NCBI RefSeq assembly: GCF_002234675.1
Contig: NC_019877.2
Coordinates: forward strand, 403,001 to 467,000
Source of the DNA: Oryzias latipes
Taxonomy: Eukaryota; Chordata; Actinopteri; Beloniformes; Adrianichthyidae
Direction: 5' to 3'
Length of the DNA: 64,000 nt
Part shown: positions 1 through 64,000 of the stretch, piece after piece
Position numbering within the stretch: position 1 is the stretch's first letter
Layout: every line of letters starts with the position of its first letter
Notes under the pieces: generated by a model
Databases searched by the model: none
What the model was told of the DNA's origin: nothing
What the model saw: only the letters and a program-made list of their open reading frames with translations
Translations under genes and position numbers: made by a program

Positions 1-750
1 CAGTAAGCAGCCTGACGGAGCAAATCAAACATCTGGAGATCCGCTTCAGGTTCTGGTCGGGATGATAGGAAAAAACCCTGTGACTCGTCTGAGATGAACC
101 TGCTTTCTTTAAATAGGTAGAAAGAAACTAAGGACCAGGTTTTAGAGCAAAGAGGGAGGGGGCGGAGCCTCAATATTGTCGGTTAAAAATCTTCCAACTT
201 TTTTCTCAAAGTCATCAAGCTCAGTCAAATCTGAGCTGAAGGCTGTGGAGGATTTGAGGCTCCTTCCATCTTTAGAGGTGACTCTGAAAACAAACCTGTT
301 TGGTGAAAGGTATGCCTTGCTTCAGTGATCTGTCAAAGTGACCTCATGACCCTGAATGGAGCGAAACGTCTGATGTCTGCAGTCCAGACACAAACATGAG
401 GCCACTCTGCGGTCCAAACTTAGCTTTGGAAATAGCATTAGCATGCTACATTTAGCATCAGGCTGGATTGTTGCTTATCTCGTTTAGCATCTGCATGCTA
501 ACAGGCGTGGGGAATGGAGTTTAAACATGCTAATGCTAGCATGCTAACAGGAAAAAAATGCCAAGAGGAAATATTTATAGACATAAAGCCGATCCAAATA
601 TATTTTATTATTTATTGTTGCCCTTTAGACAAATGCAGAGTAAAATGCAATATATTTCAGATGAAAAGCTCCTTTCTGGAAAGTCTATTGTTTTTGTAAA
701 ATGTTTTTGCCCTGAACTACGACGGAGTGCTGGGCCGCCATAAAAGGAAA
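1..750. other. Gene-free left flank
   Basis: I see no exon here with convincing splice sites or protein similarity. Positions 430-550 hold several TAGCATGCTA-like words (gctaatgctagcatgctaac), a loose motif also seen near 27,765-27,840 and 38,720. The short open frames look random. Confidence 0.5.
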
Positions 751-1680
751 AAAAACTACATTTAGGAGAATAAAGTTTCAAATTAAGGGAAAACTTAAAA
801 TTGACATAAACCATTTTCCAAATCCAAACTTTTACAACAATAAAGTTGTAAAATGAACTTATGTCTATAAAGACTCTCATTCATCCAGGTTGATTCCATC
901 ATAGTAGTAGGTTTAGGGGCCGTCATCTGGACTCAGGTTTTAAAGTTGAAGACGTTTCACTTCTTATCCAAGAGGCTTTGTCAATTTGAATTGGATAAGA
1001 GGTGAAACGTCTTCCAACTTTAAAAACTAAGTCCAGATGACGGCCCCTAAACCTACTACTATTCTGGAACTTAGACAAATAAAAAGAAGAAAAAAAAGAA
1101 AATTAAGAATTTACCAAAAAAAATGGCAATAATTATGAGACAAAAGTTAAAACAAGAAAGTTATGAACTTAAAAGAAAATGAAAAATTGACAAGAATAAA
1201 GTTGTACAATTATGAGGGAAAAAAAGTTGCAATAAACGTTTCCAGAATAAAGTCTAAAAATTAAGAGAAACAGTTGACAATTTAAATTTTGAAAGAATAT
1301 TCACAAAATTATGAGAATAAAATCAACAAACTGGAATAAAGATGTAAATTTATGCTCCAAAAAGTTGTAATTTTACAAGAAAAAAGTCACTTTTTTGAAT
1401 AAAATGTTGTATTAAGCCTTTAAAATGTTTCAACGAAGATGATCGACATTTCCTGATTAACGTCTGTTTCAGACATTTAGAGAAATCGAATGGATGAATG
1501 AAGAATTTCAATAAATCTGCTTTAGTGTTTTATTAAATGTACAACTTTCTCTTTTTAAAATAGCAAGACTTTTTACTTGTAAAAATTCAAACAATGAAAT
1601 TATAAATTTATGATTTTATTCTTATCAAATCTTGACTTTTTCCTCATAATTTTATGACTTTTTTCCTCATATATTTACTT
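750..1680. repeat. Degenerate AT-rich repeat built on an AATAAAGTTGTAA motif
   Basis: Variants of agaataaagttgtaaa, attatgagaataaa and aaaaagttgtaa recur irregularly every 20-40 bases. This looks like a diverged simple or satellite-like repeat of the kind common in fish intergenic DNA. An inverted-repeat element (901-1062) sits inside it. No coding signal is seen. Confidence 0.5.
901..1062. repeat. Hairpin (foldback) element
   Basis: The left arm starts atagtagtaggtttagggg and the right arm ends with its reverse complement, cccctaaacctactactat. The arms are nearly perfect over about 70 bases each, with a loop near 970-985 (aagaggctttgtcaatttga). This is a short non-autonomous foldback or MITE-type element; its family is not identified. 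Confidence 0.75.
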
Positions 1681-3069
1681 TTCTTTACTGGTAGTCGTCA
1701 TACTTGGCTGAAAAAAGTGCTCCGGTTTTTGGTTTAGCAAACGTTTCAGGATTTTTAACTGGAAGCAAAAGTTTACTCCAGTTCTGAACTGACCCAAACA
1801 TCTGTTCAGTTTGATTTTTTTCTGTTGAAGATGAATAAAAAATAAAACATTTGGGTGTGATTGACAGCTTTTTAGCTTCATGAGTAAGTGGAGTTTGATG
1901 CTCGGAGCTGCAGGGAAACTTCAAAGTGTGGCGTTCAAGTGTTTGCCTTCCAGAACTGGAATTTTCTGTCTCTGTTTAGTTAGAAATTTCTTGATGGCTG
2001 TCCATAATATTTTTGTATATCTCCACAAAAGTACTTTCCTGGAGTACTCGGGTACCTGGGAGGGAAGGATGTGGGGTTTTTGTTGCCAAAGAGACGTGGC
2101 GTTGCGTTTCAGGACAGTATTGTTGGCCTGAGGAGGAGGAGGAGGAAGAGGGTGACGGCTGCTTTGGACTTGGAATGATTGTGGAAAAACTGTGCAGGAG
2201 AAGGTTCTGTGTGCTCGCCCCCCCACACTGAGCCGTTCACGTTGATCATTTCTGTATCGTCTATCAAATCTGAATAAACTCTGGTTTCCACAACAGACTG
2301 GGTGCTTTGCTGGTGGAGTTCCAGTAAAAGTTCAGAGAAGACGCTGCAGTCTGGATGAAGATCAGATTTATTCCGTCCGTATGTTCGACATGAAATCACA
2401 ACGTTCTGATTCGTGTTCATCAAACTCTACAGATTCAGCTTTTATCTGCAACGTTCACAGAAATCTCACATTTTCTGAAGAAAAAACAGTGATGAGAGAA
2501 AATCCTTCATTAATACCTAGAGATCCTCTGATTTCCATTGTATTTCAGTCATAAACACATTTGATGTACGGGATTCAAACATTTTTATCTAAAATTAAAG
2601 AAACTTTCTGAAATCAACTGAAAACGTCTTTTTTTGTAGCTTTGATTCATCTTCAACCACATCTACTAATCAGTAAACACATGTCTGCCATTATTAGTAG
2701 TAATATTGATTATTGGTTTGTCTCCTCTTTATTGGTATTACTTGTATAAATGCTGCATTTTTGTGCTTTGATGAAAATGATCAGATGCTTGTTTTTAGTT
2801 TCATTTCATGTTTCTACATTACATTTCAAACACTTAAAGGAATAATCACAAGCCTCACAGTTTGAATAGTTTCTGAACATGTAATGTTTTAAATTTCCTT
2901 ATTTACAAGTAAATGTTTTATAAATTTGATGTGAATCTTTGTCTTCTGCAGCCAGAGACCAGCAGGCTGAACTTTGCACAGAAAAACAAACAAACATCTA
3001 TTCATAAAAAAGGGGAAAAACAGGTTTTCAGCACAGAAATTTTGGAAAAGTCACGGAAGTTTTTCTGTT
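1681..3069. other. Non-coding, possible distal 3' UTR of baiap2
   Basis: No exon is recognised. A minus-strand AATAAA at 2367-2372 could end a 3' UTR of about 1.4 kb for baiap2, whose stop codon is at 3792-3794, but nothing else supports it. The rest is AT-rich. A purine run (gaggaggaggaggagg) lies near 2130-2150. Confidence 0.3.
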
Positions 3070-3436
3070 CCATCAGATTCTGAATTTTTAACTCTTTGCT
3101 TTTTCTTTCTGAATTTTTTTTAAACCCTTGATTTTCAAACAGCAACATTTTATGCCCCGAAATATTAATTTCTATCTTATACATTTCCGTGTTTTTAATT
3201 TTGAGACTCAACATTTTGATTGGCTGGATGTTCTCAGATGGACCAGCTGTTCTAGTGAGACGATAGAAGTCACGTCTTTCTGGGCCATCAATCAAAATGT
3301 TGAGTCTGGAAATTAAAAACACTGAAACATAGAAAACAATATTTTGGGGCCTGAGATTTTGCTGTTTGAAAATCAAGGGTTTTAAAAAAAATTCAGGAAG
3401 AAAATTCAAAGGTTCAATAAATTCCGAATCTGATGG
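3070..3436. repeat. Inverted-repeat element
   Basis: The left arm (3070-about 3220) and right arm (about 3285-3436) are diverged reverse complements. Examples are ccatcagattctgaattt against aaattccgaatctgatgg, and aacccttgattttcaaacag against ctgtttgaaaatcaagggtt. The loop lies near 3230-3280. The minus-strand open frame across it is incidental. Confidence 0.7.
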
Positions 3437-3791
3437 AGAAAAACCTCCATAAAAAGTCGCCCCGTTTGGCTTCATCAGACGCTTTTTTCATTTAAACGTG
3501 AAGAACTGAAGCGTTCTGCTGCAGGAAACAAATGTGAAAAACCTGCTAAAAATGTAGATTTAAACTTCAGAAACAGTGAAATTCAACTGCAGCGGGTTTG
3601 TTTGAAACCTCAAGAAAACAGGAGTCTGGTCTACATGAAGTGTTTATAGTAAAGACACTTCATGCAGACATGACTAGTAGAACCACGTCTGAAAATGATC
3701 CTTCGTGATTTTTGATGCTTTCATTTATGGATCAGATTTGATTTGATTGAATTCAGATGAATGTTTCTTTAGGCTGAAACCTTCAGTCATT

Positions 3792-3945
3792 CTAGAAGCT
3801 GGAGACGGGCGCGTCTGCGGTGGTGGACGTTTTCTCCAAGAAGTCATAGTGAGCGTCGTCTGACTGCTGGACCTCCTCCTCTTCTTCATCGTCAGAGAGG
3901 GGGGGCCTGGCTGGAGCCCCCACTGCGGGCTCGCCTGGTGGGTTT
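3792..3945 (-). CDS. baiap2: Terminal exon of baiap2, acidic long tail
   Basis: The acceptor ctccctgcag precedes AAACCCACCAGG. In the phase left by exon 13 it begins RNPP, like the RNP that opens the long tail of human BAIAP2. It then diverges to [20 protein letters not shown] and ends PVSSF. The last three residues (SSF) fit the S/T-x-hydrophobic rule for a class I PDZ ligand, which is an inference. The stop TAG is at 3792-3794. Confidence 0.75.
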
Positions 3946-6900
3946 CTGCAGGGAGGAAGAGGAGGATGAAAGACTGCTGGATGAGAGGACAGATCTGATG
4001 AAGCATGCAGGCCCTGCTGGAACAACGGTTGCATGAAGCCACGGTCAGCCGACGACACGTGTGCAGTCACACAAACTGGAATGAAAATGACCCGAAAGCG
4101 GCCCCTCAAACCCCCCCAAGCCAGTGAGACAGTCACAAGAAGCTGGGATGAAGGATGAGCGGAACCACACGGAGACCAAGAAGATCCAAGTTTCACTTAC
4201 GACAACTTTTGGTGGCTCAAAAACGGCCACGACCGTTCCGTGAGCTGAAAACAGAGACAGTCCTCAACAATCAGGAGAAAACACACCGACATCACCTGAG
4301 GAGATGAAGGAGAACCCAGATCCGGATGGATGATGGATGGAAGGTTCTGCTTAGATCTCAGCAGGTGGACATGATCAGAGGAAGAACCGCATCTAAGCCA
4401 AGGCTAAAGAAATACCGGGTCTTGCCTACAGTTTTATATTCTTCATTCTAATTAATTAAGGTTCTTGCATTAAATAAAAAAATGTTTGAGGTTTATTATT
4501 AGAATTTCAACATTATTTATTGTGAGATGTTTTGTCTATTTTTCAAACCCTTTATGGTCAAGATCATTTTCTTTGTTGTTTTTAAGATAGTTTTTGTGGT
4601 TTATTGATATTTTTCTGACAATTGTGGTTTAACGAGTAATCCTGTTTTAGTGGAATCTGTATTACTACTATTTACTACTATTTATCAGATTTACTTTTAG
4701 TCTATGACCCTCCCAGAGCCCTCAGGTCCACAGGTGCAGGTCTGCTAGTGGTCCCAAAGGTCAGAACTAAAACCCACGGCGAGGCCTCCTTTCAACACTG
4801 TGGACCTCGCCTGTGGAACAGCCTGAGGACGTGAGGGCTTCAGCCACTGTGGAGGTTTTTAAGAAAAAACTTAAGACACATCTTTTTAGTAAAGCTTTTA
4901 CATAGTTTTACTTGTCCACATGTTTTTATTTGATTTTATAAAATTTTAACAGCTAATTTTATTTGTTTTTATTTTAAAGGAGGGATGTGTATGTGTTGGG
5001 TTTTTGTGTGTTTTTATTAATTCATTTATTTTATTATTTGCATTTATTTTTATTTTTATTATTATTACATTCTTTTTACTTTGTTTATTATTTTAACTAA
5101 TATATATATTTTTTTATCTTATTTGTTTTATTTTATTTATTTTTTTCCTTTGGTAAGCACTTTGAGATGCTATGAAGCATGAAAAGCGCTATATAAATGA
5201 ATTTGAATTTGAATGAGAGTCTGTGGTGCAGTTTTGAGGATTCTTGGTGAGTTGTAGAGAAAAATCAAATGTCCGGGATGTTTTGGTGTGTTTTGGATTT
5301 TTTGGTGTAATTCGCCTGTGTCAACAGCTTCACACCCAGGAGGCGGAGCCTATGTAACTAATAACTCCAGTTGTAATTAATTTTTTGTTACAAACATACG
5401 GAACTGTTTATCCTGGACTGGGACATGTAGGGGCTTTTAGTCCATTTTTTTTTATTATTGATCAGATTGTAATTTATTTATTTATTTATTTTACATGTGT
5501 AGCTCATAAATTGTCACAAAAACAACACTGAGGAAAATATTTTAAAAATCACAAAAAAAAACATTTTGATAAACAGCAACATCTTTTCAAAAACAGGAAA
5601 ATAATCATCTTGAAAAACATTTTTTATTGACTGCAGTAAACTTTTCATATTTTCTACTTTGTGAGAGTTTTGATTCTGATTTATTTAAAAAATATGAACA
5701 TAAAGACGTTTATTTAATGCAGGGAAGTTTTTGCATTTTTAATATTAAAACCGTAAACAGATTTGCGTGTTCAGGTCACGTGATCAGCAGAGGCGCAGTG
5801 GCACGCGGGATGAAAGAGCCGGAAGCTAACAGTAGTGTGAGTAACTCCGTGTTTCCTGACGTTTTTGATCATTTAAGTGTGAATGTGAGGATGTTTCCGT
5901 TTCGTTGTGGTTCTGGAAGTTTCTGCGATGAGGACGGGTCAGGCGGAGGGGGGGGGTGTTTTTTTTTTTTGGACAAACAAAGATTTCTCCGGCGTTCGGC
6001 AGGGCTAAGCTAGGTTAGCAAAAACGGCTACGTGGTTCTTGCGATCGGTTCAGGCCAAACCCCAGAAAAGGATTGAAATATCAAAACCAACGTTAGTATT
6101 GGTATAGATCGATACTTTGGTGGAACTGTTCGTCTTTGAATCTCGCTTAGAGGAAGTAGCCAGGTACCGCTCAATCATTTTAACGCACGTCAGCAGCACG
6201 CATGCGCAAACACATCGAGCTCGAGCATGAAGTGACAGAAACAGGAAATGATCATTGTTGAAACTAGACTTTGACAACCTGATGCCAGAACGTGACGGGT
6301 GGAAATACGAGCAGAAAATCATCAGGGAAAAGAAACTAGCAGATGCTGAAAATGAGCTTCTTTGCTGAAAGTTTAGGTCATTTAATAAATCTATTACTCT
6401 TAATAACTGGAATTCTACTCTGCACATGAAGGATTATTTTATCATTTTTGTCTGTCATTGCATGTTTTGTTCACTTTAGGTTATTGTTAGCTCGATGTTT
6501 TCCACAGATGCATGAACTCAAAGAGCTCTGTACGATAAATAAATAGTGATTGCGGCTCCATCCTGGTTTTTCTCTAAGAAAAACTAAAGGTTACACACTG
6601 AGTTTTCCTGTCATGTTTTAATGTTTTTTATTTTATATATTTATTAATTTATTTATTTATTCGTTTATTCATTTATTATTTTACTTTTTTTTTTCAAAAA
6701 TTACATTTTCTATTTATTCCATTTTTGTATTTATCTTTTATGTTTTGGGTTTGTGTTGAGTGTCCTGTGGTTCAGAGGTCAGACGTGTGACAGCTGTGGA
6801 CAAGAAGAAGCTAAAAACCTGCTGGTTTTTGTTGGGGGGGGGGGCTCCCAGAGGGCAGGAGGGGGGAGAGTCTGCATGCTGGCAGCATGTGGCGTGGATG

Positions 6901-9900
6901 GGTGTGAGCGGCTCAGCGCTCCTCCGGATGTCTACCATGAGCTCCTTGGTTTTCTCAGTGTTGAGTAGCAGGTTGTTGGTGTCGCAGCAGTCAGCCATGC
7001 GGTCCACGCCCTCCCAGAGACGGCCAATCACCTCAAAGACGGTGTTGGAACCGTTTGCAGTCGCGGGTGAGGAAGGGACTCATTACACAGCCTTGTGGTA
7101 CACCGGTGTTTGTGGTGATGGTGGACGAACAGTGATTATCCAGCTGGACATGTTTGGAAGTCCAGTAACCACGTGAGTGAGCTGACGCCTAGGTCATGGT
7201 TCTGTTTCTAGAACAAGTTTAAATAAAAATAGCATTCAGTTGGATCCAGAAGAACCACAGTAGTTATGGGATTATCTGTTTCAGGGTTTTTTAACCCGTG
7301 ACATGTTTAGGCCGTTCCCTCAGAACGGTCACATGACCATGCATGGTTTCCTCCGTGTTTTTTTTTAATGGGGTTTGTATCCTGCTGCTTTGTTGGTTCT
7401 TCAAGTCATTTGCACAGATTTAGCTTCTTCTTCCACTTTCGGCTTCTCCCATCAGGGGTCGCCACAGCGAACAAGTCGCATGGTAAATTTGGCAATGTTT
7501 TACGCCGGATGCCCTTCCTGACGCAACCTTCTCTAACCGGGCTTGGAAACGGCAGAGGTAGAGAAGGGAACAGGGAGCAGCCTGGAGTCGAACCCGGGTT
7601 TCACGGATGGAAGGCGCCGCAAACCAGCACGAGCTAAACTGGCCCCTAATTTAGCTAAAGTTTTGTTTTTCTTCTTGGTTTGTCTGAGGCGCCACATTTG
7701 TGAGTCTTTGTGCGGCGTGTTTGTTCATTTATGGGTTCTGATGTTTGTTTGCGGGCCGTCTGAGTTGATCTTTGTCTTCTTGTGACTGTGTCTGTGTGTC
7801 ATTAATGATGAATCTGCCTTCGTCCTTTTGGAGGACCGGTGTCGGTTCTGAATGCAGGACAGGACTGATCCACAGTGAAAGTTCTGTTTGTCATTCTCGT
7901 GGTTTAACCTTTCAGACTCCTTGGAACAGATGGATTGCGCCCTCTAGTGGATGCACTTCAGATTGAAATCAATCTGTTAAACTGTTAACAAATTTGGTTT
8001 TCTTTTTGTCTGTTCTTGCTTATTTCTTAGTTATATTCTACTTTCTACCTGTTACCTGTTTATGTATAACAAAATTTTTTGTTTTTGTTTCTGGTCCATA
8101 TCTATAAATATGAGCCCAACAATACTGTAACAGGATACTGTGAATGAAAAAGCTGATTAATAAAATTTGAAAATAAAACTGTTAACAAAAAATACTTTAA
8201 TTTCTATTTAATTTAATATAATTTTACTAAAAAAAGTAACACAGTAGAACAGACAAAGGCTACGTTCACCCTGCAGGCCTAAACGATCCAATTCCGATTT
8301 TTTGCCCCTATGCGATCGTCATCTGATCTTTTCATGACAGTCTGAACGACACAGATCCCATCTTTTCAAATGTGACCCAGGCCACGTGGGTATGTGGTCC
8401 AGAATCCGATTCGTATCCGATCTTTTGAAATGCGACCTCCGTCTGACTGGCCAGGCCGCATTTATCCGACCCGTCATCGATACGCTACAAACGTCATCAT
8501 TCTGTGTTGAAGGGAACTAGAACATAGACATCAACCATGGTGGACGATGCTGCTGAGACCAGTCAGTGGAAGGGAAGCCAGGTCACTGCTCACTAATATT
8601 TGGGGTGACAGCTCTATTCAGGCCAAACTCCAGGGCTCTAATCGCAACCGGGCGGTTTTTGAAAACATTTCCAGTGAAATGGCCGAGCGTGGTGTTGAAC
8701 CTTCCCCACAATGACTTTTTTCCCTTTCCGACCGTGGTCAGAAGCGCTGGGGACAGAAGGCGGATCCTCCTCCGGGGTTCACTTCCCCGTTTGGACCCTC
8801 AGATTGTCCAGAGCGGGTTAATTGCATTTATTCTGGGGGAAGCCTTCTTTTATTACCGTTCTCCTTCCTCCGTAACACACAACATGAATGCGCCCCCCAC
8901 TGCCCCCCCTCTCACTCCCTCCTGCGCTGCATGCGCTCTCTCCTCTCTCTTACACACACGCTCGCACGGCCCCAGCACATACACATCCCCATTCCACACC
9001 AGTGGGACCAGACGATCCTGGCTCCAATGCCTTCTTAAAATGAGAAGATTGTTATTGTGCTGCTCCTTTGTGAAAATTAATGTAATAATGCAAAAAGAGC
9101 TCCGCTGTTGACAACACTGTTGTTGACATCCATTGCTAACGTTAGCTACTTCCACAAACAACAGTGACGTCGTTCACCGTTGAGGACTCTTCTGTGCATG
9201 CGGGTCACTTCTGGGTCATTTCACAGTCACAGGAGATCACAAAAGTTCAAATTTAGTGAGAAATGTCAACGGCCTTTTTTCAAAAAATCAGAATTGAGCA
9301 TTAAGCCCTGCAGTGTCAACGTAGCCAGAGACTTACTGAAGACACCATCATCCTTCCTTTTGAAATGGGTTTGTCTTGAATTTTTATTGTTCATTATCTG
9401 AGCCTGTAATGGATTTTATTTGAGGAACCTCCACCTGCTGGATCCTGATCTGCTGTAACAACTCAGAGCTGAAATGACCTGACGGAGATCAAAGTGTTGC
9501 GTCATGACGGCAGACGTTCAGACAACGGCGTGCTCATAAATGTGAGTGGTGGGGGGTGGCGAGGTTGGTACAGAGTGATATTTATGCCACCACGTTGCAC
9601 ACGAAACTGTCTCCAATAAAAATATTAAATATTTGTTTTCAAAAAAACTTAATTTCTGTTGCTTTCAAATATTTTCTTTTAAGTTTTTCTGTTTGCATTA
9701 CATTTGATTTTTGCGTTTGCAACACAAATGCTTTGGCATGCGTCGTCTCATCTCGCTTTTTTCCTATCTTGCTCTCATAATTTTCCTTTTAACGTGACAA
9801 AGCTGATATCAGACAGCCTGCTGATTGGTCCAGATTCTAACCAATCAAATTGCCATAAATCCAATTTTGAAAATTTTGAAAGCTTAAAAAAAATTGAAAG

Positions 9901-12900
9901 TAAAGAAAAAGTATTTGAAAGCAAATATTCCATATTTTCATTTGCCACCTAGACAGTTTTGTCTGCAACGTGGTGGCATAAATTCCACTCCATAGGTGGG
10001 TGAGTGGCGGGCAGGGGGCTGCTGCTGAAGCCGTGACTGCTTACATGACCGAGGAAGTGCAGGTTAATGAGCAGGAGGAAGAGCAGCAGTGAGGAAGAGC
10101 AGCAGCGAGGGAGCCGGCGTGAATTCAGAACATTCTGCGCCTACTTTGGGTTCTGTTGTGCAAACGTGACATAAGGTGAAGAAAGTCCAACTGCTCACAG
10201 TTTGAATGAAACGACAGGAAAAAGGTCCATTGGAATAAATTTATTTGATATTTAAAGTAAAAAGTCTTCATACATTTGAAGTCATCCATCAAACCCGTGT
10301 GCCCTCAAAGCATGCACATCCAGAAGTTCTCCTCACTTTTTACACGGACCCCTTCAGCTAAAGCTCAACGGCGGGCGCCGCTTCGGTAACGCCGAGCTTC
10401 AGAGTGTGTTAGTGAAGAAAGACGAAACGGGAGCAGCTTCCAGACGTTTTCACTCGACTTTTCTCTCTGAAGACCCATTACAACAAGAGAGGAAGGACAA
10501 AAAGGTTGGGTTGGCAAAGCTGAGGAGGAAGAGGCAGCAGACAGACGGGGGACGAAGATGTGCCGAATGAAAAATGCCCAGGAATCAAATCTGGGTCATT
10601 TTTGTCAGAGTTTTTGAAACTGATCGGACATCGGTTTCTGCAGAGCAGGAAGTTGTCAGTTTTTTTGGTGAAGATGTTTGAAACCAAAGTCAGACAGAAG
10701 CCAGCCTCTTCAGTCAGAATAACAAAAAATTAGGCTTTTTTGAAACATTGCCTTTTAAATTAAAAGACAAACTTTTAGGACTAAAGAGCTTAGAACAGGA
10801 AACTGTCGCCCCCTAGAGGCTGAGGAGGGCACTGCAGAAGGTCTGAAGCTGCCATTACTCCATCATTTCAGTTAAATAGATCGACAGCAGATGTGCAACG
10901 TCTGAGCTGCTCATCATAGGCTGCAGATGTGGAAGCACAATGGGGGTGCCTCATCATGGAGGAGGGGCTAGGGGCGGAGCTAAAGGCTGAATATCAGCTG
11001 GGAAACTGAAGCCGCTTGAAGAAAGGAAAGACATGAAATGAAAAAAGCCTCTTCTCCTTCTGAAGAGGAACAGCACCGGATTTATCAGATACTATAAAAC
11101 CTCTTAGTTTAGCTTCTAAAGTCAGAATGAACATTCATACCTGGACGCTGATGCATTTATGCTGTTTTCCTTTACATTTGCTGATTGTTTGAGACGTGGG
11201 TGTAGATGTTTAGGTGACTCAAACATCTTCCACTGAGCATGCTCAGTATGAGGGATCGCACCAAAAAGTTGCAGCTCAAACAATGTTATTGGTTGAATGC
11301 TATAAATCGTTCAATCCATTCTTTTCCTGTTTCTCTCTCTTTATTCTAGTATCTTCTGCCATTTTTGTGCCGCTTATCTCCTACAATGTTTCAGCTATTT
11401 TTACCATTCAACTATTCAAATGTTCAGCTCTTTCAGCTTTTTCCAGCTGTGACTTTTGGTCCCTCAAATACTTGGACCTGGATTATATTGACTATATGTC
11501 GTGCCATTGTATCTGGTTGGTGTCGTAGTGGCATGACATTTTTTGTTATTGTGCTATTTTCACTTTATTTATGGTCTACTTTGATCATTTCTTTTTTTAT
11601 TTGTTGCCAATTATTACCCTCTAAGTTTCATTTTCATCCAGCAATATAGCATCTTACCTGCATTTTCTTCTGGAAATGCAGCTTCTTGAATTAGATTTGA
11701 ATAATCTCAGATTTATTTGGCCTGAACTTGTCTGTTGACAATTAACAGTTTGATAAAGAGTTCATGACTGTGGGGTGGGGTTTTTGGAGCTGACCTTTGA
11801 CCCCCCCCCCCAGTGTGCACCCATGAGCAACTGTCACCTTTCGTGGATGAAAGACAAACCTTTTTTAAAAAAAACATTTATGTCTGAAGCCATGTCAGCT
11901 TCTCGCAGGCAGAAACATACGTGACGTAATGAGCCGCTCATCTAGACACTGCAGAACACACGCATGTACAGTAAACATTCACATAAAGACCCTCGCAGCC
12001 CCTCAGCTCAGAGATCACAGAACCTCGCAGCGTCAAAAGGTCCGTTCAGTCCAAGTCTTCACATTTGAAAAATCCTCCTTGGGATTCAAACGTTTTTTCA
12101 CACACCTGTTGTCCTCGGACATGTGAGAGAATCAGCAAGACCTTTGACCTCCAGTAGAAGTGAACATGCATGAAAGACGGGCAGATTTCCTGCAGAACCC
12201 CCCCCCCCCCTTGTTAGTTCAGACAAACGTTGGCAGAGTCCACGCCGCTTCAGAGGCGTTGCTAGGTTACCAGCAGAGGGCAGCAGTGAGGGAGGAGGTG
12301 GAGGAAAAGCCCACTGTGTCTTCCATGCATTGATCAGGTGATGTTATTGCCATAAGCAGGGGGGGTGGGTGGGGGGTGTCCTATCACGCTGAAGGTGTTA
12401 GTCTGTCCTCACACTGTGGAGATCAACTTTCCCTCTGTGGAGCTGTGGACAGACAGGAGAGGCTTCCAGGTGGGCGAGTGCAGGACAAAACAGCAGCAAA
12501 CAACCAGGACAAACATGACCCCGCCCCCCAAAAGCTCCGCCCAGTCTGACCCTCAACTGCAGGTGAAGCGTTAGAAGCAGGGAGGGGGGTGTTAGCAGGT
12601 GGAAGATGCATGATGGGAGAGTGTGAAAGCCACCAATGAAATCATAAAAGGACGAACAGTAAAATAAAACAAAACTAACGGATAAATTGCGCCCCCTTGT
12701 GCTGAGCGCAGGAAAATGTTCCGAGTTCACCCTCTGTGATGAGTCAAGTTAGCCTGTAATTAGATCACACGATCGACTGTTTTCTCAAACTTAACTAGAA
12801 CAATTTTAGCTTCAAATTTGAACACAGAAGGCGGAGTTTTGTTCATTATTGTCATTGTTAAACAAGTATGAGGAGTGGGCTCCTCGGCCCCGTAGAACCA

Positions 12901-15900
12901 CAGGAGAACATAATCATACATAATCTTGAACATCATTATGTTCTCCTGTGGTTCTCCTGTAGAACCACAGGAGAACATAATCCTGGACATCACGATGAAA
13001 GGAAAACAGAAAAAGATGTTCTGCTGAGATGACTCTGAAACTCTTCCTGTTCACCAAAGAACCTTATTGGTCAAGAACTCAGAAGCCCCTCCCCCTGATA
13101 AGAAGTCTTACCTTGTGGGGAAGCGTGGCTCGTACTCTTCTGTCCCCTGCTGGAAGGAAAAAGAAAAAGATGAGAAAACTGCTGCAGCGATCACCACAGC
13201 CAGCAGGGGGCAGCAGAGGACCGCCGTCTGCCTCTTCTAACAGTTGACCAATCATGGAGGACACTAGACGTTTGTCGGCGGCGCCCTCACCTGCGAGAAG
13301 CCCGGCACCGCCATGCTGTAAGGGCGCTGCGGCCTGCTGTGAAGCGTGGCGGTGCTCTGTGCAGCCAAACGAGGGTGGAGGCCGTAATCAGGGGCGGGGA
13401 GAGCCATGTCTTCTCGGTCCAGAAGGTTCCCGGTGCTGCTGCTTTTCCCGAGGTGGAGGCTGGAAACAGAACAGGAGGAATCACAAACACGCCTCCCACC
13501 GCCACCGTAGGCGGAGCTTTCTGCTCTGGCAGCAGATGTGGTCACAGGGAAACTTCACCCACTTGTGCACTCGAAGCTGCTTCATGGTGTCTCCATCGGC
13601 CTCAGAGATCAGGCGGGTGTAGGAGAAGGGGAACCAGCCGCGCCTGAGGGTGGAGGCGTCACTGATCAGACCACGTCAGAGGAAACATCAGAAATGTCCA
13701 AAGCCGCACTCACAGCCTTGTCTTCTCGTTCTCGCCGTAATGCCAGCCGTCCCGGGCTTCGGGCACCAGCAGGGTCACGATGTCGCCCTCCGCGAAGCTC
13801 AGCAGCGTGCCGTTGTCTCCGGCGGCGTGGGAGAAGATGGCCTGAACCCGAGTCCTACCGTTCCTCTCCAGACCCGCAGCCATGGAGCTGGAGCGCGGCA
13901 GCGTCCGGGTCTCCACTGAGGATGAGGAAAAAAGTCTGAAACTTACCGAACCCCCCCAGCTGTGTGTGACATGTGCATGTTGGCGCTCTTACTCAGCGGG
14001 GCCTTGCCCTTGGTGGGGGCGACCTTGCGCACCGGCAGGGTGTTGGAGTAGACCTCGGCCCCGTGCCGCTGCGTTTGTGGCGAGGTCTTGCCCTGCGCCA
14101 CTTTGGCCTCCATCCACTGCTGGTAGTCCTCCCCCCCTGCAGCCCCGTTCATCGCCCCCCCATCCACACCTCCCATCAGCCTCTGCAATGAAGACAGGAA
14201 GCAGACGCTTTCTTCTTCTGCATTGACACTTTCAAAATAAAAGGATTTTGTTAGCAGGTACTCTTGCAGGCCTGATAAATAAAGGGGGCGGAGTTGTGGA
14301 TGCTGGCGCTGCTAACCCTTTGCTAACCCTTTGCTAACCTGTTACCTATTAACCTGAATAATATATATATATTGATTTTCTTAAGGATTTTTTTATTGCA
14401 AATCACTGTAAGTTTTAAAACTTCGTATGGAAGAAATTTTATATTCCATTGAACTTGAGGTCTTTTATATTTTAATAAGTTTGTTTCCAATAAAAGTTTG
14501 GTTTACTGAACACACTTCACGATTCCATTAACTCCGCCCACTTTGAACTCTACAGCAATAATAGATATGTCAAAAATATTTTCAGGTAATATTCCGTCAA
14601 ATATGATGAAATGCATTTTCCTTTCAGCTACAAAAACCCAGAAAAGTCAAATAAAGTCTGGAGACACGGATCCCTTATTTGCTGGTTCAGTTTGATAACG
14701 GAGGAACTGACCTGCTGCCCCATGGCGCCGCTCGCCCTGAGAGCGGCCAGCTCTGGCGGCACTGGCAGGGGCTTGGCGCCGGAGCTGGGATCGGGGATGC
14801 CGGGGTGATGATGGGGCCCCGGGGGCATGGAGCCGCTCATCTGCTGAGCCAGGAACATGGCGCGGTCCGGCAGTCTGTTGGGTTCGGCGCACGCCTGCGT
14901 CCACAGCGGGACTTTCTGGGACAGCAGCTCCTTTCCCTGGAAAAGAGAAGCTTTTTATGTGGACATGTCACCCAGACGTGACCTTTGACCTCAGGCTTCT
15001 GTGACTGCGGCAGCACACACCCACCAGAGGAGATTAAGGCGGTCAAAAGGTTAACTCATCCTAAAAGGGTAAATATGTTTCAAAGCATGAATCCATGCGT
15101 TACTCTGGAAACAGGAAACGAGGATGTCAAAATAAAAGCTGGAAATTTCAAAAAACCTCTAAACTATAAATATCCCAACAAGATAAACACAGAAAGATAT
15201 TCTGGATGAATGAAAGAGAACATGTACAATGTTTGAGAAGATGCTCGTATTTCTGGACATGTTGGGGGGAGCTTTAAGTATTTGCTCTACCTTAGAAGTC
15301 TAATTATTCAGAAAATAAATCAAATATTCCTAATAAAAAAAGGATCAAAACTGAGAGGGGGAGGGGGGGGCTGTGTTCTGCTGGCCCGGAGTGGACTGGA
15401 AGTTCTCGCTTCCGCCTCACTTCCTGTGCATGAATTATCCAGAAGTGCAGTTATGCAAACGCTTCATTTGCATGCGGTGAATAACAGACGGCTGCAGAGG
15501 ACAGGCGCGGCGCCGAGGTCGTCTGGACGTGCTGAGCGTGCGGGGGCTGCAGCTTCAGGTGTTCAGGTGTGGGAGGCGTCCTCCTCACAATAATCAGGAG
15601 GAGCAGGAACAGAGACCTGCTAAAAGCAGAAATGATCTGTGCAGCTCGAACGTAGAGTCCTGAAGAAGGAGTTACTCCTGAGAGGAGCAGCATTCGTTTC
15701 TCCTGATGACGGTTTTCTGAACATCTGAGCGTTTTCGGGAGCGGAAACGGCTCGTCACTCCTCCAAACGCTGACGCTGCATCTGTAAAAAGAAGCGCTTT
15801 TGGCAGCTCTGCTGCTCCTGAACCGAGACTCAGCTTCATCAGCTTCCGTCTGTCACCCCGTCAGTCAGACACCTCCGGCCCACGCGTCGAGTCCAACCGA

Positions 15901-18900
15901 GTGTTCTCGCAGAAGTGGGTCATTATCTCAGGACACCCCCCCCATCCTCTCAGAGAGGACTGTCAGACCTGAGATGTTCCGGATGGTGTGAAGAATCCAA
16001 ACAGGAAGTGTCTGATCTTCAACCATAACTGCTTCAGCTGCTAGCAGGTTTTTCTTTCAAGGTTTTTTCTGGATCCTAAACAGCTGGAACAGGCTGTGGT
16101 CTACAGCATCTTTGTCAGAAGACAGCCAGAGCAGAACCCGTCTGCCAGAGCAGAACCCGTCTGCCAGAGCAGAACCCGTCTGCCAGAGCAGAACCCGTCT
16201 GCCAGAGCAGAACCCGTCTGCCAGAGCAGAACCCGTCTGCCAGAGCAGAACCCGTCTGTCACCTTGCTGTGGAAGCTGCTGCTGGTTTTGGCCACGGCGC
16301 ACTGGCGGTCCACCAGGAAGCAGTACCGCCTCCTCTCCTCGGACAGAGCGTTCTTGTAGCCCTCTGCGATGTAGTTGTCCAGCTCGCTCTGCTTGTTGCT
16401 GATGGCCTCCACGTACTGGAAGAAGAGAAGATGGACAGTCAGACCAACAGTTTTCTAGAAACATCTTTGGATCCTTAAGTCTGTGACGGCAGGAGTTCAT
16501 CAGAAGCAGCTTCAGTCGTCAGCGCTGATGAACAAACAGGTTTTAGCCTGAGGGATTCAGCTGAAGTCCCACCTGAAACCAGATTTCGCTGCTCCACAGA
16601 AACGGCCTCAAATGACCCGTTAAAGGAAGTGAAGTCTCTTCACGCCGCAGCGTTTTCACTGTCACACATGAAGCAACACCAGGAGCGACAGTCCGGATCC
16701 GGATCAGGCCTTCCTTCCCTCAAACGTCTGGATCCTTCCATGTAGAAACATCTGAGTGATTTCTAATCTTGTCGCTGCACTAAAAGCACTGGACTCCATC
16801 ATTAGTCTGCCCCTCTCAAGGCAGCAAAGACTTCTGGGAGGATTGCAGCGCCGCGACATAGAACACGTTCTCCTCATCCCCTCCACTTCAGTTTAGAAAG
16901 AGTGAAGAACTCAGAACCAAAACAAATCCAGAAGATTATCTCATGCACACATAAACGTGACTAAGGGGGCGGAGTTATGGAGTTAGGATCTGTTGTGGAG
17001 TTGGGATTTGCAGGATTCTGGGGGGAGGAACTCATTTTGGTGAGAAGATGAACTCTATCATTTCCAGATCTCACCAGAATTCATTACATTTATTGGTTCT
17101 GTTGTGAATCATGACCACGCCCCTCCTGAACCCTTTAAATTTTCCATGAAATGTTGTAAAATTTCAACAGTTTACACAATTGTATAAAGAGTTGCAATAA
17201 TTGAAATGACGGAGCTTGACTCCCATTAACGTCGGAGCTTCGTGATGAGTTAAAGTGTCACCATGGCAACCGTAAAGCTTCCATGGCACCAGAATGTCCA
17301 CGTCATCCAAATATAAAACAAGAAAACTGTCTCTGGTTTCAGACGATGGCGCCCTCCAGAGATCAACTTGAACAAAGTTTTTCTTAAACTAAACATTTCA
17401 GAAAAAGCTCCACAGGAAGAACTGAAGAACTCGTTTCTTAGTTTCCCTGAGTTTGGCTGAAGACGGAACCACAGAAGCTGACTCTGCCTCCATCCTTCAT
17501 GCATCTCGCTGACATGGAGCCAGCTCAGATCTTCAGTCAATCACTGCCTTCAAGGAAACTGAAGTCCAGAATTCCCTGGAAGCTGTCAGCGGATGAAAGC
17601 AGAGATCAGAGCAAAGCTCCTGGAAACATCTGAAGATGAAGAGACCTGCAGCTTCACGCCAGTTCTCTTTATTGCATTTCTGCGGACATGAAAGGAGGAG
17701 CTCGCCGCCTCCATCTTCAGGAGGACAGAGACCGATGGGGAGGGGGGCGGCGGCATGGAGTGTTATTAAATACAAACAGGATTTCTGGATGAAGAAGCTG
17801 TTCTGTTGGGTTTGAGGTTTTCTTTAGTGAAACTTCATTTTCATGTCCTTTTCCTGAGAAGATTCACATTTTTACGACTTTTCAAAAGATTCAGTTATGG
17901 AGATGAACCTGAGAGACTCTCCTCCATTTTCTTTGTCAGTTTACAATTTAGCCTCCATGTTTGTGGACAAAAGTTTCCATTTATTTAGTTTTAATATCAG
18001 TTTTATTTGATTGTTTTGATCTTAGAATGTGTTGCTGCAAAGAAGGAAAAGTTAAAAGAAGAATCTTAGTTTACTTGTTGAAGTTGGATGTTTGGCGTCG
18101 GAGGACGGATGTTCTACTCTGACAGTTTTTTTGCGTTTCATATATTTTTTTATTAGAAGTTTGACATTTTTTGTCGGAAAAACACAACGACTAAGAAACT
18201 GTTACGACTCTGGCTGCATGAAGTGGGTTTTGGCCTGAAGCCTTAACACGAAGGGCACCACAGTCAGAGGCCCCGCCCCCTTCTGCGTTTCCCGTCAGTA
18301 ATGGAGCAAACCACACGGGGCCCCTGGCCCCGCCCTGCCTGTGGCCCCTACAGGCGGCAGAGCCGACACCCACCTGCATCTCCTTGTCTCCGTACTTGGA
18401 CGGGTGTTTGCTGCCCTGGCTCTTCCGGCGCAGCTTCTTCAGCTCCGCCTGGCTCTTCTCCAGACTCTCCCCTTTGCTCTTGTGCTCCGTCTGGTACTTC
18501 TTGAGCGCCGCCTGGTGGGGGGGGGGCAGTACAGACATTCAGTTCTGCCGGCAGAATGTTGGAGCTTCTCCGTTTCTCCCTCAGACTCTTACGTTCAGGT
18601 AGCGGGCGTCCAGCTCCACCTTCTTCTCCAGCTCCGTCAGCAGCTCGTTGTGGAACGATTTCAGCTGAAGGGAAAATGAAAAAACCTGTTCAGGAAAGTT
18701 TGACGTGATCCAGATTCAATCCTGAAACAGAAGTGAAGACTCTGCTCCTCCTCCTCCTCCTCCAATAACAAAGCTGCTTCTGTTTGTCTCCCTCCCGACT
18801 CCTCCATGGTCACTTTCAGGACTCGGACTAAACCAAAACCTCCTTCTTGGTCCGTTTGGATCATGTGACCTTCTTGTGGTTTTTCATTTTTGGTTCAGGA

Positions 18901-21900
18901 ATTCTAACCTGCAAACCCCCCCCCCCCCCCCCCCCCCCTCCCTATTTCACTCACCATCTCTTCCAGCTGGATCTGGATCTGTCTGTGCACCTCAGCCATC
19001 TGGAAGAGAACGTCCCCTGCAGAGACAAAGAAAAGAGATGAACACCGAGGGAGGGGGGCAGCAAGAAGTCTGTCTACACAAACCGTGCACAAACCCATGC
19101 AGACACACAGAGCGGTGAGGAGGAGGAGGCGCGTGAACGGATGAAGGAGCCCATCCAGAAATCTAACTTCTGCAAAGGATGGAATGTTCTCCTGTTCTGC
19201 TGCACATGTGCAACATGGAGGGGGGGGGGGCAAAGAAAACAAAGCAGAAACTCAAGAAAGTAAAAGATGACTCATGCAGCCGGTGGGTGGGGGGTTTAGA
19301 TACCTACATGCTGCCTCTTCTGATTATGCATCAAAACAAAGACAGAAAGATCCAATTTAGCTGAGAAGACTGAAGAGAACCAAAGAAACCATCATCCACA
19401 AGTCCAGAACCCACACCGGATCCCCCAGAGAGGAACCGCGGCCGGATCCCCCCCAGAGAGGAACCGCGGCCGGACCCCCCCCAGAGAGGAACCGCGGCCG
19501 GACCCCCCCCAAAGAGGAACCGCGGCCGGATCCCCCAAAGAGGAACCGCGGCCGGACCCCCCCCAAAGAGGAACCGCGGCCGGATCCCCCAAAGAGGAAC
19601 CGCGGCCGGACCCCCCCCAAAGAGGAACCGCGGCCGGATCCCCCCCAAAGAGGAACCGCGGCCGGATCCCCCCCAAAGAGGAACCGCGGCCGGATCCCCC
19701 CCAAAGAGGAACCGCGGCCGGATCCCCCCCAAAGAGGAACCGCGGCCGGATCCCCCCAAAGAGGAACCGCGGCCGGAGCCCCCCCAAAGCGGAACCGCGG
19801 CCGGAGCCCCCAAAGAGGAACCGCGGCCGGATCCCCCCAAAGAGGAACCGCGGCCGCATCCCCCCAAAGAGGAACCGCGGCCGGATCCCCCCAAAGAGGA
19901 ACCGCGGCCGGATCCCCCCAAAGAGGAACCGCGGCCGGATCCCCCCAAAGAGGAACCGCGGCCGGATCCCCCCCAAAGAGGAACCGCGGCCGGATCCCCC
20001 CAAAGAGGAACCGCGGCCGGATCCCCCCAAAGAGGAACCGCGGCCGGATCCCCCCCAAAGAGGAACCGCGGCCGGATCCCCCAAAGAGGAACCGCGGCCG
20101 GATCCCCCCCAAAGAGGAACCGCGGCCGGATCCCCCCAAAGAGGAACCGCGGCCGGATCCCCCCCAAAGAGGAACCGCGGCCGGATCCCCCCCAAAGAGG
20201 AACCGCGGCCGGATCCCCCCAAAGAGGAACCGCGGCCGGATCCCCCCCAAAGAGGAACCGCGGCCGGATCCCCCCAAAGAGGAACCGCGGCCGGATCCCC
20301 CGAGGACAAACAAACTTTGATAACGGATCTAAAAAAAAGTGAAAAAGCAGAAAATGTCTCAAAAATCTGGAGAAACAGGTGAAGCTGAACATTTTTCAAA
20401 CTGGTTTCATATTTAATTCTATTTTCAGCTTCAACTTCAGAACTTAAACAATCCTGACAAATTATTTCCATGAAGCTTCACTTCTTCTACGCTTTAAGGA
20501 TGGAGTCATGGAGACCAGACCAGAACATCAGACCCAACACTGACTGAAGGAACCTGCAGGTGAGTCTGCTGCTCCACTAACCTGCCTCAAAACCTCGTCT
20601 GCCCCCAAATATCTGCTGACTTGGCCTGAAGGGGGCGGAGCCACCGCTGGGACGAGATTAGCAAGCTTAAAGAAACGCTGTGGTCATGCAGACGGCGAGG
20701 AGGGGATTTAGGAGAGGTGGCAGTGCTGCACTTTGGAGGAGCTGGACTCTGAACCCGCCACAGGAACACGGATGTCACAGATACATATGTGAGGCGTGAT
20801 GGTTGACACCACGGAGAACATACAACCCCCCCCCCCCCCCCCCCATATAAAAAAAAACACCAGACAACCAGAAGACCTTATTTCACGTTGACCTCAGATC
20901 CAAAACAGTTTTATTCTGTTTGTCAGAACCGGATCGAGTTGATCGGAATGAGGAATTGATCAGCAGATATGCGGAGTTCTGCAGAACTTTGCTTTGACCG
21001 TACGGTTCTGGTGATGGTGAACGCATCAGACACTTCTAAGGATCCGAACGAGACCGAGGAGGACAGCAGGAGAAACGCTCCTCTGAAGTGGGAGGACGGA
21101 TAAAGGAGGTGAAGTCTGTGTTCAGAGTTTCTCCTGAACTAAGCCCCCCCCTCCCATAAGGTTTAACGTCCCCCCCTCCACATCCAGCAGCAGCCAAACC
21201 CTGAAATGAGGTTTTAAAATACCTGGACGGGGGGGGGGGCACACATAAACCAGAAAGGAACAATCACTGCTTTGTGAACGAGGAGCTCCACGTTGACCCA
21301 ATTCCTGCTGCTGTAATTCAGAGGAGACCAGCAGGGGGAGCCACAGAGAAGAATACCTCTCATTAGCGGGTTTTACTCAGAATGGTCCGCATGTTCTGAA
21401 GAAAGAAGAATTTAGACCAAATCCAGGCCTCGTGGGCCAGTTCCCAACATGTCCTCCAACCAACCTGCCATTGAAGCTCCTTATTGGCTAAACACCTGGT
21501 CCAGGTAATCAGCAGGAAATAAGGCGGAAGCAGCAGGACAGCGGCCCTCCAGGCCTGGATTTGGAGACCCCTGCTTAGAGAGATGATCGTTTCTAAATAC
21601 AATAAACTTCCAGTTTGAGCCTCAGAATCAGGACAGAACTGCAGGTGTGTTTCTGAAACGGACCGATGGAGGATCATCTTGGTCCAGTTTTCGGTCGGCT
21701 CCACTCGTGTTCAGGTTCAGATCTGGGTTGAAGGATGTTTGAGACCTTCAGGACTGTCACGGATTTTTCCAGGTTTAACGATCAAACTGATCAGGAAAAG
21801 GGTTTTCCCTGCAGCTCTCTGACTGTCAATGTGGCGCTGTGGTTAAACGTTCCACACCTCAGAGGGTCACATCCATGAAGCCTGAAACTGCGGCTCACAG

Positions 21901-24900
21901 GATTACAAACGTGAGCAGAAAAGAGGATAAAGAAAAAGTTTGAGCAGATCCGACTTTCGGGGGGAGAACAAGCTCATTATTCAGCGGGACAAGGACGGCC
22001 CAAACATCTGGCTTCATGGGAGGGGGGAGCTGCAGCTGATGTCCCTGTGATGGAGCGCCTCTGGTTTCTCTGCAGAGAGAACCGTCCAATCCCAGGAAAG
22101 CTGCGCTGGAGGGAGCAGGAGGAGACCCGGCCTCCTCAAAGCCTCCTGACTGACAGCTTTGAGCCGAAACATCCCATTTTTTCATGTCAACGAACGCAGC
22201 TCTGTGGTTCCACCTGGAGCCAGAGGGAACGGGCCAGCCGCCATCGTGTCCTGAACACAGAAGCGGCAGACCCGCGTCAGAGCTGCCACAGTGTTGAGGC
22301 CACAAAGCAGGAAGTGATGCGTTCAAACGTGGAGGGATTTTCAGGCTGTGCCTCCTGACCCTCCGTCGGGGGGACGTCTCCCACTCAGCTCCTCCCTGCA
22401 GCTCCATCCCAAACCCGTTAGTGTCACCGATCGGCTGGAGGTTGGCGGGCCTTCAGGCCCATTTGGCGGGGGGGGGGGGCCCTCATAACTGTCTGTTTGT
22501 CCAGGCCGGCGCCGGAGCAGACGCAAGGACAAAGACGGTGGAGTACGGACCGAAGCTGACGAGCAGCAGATACACTTACTTTAGTTACTTTAGTTACTCT
22601 AGTTACTCAAAGGAAAACTAACCCAGCAGCTCAGCTCTGATGCTGTGTCACAAACTGCTCAACGTTTTTCTAAAAAGGAGTTCATAACCTTAACGCTCCT
22701 GTGCCTGAACCCCGGAGGAGGGAGGAGCTACGTCTTTAGCCTCTGTGACCCAGCAGACGACTGTCAGATCAAGCCTTTTCAAAGTGAGCCCCTCCCATCC
22801 ACAACAAGATCTGTGGGGAAGGGGGCCTCTGCATGAGAAAGGTCTGCAGGTTCCGCCGCACGCAGAACCGTCTCGCCATGAATTCAGATCAGGTCGAAGC
22901 TCAGGGGAGGAGTCAGAGTCAGGTGGAGGTCCAACCTGGAGCAGGATGACAGCAGCAGGCATGAGGAAGATGAGAAGACCCCCCCTCATCACTGCTTGAT
23001 CCAGATTCCTGAGACGGTCAGAACCGGCAGTAACAGCAGAACCAACATTCCACCTTAAATAAGGAGGCAGAGAATCAGCCCTGCCTTTGATCTGCATTGA
23101 GATGTTTTGCAGCAGAGCTGACACCACATCCATGGAGTCTGATGATCAGAACCGAGTCCAAATGGATCTGAATGATCCTGCCAGAGTCCCATTTAAAGAA
23201 CAGGAGCCCTCAGAGACATTTGAGCTGCTTCTGTGCTTCGTTAAGCTTTCAGTTTGAGGTTTTTGGTGATCTCATTCGGCCCGATTCATCTCTTCGCGGT
23301 TCTGTGATTCAAAGCTGCTCCTGAACGCTGAGTCCTTTTACGGGCTGAGGGGAACCGGAACTGCAGGAGCTTCCTGATTTCCAAATATGGAGCTGGGGAG
23401 GCAGAGTCCTCGTCTGCCATCGTGACGTCACCGACACTCCATGTTTGGGCTGCGGATCGAGCGCCGTCTCCTCCAGAGCGACTCCAGTCGAGGCGATGCG
23501 CTCGGGCTATTTTTAGCAACCGGAGCAGAGTCGGCGTGCTCTCCCAGGGCTGCCTGCGCTCCCACATCAGCGTGGGGGCGTCCGCAGACACGCATGAAGC
23601 TGCAGTGTGTGTGGGTGGGGGGAGTAGGAGATGCTGCAGCGTCTCGACACAGGCGGTGCTGCTGCAGAGCCGCTGGTCCAACACCCACAGCAACAAAAGA
23701 CGATGACACGTGGAGGCATCCACTCCTCCTCCTGTGCTGGATTGTCCTGGCCTCCTCCACAGCGCCCCCCTCAGGAGGTGCAGTTTAAGTGGTTCTGCAG
23801 AATCAGGCTCTTCCTGGTTTCTCTTTGAGCAGAACAATGTTTGGCTCCTGAAAACCATTTCTGCAATCATTCTTTTATTCTTAATGTTTCTGTTCTCTGG
23901 GTCGTTGACATTTTCTGATAAACCTTCAGTGACTCCCAGTGAAAACTATTTTTCCTGTTTTTCCTTCATCTTTTCCAGATGTCACAGGTTTCAAATAAAC
24001 CTTTAAAGCACAATTTCTCCTTTTCTTTAAACTGACCCGGCTTAAGCTTAAAGCTGCTTTTTCAGGACTAACTTTGTTATTTAAGTTCTGTTGTTACTAT
24101 TTTTTATTTAATTTTTCACTTTTGTGATTTGCACGTTAGAGAAAATTGTTTTTCTTTCAATCAGAGAGAGAATTTTCTGTCAGCAGTTTCTTTGTTGATT
24201 GTACTAAATACATAAACCTACTGTGTTCAAATACATTTACAAATAAAACTGTGACATGATGATGAGAACTCTGCAGCCATTTGGACTCTTGATGCCAACA
24301 TTTATTTCCATCTTAAGAAAAAAAAAGAAAGTTTATTCATAATTTTGTTTTATGTAGGGGTTAAATTAAAAACCCATTCTGAGGAAAAAGGTGTTTTGGT
24401 GTTTTTAACATGCTCTTAAAGCAGTTTTCTGATGATAAACAATAATTTCAGATTAAAACCATTTGAGTATTTCTTTCTTCAAAAAGGGAGCAGATGAAAA
24501 AATGTCCTTTCTTGTGACGCAGCAACTGAAATGAGTCTCCCTGCTCCGCTCCATTCTGATGCATCCATTTCTCCATTTATGGTTTCTGACGGTTTCCTAC
24601 CTTCTGCATTGAGCTGCCAGTCGGTAAAACCCGTCCGTTCTTGGATGCTGTCTTCCTGCCTCTTCTCCTGCTGTTTGATCTAGTCGTGTGTCGTTCCCTT
24701 TGTCTTGTGGATGGAGGTGGTGATGTGGTCCTTGTGTTGGCAGCATCTTATTTCATGAGCCTCAGTCTCCGGGTGTCCTTGAGGGTCCATAACTTACAAA
24801 CGTATACGAGTACGAGTGAGTCTGACTTTTGCTTTTAGGGAGAGGATTCAGCCGTGCCAGAGGATTTCCAGTTCTGATCATCCGCTCTCAGACAGATCCA

Positions 24901-27900
24901 TGAACGTCTTTGTTTTCCTGGTCTGGGCTGGAATCTGGATCAGAACTGTACAGCTCTGATGTTGCTGCTGTTTTTGTTAGAGGTTGGGGTGTGAGGGTCT
25001 GTAAGAAGACCACTGGGAACGCTTTCAAAAATGGATCAGATGAAGATGGGTGTTGGACTCTGAGGGTGTTTGGAGCAGACGTGGTTTGCTGGCATCAAGC
25101 GGTTAATTCTGTTTCACACGTTTTCCTGTTTTTATTGTCATTTTTGGTACTTTGATTCTGTTTATTTCTTTGAACTTAGAACTCTTTTTTTTCTGGTTCT
25201 CTTCAAATATCATAAAACAGTTTCTGGAGCTGCTTTAATCATTTTCAGAATTTTTCCGGTGTTTAGTTTCGGTTTGGTTAAAAATTCATTTGGTTTTAGC
25301 AGAGATTTAGCATTTTGGATCATATGAGGAACTGAGTTTTGGACGACCGTCTCATTGTTCAGCTGTCTGCGTGCGTAACGGCGTGTAAAACAGCGGCTGA
25401 GCTGGTCGCCGTGCTGAGCGTGCACGAGGCCGGATAAACCTCTTAGTGCAGAAGGGAGGCAAACACCTTCATCCCTGCAGACCAACAAACGCTTCGGTGC
25501 AGATGACCCATTTACAGCTCCAGCATGGAGCCGGACTCAGACAGTCCAAGGTCGAAGGAAGTCCAGCAGAGCAGAAAACCTGCCCCCGCCGCTCCCCCAC
25601 TGAAATTAACTCAACTTCACGCTATGAACTAATCCGGTCTGGAGTTTTTAGGCCACACTTCTGTCCGTTTCCTCTATGGAGCTTCTTACGGGCTTTCGTT
25701 TTCTGCAGATGCATTGTGGGAATCCGCCTCTTTCCTACATTTCATTGGAAACGCACAAAATCTTAATTATGCAACACGTTCCCCGAAAAACTTTCGGAGT
25801 CCCAACCACACAAACTGAGATCCTCTTCAGAGCTGCTGGTAGCCGACAGACGGCGGACCCCGGGCGGACGGAGATCTGCTGAGTCATGGTTAAACTGTCC
25901 GAGAGATGGAGGAGAACTCGTGCAGAAGAGGAAACGAGAGCGCAAAGAGACCAAACGATGGAAATAAACGACCCCGAAAGACGGACGGACGGGGGGGGGC
26001 TTCTGCTAAAACGTTGAAGCTTCAGATGGAGACGGCCGTGTGAATAATGAATGTCCCTTCAGCATCCTCTCACTCGCCTCCCTCCTCTTCCTCTCTGGGT
26101 CCTGCCATCTTTTCAGGAGAAACTGCAGCGATCCAGAACAAATGCAGCCCCGCCCCCTCCCCGGCGCTGGGCTTCACACCATTTCCTGCATGAAAACCTG
26201 CCGTCACTGAATCATCCAAACCGGAGCCGTTCAAACCGAAAACCAAACAACAGACTCGCCGACGAGTCTTCATCACCTTTTTATCTGTCAAACGTCAAAG
26301 ACCTACACAGATCCAGACGATCAGCTGCTTCTGCTCAAACGCTCATCGAACCCCCCACCACCCCAACGGGGGCTACTGCCACTACAAGGACTCACCAAGA
26401 TCCTTAGAGCCTTGGCTTTCGCTGGCCATCTCGCCCATCCGCACCAGAGCGTCGAAGTAGCCCTTTGCCGCGAATGTGACACCTGGAAACATGGAAGCAT
26501 TGGGCGTCAGATCAGGTCTTCTTCAGCTCTGCAACCATCCCCCCCGACAGCCCCCAGCAGTCCCTTCAGAAGCGAGGTCAGGTGAGGGAGGGAGGAGGCA
26601 AAAGGCGGCGATGGCGGCCAAGCGGGAAAGAAAAAGCTCTATGGGGGCGACAGCAGGAAGCGGGAAGCGGCAGATTTTCAAGGAGTACTTCTGACAGCCA
26701 GAGATAACTTTCTATCTGCTGGTCAACCAACCACCAATGTTCTGCAAGGTTCTGCGTTTGTGGGGACTCTTTAAGGGGGGAAAGGACGCAGAACACCTGA
26801 ACATCACTCTCCCCCTTCAGTCAAAGCTAATCTGTTATAGCAGCTGGGTAGCTCGGTTGGTAAGGCAGAGAGCCGCCACGCAGGAATCCAGGGTTCGAAT
26901 AAACAATGGTACTGGCAATATCAATGGCGAGCATTGACATATTGTATTTATCCCATTGTGTGATAAATACAATATAATAATAAATAATCTGTGAGACTAT
27001 CAGGAGCAACGTCCCATGGAGAGGTTCTGAAGATGTTCTGCTGGTTCCCCTCTACCTGTGATCCCTTCAGCAGTTACAGTCTCCTGACGGAGACCCCAAA
27101 GCAGCGTCTGAGACCGAGCAGCAGAAACAAAGCGGCGCCAAGTCCGGCGGCGGACACTTGTCCGTCCGACAGATACATATGGATGAGCGGCGAGCGCATA
27201 ACAGAGCTGTCAGGCCGATGAGCGCCAGGCTGTCACAGGAAGCCGAGTACCAACATGACGAAGCTTTCATCTGCCCACGCGGGGAACAATGGAAATCCAT
27301 TCCGAGTCCCTTCACGCCAACACTGCCGCTACACAACCTATTGTTCTGGAAATGAAAAACGCTCAGATTCCTTCAAAGCCCCGGAGGAGCCTTCTGAGAT
27401 ATTAAGACGTGGGTGAGGCAGAAGGTGAAGCAGCGGCTGAAGACGAGAGGAGATGGAGGAAGAAGAGCAGGTCCAGGTGAGGAAGAGCAAGACAGTCTGC
27501 CAGATGGAAGGGGAGGAGCAAGAAAAAGGCAGAGAAGAGAAGGCCTGACTAAAAATAGCCCCAGAAGAATAAAGAGAAGCAAATGTCAACCTGAACATCA
27601 ACAGGAAACATGAAGAAAGCCTAAATAAAATCAACGGAAACACCCGACAAAACGTGATCCGTGATTAGATCAATCATGATTAAATCAATCCATGTTTGTT
27701 TTTGTGGTTAGGTTAAACATTCTCAAAAGCATAAAAAGACTAAATTAAAGGAGCTCAAAGATGCTAACACACATGCTAACCACAGCTAGCCTTAAAACGA
27801 CAGCTGAAAGACCCGTGCTAGTGCTAACATTAGCATGAGTACAGATTACCAAGCAGAGATACAGGACTGTGGACGCCATCAGAGCTCCTGAGCTTCAGGA

Positions 27901-30900
27901 TGAAGACTTGGAGTTCTGAATGGTCTCAGTCCTTCAGACACACACAGACTGTTGTGATGGCGGCAAACATCCCTTTATGTTGTGTAGGTCCTTGGTGAGT
28001 TCCTCACCTGGATGTTGTGCAGCTCTACATGCAATGGTGTTCATGTGTCTGATGAAAATGCTTTTTATCATCTTCTGATGCAGTTTATAGAGTTTCCTTT
28101 CTAAATATTTCTGTATTCAAATGCTTGTGAATCAGGAGCAGATGAAAAAATGATGAAGATCGTACGCTGGGCGAGCCATAAGCTCCGCCCCATTCTGATG
28201 CAGACAAACAGATCCATGAACGTCTTTGTTTTCCTCCTCTGAGCTGGAATCTGGATCAGAACTGGACGGCTGGATAGCTCAGATATTGCTGCCATTTATA
28301 TTGCACCGCTAATGTTAGGTTGGGTGTGTGAGGGGCTGTAAGCTAGCGGGAGAGAGTTAACAACAGATGACAGGACGTGGGGGAAGACTTACTCCTACAT
28401 TTGGCCTCAAAACAGCTAAATCGTCATTTAAAGACCACCGGGAACACTTTGGAATAGATCAAAGGATGATCGGAGAGGGACTTTTGACGTCAAAGTCTGG
28501 ACTTTTGAAAAACTGCGACTATGAAGAAACGAAGAGGTATGGAAGATGATCTGGACTCTTCTAAAGGACGTTTGGCTTTGTACCCATTTGACATTTGGTT
28601 ACAGAGGAACCAGGCTAAGCTAATGCTAGCTTGTTTTCCACCTCCATCAATAAAGAGGTGAATCTGGAAATGTGGCGTTCTTTACCATCGGACAGGTCCA
28701 ACGCTTCAAATGTTAAAAAAATGTGACATTTTAGGTTTTGAGACAGAAAACTGCTGATTTAAACCTGGAGTAGACGTGTAAACACAGCCCAGGGGACACT
28801 GATCAAACCCACTAATCTTTGGTTCCCCCCCCCCCCCATCCCCCATCTGCTGGTTCCAGAACCGAGGCGGCTCAGATGTTTTTACCAACTGTAATGTGTT
28901 TGCTCTGCGACCCGACACTGATGGAGTGTAATCCTCATTCTGCACTCACAGGCCTATTTTTAGCCTCACCTTTCCCACAGAGGGGGGGGGCTACCTGCTT
29001 TGAAGTCCTGCTGAATCTCCCCTGGAACCGGCAGAGGAGAGGCCGGTTCTGAGCAGGAAGCGGAGCGGCGAGGCCTCCATGAAGGAGCTGAAGGGGAGGA
29101 GCAGCTCCAGGCAGGAGCAGCTCCAGGGAGGAGCAGCTCCAGGCAGGAGCAGCTCCAGGCAGGAGCAGCTCCAGGCAGGAGCAGCTCCAGGGAGGAGCAG
29201 CTCCAGGGAGGAGCAGCTCCAGGGAGGAGCAGCTCCAGGGAGGAGCAGCTCCAGGCAGGAGCAGCTCCAGGCAGGAGCAGCACTGCAGCTGCAGATCATC
29301 TCTGCACACAGCTGTTCCTGTTTTCATCTCACTCCGTCTTGTCCTGGATACCGACCCCCTTTCCTCAGCCCCAGGGGGGGCCGGGCCTAATCGGATTTTC
29401 CCGATGCTCCACTTCCCTTCGTCTCCTGATCCACTTCAGACCAAACCGGTTCAGAGTTTAACCTTGAGCTTCTGTTTCACGTGAACAGGATCACAACACG
29501 GGTCAACATCAGACTTTTTTTTTGGGGGGGGGGGAGGGTGATGACACACAATCACACACCAAACAACGGCAGTAAAAAATCTGATCTTCATGGTCGTCAC
29601 TTTAGTCTGAAGCACAGACATCTGTGTGTCAGGAGGACAAAGAGGCGGCGGCGGCGGCTGTACTCACTGTTGAGCGCCTTCTCGTAGCTCTTGGCCATGG
29701 CGATGAAGTTCCTCAGACACGGGTTGAACTGCTCCATGATGGACTGGAAGGAGGAGAACCGCAGATGTGGTTAATCCACCAGGAGGAAGGAGACTGAACG
29801 GGAGCTCCGCTGATCACCACCACTCTTTACTGGGGCACGAGCACACTCACTCACATGCACGCCCACACACACACACACACACACAGTCAGCCACAGCATC
29901 CAGAAAGGAGCAGCAGATAAAATCTGAGGGTTTGATCCCCATTTTCTAAAGACCGGACCGTCATAAACCCACTTCAAAAGACCAAACGGCTTCAATTACT
30001 ACTCAGGACATTCAGAGTAGAGCGCCCCCCTGAGGGCAGAAAGCTGCAGTGTCTGAACAAGTTGAAACCGCCTGTCTTCGTTCAAATCCATGACGGTTGT
30101 GCGGTGAGACACAGAGTTGGATCAGAACTTTGTTTTCAGTCGTCCAAGTTCCACAAGGTTTGCAGATTCCTAACGAGCTGAAAATGAAACCACAGCAACT
30201 GTAGACGCTCTACGATTCAGGTTCAGCTCTGCAGCAACACAGAAACCATCAGAAGGTTCTAACCAGACATCTGAGACGGGTTTCTCTAACAGATCCTCTA
30301 CAGCAGGGCTGCTCTATCCTGGTCCTGGAGATCTACCAACCTGCCTGTTTTCCAGATCTCCAAGCCCTGCTAGCTGCTGATTGGCTCAATCAGATGTTTC
30401 CAGATTCTGACTGAATGAACACACCTGGTCCAGGTAATCCTCAGTAAGCAGTGCAGGGAGAGCTGGAAAACAGGCAGGGTGGTAGATCTCCAGGACCAGG
30501 AATGATCAGCCCTGCTCCACAGGATCCACCTTCACTACATCTTAGTGACTAGTATCACTGAAGTCCAGCTCTGAGCACTTCACTCAGAAACTGACCGACT
30601 TTGACCGCTCTGTAGCAGAAGGTCAGGGGTGAGCCGCCACGTCTGACCTCCACGTCACATGACTGAAGACAGTCTTCATATTCAAACCCAAATGAAGCTT
30701 TAGGATCAACTAAAAGGAGGAAGAAGAAGGGATGGAGGAAAGGTGGAGCGAGGGCGTCCAAGTCCGACAGACGCTGTGCAGGATGCCGGCTAATGTCCAG
30801 CGAAAAAACGCTAGAATCAGGACGGATCGACCCGGGGGGGGGGGGGGGGGGGGGGGGTAACGGGCTGCACGCTGACTGAGGCGGCGGCGCCAAGCTACAT

Positions 30901-33900
30901 ATGCTGCTCAGTGACGGTCTTTGAGGGCAGATCTGCAGTCACGACACAATGAGCTTCTGAATGAAAACCCTTCATCTGCATCGGCTCACTATTTATACCC
31001 AGAACTCGCTCCGGGCTCGTCTAACTCCATGTGGCGAGGAATTCAAACACGTCTGTGGACGTGGTCCAACTCTGGATCCTGGCGCTGCACCGCTTGGCAT
31101 CAAGATGACAGACAACAAACAGCGAGAGCCTGACGACACAAAAAACTGTTGGTGCAGGTTTTTCTGTCAGACGAGTTTCTGGGCGGCGCTGGTTCGGCGG
31201 TTTAGGTGATCCAACAGGCGACGGCGAGCTAGAGCACAGCCCAACTGTCCCGAGGTCCAGATTTCTGAGTCTGACCAAAAGAATCTCAGTCCAAACCTGC
31301 CGCTCCTCTCTACCACCCTCCACGGACCCGGACAACCCAGAAACCTGCCACGCCCGCACAGGTGCATGTGACTGAGGCCTGACCGTCATCCTCCAGAGCA
31401 GATATTTAGTACAAGAAGAAGAAACAACAATCTTCAGAGTTTCCATGTTGGTCTTTGACTTTTCTTTGACTAAACGTGGTTATGAACCATTAGCTGGAGA
31501 GGAATCTATGTGGACCCAAAGGAAGTTATGACTTCCTGTTAACTCAGAGCAGACTTTAACCCAAAGCTTTGACTGAACCGTCTAGTTTTAGACGCGGATG
31601 TAAAGCAGAAAACGGGTTTTTGGAGCAGATGTTTTAGGGGTTTTGGGTCACCTGCTTGTCCCACCGTCACCACCCTGCTTCATCTTTGAGTTCAGGTTTG
31701 TTGTCTATATTTTTTTTAAACACTGATTTTGAATGAAAAATTAACAAATGAATCAACCTTTAATCAATCAGACTGAGTTGTCAATGATGAAGGCTCCTCC
31801 TTAGACCTCCATGTACAACAAATAGAGTTTCCTTCTTTAATCAGGGTTAAAGTCTCAGCGTCGTCTTCTGGGGGTCCGGAGTGAGGTTCCTCTGGTCCAA
31901 ACCGTGGTCATCTGAGAAGGAGCCAAAGTCAGGAGTTTTCTCTCACGTGAATTAAAATCCCAATCGGATCATTATGGAGGTCGGATGCTGATTAGCATTC
32001 CACTGAGTGAAAGGCCCGTTTGAGTTTGAGAAGCTAAGAGGATTTAAAGATCGACGTCTCCGCCTCTCATTGTTTCAGGGACGCATTTTTAATGCATCAA
32101 AGCAATCAGATGGAAACTCTGATGGACGCGTTTCCCGCCGTTAGAAACTCCAGGAATGGAATAAATCCCATTCCGTCTTCGTGATACTGATGGTTTCCAT
32201 GCAGCATCAAACCACAGAGACGTTTGACGCCTGTCTTCACACGGAGAACCTGTGGGTCCAAAGGGGACTGAACTAAACATCCCATCAGAACATGGCGGCA
32301 CACGGACACCGCGTCCCGCCACGGGACAAAGGTTATCGAGCCGTCACGCCTCATCAGGCTCTGAAACGCCAGCGTTTTTAATAACAGAAAAGCTCAAACT
32401 TAAGAAATTCAACCTTTGAATCCCCTAAAGTGGGGTTTGAAATGTGCTGATGGGTTTATGGAGAAGAAAAGAAGAAGAAGAAGTTCTTCTTACCCAAATC
32501 TAACCAAAGAGAAAGAGAGGACAGGTAGAGAGGAGGCAAATGAAGAAGAAACCCTGGAAGACCAGCCGTCACCAACAGAACCATTGTCGACCAGAAGACA
32601 AACACTTCAGGCACCAAATAAAGAACAAGCAGCTTTCAGAACATTGTGACCCAGCTGGCTCTGCGTCAGGCGTGCAGATGACGCCTCACGTGTGTGAGAG
32701 CGCACGCCGTTTGGAGGTGACTCAGAACCCGCCCAGGCTGCAGCAGGCGCACCTCATGTCGGGGCGTAAATTACTGGAACGCCAGGCGGCCGCGTGGAAC
32801 CATTAGGACGTGCTGCGCCCCTCGCTGCCAAGCAGATTAACCAGCGAAAGGAGGTCCGCCCACCCGTCAAGAGGGGCGGGACCGCGCCAAGAAAAACAAA
32901 GTCCTTTCTGTTATGTCTCTAAAATAACCTCAACTCAGAGAAGCAGGCAGAGGACGCCAGACTTTGAGGTTCTATTTTGTGCTGAACGCTCTCCAGACAT
33001 AAAGTGGTTTTTCATTTACGTGACGCCAGCTTGGTTCTAAAAGTAACAAACAAAAACTCATTTAGAGGCAAAGCAGAGCCAACATGTTCCTGTAATAGAG
33101 CCTCCATTCAACCCAGCTAGCTGCTGACTCCGGACTGTCTGTTCAACCAAAGACCGTGTGAATCCAGAGGAACCCCTGGTGACATCTGTGTACTAAAACA
33201 CACGCGTGTTCTGTGTTCCACCCGGTCTGTGGTGTGTCCGACATGACGGTCTGGAAACTGATGGGTTAGGGACGCAACCATTGCTAGCATGTGTTAACCA
33301 CATGCTAACACCAGTATTTTGAGTATAGTAGTAGTTCTGTCCCAGGCTAACTAAAGTATACATGTATTTTTACCTAAGAGAGTCATGAGAAAAACTTGCA
33401 GCCAAACAAAACCTGCTGCACTTTGTACCTTGGTCTTGGGACGTTTGTTAATGTTTTAATCCACGTTGCATCCGCTGCTTTTTTTTCCATTAAAGCCACA
33501 CAACCAGAAAGGTTACTGCCCCCAAGTGACAAACACACCCCTGAACCCTGATCGTAAACCCAGCGAGCGGCGCAGTCAGAGCTTTACGCTCAGTAACTTA
33601 TCTTAGCGCTCGTTCAATTAACGGCATGTGAGGGAACGTTCAGACCTGCGGTTCCTGGACCCTCAGCACTGGTCCAACTTCTAGACAGCGTCAGGCATGT
33701 GAAGTCTGACCACAAGCACAAATGACGTACCCGTCCTCTGTAGAGACTGTTGGGACCCGGACAACCAGAAACCTGCAGCACCTTACGGTTCAACCCCCAT
33801 ACGGGTCCATGTGTCTGAGCCTAGAAGTAACGGAGACCTTTTCTCTGACTGAGACTCAAAGATTCCCATCAGCTAATGATAAACAGAACTGTTGTCTCAC

Positions 33901-36900
33901 AGTATCAACAGCAGATGTTCCTATGTTTGTTTGTTCTGGTTCTCTCCGACCCAAACCGTTGGAACAGACGGTTGACACAGTCTGGACCTGCTGGAGGTTC
34001 CTGCTGTTTTCTCCAGAAGCTATTTCTGTATAAACCCTAAAACAGTCGGAAGTTTGGGTTTTTATCTTCTGTGATTTATGAACAGAAACAGATTTGAAAA
34101 AGTTCAGCTAAAAACTCTTTTTTTATTTAAAAACACATTTTTCATTTAATAGGTCTGCAGGCTTTGGGTTTGGGTTTTAGATCGGTCTGATTCTGGAGCT
34201 TCTAGCAAAGAGAATCGTTGCTTCTGCTCCTGTCGAGAGTTTATGACACAGTCCGGCAGACGCCTGCAGTCCGGCAGACGCCTGCAGTCCGGCAGACGCC
34301 TGCAGTCCGGCAGACGCCTGCAGTTCGGCAGACGCCTGCAGTCCGGCTGACACCGCAGACTCCCCAGCATCCAGAAGAACCTGCAGAACCGGAGCCGAGT
34401 GTGGAGAGCATCAGTGTTCTGAGCATGTGCAGAAGCTGCCGTGGCTCATTGTTCTGGTTCTCCCTGTTCTGTCCGGGAACGCCGCAGCCTCCATTTTCTC
34501 TGTCTGCTCTTTCCTGTACATGCGCCTTTGTGAGAGGCAGCCCCCCCCCCCATTTGTCAGACGCAGCATTAAGAGCCAGATAGAGGGGGGGGGCCTTCCG
34601 GCACCATATATGGGTGTACTGGAATCCCCCCCCCTCCCTCTATCATGACAGGGCAGCCCACTTCCATTTCATGTTTGGCCGACAGCACGGCGATGCTGGA
34701 GAGAACGTCACCACAGCGCGCCCCCCCCCCCCCCCCCCCCCCCATCTAAATCTGAGCGATGCGAAGACGCAGCCGAACGTTTGCTGCCAGTTGAACCCCC
34801 CATCTGATATCTGCACATGCAGATGGCGGCAGTCATGCAGCACCACGGCTCCAACGCGTCCCGCTGACGGTGCCTCCATCCTTTCAATGCTTTTCAGAAT
34901 AAAATTTCCTAAAAAGGCGAGGAGAGCGACACCTTCAAGCTAAGATTGAACGGTCGACTAAAATTTAAACATAGATTTGCGAAAACGTTTGAAAAACCTT
35001 TTATTCTAAACTCATTTGTTCCGGCTTCAGAGGCTTCAGAGGCTTCAGAGGCTTCGTTTCCAGATTAATTCATGTAAATGCTAAATAGTACAATATATAC
35101 TAATATAATATGAAGCAAACATTTTTGTTTTAGTTTTAAACCAAAGAGCACCATTATAATGATGATGAATTCCTAAAAAAAGTTTTTTCTTTCAAAATAA
35201 AAGCACTGGTTTTAAATGGATTCATAATTTTTAGGAATAAAAATTAAGCTTTTGTGGTTTTCCTTCTGTTTATAAACGTTAGCCGTTTAAAAAATGCTTT
35301 TAAACACGTTTACAAGCAGTCAAGTTATATGAAGACACCCTAATGTTCCTGTAGAATCTATATTATAAATGTCAGATTCAAATATTAGCAAAAATACCAA
35401 CATGAACTTTTGAATCCGGCCCATAGTGGTCATTTGGAGAAGTGCAGGGATGCTTTTCTTTTGTCTGAAAAAAGTCACGTGTGCAGAAAGTTTGAGGAGA
35501 AACATAAAAGTCTTGAACACTGACGCCTTTCATCTGCCGGATTAAAGCCGTTCAGGCGCAGCACGAGGGGGGGGATTACCGTTGGTCAATTCACTAATCG
35601 CTGGATAAAAACAATCAAATGTTTGCACACTGCCAGCGTCAATTCTGTTCCTTCATAGGACAGAAATGTTCAAATATTGGGGTTTTTCCATTGCGTCGTG
35701 GAACTTTCCGGTTTAAACCTCCAGCACCTGAACGTCTCCTGCACCGTTGGTTTCATGTTAGAGTCCATCCATGCGGCGAGCAGCGGTTATGCAAAACATG
35801 CAAACGAGCTGCAGGAGGACCAGCTTTTTCAGCACGAAGATCCAGATAAATGTTCCCCGTTTGAGGGAGCATTGCATCATGGGCATCACTGCCTCCCCTC
35901 ACATAACAGCCAGAGCGACAGAGTGACGCTGCTGAGGCCCCGAGATCAGGGGCGAGCTGCTGCAGCAGCTGACGGCTCCTGCAGCAGCTGACGGCTCCTG
36001 CAGGAGCCCGTCAGCTGCATCAGGAGCCGTCAGCTGCTGCAGCAGCTGTCGGCTCCTGCAGCAGCTGACGGGCTCCTGCAGCAGCTGACGGCTCCTGCAG
36101 GAGCCGACAGCTGCTGCAGCAGCTGACGGCTCCTGCAGCAGCTGACGGGCTCCTGCAGCAGCTGACGGCTCCTGCAGCAGCTGTCGGCTCCTGCAGCAGC
36201 TGACGGGCTCCTGCAGCAGCTGACGGCTCCTGCAGCAGCTGAGGGGCTCCTGCAGGAGCTGAGGGGCTCCTGCAGCAGCTGAGGGGCTCCTGCAGCAGCT
36301 GAGGGGCTCCTGCAGGAGCTGAGGGGCTCCTGCAGCAGCTGAGGGGCTCCTGCAGCAGCTGAGGGGCTCCTGCAGGAGCTGACGGGCTCCTGCAGGAGCT
36401 GAGGGGCTCCTGCAGCAGCTGAGGGGCTCCTGCAGCAGCTGAGGGGCTCCTGCAGGAGCTGAGGGGCTCCTGCAGCAGCTGACGGGCTCCTGCAGGAGCT
36501 GAGGGGCTCCTGCAGCAGCTGACGGGCTCCTGCAGCAGCTGACGGGCTCCTGCAGCAGCTGAGGGGCTCCTGCAGCAGCTGAGGGGCTCCTGCAGCAGCT
36601 GACGGGCTCCTGCAGCAGCTGAGGGGCTCCTGCAGCAGCTGACGGCTCCTGCAGCAGCTGTCGGCTCCTGCAGCAGCTGACGGGCTCCTGCAGCAGCTGA
36701 CGGGCTCCTGCAGCAGCTGACGGCTCCTGCAGCAGCTGACGGGCTCCTGCAGCAGCTGTCGGCTCCTGCAGCAGCTGACGGGCTCCTGCAGCAGCTCCCA
36801 GCTGATCGGGCCTCGTCAGCTGCTGGAACCTCCCCGTCCACCCGCAGGGCTCCCCCTCCTACATCTGTCCTCCAGCCGCGGGGCGGAGGGATGTGGCGGT

Positions 36901-39652
36901 CTGCTTGAAGACGCCGCGCTTCTCAGCTCCACATAATGAGGGGGGGGGGGGAGAGACAGACTGTCCTCGTGTGGGGATAAAGTGTTCAGCAGTATTACTC
37001 ACAGCACACAAATCCCTCCACAGCCACAGATCCAACCAGAACCATCCAGCTGCTCTCAGAGAACAAAAACCAGCAGAGGAGATCCATGTGGACCCAAGTC
37101 TGAGTGAGGGTTCCGGCTGCCGGAGAATGCCGGTCCAGTTCCGGTTCCAGTTCAGACGGCTGAGGAGAGGGGCCCCAGCTCCGTAATCGGATCCAGAAAT
37201 ACGTTAATAATCAATCATAACACGCAGCTCCAAAGGAAACATAACCGCTCAAAACCAGAACCAGTCCGCCGGTTCTGAAGGCCGGTCCGGTTCCAGTGAA
37301 AGTTTGGAGCTTGAGACTGCAGCAGAAGCAGAGAAGATCTGAGATGTTTCTGCTGCGACGCTCAAACCCAAACACAGAAGCGTTACAACCCAACAGAACC
37401 ATCAACCAACCCGGAGCAAATCAGTTCAAGTCCGGTCAGAACCAGAACCCCACTTCTTCAATTTTAAGCTCTGTCTGTTCAATTTAAAAAACTTTTTTTT
37501 ATCAAAATTAAAAACCAAAATTCTGACGCTATAAACGTATCGTGATGCATTCAGGCTGCTTCAGGGAAAGTCTGGACAAAAGTGTTTCAGAGCCTCATTT
37601 TGAACGACGGCTGAACTGAAGCTTCAGAGTCCACCAGATGCTCTGCCCTCCATCCCCGCCAGCTTTCCCAACAACGCTCGTGTCGACGTCGTCGCATCCT
37701 GAACCTCATCCAAGATTCACTCTCCGCTTTATATTTCTGAGCACAAGCAAAGTCAAATCTGCCAAAACTTACTGACATCTAGTGGCCACGTTTGAGAATG
37801 CAGCTAAATCAGTTTTAACACCTGAGATGTCGCCAGCAACGGCAAACCGACACGTGACCTTTGAGCCACCATAGCGGTTAGACCGTTTACTGAATTAGGC
37901 GTCATTTGGATTCTGAAGCAAAGGAAAGCGTCTGATCTCTGCGTTTACGGCGTAAACTCCTCAGTCCAAAGTTTGACTGAGCAGAGCTGCTTTTCTCTGC
38001 GTCAGAATCCGTTAAACTGGGTTAAAGGTGTACGGCTACGGGCGTGCGGCTACAGGCGCGCGGCTACGGGCGTGCAGCTACAGGTGTGCGCTCCATCTAC
38101 ACCCTCTGAAGGCTCTGCTCACATCAGAGCTACTGTACATCACTTGACTGGTTCGGTCCAGTCTGGTTCGGTTCTGAAAGTGGCGCGTGTGAAAGCTAAC
38201 CGGACCAGACGAAGGAGCGACACTTATCGGTCGTCCACTGTGGTGGACGCCACATCTGTAGAATAAGGCACAGATGGTTGGCTGTATTGAGTGGGTCGGT
38301 CCTTCATCTATGATGCGTCTCCGTTTAACAGCTGATATTTGCTGCGTCAACCTCCTGACTGCAGAGAACAGACAGACGCCTCTTCCTCCCTCCTCTTCCT
38401 CCCTCCTCATCCTCCATGCTTCAGTGACTAAAGCGATCTGTGAGCGCCTTCACACCACTGCGGCGGTAAACGCCACGCCGGTGAGCGGCGGTCTCCCGCC
38501 TCCAGCAGCCAGGCGGGGGTTGGAGCCATAATGAAGCAGCCTGCAGATGACAGGAAGTCAGCGCGGCGGCGCATCCCTGCATGGCGGCGGTTTCAAGCCC
38601 CATTTCCAAGCTGTCACTAAGACCCCCCCCATATTTGTGCCTCACCCCTCCCTCCCTAAAATTAGAACAGTGTCATGAAATCCAAAAATAAAAGAATGAA
38701 ATAGCTGTGAGACTAACTATGCTAACGATGCTAAATGACTTTAAATCCTCTGATAATTGTTCAAAGTGAAGAAATAAAACAGAATAAATTAAAGATGATA
38801 AAAAAAAACATCAACAGGAACCAAAGAATTTTAAAGACATTAAAAGTAGCCCAAAAGTTTTCCCGCCGCTATGGCAGCCATGTTGGTTTAAGTCAGAATT
38901 GTTGGGTTTACGTGTTCTTGTCGCTGCAGGACATTTGAATTTTAGGGAGGATTCTGACGTAAAACCCAAACCCGGAGCAGGAAAATTCTGACCCGTGAGG
39001 TCCAGAGGAGCAGAGGAGCCAAACAAATGGATTCTAACGAATCCACAGACAGAAAATAAAGATTGAGCTCCAACAGAACAGGAACTGAATTCATGCTGGA
39101 TTTTCTGAGTGAAACGGTCTCAGAAACCAAACCAGTTCCTCCTGGAGTCAAACCCCCCGCCGAACCGACCAGAACCTCCTCCATCCAGGAGGAGAACCTC
39201 TGAATGCAGGAGGTTCCGCGGAGGCTCGGCAGGTCTGCTCCACGGAGCCCCTCTGTCTGCAGACCCGCGTGCGCGTCTGCCCGCGCGCGTGCGGGTCTCC
39301 TCCGCGGAGCCCGCGTGCGTGCGGGTCTCCTCCGCGGAGCCCGCGTGCGTGCGTGCGGGCTCTCCTCCATCTGTGGAGCCCGCGTGCGCGCGGGTCTCCC
39401 CCGGTCAGTCACGGAGGGAAACTTCTCTGAGCAGCTGCCGTTCGGTTCGGACTTTGGACATGATGAAGGGCCGTCTCCGCTCAAACAGAACCGGCAGGAC
39501 ACGTGACCCAAAGCAGCTGCTACACCTGCTCCAGAACCGCTGTCTAACAGCGTCCAGAACCGGTCCCGTTGCCTCCCGGGAATCGGCAGGTGTTTCCCGC
39601 TCACCTTGTACACGTTCTCCGTTATACGGTGCACCTCGTCGGTTCGGGACAT
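3792..39652 (-). CDS. baiap2: BAI1-associated protein 2 (IRSp53), I-BAR and SH3 scaffold, complete gene
   Basis: Cytoplasmic scaffold that bends membrane with its I-BAR (IMD) domain and links Rac/Cdc42 to WAVE, Mena and Eps8 in filopodia and synapses. Exons by splice site and phase: 39652-39605, 29743-29668, 26482-26396, 19016-18955, 18664-18593, 18511-18374, 16415-16263, 14936-14712, 14182-13993, 13915-13714, 13643-13563, 13459-13291, 13146-13112, 3945-3792. The protein is about 563 residues and starts [19 protein letters not shown] signatures are [40 protein letters not shown] and [20 protein letters not shown]. The CRIB/proline segment is [12 protein letters not shown]. The SH3 domain has [19 protein letters not shown]-like [16 protein letters not shown] and [10 protein letters not shown]. 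It ends in an acidic tail. The first intron is near 10 kb and the last is 9.2 kb. All phases agree. Orthology to baiap2a or baiap2b is not decided. Confidence 0.96.
4201..4244 (-). CDS. baiap2: Alternative 44-bp exon of baiap2 giving a short C-terminus
   Basis: The sequence is bounded by cag and gtaagtg. Spliced to exon 13 (phase 2) it reads SSRNGRGRF and stops at 4217-4219, giving a protein of about 521 residues. Skipping it joins exon 13 to the exon at 3945-3792. Human BAIAP2 also has short alternative tails ending in ARF, so a tail ending GRF at the same place is credible. The splice switch is inferred; there is no transcript evidence. Confidence 0.65.
4690..5215 (+). mobile_element. 3' end of a non-LTR retrotransposon
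   Basis: In several frames the left part encodes the usual last residues of fish LINE ORF2 ([24 protein letters not shown]-like, then [10 protein letters not shown]). It is followed by an AT-rich 3' UTR and the tail gcactttgagatgctatgaa...gcgctatataaatgaatttgaatttgaatg, typical of CR1/L2-type LINEs. The reading frame is broken, so this is a truncated dead copy on the plus strand. Confidence 0.75.
5216..6740. other. Intronic DNA without recognised feature
   Basis: The sequence is AT-rich at both ends with a more GC-rich patch at 5770-6060 that includes a CACGTG site. The open frame at 5627-6013 has no recognisable domain and no splice support. Confidence 0.4.
6905..7031 (-). mobile_element. 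LINE reverse-transcriptase fragment
   Basis: The minus strand reads [20 protein letters not shown], the motif found near the end of the palm in fish non-LTR reverse transcriptases (NNLLLN..KTKE..VD). The frame is lost a few residues after this motif. It is a fossil fragment; similar DNA continues to about 7190. Confidence 0.7.
7425..7640 (+). repeat. Common teleost dispersed repeat
   Basis: The segment cttctcccatcaggggtcgc, with cacagcgaacaagtcgca, then ttttacgccggatgcccttc and ctgacgcaacc, is a motif I know as very frequent in fish genomes. The origin class (SINE or LINE tail) is not certain. Confidence 0.6.
8258..9326. mobile_element. Non-autonomous DNA transposon with TIR
   Basis: The left end ggctacgttcaccctgcagg and right end ccctgcagtgtcaacgtagcc are inverted copies with few mismatches. 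I could not see a clear target-site duplication, so the superfamily is left open. The open frame of about 180 codons inside (8566-9111) matches nothing I know. Confidence 0.6.
9573..9990. mobile_element. MITE with 40-bp terminal inverted repeats
   Basis: The left end gagtgatatttatgccacca and the right end tggtggcataaattccactc are inverted copies. Similarity continues inward (cgttgca.ac.aaactgtct). The interior is AT-rich. No clear target duplication was found. Confidence 0.7.
12893..12975. repeat. Three-armed inverted/direct repeat
   Basis: The 20-mer gaaccacaggagaacataat occurs twice in direct orientation (12896-12915 and 12962-12981) and once inverted (attatgttctcctgtggttc, 12936-12955). 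It can form two alternative hairpins. Confidence 0.7.
16127..16259. repeat. 19-bp minisatellite against the exon 7 donor of baiap2
   Basis: Seven near-identical copies of agcagaacccgtctgccag. The array stops a few bases from the exon boundary at 16263, so on the minus strand the intron is repeat from its first bases. There each unit reads acgggttctgctctggcag, which resembles a 3' splice site. Confidence 0.9.
18917..18940. repeat. Poly-C tract beside baiap2 exon 4
   Basis: An almost uninterrupted C run of about 22 bases, 15 bp from the exon 4 donor (exon 19016-18955). On the minus strand it is a G run just inside the intron. Confidence 0.85.
19419..20300. repeat. 32-copy GC-rich minisatellite in a baiap2 intron
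   Basis: I count 32 copies of ggaaccgcggccggatccc followed by 3-6 C and aaagag. Unit length is 26-29 bases and varies with the C run. Each unit carries two CpG pairs, a CCGCGG and usually a GGATCC site. Unit length is not a fixed multiple of three, yet no unit has a stop on the minus strand, which creates three overlapping open frames of more than 300 codons. These are not genes. Confidence 0.95.
21413..21580. mobile_element. MITE with aggcctggatttgg ends
   Basis: The left end (ccaaatccaggcct) and right end (aggcctggatttggagaccc) are inverted copies. The interior holds acacctggtccaggtaatcagc, which resembles the interior of the hAT-like MITE at 30304-30514. Confidence 0.55.
24490..25047 (+). 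repeat. Dispersed repeat, copy A
   Basis: Shares blocks in the same order with 28130-28470: gagcagatgaaaaaatg, ccattctgatgca, cagatccatgaacgtctttg, gctggaatctggatcagaac and accactgggaacgcttt. Copy A has about 300 extra bases between blocks (24575-24890). No TIR is evident. Confidence 0.65.
26838..26975 (+). mobile_element. tRNA-derived SINE-like element
   Basis: The head has an A-box-like tgggtagctcggttggtaag and a B box ggttcgaat about 35 bases on, as in a tRNA promoter. The tail is AT-rich with an inverted repeat (attgtatttatcccattgtg, then tgataaatacaat). The acceptor stem is not closed, so it is not a functional tRNA gene. Confidence 0.6.
28130..28470 (+). repeat. Dispersed repeat, copy B
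   Basis: Second copy of the repeat at 24490-25047, in the same orientation. It contains an extra segment at about 28345-28435 that copy A lacks. Confidence 0.65.
29096..29282. repeat. 16-bp minisatellite
   Basis: About 11 copies of gagcagctccaggcag, in two variants (ggcag and gggag) mixed along the array. It lies in baiap2 intron 2, about 390 bases from exon 2. Confidence 0.9.
30304..30514. mobile_element. hAT-like MITE with 8-bp target duplication
   Basis: The ends cagggctgctctatcctggt and tgatcagccctg sit in about 45-bp inverted arms (ggtcctggagatctacca against tggtagatctccaggacc). The flanks are ctctacag (30296-30303) and ctccacag (30515-30522), an 8-bp duplication with one mismatch, the length expected for hAT. 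Confidence 0.8.
30834..30857. repeat. Poly-G tract
   Basis: A run of about 23 G directly after gacccg, in baiap2 intron 1. Similar C runs occur near 34722 and 55477. Confidence 0.85.
34249..34348. repeat. 18-bp minisatellite
   Basis: About 5.5 copies of cagtccggcagacgcctg; the fifth has one change (cagttcgg) and the last is partial. It is open in several frames on both strands but is not coding. Confidence 0.9.
34721..34743. repeat. Poly-C tract
   Basis: About 23 consecutive C after acagcgcg, in baiap2 intron 1. Shorter C runs flank it at 34540 and 34626. Confidence 0.85.
35955..36798. repeat. 20-bp palindrome-rich minisatellite, about 42 copies
   Basis: Units are variants of gctgaggggctcctgcagca, alternating with gctgacgggctcctgcagca and 19-bp forms lacking one G. 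CTGCAG, CAGCTG and CTCCTGCAGGAG make most units self-complementary. At the left end (35955-36115) units occur in both orientations, and the rest point one way. The array creates a 273-codon minus-strand open frame that is not a gene. Confidence 0.95.
38028..38092. repeat. Short tandem repeat, about 14 bp x 4
   Basis: Copies of cggctacgggcgtg and cggctacaggcgcg follow each other. The array is CpG-rich, in baiap2 intron 1, 1.5 kb from exon 1. Confidence 0.75.
39262..39400. repeat. CpG-rich tandem repeat inside the baiap2 CpG island
   Basis: About four imperfect copies of a roughly 33-bp unit containing gcgggtctcctccgcggagc and ccgcgtgcgtgc. It lies 200-340 bases downstream of exon 1 on the minus strand, in the start of intron 1. 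Confidence 0.8.
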
Positions 39653-39791
39653 CTTTGCCGTTTCGCTGCTCAGAACCATAGACGGAGGTTTCCTCTGGAT
39701 GAGGTTCGGACGGGTTTCTCCAAAGTGAGGCGGGAGGAGAGAAGCCGCTTCCGGCGCCGCGTGCAGAGACGCTCCGTTCGCGGGATCCCGG

Positions 39792-39799
39792 CTTATATA
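39792..39799 (-). promoter_or_regulatory. baiap2: TATA box of baiap2
   Basis: The minus strand reads cctcctaTATAAGccggg, a good TATA box in GC-rich DNA 140 bases upstream of the start codon (ATG at 39652-39650). A start of transcription near 39765 would give a 5' UTR of about 110 bases. This is inferred from sequence only. Confidence 0.55.
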
Positions 39800-39959
39800 G
39801 GAGGCTCCTCCGCTGCGCCCACACCGGATCCCCACGCAGCCCGCCAGCCAGCCAGTCAGCCGGTCCGCCAGCCCCGCCGTGGAGGCTGAGAGGCGGACTC
39901 ACGGGAGAGGGGCGGCGCCGCCTTCACGGACGGTGGGAGAAAGCGCCACTGGCGGCAGC

Positions 39960-40260
39960 AGCGGCTGAACGGATGAAAACACATTTCTGGAAAACAAACA
40001 GTCACCAAAGATGATTCAACTTTAGGATCTGAAAACAGTAAAGTTACTAACCTGAAGAGGAATTATCTGGAGTGAAAAAAAAATTTAAATAAAAAAAAGT
40101 AATAAAATGTATGGTTCAAGTATTTTTTTACAATTATTTTTTTGCAAAAAAAACAACATTTTTTTAATAACAGAAGCAAGCAAATTCGGTGAAAGTAAAA
40201 CTAATTAGGTTGTGTCTGAATTCCAATTCTAACGCTAATTGCAGGAAAACAGTGTAGTGC
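39960..40260. other. Gene-free DNA upstream of baiap2
   Basis: GC content drops sharply after the island. A tgtgtctgaattcc motif at 40211-40224 matches the terminal repeat of the MITE at 42329-42753. Confidence 0.45.
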
Positions 40261-40261
40261 G

Positions 40262-42304
40262 GCACGTTGTTATGGAGTCCTATACTGTTCATAATTAAAT
40301 AAATAAATGTTTAATTAAATAAATAAATATGACCTTATGCAAATACACAATCAACCAATAAATCTCTTATAACACCGATGTTAAATTAGCCATTATATTA
40401 TTCAATATATTTCATTTTGCTTTAAAAACCTGTTCATTATTTTAAAACAGCATTTTAAAATATTAATTTTATTCATGTGGAATATTATTATAATTCTACG
40501 TCTTTTTTCAGAACCTTGGATTTCAAAATCAATATTTTCCAAAGTAGCTTTGTTTTTATTTCATGTTGCTGTTTTTCACAATGGCGTATTTATTTCATGA
40601 AGAGCTTTTTCAGGAGAATGAGTCTGTCTGTCAATCAAACTAGACAAGGCGGAGACACTTTTGTGATTGGCTACTCCTTTACTCAGACATGAGCAGCAGC
40701 ACCCTGACTACATCGATCGAAGATGCTTCAGCAAACGTGACGGCGCAATGCACACTCCTCAACACTAGGGGGAGTCTGCACCTCAACACATCCACAGTGT
40801 TACACGAAATTGGGCAGTTTTTGTTCTAAATTTGCGGATAAAAGTGGCTTTGGGCGAGTGTGTATAATTCAGGTGATTTTGTGGTCGGTTAAGCGGTTAT
40901 CATCTTCTAGTAGTGGTCTAAGTTAGGCTGGGTGGCTGTTGGAGTTCCACAAAATTTCTATGAACTGGAGTTCCATGAATGCACCATGCCGCGTGTGGGA
41001 GGAGCTACCAGCTAATGTTTTTAGCCTGATAGCCACATGGAGCGGTTGTCTGTGATTATCTCAGTAACAATGCATGGATGCACAATGTACATGGAGTGTT
41101 AAAAGATCAGGTTTATTTATTTTGAATAGTTTCACATGATAACAATGTTTCCAAGTTTGAGTTCATGAGATCAGCCCAGAGAGTTTCTGCTTCAGCTCAG
41201 CGCAGTCAAACTACGTCTTAAATTACGTGTAAATCAGAGCGCCCAGGCAGCGCGAGAGTGTATGTGTGAGCTCAAGTTAAGGGTCTGTTGCCCTGTCGCC
41301 CGGAAAAGTAATAATAAAAAAAGGTTTCCTCCAAAGTGCAGAGTCTGATTCTTGGAGTAAGCCCTGGCTGCAGAATTGCTCAATCAATCCCGGATCTCCG
41401 CTGCGTTTTCCGACCACGGTCAGAAACGTCATCGCAGGAAAGGTTCAACATATTCCCGGGAGGGAAAAATAAAATCAGAGGACCTGATTATAATCATTGT
41501 CTCAATGACAATAGAAAAATATCATAAGGTTCAGGAGGCCTCAGCAGGCTTCTTCCGCTTTGCGCAGCTCCTGGTCTGACTGTTGGTCCGCCAGCTCACC
41601 TCCTGTGAGCCGACATCAGGCACGATGTGAGCTCTGAGTGAATGGCGTAAGAATGAGGAGTGTTTCAACGACCGGAGCTCCTCTGTGGTTTGGTCCACAC
41701 AAACCCTCAAACTACAAAAACAGAGTCGTCCATGTTTGCATCTTCTGCAGCAGACAGATTGTTTGTCTCTATTTGATCTCTAATGTCAGCAAAGCCGCAC
41801 GGATATCACTAAAACATGTCATCTCTCTGACTGGCACACCGCTGAGCGGGTATCGAGGAATAAGAGTCGATTTACATGGATCAGCCAATGAGCGTTTAGA
41901 CCCCGCCCACTTTCACTGATTGACAGATAGACCCATTCTGCTGAAAAAGCTCTTCATGAAATAAATCAGCCATTGTGAAAAACAGCAACATGAAATAAAA
42001 CAAAGCTACTTTGGAAAATATTGATTTTGAAATACGAGCTTCTGAAAAAAGACAGAATTATAATAATATTCCACATGATTAAAAATGAATATTTTGAAAT
42101 GCTGTTTTAAAACAATGAACAGGTTTTTAAAGCAAAATGAAATATATTGAATAATATAATGGCTAATTTAAAATCTGTGTGCAGGTTTTTCACAATTTCA
42201 TGATCTTTTTATGTATTTGAGAGATTTATTGGTTTATTGTGTATTTGTATGAGGCCATATTTATTTATTTAATTATGAACAGTATAGGACTCCATACGTT
42301 GTCG
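40262..42304. mobile_element. 2-kb foldback element with arms of about 380 bp
   Basis: The arms 40262-40637 and 41918-42304 are reverse complements of roughly 90 percent identity by eye, for example tatggagtcctatactgttc against gaacagtataggactccata, and gtttttcacaatggc against gccattgtgaaaaac. The middle 1.28 kb has no recognisable transposase. The family is unknown. Confidence 0.8.
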
Positions 42305-42328
42305 TGTCCTGAACTTTAACTTTAAAAC

Positions 42329-42753
42329 TGTGTCTGAATTCCTTCTCTACTCAACATTTAGTGCTCTTCAAATCTACAAATCCAAAATCCAGAGCGCTGG
42401 AAATTTCCCAGAAGTCTCTGTGAAAACCAGTGTGCATCAATGCTCACTAGAACGGCGAATATGGACCACAATGCATTGCGTCGGAACAGTTTTTGCCAAA
42501 AGCAAAAAGTATTTAAATGTATTTTTATAATAAACCAATGTTTTTATCCTCAGAAAACAGTGGATCATAAATAACTGTAGTAAAACGCTCATATCTATTA
42601 GATTTTAACTTTGTGAAATGACGTCATATCCACCGTTAATAAAAAACAGGAGTGAGCGTCAAGTCTGAATGACTTTTAACATTCAGGGCTCCACATAGTA
42701 GCACACCGTATAGATTTTAGTAGGTGGGGGTTATGGCGGGAATTCAGACACAG
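42329..42753. mobile_element. 425-bp MITE
   Basis: Terminal inverted repeats ctgtgtctgaattcc (42329-42343) and ggaattcagacacag (42739-42753) match perfectly over 15 bases. A third copy of the motif at 40211 suggests that the neighbouring foldback element may have inserted into a related element. Confidence 0.8.
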
Positions 42754-44243
42754 ATTCAGACAGCGATACAAAACGGCGAAGGCTCTTTCTAGTGCACTTC
42801 CTGAAAGAGGTACTGATGTGTTCAAATGATGGTTGTCTGGTCTAAAACATGTCTCTAAATAATAATCCTATACTGGAGTGGTAAAACTTGAAGTGTTTTT
42901 TTAGCTAAAGCTTCTTGTTTTTAGTTTTTAAAGAGTTTAATGTTTTTAATGTTTGTCACCATCAAATCCTCTCAAACTCCAGATTGTGAGAGTCGCACTA
43001 AATCCACATTTTCAAGACAAACGTAAACGTTTTCATTTTAATTGTAGAATGAATTTGTGAGAATAAACCTCATTACTGAGAAGAACCCTGAAGATTTGAA
43101 CATTTATAAAAGAAAAGGTGAACAGGGGCCTCCTGGAGGAGCCAGACGCTCCCACATCAGAATGAATGAAACTCATTTAGCAAACAAAAAGGAAGTTCAG
43201 GCGTCTGAAGGATTCTCTAACTTTCCCGCCGTTTAATCTCCAAACGTCTGAGTTCGACCAGAGTCAGACGTTTTCCTCCTGCAGAACAAAAAACATTTGA
43301 AGTTCCTCTGCTCGCCTAAAAACCTTTGAGCTTCTTTATTTAAATAAGTGTCTCAAACTTTTCTGAAAAGGTACTTTTGAGGGGTCAGAATATTTAGGAA
43401 GTCCAGGACAGTTGGTTTTTCAAAATAAAAGCATGTCTCCAAAATCTCTTAAACTTCAGTTGCTAATGATTGGAGACAAAAACGCAGAATCAGGAGTTTT
43501 TGTAAACGAAAATAAAAAACAGGTTTAATCCCATTTGAATCTAAAGTTGTTTCTTATTTGACTTTTTTTCCTATTTTTATAGTTGTGTTCAGTTACAGCC
43601 CAGAGGTTTAAAGGAAAACAACTAAACTATGACTGTTTAGCATTTAACTAATGGTTAATTAATGGTTGAAAATGTTGATTTATTCCATCTTAATGTGGAG
43701 CGTCTGTCATTAAAACCCCCAGATTGAATTCTGGAGACATTAAGAAAAAAAAGATTTCTCTTTTTCACTTCAACTTCAAATGAAAAACGATTCAACATGA
43801 AAAAAAAAAACAAATGAGGCCAAAGTTTTCAGACTTTTTTTGGAACATTTTGCTTCACAGTTTCTAAAAATATCCAGGTGATCTTCTGCTTTCAACCTGA
43901 ATTTGGGACGTTGATATTTCTGCTCCTGACAGAGTGTCCATAAACGCAGCACCGTCTTCAAACATCAGAAGATCTGCTCTCCTCTGAGTCATGGGCGGCC
44001 GGTCCGAGCTGGTGGGTTTGATGACCTCAGCAGTTCTGCTTCCACATTTAGCGTGGCGCCGGAGCGGCTGAGTGGGCTCCGGTTGGGATGAGTGGGATGG
44101 AGTTGGATTTGAGAGCCGGGTGGTGGGCGGAGTTATCCCACGCGTCACGATCTGAAAGCCTCTGAATGAAACAGCAGAGGCAGTGGAAGGCCAGCAGAGA
44201 TCCAGCTGTGGAAACATCTGTGTCTGCTTCTGGAGACAAGGTG
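42754..44243. other. Gene-free AT-rich DNA
   Basis: No exon or clear element is seen. Poly-A/T runs occur at 43746 and 43801. The minus open frame at 43864-44298 overlaps a MITE and is not supported. Confidence 0.45.
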
Positions 44244-44455
44244 ACCCTTGTTCTATCCTAGGCACTTTAACGGTGGGAGGTGGGTCATCTAGACCCACTA
44301 GACAGAGCTCTGAACCTTTTTTTCTTCAATGATTTGTGATCTTCACTGGTGTCCATGGATGACATGAAATCTTTCCACCTTTGTCCACCTTTGTCATGGT
44401 GGGGGGGACACGTCAATGGAAGGGGGGGGGGGGTCATAGGATAACACAAGGGTTA
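44244..44455. mobile_element. MITE, copy 1 of a pair
   Basis: The ends are acccttgttctatcctaggc and ggataacacaagggtt. The interior is shared with 57100-57297 (gacccactagacagagctct, tcaatgatttgtgatcttca). Confidence 0.8.
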
Positions 44456-45604
44456 CAGCCTTAACGGTCTTTTACTGGAAAAGAATTTGGGAAAGTCTGA
44501 GAGAAATATTTAAAAAAAGCAGAAAACATCAGGAAACGTACAGAACGCCGTCAGATCCTCGTTAGATGCAGAAAGCTTTAAAATGATCCAAATGATGGTT
44601 CTGATCCATCAAAACCGGTTCTGTGAGGCCCAAACATGAACAGAACAGGAATTTCTGGATGATCCTGCAGCGGCGAGCAGAAGGTCACGGCGAGGAGGAG
44701 GACGTTCCACAGCAGCGTGTTTTATTTATGCGTTTATGTTTTGGTTACTTTCATATCGTTCTTTTTCCTTCCTATTGACAATAATGGCTTTTATTCTCCT
44801 ATTTGTTGAATTTGCATTTGTTACTTCAACCACATGTGAAGAAACAGACATGTTGATGCTGAATATGTGGAGTTTTTGCTCTGATGTGGTCGCTATCAGA
44901 TGTCTGTTCTACTCTATCCTAATCTAGAAACATTCTAGTCTCCTCTATTCTACAAACATTCTGCTCTTCCAGCAGATCTATGATGTGGAAACGTTTGTTC
45001 GTTCACTGAAACTAGAATCTAAATTCCTCATAAATTAGAAAAAGACGTTTTAAATGTTTCATCCATTCAAGTCTCTTCATTTAGTTCAGGGGGAAACAGA
45101 AAACGTCTTTCCGTTAGTTTATGAACTTCTCCATGTGGTTCTGACCGTTGGATCATGACCTCTGACCTTCTCTCCATCATTTTCTGCTTTCAGGACCTCC
45201 TGGACGATCCTCCTGGTGTTCCTGGACTCTTCCTGGTCTGCGCTTCTCTGGAGGCTGCAGGAACGTCCTCAGCCTTCCTTTAGCCTCGAGGGCCGGCCTC
45301 CTTTTCCAGAACTTCCACTGGGATGGGGTGTGTTTAGCCAACGAGGAGCTTCGGTGACAGCGGCCCTCCAGGCCTGGATCCTGGATCTAGTTTGGTGAGT
45401 TTTCTCTTCAGATCTTCTATGAATCACCGTCAGATTTCCGGATGGATCAGCTCATCGCGTCTGAGCCAAACGGAAACACCTGGTTAAAGGCCGAGAAGGA
45501 GGCGGCGGTGATTCCGGCTCTAACCCAATGAAGTCAGATTAGTTGACATGTTTTCCGGCGTACAGACGCCGCCATGTTGGAGCCAGACGGCGTCAGTAAG
45601 CAGT
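44456..45604. other. Gene-free DNA
   Basis: No coding signal is found. At 45358-45390, cagcggccctccaggcctgg resembles an end of the MITE at 21413-21580. Confidence 0.45.
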
Positions 45605-46094
45605 GGGTGTGTCCAAATTCAAGGGCGGCGTCCTTCAGTGGCCACGACGGCCTTCCCGGGCAACTTTGGCCAAGTCCTTAGTTGAGCAGGTAGGTCAGAT
45701 GTCAACGGCTGTGAGTTTGGACGAGTCTAGCCTTTAGATAATTCCAGCCGCTACATCGGCGAATGTCCTGTTGCTTAGCAACCATGAGTCCCCAACAGAG
45801 AGGAGAAGTGAACCCGGCATGGAGCTACAAATGTTCCTGGCTTATCAGATCCAACAGTTATAAAAAGGTGCAATTATTTCAGACTCCGGGTCCCGCTTCA
45901 CAGTCCGCCGTTGCTGTCAGCAAATCTCCAGGTTCGTTCGCAATGCATCTTGGGATATGGAGAGCAAAGAAGGAAGCACCAGACAAATGCAGAAGGCCGC
46001 ATTTAAAGGAGTCATTGAATTTGGACGGCGATTGTCGCGGCGCTGTGACGTAAGCGACCCAGGAAGAACGCCACCCTCCAATTTGGACACAGCC
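45605..46094. mobile_element. MITE with gtgtccaaatt ends
   Basis: The left end ggtgtgtccaaattcaaggg and right end ccctccaatttggacacagcc are inverted with small differences. The interior includes a 96-codon open frame without recognisable domains. Confidence 0.65.
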
Positions 46095-47400
46095 AATGAT
46101 TGGTAGACGTTTCTATGGCAACCACTCTCACCAATCAGGAGGGAGCTTGTTGGAAGGCCACACCCCTACCACTGAAAGCGGGCTACGCAAAATCTGTCAA
46201 ACCTCTTGAACGTCGACATGGGGGCCGGCTGGCTCCGCCCACCTTTATTGAGGAATCTGATTGGTCAGTTTATAACTGGAATGACAGAAAAATGAGGATT
46301 ATCAAGATGTTTTAAAACAAGTGTCACATCCAGAACGGTTCTTCTGACCGATACGACTGACTAACAGCTGTTGAGTTCTCCATAGACGTTTGTAGCATTT
46401 TGTGGGGACTTCCTCTCTGGAACGCCAGGGGGGCGGAGTTACTCAGTCCAGTCCTCACTTACAAGGGTCTTGAACTGGTTTCTCTGATTTCACTTTCTTG
46501 TTTTGGTTCAGAATTTCCCTTGGGTTGAATCTGAATCTCTGGAACCGGTTTCAGTGAAACATGCAGGCTTTGTGCTGACCCCCCCTCCACCCCCCACTGT
46601 CTTTGTTCCCGCCTCAAACTGAAAACGTTCCGTGTTTTTTCCAGGCATTGGTTCTGATCCAGAGGCTGTTGTTGCCTCTCTGGGCCTCGTTTGGGTTTCA
46701 CGTTGAGTGAATCTTCAGGCACACAAACACACACCTACATACCTGCCGCGAGCCTCCAGCAGCTTCAGATCTGCCCTTTGTGTTGGGCCCACTCGCGTTC
46801 TGCGTGTGATTCATATGGCAGCAGGTTGTTGTCTGCCCACTCCCACACAGCAGCTCAGGGGCCGCCGTGATTCATCTACAGAGCCGCACCGATGGAGGCT
46901 GCAGCGCCTCCAGGAGCCAGCAGGAGGCGCCCAACTCAGCTGCAGCAAGGATCAAACATCTCTGGATCTTTCGGACTTTCATGTTTTAAACGATAAACTA
47001 ATATTTTCAAAGCAGAGAATGTCTTTTCTCACTTTGACTCCATCAAAAGCGTGGGAGAAACCAGCCTCTTGTTTTGGAGAAATAACAGAAACATCTCCTC
47101 AGTGATGAGCTGTAATCTGTTCCATGATCTTCTGACAGGTTTATTCATCTTTCAGCTTCGTCAGCATGAATGAACCGGTCGACGCTTAAACGGTTCCTCC
47201 TGAATGGAGCTTTTATTACCGGGCTCCTCTCACATCTTTTCACATCCAGAGGATCAAACCTTTTCATCTTCACGGCCGTTCCTGCAGGAAACATGGATCC
47301 TCTGCTGCAGAAAATCTCTTCGGGGTGGAAGTGGAACCCAAGCTGAGGCTTTGCTGCCACCTAGTGTTGGAGTGACGAACAGCAACAGCCAAGAACTAAA
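46095..47400. other. Gene-free DNA downstream of chmp6
   Basis: No exon is recognised. The open frames at 46707-47105 and 46459-46734 have no splice or domain support. Confidence 0.45.
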
Positions 47401-47405
47401 AAATA

Positions 47406-47411
47406 GTTTTA
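47406..47411 (-). terminator. chmp6: Likely polyadenylation signal of chmp6
   Basis: The minus strand reads CAATAAAACT about 455 bases beyond the chmp6 stop codon, a plausible end for the 3' UTR. Not verified by any transcript. Confidence 0.45.
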
Positions 47412-47866
47412 TTGTAAAAAGCAAACAGATGTGTGGAGTGTTTGGATGTTCAGGTCAGTTTGATGGAGTCTGTGGAGGGGGCGGGGCCTCTGCAGCAGAC
47501 AGGTGAGGTGTTCTGATGGGCGTTAACACCTTTAGAAGATTACCCGCTGCTGTCTGAGCATCGGAGCTGAGCTCACACTCTTAGCTAATCCAGCAGAGAC
47601 GGGATTAGAGAATCTGGAGGAAAGGAGGTCACCAGATGTGTCGTGGTTACGGGAAAGTTTCAGGAGGAGGAGCTGCAGAAAACTTTCCTCACTTTGTCCT
47701 CCAACGTGGAATTCAAAGCATCCATTTCAGGTCACCAATCATCTATCAGAGGAAACTGTGTACGTTTGAGTGAGGTGACCCTTTGACCTCCCTGGGGTCG
47801 TCAGAGGAGACCCAGGAGCTCCTGTGAGGGTCACCGGCAGAGCAGAGGAGGAGGTCGGCGGCGCTC

Positions 47867-50345
47867 CTACATGGCCAGCATCTCTGGCTCCGCCTTCTTC
47901 CTCGGACGCTCCCGCTCTGAAACAGACAGACGTGTCACGTGAGGACGGGAGTCCTGTCAGTGGTCAAGCACGGCGGTGGAGGTGGAGCGATGTGGGCCGC
48001 AGGTCTTTACCGCTCACGTTTTTATTGTTACAGAAAACGATTTCCGTCAAGATTTGGTCCGTTTACCGTCCAATCTAGACTTTTTTTGTTTTTAAAATTG
48101 TTTCTTTTTAATTGAGATTAAAAAGAAACAATTGCTGATTTTTATAAACATTTATAAAACACTAAAAAATCTGCACGCCACTTACACGAGCGAGCTTGGC
48201 ACGCAAACGCCGTTCAAAACCCACAAAACCTCATTTCCAACATCTTGAAGCTGCTCTGGGAGGCGATAGACGGTAATCTGTAGGTTGTACTAAAGGTGAT
48301 GCTCAGTGGAAAAGGTCAAAGGTCAAAACCATGGTAGTGGTTGTACACACACCTGTCAATCTTCCTGAAAGAAACATTTTCTTTTACCCTATTGAGGGAA
48401 AATGTGAAAAATCTACAAATTTGCCCACAAAAGACCTTCGGGACCTGTGGCCATCCCATAATAATGTCAAACCTTCCTCTGGATGTCCTTGATGTGTGTG
48501 TTTTAAATTCTGAGGGGATTTTCAAACTTCTTTTGAGATTTTGGCCCCGTTGATTTTTTCGGGATGGCCGACTTTGCCCAAATTTCATTTTCGCTGCGTC
48601 TAAATGTTGGTGAGTTTTTCTCCATGAAGTCCATTTGCTGGTTCTGTTCCCGTCCAGAACCAAAAACCTTCCAGCTGGTTCCGACAGGAAGTTCCCAGAA
48701 AAGTTTCTCAGAGAATCGCTGACCTCCTTTCCGCTCGGGAGCTTCAGGCAGCTGCTCCGCAGGAACGTCTGGAAGCTCCACGTCTCCCTGAGAGGAACGG
48801 ATCAGAACCCATGTGAAGACCAGAGCGCCACCTGCGGGTCTGGCTGGAGCGTTTCCTCCAGAACCCACCTGAGTGATGGCCTCCAGCTCAGCCAGAACGG
48901 CGTCCTCGTCCTCCTGAGTCAGCGCGCCGGCGAGCATCTCGTCGATTTGCTGCACAGACCACAGAGGTTAAAAGGCGGGACACTCGGACCCGACCCTCAG
49001 GTCCAAACCCGGAGGCCTTACCCGCTGGTACTCCACAGCGTCCTGGGTTTCATCCATGATCCGCTCCACCTCTTCGATGGACATCACCTGCAGCGAGGAA
49101 CAGCTGATCAGCGCTCTGCGTCAGAACCTGCAGCTCACCTGGCCGCCGCGTGGCGCCGCTCACCTCGTGCATCTTCTTCAGACACTCGTTTCCGACCTTC
49201 AACCCTTCCAGAACCTTCTTCTCTATCTGAGCGAACTCCAGATCCTGGACCTGTAAGGCAGCAGGAAGGAGGCGGGTCAGCATTCCTCTTCAAACAACGG
49301 CGCCACGCCGCCGCCGGTACTCACCATCCGCTCCAGGTTGCTGATCTGGTTCTCCGTCTTTTCCAGGAGCTGGTCCTGGTACCGCTTCTTCTTCAGCAGG
49401 AGGAGAGCTTTCCTGTTGAGGTCAAGAGAAGGAAAACAGCTGAAATCTGCTCCCACACCGGTTTGTCCGTGTTCAGCCATGCCGCAGAACCGGTTCTTAC
49501 TCCTTCTTGCCGTCCTGGAGCAGCGTCTTGGCCAGCCGCCGCTCCCTGTCCAGATGCAGGCGGATCTTCTTCTGGTACTGCCTCAGCTTATCTCGCTGCT
49601 GCTTCAGTTGCTGAGGAGAAACGTGGAAGTGTGAGAAGCTGGAGGACCGGCGGACCCTCCCGCCAAGAAAAAACACCCCACCCCCCCAGAAATAACCAAC
49701 AAGACAAGTTTACAGATCAAATCAATGATGTTTACATTAGAACTACAAAAAAAACGCACCAAAATCTGAGATCTATTAGTAAATTTATGAAAAACATGGT
49801 TTAAACTGTCCAAATAAACGCAGTTGTGCTGAAACGAATGGAAACAGTTTATTTTCGAAATTACTTCATTTCCCAGAAGTCCCCGCAACGCAGTGACTAG
49901 TAAGTGAAGGTTCAAGGGTGAAAGCAAATCCGAGATGTCACTACAAGGACCGAGTTCGGTGCCAGCCCGGACCTGGATCAGACCGACACCCCCCGCCTCC
50001 ACTGTCCCCCTCAGGGACCAGCTTCAGCGGCCGGAAACTCCACCGAACCGCGAACACGTAAAGAAAGCAGACAGTCCGAATCTGGACGCCTCTAATCTGG
50101 GTTTATGATAAAAAAAAATACGTTATTTATCTCATTTAATAAATCCTGATTCCTGAAACTGTGATGTTTGTTTTTGTCTGCACCCAGTATGACTAACAGA
50201 ATTCAGCGCAGTTCTGTTCCGGCTCAGATTTCCGTTTGGGTTCGGCTGCTAGCATTAGCCGGACCTGCTAGCTAGCTCCTACCAAAATGGCTTTGTCCTG
50301 CTCCGTCACGCGGGACTGCTTCTTCTTTCCGAACAGATTTCCCAT
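47867..50345 (-). CDS. chmp6: Charged multivesicular body protein 6 (ESCRT-III), complete gene
   Basis: ESCRT-III subunit that links ESCRT-II (VPS25) to CHMP4 on endosomes and helps membrane scission. Exons by splice site: 50345-50283, 49610-49501, 49412-49325, 49250-49164, 49087-49022, 48949-48869, 48787-48724, 47916-47867. All phases agree, giving 202 residues, the usual size. It starts MGNLFGKKKQSRVTEQDKAI; Gly2 fits the known N-myristoylation. The helical core follows (KQQRDKLRQYQKKIRLHLDR; LLLKKKRYQDQLLEKTENQI), then MSIEEVERIMDETQDAVEYQ, IDEMLAGALTQEDEDAVLAE and the tail GDVELPDVPAEQLPEAPERK before KKAEPEMLAM. The first intron is 672 bp and the others 49-947 bp. The large plus-strand open frame at 48635-49804 is its antisense shadow. 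Confidence 0.97.
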
Positions 50346-50827
50346 CCTGACACAGCATTCCAGCTCCCAGCCGCGGAGGAACCCGAAACCCGGTCAACAT
50401 GAAACTATTTCCAGCTGCTCAGCCTTCATCCTCCGGGTACTTTGTCATCGTCCACACCCACAGCAGGAAGGACGGTGGCCCGGAGCGAACAAACCCGTCT
50501 GCGCGAAACGATGTGTTTGCTTTCTAATCATCAGATTTAGCTCATATTCCGTTAGTTGTTTATTTGTGATGCAAACTTCACGGAACCTTTCATAATATTG
50601 GCCATCTAGTGGTCAAAACGGCCGAACCAAATTGATCAAATCATTGCTATTGCAGTTACTTCCGGTGTTATTTCCGGTTGTTCCTTTCAAACAAAAACAT
50701 GATAGAAAATAACAATGATTGCTGATCTGTTTTCTTCTAATCTTAAATGATTTAATTCTAGGAATGAGAGTTTTGTTTAATCTAACTTTTAAATAAGGGT
50801 TTTATTCATGCTTTTATGTTGGCTCCT
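50346..50827. other. chmp6 5' flank
   Basis: The GC-richer first 150 bases probably contain the chmp6 promoter, but I see no TATA box. From about 50,520 on it is AT-rich and plain. Confidence 0.4.
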
Positions 50828-51794
50828 GGATGGATGGATGGATGTTCAGATGAATGGATGGATGGGTGGATGGATGGATGACGGATGGATGGATGGATGG
50901 ATGACGGATGGATGGATGACGGATGGATGGATGTATGATGGATGGATGGATGGATGGATGGATGGATGACGGATGGATGGATGGATGATGGATGGATGGA
51001 TGGATGGATGGAAGCATGGATGGATGGATGGACGGATGGATGGATGGATGACGGATGGATGGATGGATGGATGGATGAAAGATGGATGGATGGATTATGG
51101 ATGGATGATGGATGGATGTTCAGATGAATGGATGGATGGGTGGATGGATGGATGACGGATGGATGGATGGATGGATGGAAGCATGGATGGATGGATGGAC
51201 GGATGGATGGATGGATGACGGATGGATGGATGGATGACGGATGGATGGATGGATGGATGGATGACGGATGGATGGATGGATGACGGATGGAAAGATGGAT
51301 GGATGGATGGATGGATGACGGATGGATGGATGGATGTTCAGATGAATGGATGGAAAGATGGATGGATGGATGACGGATGGATGGATGACGGATGGATGGA
51401 TGTATGATGGATGGATGGATGGATGGATGGATGACGGATGGATGGATGGATGATGGATGGATGGATGGATGGATGGAAGCATGGATGGATGGATGGACGG
51501 ATGGATGGATGGATGACGGATGGATGGATGGATGACGGATGGATGGATGGATGGATGGATGACGGATGGATGGATGGATGATGGATGGATGGATGGATGG
51601 ATGGAAGCATGGATGGATGGATGGACGGATGGATGGATGGATGACGGATGGATGGATGGATGGATGGATGAAAGATGGATGGATGGATTATGGATGGATG
51701 ATGGATGGATGTTCAGATGAATAGATGGATGGGTGGATGGATGGATGACGGATGGATGGATGGATGATGGATGGATGGATGGAAGCATGGATGG

Positions 51795-51829
<35 letters not shown>

Positions 51830-52714
51830 ACGGATGGATGGATGGATGACGGATGGAAAGATGGATGGATGGATGGATGGATGACGGATGGATGGATGGA
51901 TGTTCAGATGAATGGATGGAAAGATGGATGGATGGATGACGGATGGATGGATGACGGATGGATGGATGTATGATGGATGGATGGATGGATGGATGGATGG
52001 ATGGATGACGGATGGATGGATGGATGGATGATGGATGACGGATGGATGGATGGATGGATGGATGACGGATGGATGGATGGATGGATGATGGATGGATGGA
52101 TGGATGGATGGAAGCATGGATGGATGGATGGACGGATGGATGGATGGATGACGGATGGATGGATGGATGACGGATGGATGGATGGATGGATGGATGAAAG
52201 ATGGATGGATGGATTATGGATGGATGATGGATGGATGTTCAGATGAATGGATGGATGGGTGGATGGATGGATGACGGATGGATGGATGGATGATGGATGG
52301 ATGGATGGATGGATGGAAGCATGGATGGATGGATGGACGGATGGATGGATGGATGACGGATGGATGGATGGATGACGGATGGATGGATGGATGGATGGAT
52401 GGATGACGGATGGATGGATGGATGACGGATGGAAAGATGGATGGATGGATGACGGATGGATGGATGGATGTTCAGATGAATGGATGGAAAGATGGATGGA
52501 TGACGGATGGATGGATGACGGATGGATGGATGTATGATGGATGGATGGATGGATGGATGGATGGATGGATGGATGGATGACGGATGGATGGATGGATGTT
52601 CAGATGAATGGATGGAAAGATGGATGGATGACGGATGGATGGATGACGGATGGATGGATGTATGATGGATGGATGGATGGATGGATGGATGGATGGATGG
52701 ATGACGGATGGATG
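50828..52714. repeat. 1.9-kb (GGAT)n satellite with higher-order structure
   Basis: Tetranucleotide GGAT throughout, punctuated by gatgacgg, gatgatgg, gaagcatgg, gaaagatgg and gttcagatgaatgg variants. Blocks recur: gttcagatgaatggatgggt-type at about 50845, 51118, 51711 (one change) and 52237, and gttcagatgaatggaaagat-type at about 51336, 51906, 52471 and 52599. This indicates duplication of units of roughly 500-600 bases. All open frames in it (repeats of M-D-G-W or H-P-S-I) are artefacts. Confidence 0.95.
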
Positions 52715-53341
52715 GGTTGCTTTTCCAGAGTGGTCCTAATATCCCCGGATAAACACACTTCTTGTGTTTCTTTCAATACAAACTTTACTTTGTAAATGTT
52801 TGGTTTATGTTTGGTTTTAACTGGAGTCCCTTCATGTTGATGTGATGTGTGTCACGTGGGAAGACTGGATGATCTGGATCCATAATGGGATCTGAATTGA
52901 ACCTAATGCACATTGTTAGGTTCTGATCAACCGCCTGCTGCCCTCTAGTGGTCTGTTGATGGTCTCACACCATCCAGAACCATAACTCAAACGTTTACAT
53001 TTTTAGACCTAATATTATTTGATATCTACTGGATAAATATGTTTTTTTTTAATGCTTACATTTACTGACGGATCCGTCGTTTCTGCTGACAAAATATCAA
53101 AGAATGATTTTGTTTCTGGTTATTTCACAAGGTTATGTTTAGTCAAACTCATATTTAGGACATTTAAGATAGAAAAAAGAATTTCATCCTAAACGATTAA
53201 ATGGATTTTAAAGTTATAAAAATAAAACAATTACAAAAATGCATGAATTTACTTTCAAGAAGATTTTGGTGAACTCTTACTTGATGAGGCCGATGTTTAC
53301 GCCGCTTTGGAACAATAAAGGTCAATGATTTATCTAAAAAC
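52715..53341. other. Gene-free DNA left of the TBP-like gene
   Basis: AT-rich, with no element recognised. It would contain the cleavage site of the TBP-like gene. Confidence 0.45.
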
Positions 53342-53348
53342 TTTATTA
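53342..53348 (-). terminator. Polyadenylation signal overlapping the TBP-like stop codon
   Basis: The minus strand reads CCCACTTAATAAAG. The stop TAA (53348-53346) shares two bases with AATAAA (53347-53342). If used, the 3' UTR would be only about 15-30 bases. Confidence 0.45.
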
Positions 53349-56300
53349 AGTGGGACTCAAAAGATCCCATTTGTCCTGCCGGAAGACTTTCAGGACTGGG
53401 TACATCAGCTGTAGAAGTTCTTTGCATGCTTTAGGAGAAGACAATCCTGAACAGAGAAACAAAAACAGCGGTTAGACTTTCATAGATTTGTTAAAGTCAG
53501 GACAATAAGATCTGAGATGAATCCAGAAAAGCAGCTGAAAGCTTCAAAACTGAACAATCCCTCAGAAATCCCAATGAAAAGTTCAGAACATCCAGATGAA
53601 TGGGATTGATGGGTTTATATCACTGAAGAAGCAGAATATTCTTTAAAACTATCTGTTTAGTAAGTAATAATAATATTAATACATTTTATTTAGAGAGTAA
53701 ATAGGATCCCGTTAGCAGACAGATCCACCCGGTTGGATCGATGAAAATCAATCCATTCATGGATTAATCGTTACACTTCTGGTAAAAACAACTGGAAAAA
53801 ATAGATGAAACTTTGACTAAAATGTGTAAATATTAGAATTGTGTTTAGGTGGAGGGGCTGCAGGTTTGATTCCCACAGTGCAGACGAGCGTCGCTCCGTT
53901 ACCCATTATGATGACGGTCCCATTCCGATGGATGGAGGCAAAGCCGCCAGGACTCTTCCTGAGGAAAACCGCAGGATTCAACTCGGGTTCAAAACTGAGG
54001 AAGAAGAAGACGAATCAGAGAGGAAGCAGAGGAACGAGCGACAGTGAGGGCAGATGTTTGAAGAGGGGCGGAGTCCAGAACAGTTCTGACCCGCAGCCCT
54101 GCTGGACCCACGGACCTGTGGAGCGTAACAAACACGCCAACATCCACACAAACCGTGATGACATCACAGCGTAAATCCACTAAGACGCCAAAACACGCGT
54201 GTCCAGAGGAAGTTTTGAAACTATTATGGGATGACCTACGGCAAGTCAAAGTGTGAAACGTGTTGATTTTTACGTTTTCACACAAAAGTTTGTGAGAACA
54301 AAATTTGAGCGACTTTCACTAAATTTCACAAACGTTCCACCAGCTTAACTCCACAACGACGTTTTGTTGACCTTTGACCTCCAGAAGAGGCAGCCGCGCT
54401 GCAGGGCATGCGGACCCACCTTACTATGGGATGGTGTGTTTCCAGGTGAATCAGAGCTCACCTCAGCCGGGGCAGCATGTCAATTATAAACAGCATGGGT
54501 CCTGGAACTGGGCCCTGTGGGACTCCGTAGCTAACTGGAGTGCAGTGAGAGGACGGTCCATGAACAAACTGGTGCCTATCTGATACATTATTTTGTTGCT
54601 ATGAGAAAAGAACCTCCTCACACCCTCAGGTTCTGCAGAACCTGAGGGTGTGAGGAGCCGGGTTCTTTGAAAGCTGTGGCGCCGCTGGAGGGGGTGAAGT
54701 CAGACCTGAAGCCCTGCGGGTTGGACCGGGTCAGCCCTTCCAGGTTCAGGCAGAAAGTTTTGACCATGCAGACGCAGTTGATGACACGGAAGTTCAGGAA
54801 GCGGACGGGGAACCCGGCCTTCTGCAGGATCCGGGCGTGTCTCCTCGCCGCTTGGCGGGACTCCTCGATGCTGTGTGGGGGGAAAAAGATGAGACTTCCT
54901 GCGGTGATGTCCACAGTTCTGGAACTGGACCGGCACACACCTGCAGGCTGCGGTGCAGATCATCTTCCCCGTACTGTAAATGTTGGCGGTGGTTCTGGGT
55001 TTCCGGATCCGCATGATGAGGCCTGTGTAGGTCTGAAGCACAACAACGAGTTGAGGGCGGGGCCTGGAGGGCGGGGCCTGGAGGGCGGGCCAGCAGGCCG
55101 GCGGTGGGTTCTGGTACCTTAGGGTTGTACTGGGTGTTCCACAAGGCTTTACCAATGGCTCCCAGGTCCAGTCTGCAGCCCAGATCCACCACCGACACCA
55201 CGTTCCTGCAGAACAGAACCGCGTCAGGGCAGAGTGGCAGCCGAGCTGCAGGACATGCTGACCCACTTTATCTGGAGGGGGGGCAGCTCGTCGGAGCTGT
55301 TGTTTCCAGGCGAATCAGAGGTCATCCCGGCCGGGCGCGGCCCCCTTTCAGGATTGGGTGGGCGGTGGGGGTTGCAGCCTCCTTAAAAACACAAAGAAGT
55401 GAAGACGCAGGTTGGGTTTGACTGCTGACGCCTTCATGCAACCATCAATGAAAGATGAAGAAATGTCTTCATCACCCCCCCCCCCCCCCCCCCCAACACA
55501 CAGAGACAGGAAACGTCCCACTGACCCCCCCAGGAGGAAGAATCATAAAGACATCCACCAAAATACTGCCTTCATGTCACGCAGACGGTCACATGACTTT
55601 TTCACCAGGTGGTTTTCAAAGCAGCGTCCTTTCAAAGTAAGAGCGTGTCTTCATGAAGAAAACGGACAGGAAATATTAAAACCATTCAAAACAGACGCAC
55701 ATGCAGCAGATTTTTTCCATCTGTGTAGAAACTAACAGCAACACATTTATCACAACCTTTTTCTTTCAAATCCTCAGAGTCTGTTTCTGAAATGACGTTT
55801 TCTCACTCAAATATCTCCTTAAATGCCTTATAGAGTCAGATTTTTCCAAAGTTTCCTCCATTAAAGGGAAATTATTCCAAACATTTAAATGTATAATTAA
55901 CAGAAGTGAATTTAGCGTTTGCTCCATGATCTTTATATCTGAGATTTGCTTCATCAAGCAGGAACGTTCAGCTACAGAACCAGATGTTCTGGATCTTTGA
56001 GGAACCGGCTTCACTGATGCTCACCCGTTTTGTTCTGACCCGGGACCTGCGGCTGACCTTCGCGGCGCTCCTCCTCTTTCTCCTCTTCCTCCTTCACCTT
56101 TGGACCGGCCTGCAGACACAGATCTGTGAGTGAGACCGCTCCACGGACTCTTTAGCAACATCCTCTCCAGAGCTTCTGTCTGCAGCCTCCACAGAACCTC
56201 TGAGTCCAGAAGACGGATCAGAACCAGAAGCACAAGCCCGTCAGAGCCTCCCCCTGCTCACGCAGACTCACAACCAGCAACACTCCAACCACAAAGGACC

Positions 56301-56846
56301 TTCTGGGCTCCTCAGTGGGAGCATCTCAGACTCTACAGGCCTCAGTTTGGATGTCCGACCACCAAACCCACAGAACCGTCTGGGTCCAAAAGACACAGTC
56401 ATGTCAGCCGGCAGCCACAGGAAGTGCAGGCGCTCCGTTCTCACGTTTTCCACAAAAAGCTGGTAGAAGCGCTCTAAGGCGTGGTCGTCCATGGGGTAGG
56501 AGGCGTCAAAGCGGGTTTCCGTCATGCCGGATAAAGACTATCAGGTTTTTTCTCAGCTTCAGCTCGAAAGTTCAACTGTTACCAGAGTCTGTTTACGGTC
56601 AAAAGGATTCTGTCGCTAAGAGACGAGGAATCGAACTAAAACACATCTGAGGTTTGAGTTTTCATCAGGAATGTTCAGAAATCCCAGAGGAAAGAGGATG
56701 CAGCCGTCTGATTTGTTCCTGAACACTAAGCTGAACAATGCAAACGTTCTTCAGTTCCAGCAGCTTTAAAATGAAGAAAACCAAAACATAAAGAGTGGAG
56801 CATCAACCTGAGGCTCCGGGGCCGCTGGTGGCTCCTCGTCCTCCAT
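53346..56846 (-). CDS. Divergent TATA-binding-protein-like factor, complete nine-exon gene
   Basis: Predicted nuclear DNA-binding protein of the TBP family, about 277 residues. Exons: 56846-56808, 56537-56445, 56109-56058, 55381-55267, 55205-55118, 55032-54941, 54870-54706, 53994-53903, 53446-53346; every junction keeps phase. The N-terminus (MEDEEPPAAPEPQ, then an acidic/basic stretch with VKEEEEKEEERRE) is unlike TBP. The core starts PPLQIKNVVSVVDLGCRLDL and continues NTQYNPK, LIMRIRKPRTTANIYSTGKM, ESRQAARRHARILQKAGF, LNFRVINCVC, LNLEGL, SFEPELNPAVF and YPVLKVFRQ. Each block aligns with TBP in order, and the exon cuts fall between the same blocks as I recall for vertebrate TBP. By eye the first repeat is near 59 percent identical to TBP and the second far less. 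TBPL1-like features are few (PELxPAV). The first three exons are the least certain. Confidence 0.85.
54389..54473 (-). pseudogene. Decayed partial copy of TBP-like exon 4 and its donor site
   Basis: The minus strand has gctctgattcacctggaaac and then aaggtgggtccgcatgccct and gcagcgcggctgcc. These match exon 4 plus the start of intron 4 of the same gene at 55335-55233 (cctctgattcgcctggaaac, aaagtgggtcagcatgtcct, gcagctcggctgcc). A gap of about 17 bases and several changes separate them. It lies in intron 7, between exons 7 and 8, and has no obvious acceptor. Confidence 0.65.
54614..54657. repeat. 44-bp perfect palindrome
   Basis: ctcctcacaccctcaggttc, then tgca, then its exact reverse complement gaacctgagggtgtgaggag. 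With a 3-base bulge the hairpin extends outward to aaagaacc (from 54607) and gggttcttt (to about 54669). It lies in intron 7 of the TBP-like gene. Confidence 0.95.
55476..55495. repeat. Poly-C tract in TBP-like intron 3
   Basis: About 20 C in a row after catca, about 95 bases upstream (on the minus strand) of exon 4. Confidence 0.85.
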
Positions 56847-57099
56847 TGTGGCCCTTTGGCTTTGAGGAAAATGTTCAGGGAAAGACGGCTTTGTGTTTGG
56901 TTAGTTGTAAAGTTCTCATTTAGATAACAGAAACTTATGGTAAAAGTCTTCATTTACAGTCAAAGCTTAATATATATATTCTCAGGTTTTGCTGCACAAC
57001 AGTGTGTAGTTGCTGTTCAGAGGGAAAAGTCAAGTATTTAGATTTTAAAAAAAGATGGCGTACTAAAAATAGAAAAGTCAGGTTTCTTTTGCTTTGTAT

Positions 57100-57297
57100 C
57101 CCTTGTGCTATCCTAGGCACTTTGACATTGGGAGTTGGGTCATCCAGACCCACTAGACAGAGCTCTGAACCTTTTTTCTTCAATGATTTGTGATCTTCAC
57201 TGGTGTCCATGGATTACATGAAATCTTTCCACCTTTATCATAGGGAGAACACGGCAATGTAAGGGGGGGGGGTCATCTAAGATAGCACTAGGGGTTA
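57100..57297. mobile_element. MITE, copy 2 of a pair
   Basis: The ends tcccttgtgctatcctaggc and gatagcactaggggtta are inverted. The interior matches the copy at 44244-44455, with a few indels in the G run near the right end. Confidence 0.8.
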
Positions 57298-57731
57298 ATG
57301 TGAGTAAATCTGCTGCAGCTGGATGATTTTACTCAATACAGTATGTATTTTATTTTTAAAGGAACTTTGAAGTGCTGCTGTAAAATGAAATGAGTCTATA
57401 TGGATAACACTAAATTACTGTAAACATTTGAAATCTAATACATTAGAGGCTACAAAGACAGGAGTCGTTCGCAGCTCACTGCATTTAAGAAACTGAACAA
57501 AAGGTTTCCTTTAGCGTTGAAGACCCCCACCATGCTGATGACCCCCACCAAGGTGAGGTTATGTAGGTTTAGATGTTCACCTCAGATAACTGAAGGTGAA
57601 ACTTTCCTCTGCTGTCAAAGTGGTTGATGGTTAGAATTCCACTGCTTCAGCATCTGGTTTCTGCTCAGAGGCACAAACCGCATTTACATGATAGAAACAC
57701 AGGATTCACACCAACGATGTTTGAATCAAAC
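57298..57731. other. Short intergenic stretch
   Basis: AT-rich, nothing recognised. It separates the TBP-like gene from the small secreted-protein gene. Confidence 0.45.
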
Positions 57732-57737
57732 TTTATT
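57732..57737 (-). terminator. Likely polyadenylation signal of the small secreted-protein gene
   Basis: AATAAA on the minus strand (AATAAAGTTTG), about 190 bases past the stop codon at 57924-57926. Confidence 0.5.
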
Positions 57738-57923
57738 GATCCACCGGGCTGACAAATCACAGAGCAGCAAAAGGAGTTGAAGGAGAAACAGCTGAACGCA
57801 CTCCAGAGTCTACCTGAGATGAACCGCAGCAGGACACAACTGAAACTTGTCTCAGATTCACTGATCCCCAAATCCCGATCCTGCAGCGCTCGTTTGCTCC
57901 TCCGGGTCCTTTGACCTTTGACC

Positions 57924-58533
57924 TTAAATCTTGCGGTCCTTGAATCCAGGACGCTCATGAGGCGCAGGCAGAGGAATGTGCCCAAAGGTATCCTGGGAGT
58001 ATTTGGCGTCGGAGCTGGAGTCCCTCGCACGCTGGTAGCCGTTGTTGGACTTGGCCACATAGGACGAAGGGTAGAGGGGGCGCTCCCCCACCATGCCCAG
58101 AGGCACGTGGGCAGAGGTCCAGGCCAAGCGTGGGAAGGGGCGGCCGGGACGGAGACGCCACGCGTTGGCGATGATGCGGCCGGCCTCAGCGTCCCGCCCG
58201 CTGCCATCAGGAGACTTTCCACCAGCACTCATGGAGCTGGACCCAACAGAACCAGGATCCCCGCCAGAGTAGCCGGGCCGCGGGTCGTAGAGTGGAGCTG
58301 AACCGCGCTGACCTGGAATGACCTTCTGATACTGAAGCACATTTAAGCAGCAAGAGAGAAACGCTGCAGGAAAAAACAAAACTCACCTTTCCTCAGAGAA
58401 CTCCCAGCACAGCTGAAGAGCACGAAGACGACCAAGATCCTGGTTCCACAAAGAAACATCAAACACTAAAATAAAAGCACATCCTACCAAAATAAAAGCC
58501 AACTAGTCACCTGAAAGCCCCGTGGAGCAGCAT
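57924..58533 (-). CDS. Small predicted secreted protein, unrecognised
   Basis: Three exons: 58533-58511, 58439-58387, 58312-57924, with introns of 71 and 74 bases and consistent phase. The protein is about 154 residues. It begins MLLHGAFRILVVFVLFSCAG, a typical signal peptide, with cleavage likely after CAG or SSLRK. The mature part has no cysteine. It is rich in G, S, P and R, for example APLYDPRPGYSGGDPG, IIANAWRLRPGRPFPRLAW and GERPLYPSSYVAKSNNGYQ, and ends HERPGFKDRKI. It could be an extracellular matrix or hormone-like precursor, but no canonical amidation signal is clear and I do not recognise the family. An AATTTAAA at 58592-58599 may serve as a TATA-like element. Two small GT-AG introns in phase make a chance frame unlikely. 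Confidence 0.65.
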
Positions 58534-58691
58534 CTTCAGAGCAGCCTGAGTGAAGGAGCTTTGAGCAGAACTTCCTGTCTGTCTGCAGCTGAATTTAAAG
58601 TCTGACATCAGACCAACGAGCTTCACCTGGGCTCACGGTGCCTTCAGGTTCCCCTGGAAACGGAGGATCTTATAGGTTTGTCTCCATAGAG

Positions 58692-59822
58692 CAGGGGTCG
58701 GGAACCTAAGGCTCGCGAGCCATATATGGCTCTTTTGATGGTCACATGTGGCTCGCAGACAAATCTTTAATTCAAATTTTTTTTCTTCATTAGACCAGTC
58801 CTTCTCGTGCGCGATGCGATGGCAGAGGCGCGCAGTAGTAGCGGTGCTTAGAGAGACAAATCTGCGCCAGCACTAGTATAAGTTTAAAATTGTCTATTAA
58901 TTCACAGAGTTTGTACCACCCGGAAACCTGTGAATTGCCGTGCCTAAAACTGCGCGCTCCCGTCTCTGAGAAAGAGCGCGCAGATGCGGGGACGGGATGT
59001 GTGAGGGAGAAAGCAGAGGGTGGGGCTGAGGTGTTGTGGGGACAGGCAGCAGGTGAATCGCGCAGGGATTGTAAATAGGTAAAACCCACTGCCTGTCACT
59101 CACTGCAGCGTGTGAGTGTGTGTTTGGCTCCAGGTCCGCATGTGAGCAGTCTGTCTCACATCTACAAAACATTCATACCAACCTAAGATCACGTTTAAAG
59201 TCTCAACGCCTGCATGAAGCAGAAACTCACCACGTAAACCAGACTAGACCATCAGCAAAACTACCACGAGAAATACTCATCATTTATTAGAAACAGCATA
59301 ACAATGTTATTAAAAAGAATCCACAGACTTATTGTACTTTAAAAAGGTTGAAATTACATCAAATGCACACATTCACTTGTATTTTAGTTTTAAACATATT
59401 GTCGCGGACTGAGTTGGGTGGCTGTTGGGCCGCGTTAAAAGTTCTGGAGTTCATTGACCGCATCAAGCAGAGAGCTGATTGGCTCTCAGTTCTGTCGCTC
59501 AGCCTGTTGTTAGGTAGTTTGGACCAATGGGGTTCAGCTATGGGCCGAATAAGGGAAAGGGGAGGGCTGCAGCGGGAGCAGGGGAATATAAAGTTGGGAG
59601 ACGCGCTCTCGTCTCGGCGGGAGAGATTCAGGAGTTGCTGAATTAATTGTTCGGCGTTTGTCGCGGTCTGCAGTAACCCGAATAAAGAACCTTAAAAGAG
59701 GTTAAGTCTCCGTGCCTCAGTGTGGGAAAGGGACACTACATTATTGTATGGCTCTTTCGAAATTACATTTCAAAATATGTGGCGTTTATGGCTCTCTTGG
59801 CCAAAAAGGTTCCCGACCCCTG
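58692..59822. mobile_element. Non-autonomous hAT element with perfect 8-bp target duplication
   Basis: Ends caggggtcgggaacc and ggttcccgacccctg are exact inverted repeats. The next bases (taaggctcgcgagccatata; gagccataaacgccac) are the familiar fish hAT subterminal motif. The flanks are ccatagag at 58684-58691 and 59823-59830. No transposase frame is seen. A solo LTR (59400-59740) is nested inside. Confidence 0.92.
59400..59740 (+). mobile_element. Solo LTR of an LTR retrotransposon
   Basis: The 341-bp block runs from tgtcgcggactg to gggacactaca (TG...CA). It has a CCAAT box (ggaccaatgg), a TATA box (gaatataaag) and an AATAAA before a GT-rich tail, which is the U3-R-U5 order. The flanks atat and ttat would be a 4-bp target duplication with one change. 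No internal region or second LTR is present. Confidence 0.75.
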
Positions 59823-59870
59823 CCATAGAGGCTACAGGGGAGCGAAGCTGAAGTCAAGTCAGTCAATGCA

Positions 59871-60058
59871 GCACCAGCAGAACCTTCTGACACCAGCAGA
59901 ACCTTCTGACATGAGCAGAACTTCCTGACATGAGCAGAACCTTCTGACATGAGCAGAACCTTATGACACCAGCAGAACCTTCTGACACCAGCAGAACTTC
60001 CTGACATGAGCAGAACTTCCTGACATGAGCAGAACCTTATGACACCAGCAGAACTTCC
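59871..60058. repeat. 19-bp minisatellite
   Basis: About ten copies of accagcagaaccttctgac, alternating with acatgagcagaacttcctg forms. It starts 50 bases from the hAT element. The open frames across it are artefacts. Confidence 0.88.
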
Positions 60059-60642
60059 AGAAAAAGGAAGCTTGGATCTTCAGGAAAATCCTTCCTGGTT
60101 ACAGTAAACCAAAAAATTCAAAGTTCTGAACTGAGACTAAGTCGGGCTCTGACCCAAAAACGTTGACGCTGCAGGAACCTCGGTCCAGAACCTCCTGCAT
60201 GGAGGGAGGAAGGTGAAGATGGTTTCTCCTTCTTCACGCTGAGGAGGTCTGACAGGAGTGGAGGGATGTTCACTGACCTGTGAGTCTCATTTCTGGGACG
60301 CTTGTTGGTTTCTGCGGTTCCGGATCGCGTTCCTCCTGTTTTTTTCCGTGTCAGCGGCAGTAGACTCCCCCGCTCAGCTGTTTTTCGGGGAGGGCGGGGC
60401 ATCCTTCATGTCTGGACGCCGTGGAGTCGCCTCCTCTGAGCTCTAACGAGGTCTGAGGCCTCCAGCAGAGATGGGATGTGACAGCTCCTGGCCTCTTCCT
60501 CTGGTTGTTTGGTCCTCCCTCTTCCTCCTCTCCAGCTTCATTTAAACCCCCCCCTGTATGTCCTTGTTTCCCTCCTCCTCCTCCTTCATTCGCCGCCTGA
60601 GGTCTCCAGCCATCATTTCTGGTCTGCTCCCATCATTTCAGG
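60059..60642. other. 5' flank of the CRMP-type gene
   Basis: Contains a pyrimidine-rich stretch (60480-60600) just before the first ATG and probably the long-form promoter and 5' UTR. No TATA box stands out. Confidence 0.45.
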
Positions 60643-60951
60643 ATGTCTGAGAAAAGGTTCTGCCAGGAGGACGACTGCTCCTCCCTCCTGTCCCGGCTCG
60701 GTTCCGACTCCCCCCGGCCTCGGATCAAGTATGGAGGGATGTTCTGCAACGTGGAGGGGGCGTTCGAGAACAAGACGCTGAACTTTGAGTCGTTCAGTCC
60801 TCAAACGCAGCGCCGCCGAGCCACCCGGAGCCGGACGGAGGTCCCCGATGGAGGAGACGCGGGGCGAGGAGCAGGGGGGGGAGGAGGAGGAGGCACAGTG
60901 GTGTTTCCCTCCGGACACGCCCGAGAAAACCACGGCAGGAGAGACGCAGGA
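60643..60951 (+). CDS. Long-form first exon of the CRMP gene
   Basis: 103 codons: [39 protein letters not shown] and [11 protein letters not shown], then a basic and glycine-rich stretch ending HGRRDAG, donor gtaaga. The [14 protein letters not shown] block marks the long (L-CRMP) N-terminus of vertebrate CRMPs. A run of eight glycine codons makes part of it low complexity. Confidence 0.85.
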
Positions 60952-63527
60952 GTAAGAGGCTTTTCTAACTGTGTGTCTCCATGCAGGTGAGGCAGGAGAA
61001 GCTCCCACCTCCTGCCTCACCTCCTCTTCATCTCCAGAGTGGAGCTGGATCCTCCTCGTCTTTGTCCTCTCCCTCATGTCGTTTCAACTCCTCCTCTCTG
61101 TCCACCTCCCCTTTTTACTCCTCACATCTTCATCGATCTTCTCGCTTCAACCTGATTCTTTCCAAAATCTGGAAGAACCGTCGTTAGACGTCAGCAGGAG
61201 GAAGAGGAGGGGAGCTGTGAGGAGCAGAGGAGGTCAGAGAAGATCCGGAAGCTCCAGACTGAACCGGTGGACCGGTAGAGGAAATGAAACATGGATCAGA
61301 ACCATGAGGGGCGGCTCTGTCTCATCCCTTATTCGGTGACATGCGATGCAGAGTGTTTGGAGGAGGCGGGGCCTTTGGGGCCGTGGGGGCCTTCAGGGTG
61401 GTGGGGGGTCTTCAGAAACGTTGACTCCTCCTCTGAAGGAAGGAACAGGTTGAGACCACCAACAGAACCAGAGGCTCGGTCCGGACGACGCCTCCGGCTG
61501 CAGCTGTGGATGAGAAGAAGAGGAGGAGGAGGGGTCTCCGGGGAGGAAGTGAGGAAGGCCCCCTCCAGAGACATTCTGGTTCTGAGCGTTTTGGCTGCTT
61601 GGCCTCTCAGGGGGTGCGGGTCCGGTTGCAGGTGGGAGGGGTTTGGTGGGTGTGAGGGTCTGATCCGGATCGCTTCAGAACTCCCAAAGCATCAGGTCAC
61701 AGGTGAGAAGGAGGGGCTGGAGCTTAGCTCCTCCCACATAGGGAGGAAAAGGTCATTTCCTGGATCCTTTGAAAATAAAATCCATGATTTGATCTTTTCT
61801 GGAGGAGGAAGAGGAGGAGCTCGGTGAATCGAGAGCTTCATCTCATCCTCAGCCTGGGAGGTTCCGCTTCTCCTCCTCAGCATCCACGGATCAGCATCCT
61901 CAGCTTTATTCTGAAGCTCCACCCCGGAAGTGGAGTGCGTGCGCGTTTTCAGCTGCGTGACGTGGAAAGGTGACAGGAACAATAGCTGATCGCGCGCGCG
62001 TGACCGCATCAATCCACTGATACAGATCGATCAGGATGTCCTTCCCGCCCAAGAAGAGCAGCTCCCGCCCCGCGGTAAGTCGAACCGGACCGGGACTGGG
62101 AGGAGCGGCCGCGTGCCGGGATGCTGCAGCTCCGCCCGTCCGTCTGCCGCCTCGCCGGAAACGGGCCGAACCGATCCGTGCAGGGCGGCAGCTGCGCGGG
62201 TCTGAGGGGGAAAGAAGGTTCTGCAGGGGTGATCCGGTCCACTGCGTGCTGCGTTCAGGGACGCTCAGTCAGCGGAATCTGGGTCAGCCGCGGATCAGGT
62301 GGAGCCGGCAGAACTTCAGAGTACCCGAACCGAACCTTCACCTCAGTGTCTGAGTCAGACTTCGGTGTCGAACCGAATCCCGTTTTAGTCCAGTTCCAAA
62401 GATGGAGGTTAAACCGATTCAATAAAAACAGAATCCAACTTTATTCAGAGGTTCTCATACATACCCGTCCAGAACCGCTCCAGAACTGGTCTGAAGTTTA
62501 ATCAGTGATAATAATCAATGTGTTTGATTTTAAACCTGCAACCATAATTCTGGATCAGCTGATCCGGATCCGCTGCTGTCAGAACTGCAGACTGGTCCTG
62601 GGGCGTGTCAGTTTGGAGGAACCTAGCATCCTCTGCTCCTGTAGCAACACCAGAACCAGGCCTGGTTCTGACTGCGGTACCGAGAGCTTAAACACGATAC
62701 AGGGGAAAAAATCAGGATAAAGTGACTATAGTTGAAACATTTGCTGCTCAGCAGGTCAGAAGCTCTTTGACTTCACGTGAACTGGGTTTTTGGAGCATCT
62801 GGTTCTGGTCCACTGAACTGGACCTCTACTGCATTCATCAGAGCAGCTGATGCAGAGAACCAGAACCCTGCAGGGTTCTCCTCCACCTCCACAGCCTTTG
62901 AGCGGGTTCTGCTCCTGATTGACCCAGAATCCTCCGTCTGTTTCCAGGGCGACCGTCTGATCATCAAGGGAGGGAAGATCGTCAACGACGACCAGTCGTT
63001 CTACGCCGACGTCTTCGTGGAGGACGGGACCATCAAGTAGGCGTGGCCTCCTGCCGTCATCGGGGCGTCGGCTGGAGTGTCTGAGCTTCTCTTTGTGCCT
63101 CGCAGGCAGATCGGGGAGAATCTGATCGTCCCGCCTGGCGTGAAGACGGTGGACGCCTACGGTCAGCTGGTCATCCCCGGAGGAATCGACGCCAACACCA
63201 ACCTGCACACCCCGCAGAAGGGGATGAGCCCGGTGGACGGCTTCTACCAGGGAACCAGGGCGGCGCTCTCCGGAGGAACCACCACCATCAGTGAGTGGTC
63301 ATCCGCCCGTCGCCACGCGTCCGCGTGACGGCGGGATCGCTGACCAGCGCTCGTCTCCGCAGTGGACCACGTGCTGGTGGAGCCGGGAAGCAGCTTACTG
63401 GCTGTGTTCGATCAGATGAAGGAGACGGCGGAGCAGACGGCGTGCTGCGACTTCTCCCTGCACCTGGACATCGCCCGCTGGCACGACGGGCTCTCCGAGG
63501 AGCTGGAGACGCTGGTCAAAGACAAAG
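60643..63527 (+). CDS. CRMP/DPYSL-family protein, 5' part (gene continues past the right end)
   Basis: Cytosolic phosphoprotein family that binds tubulin and guides axon growth; related to dihydropyrimidinase but not enzymatic. Two first exons, 60643-60951 (long form) and 62036-62074 (short form), both end in phase 0 and can join exon 62948-63036, then 63106-63290 and 63363-63527. The shared part reads [81 protein letters not shown] and [20 protein letters not shown]. The HxH metal site of true dihydropyrimidinase is NTN here, as expected for a CRMP. By eye it is closest to CRMP1 with some DPYSL4-like residues, so no symbol is given. The next exon (expected to begin with VNSF) is not found before 64000. 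Confidence 0.9.
60952..62035 (+). other. Region between the two CRMP first exons
   Basis: GC-rich intronic and promoter DNA. The open frames at 60971-61339 and 61291-61827 have no recognisable domain. Confidence 0.5.
62036..62074 (+). CDS. Short-form first exon of the CRMP gene
   Basis: Reads [13 protein letters not shown] and ends at gtaagt. Ordinary CRMP short forms start MSYQGKK or MSFQGKK followed by a PRITS-like stretch, so this N-terminus is recognisable but altered. Upstream DNA (61930-62035) is CpG-rich with an alternating cgcgcgcg stretch and a TGACGTGG CRE-like site, fitting a second promoter. Confidence 0.8.
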
Positions 63528-64000
63528 GTTCCCTCCTGTCGCACAGAACCGGACTCCAGCTCAGACGGCCTGCAGTCAGAGTTTCACTGATTTTAGGAAG
63601 ATGACAGACGAGACGAGGATCTGCTGCTCAGAAATGCTGCCGTCCAAAAATCACCTCCCAACCGACTTTCTCACCTTCAGGTCAAAGCGCAGGCGTGTCG
63701 CACGGATTTGACATGATGTAACCCCTTCAAATCCTGCACACTGCACGAGGAGCCGTCAGTCCTGTTCACGTGACACGTGCACGCTCCTCGCTGCAGCCAA
63801 TCAGTGTGTAGTTTGTGTGGACGTCCACTTACCTGCACACCCTATACGTGCAGCATTATGCGGTCAGTAGGGAGCCGGTCCTCCCAAACGACTACAGCGT
63901 GGCGTAAGGACGCCGTAGCACAGCATCACCTGTACGTCATACATGTGGAACTACCATAATCATTATGCACACCTAATGATGCGCTTAAAACACACACGAC
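63528..64000 (+). other. CRMP intron running to the window edge
   Basis: Follows the donor AAAGgttccc at 63527/63528. No further CRMP exon is visible. Confidence 0.6.

Follow-up and report, generated by a model that had tools for sequence, protein, structure and literature searches.

Vertebrates have been described as possessing three TBP-type factors, TBP, TLF and TBP2 (PMC3142196), and a second account counts three TBP-type members in most invertebrate and vertebrate genomes (PMC7221094). Of the three, only TLF is reported to be unable to bind TATA, although it does interact with TFIIA and TFIIB (PMC3142196). In TBP, an alanine mutation of the N-lobe phenylalanine F116 (F116A, yeast and human proteins) reduces DNA binding; F305A, E284R and E286R lower transcription in vitro, the last two in a manner consistent with TFIIB contact; and R235E and R239S abolish basal transcription (PMC7221094). 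Our search of the literature found no report of a fourth vertebrate TBP; a gene of that kind may go by another name or be annotated in a database.

Here we describe a TBP-like gene, which we call the C19 gene, on the minus strand (positions 56846..53346) of a 64,000-nucleotide stretch of the medaka (Oryzias latipes) genome. This stretch, C19:403001-467000, is referred to as the window. An original prediction made from the window held that the gene is a TBP-family member distinct from TBP, TBPL1 and TBPL2.

Gene Structure and Setting

The predicted nine exons, with consistent GT-AG sites and phase, proved sound. Each of the eight introns has a GT donor and an AG acceptor (16 of 16 splice dinucleotides intact), the phases are compatible, and joining the exons in silico yields 870 nt including the stop, or 289 aa without an internal stop, with a two-lobed TBP core at the C-terminal end (Table 1). 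The beginning of the gene is less certain. Exon 1 may be 5′ UTR, or no exon at all, and the start codon could be either the ATG at 56525 or the one at 56492, which would correspond to that of TBPL2.

Table 1. Features of the C19 gene and of the surrounding window (window coordinates)
Feature	Position	Strand	Remarks
Putative exon 1	56808..56846	-	MEDEEPPAAPEPQ; GT donor; frame and splice site only, no homology support
Exon 2	56445..56537	-	Contains MDDHALERFYQLFVEN, ATG at 56492; resembles first exon of TBPL2 (MDESALERYFDESIIH)
Exon 3	56025..56109	-	Acidic (KVKEEEEKEEER); entered in phase 0 and left in phase 1; supported by frame and splice sites only
Exon 4	55267..55381	-	3′ end LPPLQIK; donor phase 2, two codons past LQ|N of TBP/TBPL2; 3′ part supported by phmmer alignment, 5′ part by frame and splice sites only
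Exon 5	55118..55205	-	NVVSVVDLGCRLDLGAIGKALWNTQYNPK; 88 nt, equal to TBP and TBPL2
Exon 6	54941..55032	-	TYTGLIMRIRKPRTTANIYSTGKMICTAAC; 92 nt, equal to TBP and TBPL2; F197Y, F214Y
Exon 7	54706..54870	-	SIEESRQAARRHARILQKAGFPVRF...NPQGF; 165 nt (168 in TBP/TBPL2)
Exon 8	53903..53994	-	FEPELNPAVFLRKSPGGFASIHRNGTVIIMG; 92 nt (95 in TBP/TBPL2); EPEL retained; F288N, F305H
Exon 9	53346..53446	-	LSSPKACKELLQLMYPVLKVFRQDKWDLLSPT and stop; C-terminal extension
AATAAA polyadenylation-type hexamer	53342..53347	-	Overlaps stop codon of the C19 gene
Partial near-copy of exon 4	54386-54471		In exon 7-8 intron; 3′ half of exon 4, donor and adjoining intron
Dispersed repeat	54470-54560		Beside the near-copy; reverse-transcriptase-like reading (YGVPQGPVPGPMLF)
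Simple-repeat array	~50806-52710		Long, GGAT-type; separates chmp6 from the C19 gene
Snf7 matches	48506-48967, 49280-49582	-	Both below Pfam cut-off
IMD matches	16104-16454, 18194-18538	-	Above Pfam cut-off
Gene-like stretch	57924-58540	-	Signal-peptide-like start by eye; ORF ending PHERPGFKDRKI; ORF 57924-58382 without Pfam match at E 0.01
Element with inverted ends	58692-59822		~1.1 kb; caggggtcgggaacc / ggttcccgacccctg; looks like a non-autonomous DNA transposon
ORF	63041-63325	+	By eye, a dihydropyrimidinase-like reading; without Pfam match at E 0.01

Two neighbours on the same strand as the C19 gene look, from their Snf7 and IMD matches, like chmp6 and baiap2, respectively. Within the gene, the near-copy agrees with exon 4 and its donor in two blocks (33/38 and 30/35 bases), and we read it as a probable local duplication. 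Exon 4 was also considered as a dispersed repeat and rejected: when its region was used to search the genome it returned only itself, a result that excludes close copies only, the near-copy itself having been missed. The adjacent dispersed repeat has 840 candidate places genome-wide, of which 40 were scored.

Four TBP-Family Loci in One Genome

That the gene encodes a TBP-type core, as originally proposed, is borne out by Pfam TBP (PF00352), which matches the product at E 5.5e-38 in two stretches covering both lobes and so places it in the TBP family. Of the solved sequences, 35 were listed as matches, and human TBP heads them (E 1.7e-43, residues 91-280). A PF00352 search of the medaka genome itself (734,051,031 bases, 25 contigs), which a more diverged TBP locus could escape, gave 10 matching stretches from 14 candidates at 4 loci, three stretches each on C3, C22 and C24 and one at the C19 gene. 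Viral contigs gave no match. Gene models were built for the other three loci, and the names were assigned here by comparing the models and their cores: TBP on C3 (305 aa, eight coding exons), TBPL2 on C22 (352 aa, seven coding exons) and TBPL1 on C24 (187 aa, six coding exons). Because TBP, TBPL1 and TBPL2 each have a locus of their own elsewhere in this genome, the C19 gene is a fourth TBP-family locus of medaka, present besides one of each known kind.

Its core is identical to that of medaka TBP at 79 of 177 positions and to that of TBPL2 at 80 of 176 (45%), and to that of TBPL1 at 65 of 179 (36%). For comparison, the medaka TBP and TBPL2 cores agree at 164 of 178 positions (92%), and human and medaka TBP at all 177 aligned positions. 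The N-lobe of the C19 product has stayed closer to TBP (49/88 identical) than its C-lobe has (30/89; p 0.004), and medaka TBPL1 follows the same trend (41/87 and 29/90; p 0.047).

Origin of the C19 Gene

All five core introns have the phase found in TBP and TBPL2; four of them also agree in codon position, the fifth, at LQ|N, falling two codons later (LQIK|N). Length changes within the core are in-frame only. Medaka TBPL1 is arranged differently: it has an extra intron at GFK|V, absent from the C19 gene, and lacks the LQ|N intron; its first-helix intron and both second-lobe introns coincide, and the one after NPK is shifted by about two codons. The exon containing MDDHALERFYQLFVEN and the first exon of TBPL2 each comprise 16 codons and end in a phase-0 donor. 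Their BLOSUM score is 32 (shuffle p 0.0004), against 6 for TBP (p 0.047), in a comparison that uses one TBPL2, that of medaka, and represents TBP by 16 codons, the first of the 17 in its exon. Since the core intron phases and positions and the TBPL2-like first exon agree, and the TBPL1 intron is absent, the gene most likely derives from the TBP/TBPL2 stem, and probably from TBPL2. The original claim of distinctness from TBP, TBPL1 and TBPL2 thus stands for the separate locus; the stronger statement, that the gene fits none of the three, does not find support in that form, since the introns and the first homologous exon set it on the TBP/TBPL2 side, most probably with TBPL2.

Trees of the core, proposed with the prediction as a check on whether the gene falls among ordinary TBPL1 or TBPL2 sequences, do not resolve its origin. 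In a ten-row tree, three rows of which are provisional (human TBPL1 among them), the C19 branch measures 2.5 changes per site and is best placed beside the two TBPL1 rows, with support 62/84. The data do not reject a grouping with medaka TBPL2 (p-AU 0.276-0.279); they do reject one in which the gene pairs with medaka TBPL1 to the exclusion of human TBPL1 (p-AU 0.005). In an eight-row tree without TBPL1 the gene stands beside medaka TBPL2 with support 39/16 and a branch length of 10, inside a vertebrate TBP/TBPL2 group supported 70/84; groupings with TBP (p-AU 0.171) and with yeast and plant TBP (0.185) are not rejected.

The placement beside TBPL1 raises the possibility that the C19 gene is related to TBPL1 as its sister or through an ancient duplication, that its TBPL1-like residues were inherited, and that, like TBPL1, it acts on TATA-less promoters. 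The residues themselves lend this some weight. Of 75 informative sites, at which both the C19 product and TBPL1 have departed from TBP, 15 show the same residue in the two, where BLOSUM exchangeability predicts 7.0 (Poisson p 0.006); with TBPL2 in place of TBP as the starting point, the count is 13 against 6.8 (p 0.02). We nevertheless regard descent from TBPL1 as unlikely. Identity is lower to TBPL1 than to TBP or TBPL2, the gene has an N-terminal region and, among its introns, one near LQ|N and none at GFK|V, and the weakly supported placement joins two long branches, which attract. In addition, the score of the C19 product drops from human TBP (149.7 bits) through plant (135-136) to yeast (126-131), whereas medaka TBPL1 scores plant and human TBP nearly alike (141 and 137). 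We read the shared TBPL1 residues as probable convergence after loss of the TATA constraint, with inheritance as the alternative.

A second alternative keeps the gene on the TBP/TBPL2 side and makes it older: a product of vertebrate whole-genome duplication, of the age of the TBP/TBPL2 split, retained in medaka and lost in mammals. In its favour, two exons lie between the first exon and the core, with phases 0-1-2, in the C19 gene as in TBP (TBPL2 has one), and synonymous sites are near saturation with the paralogues. The chromosomal setting makes so old an origin improbable, the neighbours being apparently chmp6 and baiap2, and we know of no orthologue of the gene. When ORFs of the window were compared by tblastn with ~30 kb around TBPL2 and ~30 kb around TBP, no shared neighbour gene was recognised among the best 40 rows, which comprised TBP itself and otherwise matches taken for repeats, not each of them identified. 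In teleosts, tbpl2 is reported to neighbour dact1 (PMC4236578).

Rates, Constraint and Intactness

The protein has changed rapidly. By the NG86 method dN to TBPL2 is 0.55 and dS ~1.4, the latter lowered because high GC3 is common to both genes (0.73 in the C19 gene, 0.79 in TBPL2); against TBP the method reaches saturation. On their own branches dN is ~0.51 for the C19 gene and ~0.04 for TBPL2. Synonymous dating was tried and gave no firm date: the C19 gene and TBPL2 have identical codons at 41 of 78 sites, against 34.0 and 37.6 expected (p 0.06, 0.14), and we distrust the test because the old pair TBP-TBPL1 comes out significant (32/69, p 0.009 and 0.004).

Such a rate could also mean that the gene is a recently silenced or relaxed TBPL2 duplicate, its frame intact in appearance and its function gone, on the way to becoming a pseudogene. 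The pattern of retention would suit that history, showing no clear preference for conserved sites: of 132 positions that do not vary among the TBPs of human, medaka, yeast and Arabidopsis the gene keeps 66, and of 39 that do vary it keeps 15 (p 0.27). Third codon positions differ from TBPL2 more often than second positions (94 versus 62 of 176, p 0.0009), and this is no proof of constraint on the C19 gene, because the TBPL2 branch alone could produce such an excess. We think a dying gene a poor explanation all the same. The dS to TBPL2 implies ample time for decay, yet the 289 codons are stop-free and the splice sites and reading frame of the core are undamaged. When the TBPL2 core was allowed to decay neutrally, counting stops only and leaving indels out, it accumulated a mean of 4.4 stops at K 0.35 (48% identity, 16 of 2000 runs stop-free) and 6.1 at K 0.7 (26% identity, 4 of 2000); at K 1.4 identity fell to 12% and none of 2000 runs was stop-free. 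Since neutral runs are so rarely stop-free and the real core has no stop at 45% identity, a long-dead copy is unlikely. Chance assembly or a retrocopy, the latter already set aside in the original prediction, is ruled out by nine exons with the intron phases of TBP and TBPL2.

Residues of the Saddle

All four intercalating phenylalanines are replaced in the C19 product, two in the N-lobe (F197Y, F214Y, human numbering) and two in the C-lobe (F288N, F305H); medaka TBPL2 retains four of four and medaka TBPL1 one of four. The EPEL loop that contacts TFIIB is retained (E284, E286, L287), as are the N-lobe arginines R231, R235 and R239. On a list of 22 DNA-contact positions, which is approximate because position 211 (Ala in human TBP) misfits the residue listed, the C19 product keeps 11, seven out of 11 in the N-lobe and four out of 11 in the C-lobe; medaka TBPL1 keeps five in each lobe, and medaka TBPL2 keeps all 22. 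Of four positions taken to contact TFIIA, only half are conserved (N189 and R205, as opposed to A184 and E191), which tells against the reading offered below.

Discussion

Gene structure, homology, residue changes and the separate locus are direct results; what the protein does, with which partners and in which tissue, we infer from them. We put at roughly one in two the probability that the C19 gene is an intact, protein-coding fourth TBP paralogue that arose on the TBP/TBPL2 side, underwent fast protein change, and adopted a TATA-free mode of action. The duplication would have taken place at the DNA level, with the introns kept, and most probably in a TBPL2-type gene. The change that followed would have produced a saddle without the four TATA-kinking phenylalanines, with the EPEL loop and the three arginines left in place. 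A protein of this kind could recruit TFIIB, and perhaps TFIIA, at TATA-less promoters; alternatively, it could compete for TFIIB and TFIIA. Either action might be confined to one tissue, for example the germ line, a use suggested by one hint, the habits of TBPL1 and TBPL2. The C19 protein and TBPL1 likely work in a similar way, and the simplest reading is that a TLF-like mode of working would have been reached from a TBPL2-like start. Whether the gene represents a wider class is a more doubtful matter; we offer only tentatively the idea of a conserved fourth vertebrate TBP class in some ray-finned fishes, TBPL2-derived, TATA-independent and convergent on TBPL1, with a germ-cell promoter programme of its own.

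If the gene is as we read it, it would be a natural separation-of-function variant, with the DNA-kinking residues gone and the TFIIB loop kept, in a core whose sequence is otherwise strongly conserved between yeast and man. Because medaka is bred in the laboratory, the need for the gene in germ cells and the promoters that it serves are directly testable.

The known factors can be set against the C19 gene one by one. TBP has the same two-lobed core, the same core intron phases and the same number of exons between first exon and core; it differs in its near-invariant core, to which the C19 core is 45% identical, and in the vertebrate poly-Q N-terminus, of which the C19 gene has none. TBPL1 (TLF, TRF2) resembles the C19 gene in having lost TATA-kinking phenylalanines (three of four in medaka) while keeping the TFIIB loop EPEL, and in some shared residues. 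Medaka TBPL1, however, has no N-terminal domain, an intron at GFK|V and Trp at 214, whereas the C19 gene has an N-terminal region, an intron near LQ|N and none at GFK|V, Tyr at 214 and a core only 36% identical. TBPL2 (TBP2, TRF3) has in common with the C19 gene an N-terminal extension, the core intron phases, 45% core identity and, in the comparison with medaka TBPL2 alone, a similar first coding exon of the same 16-codon length and phase. The medaka TBPL2 core is 92% identical to TBP and retains every listed DNA contact; the C19 gene, by contrast, has changed over half of its core, has lost the four phenylalanines and has its N-terminal part split in two exons.
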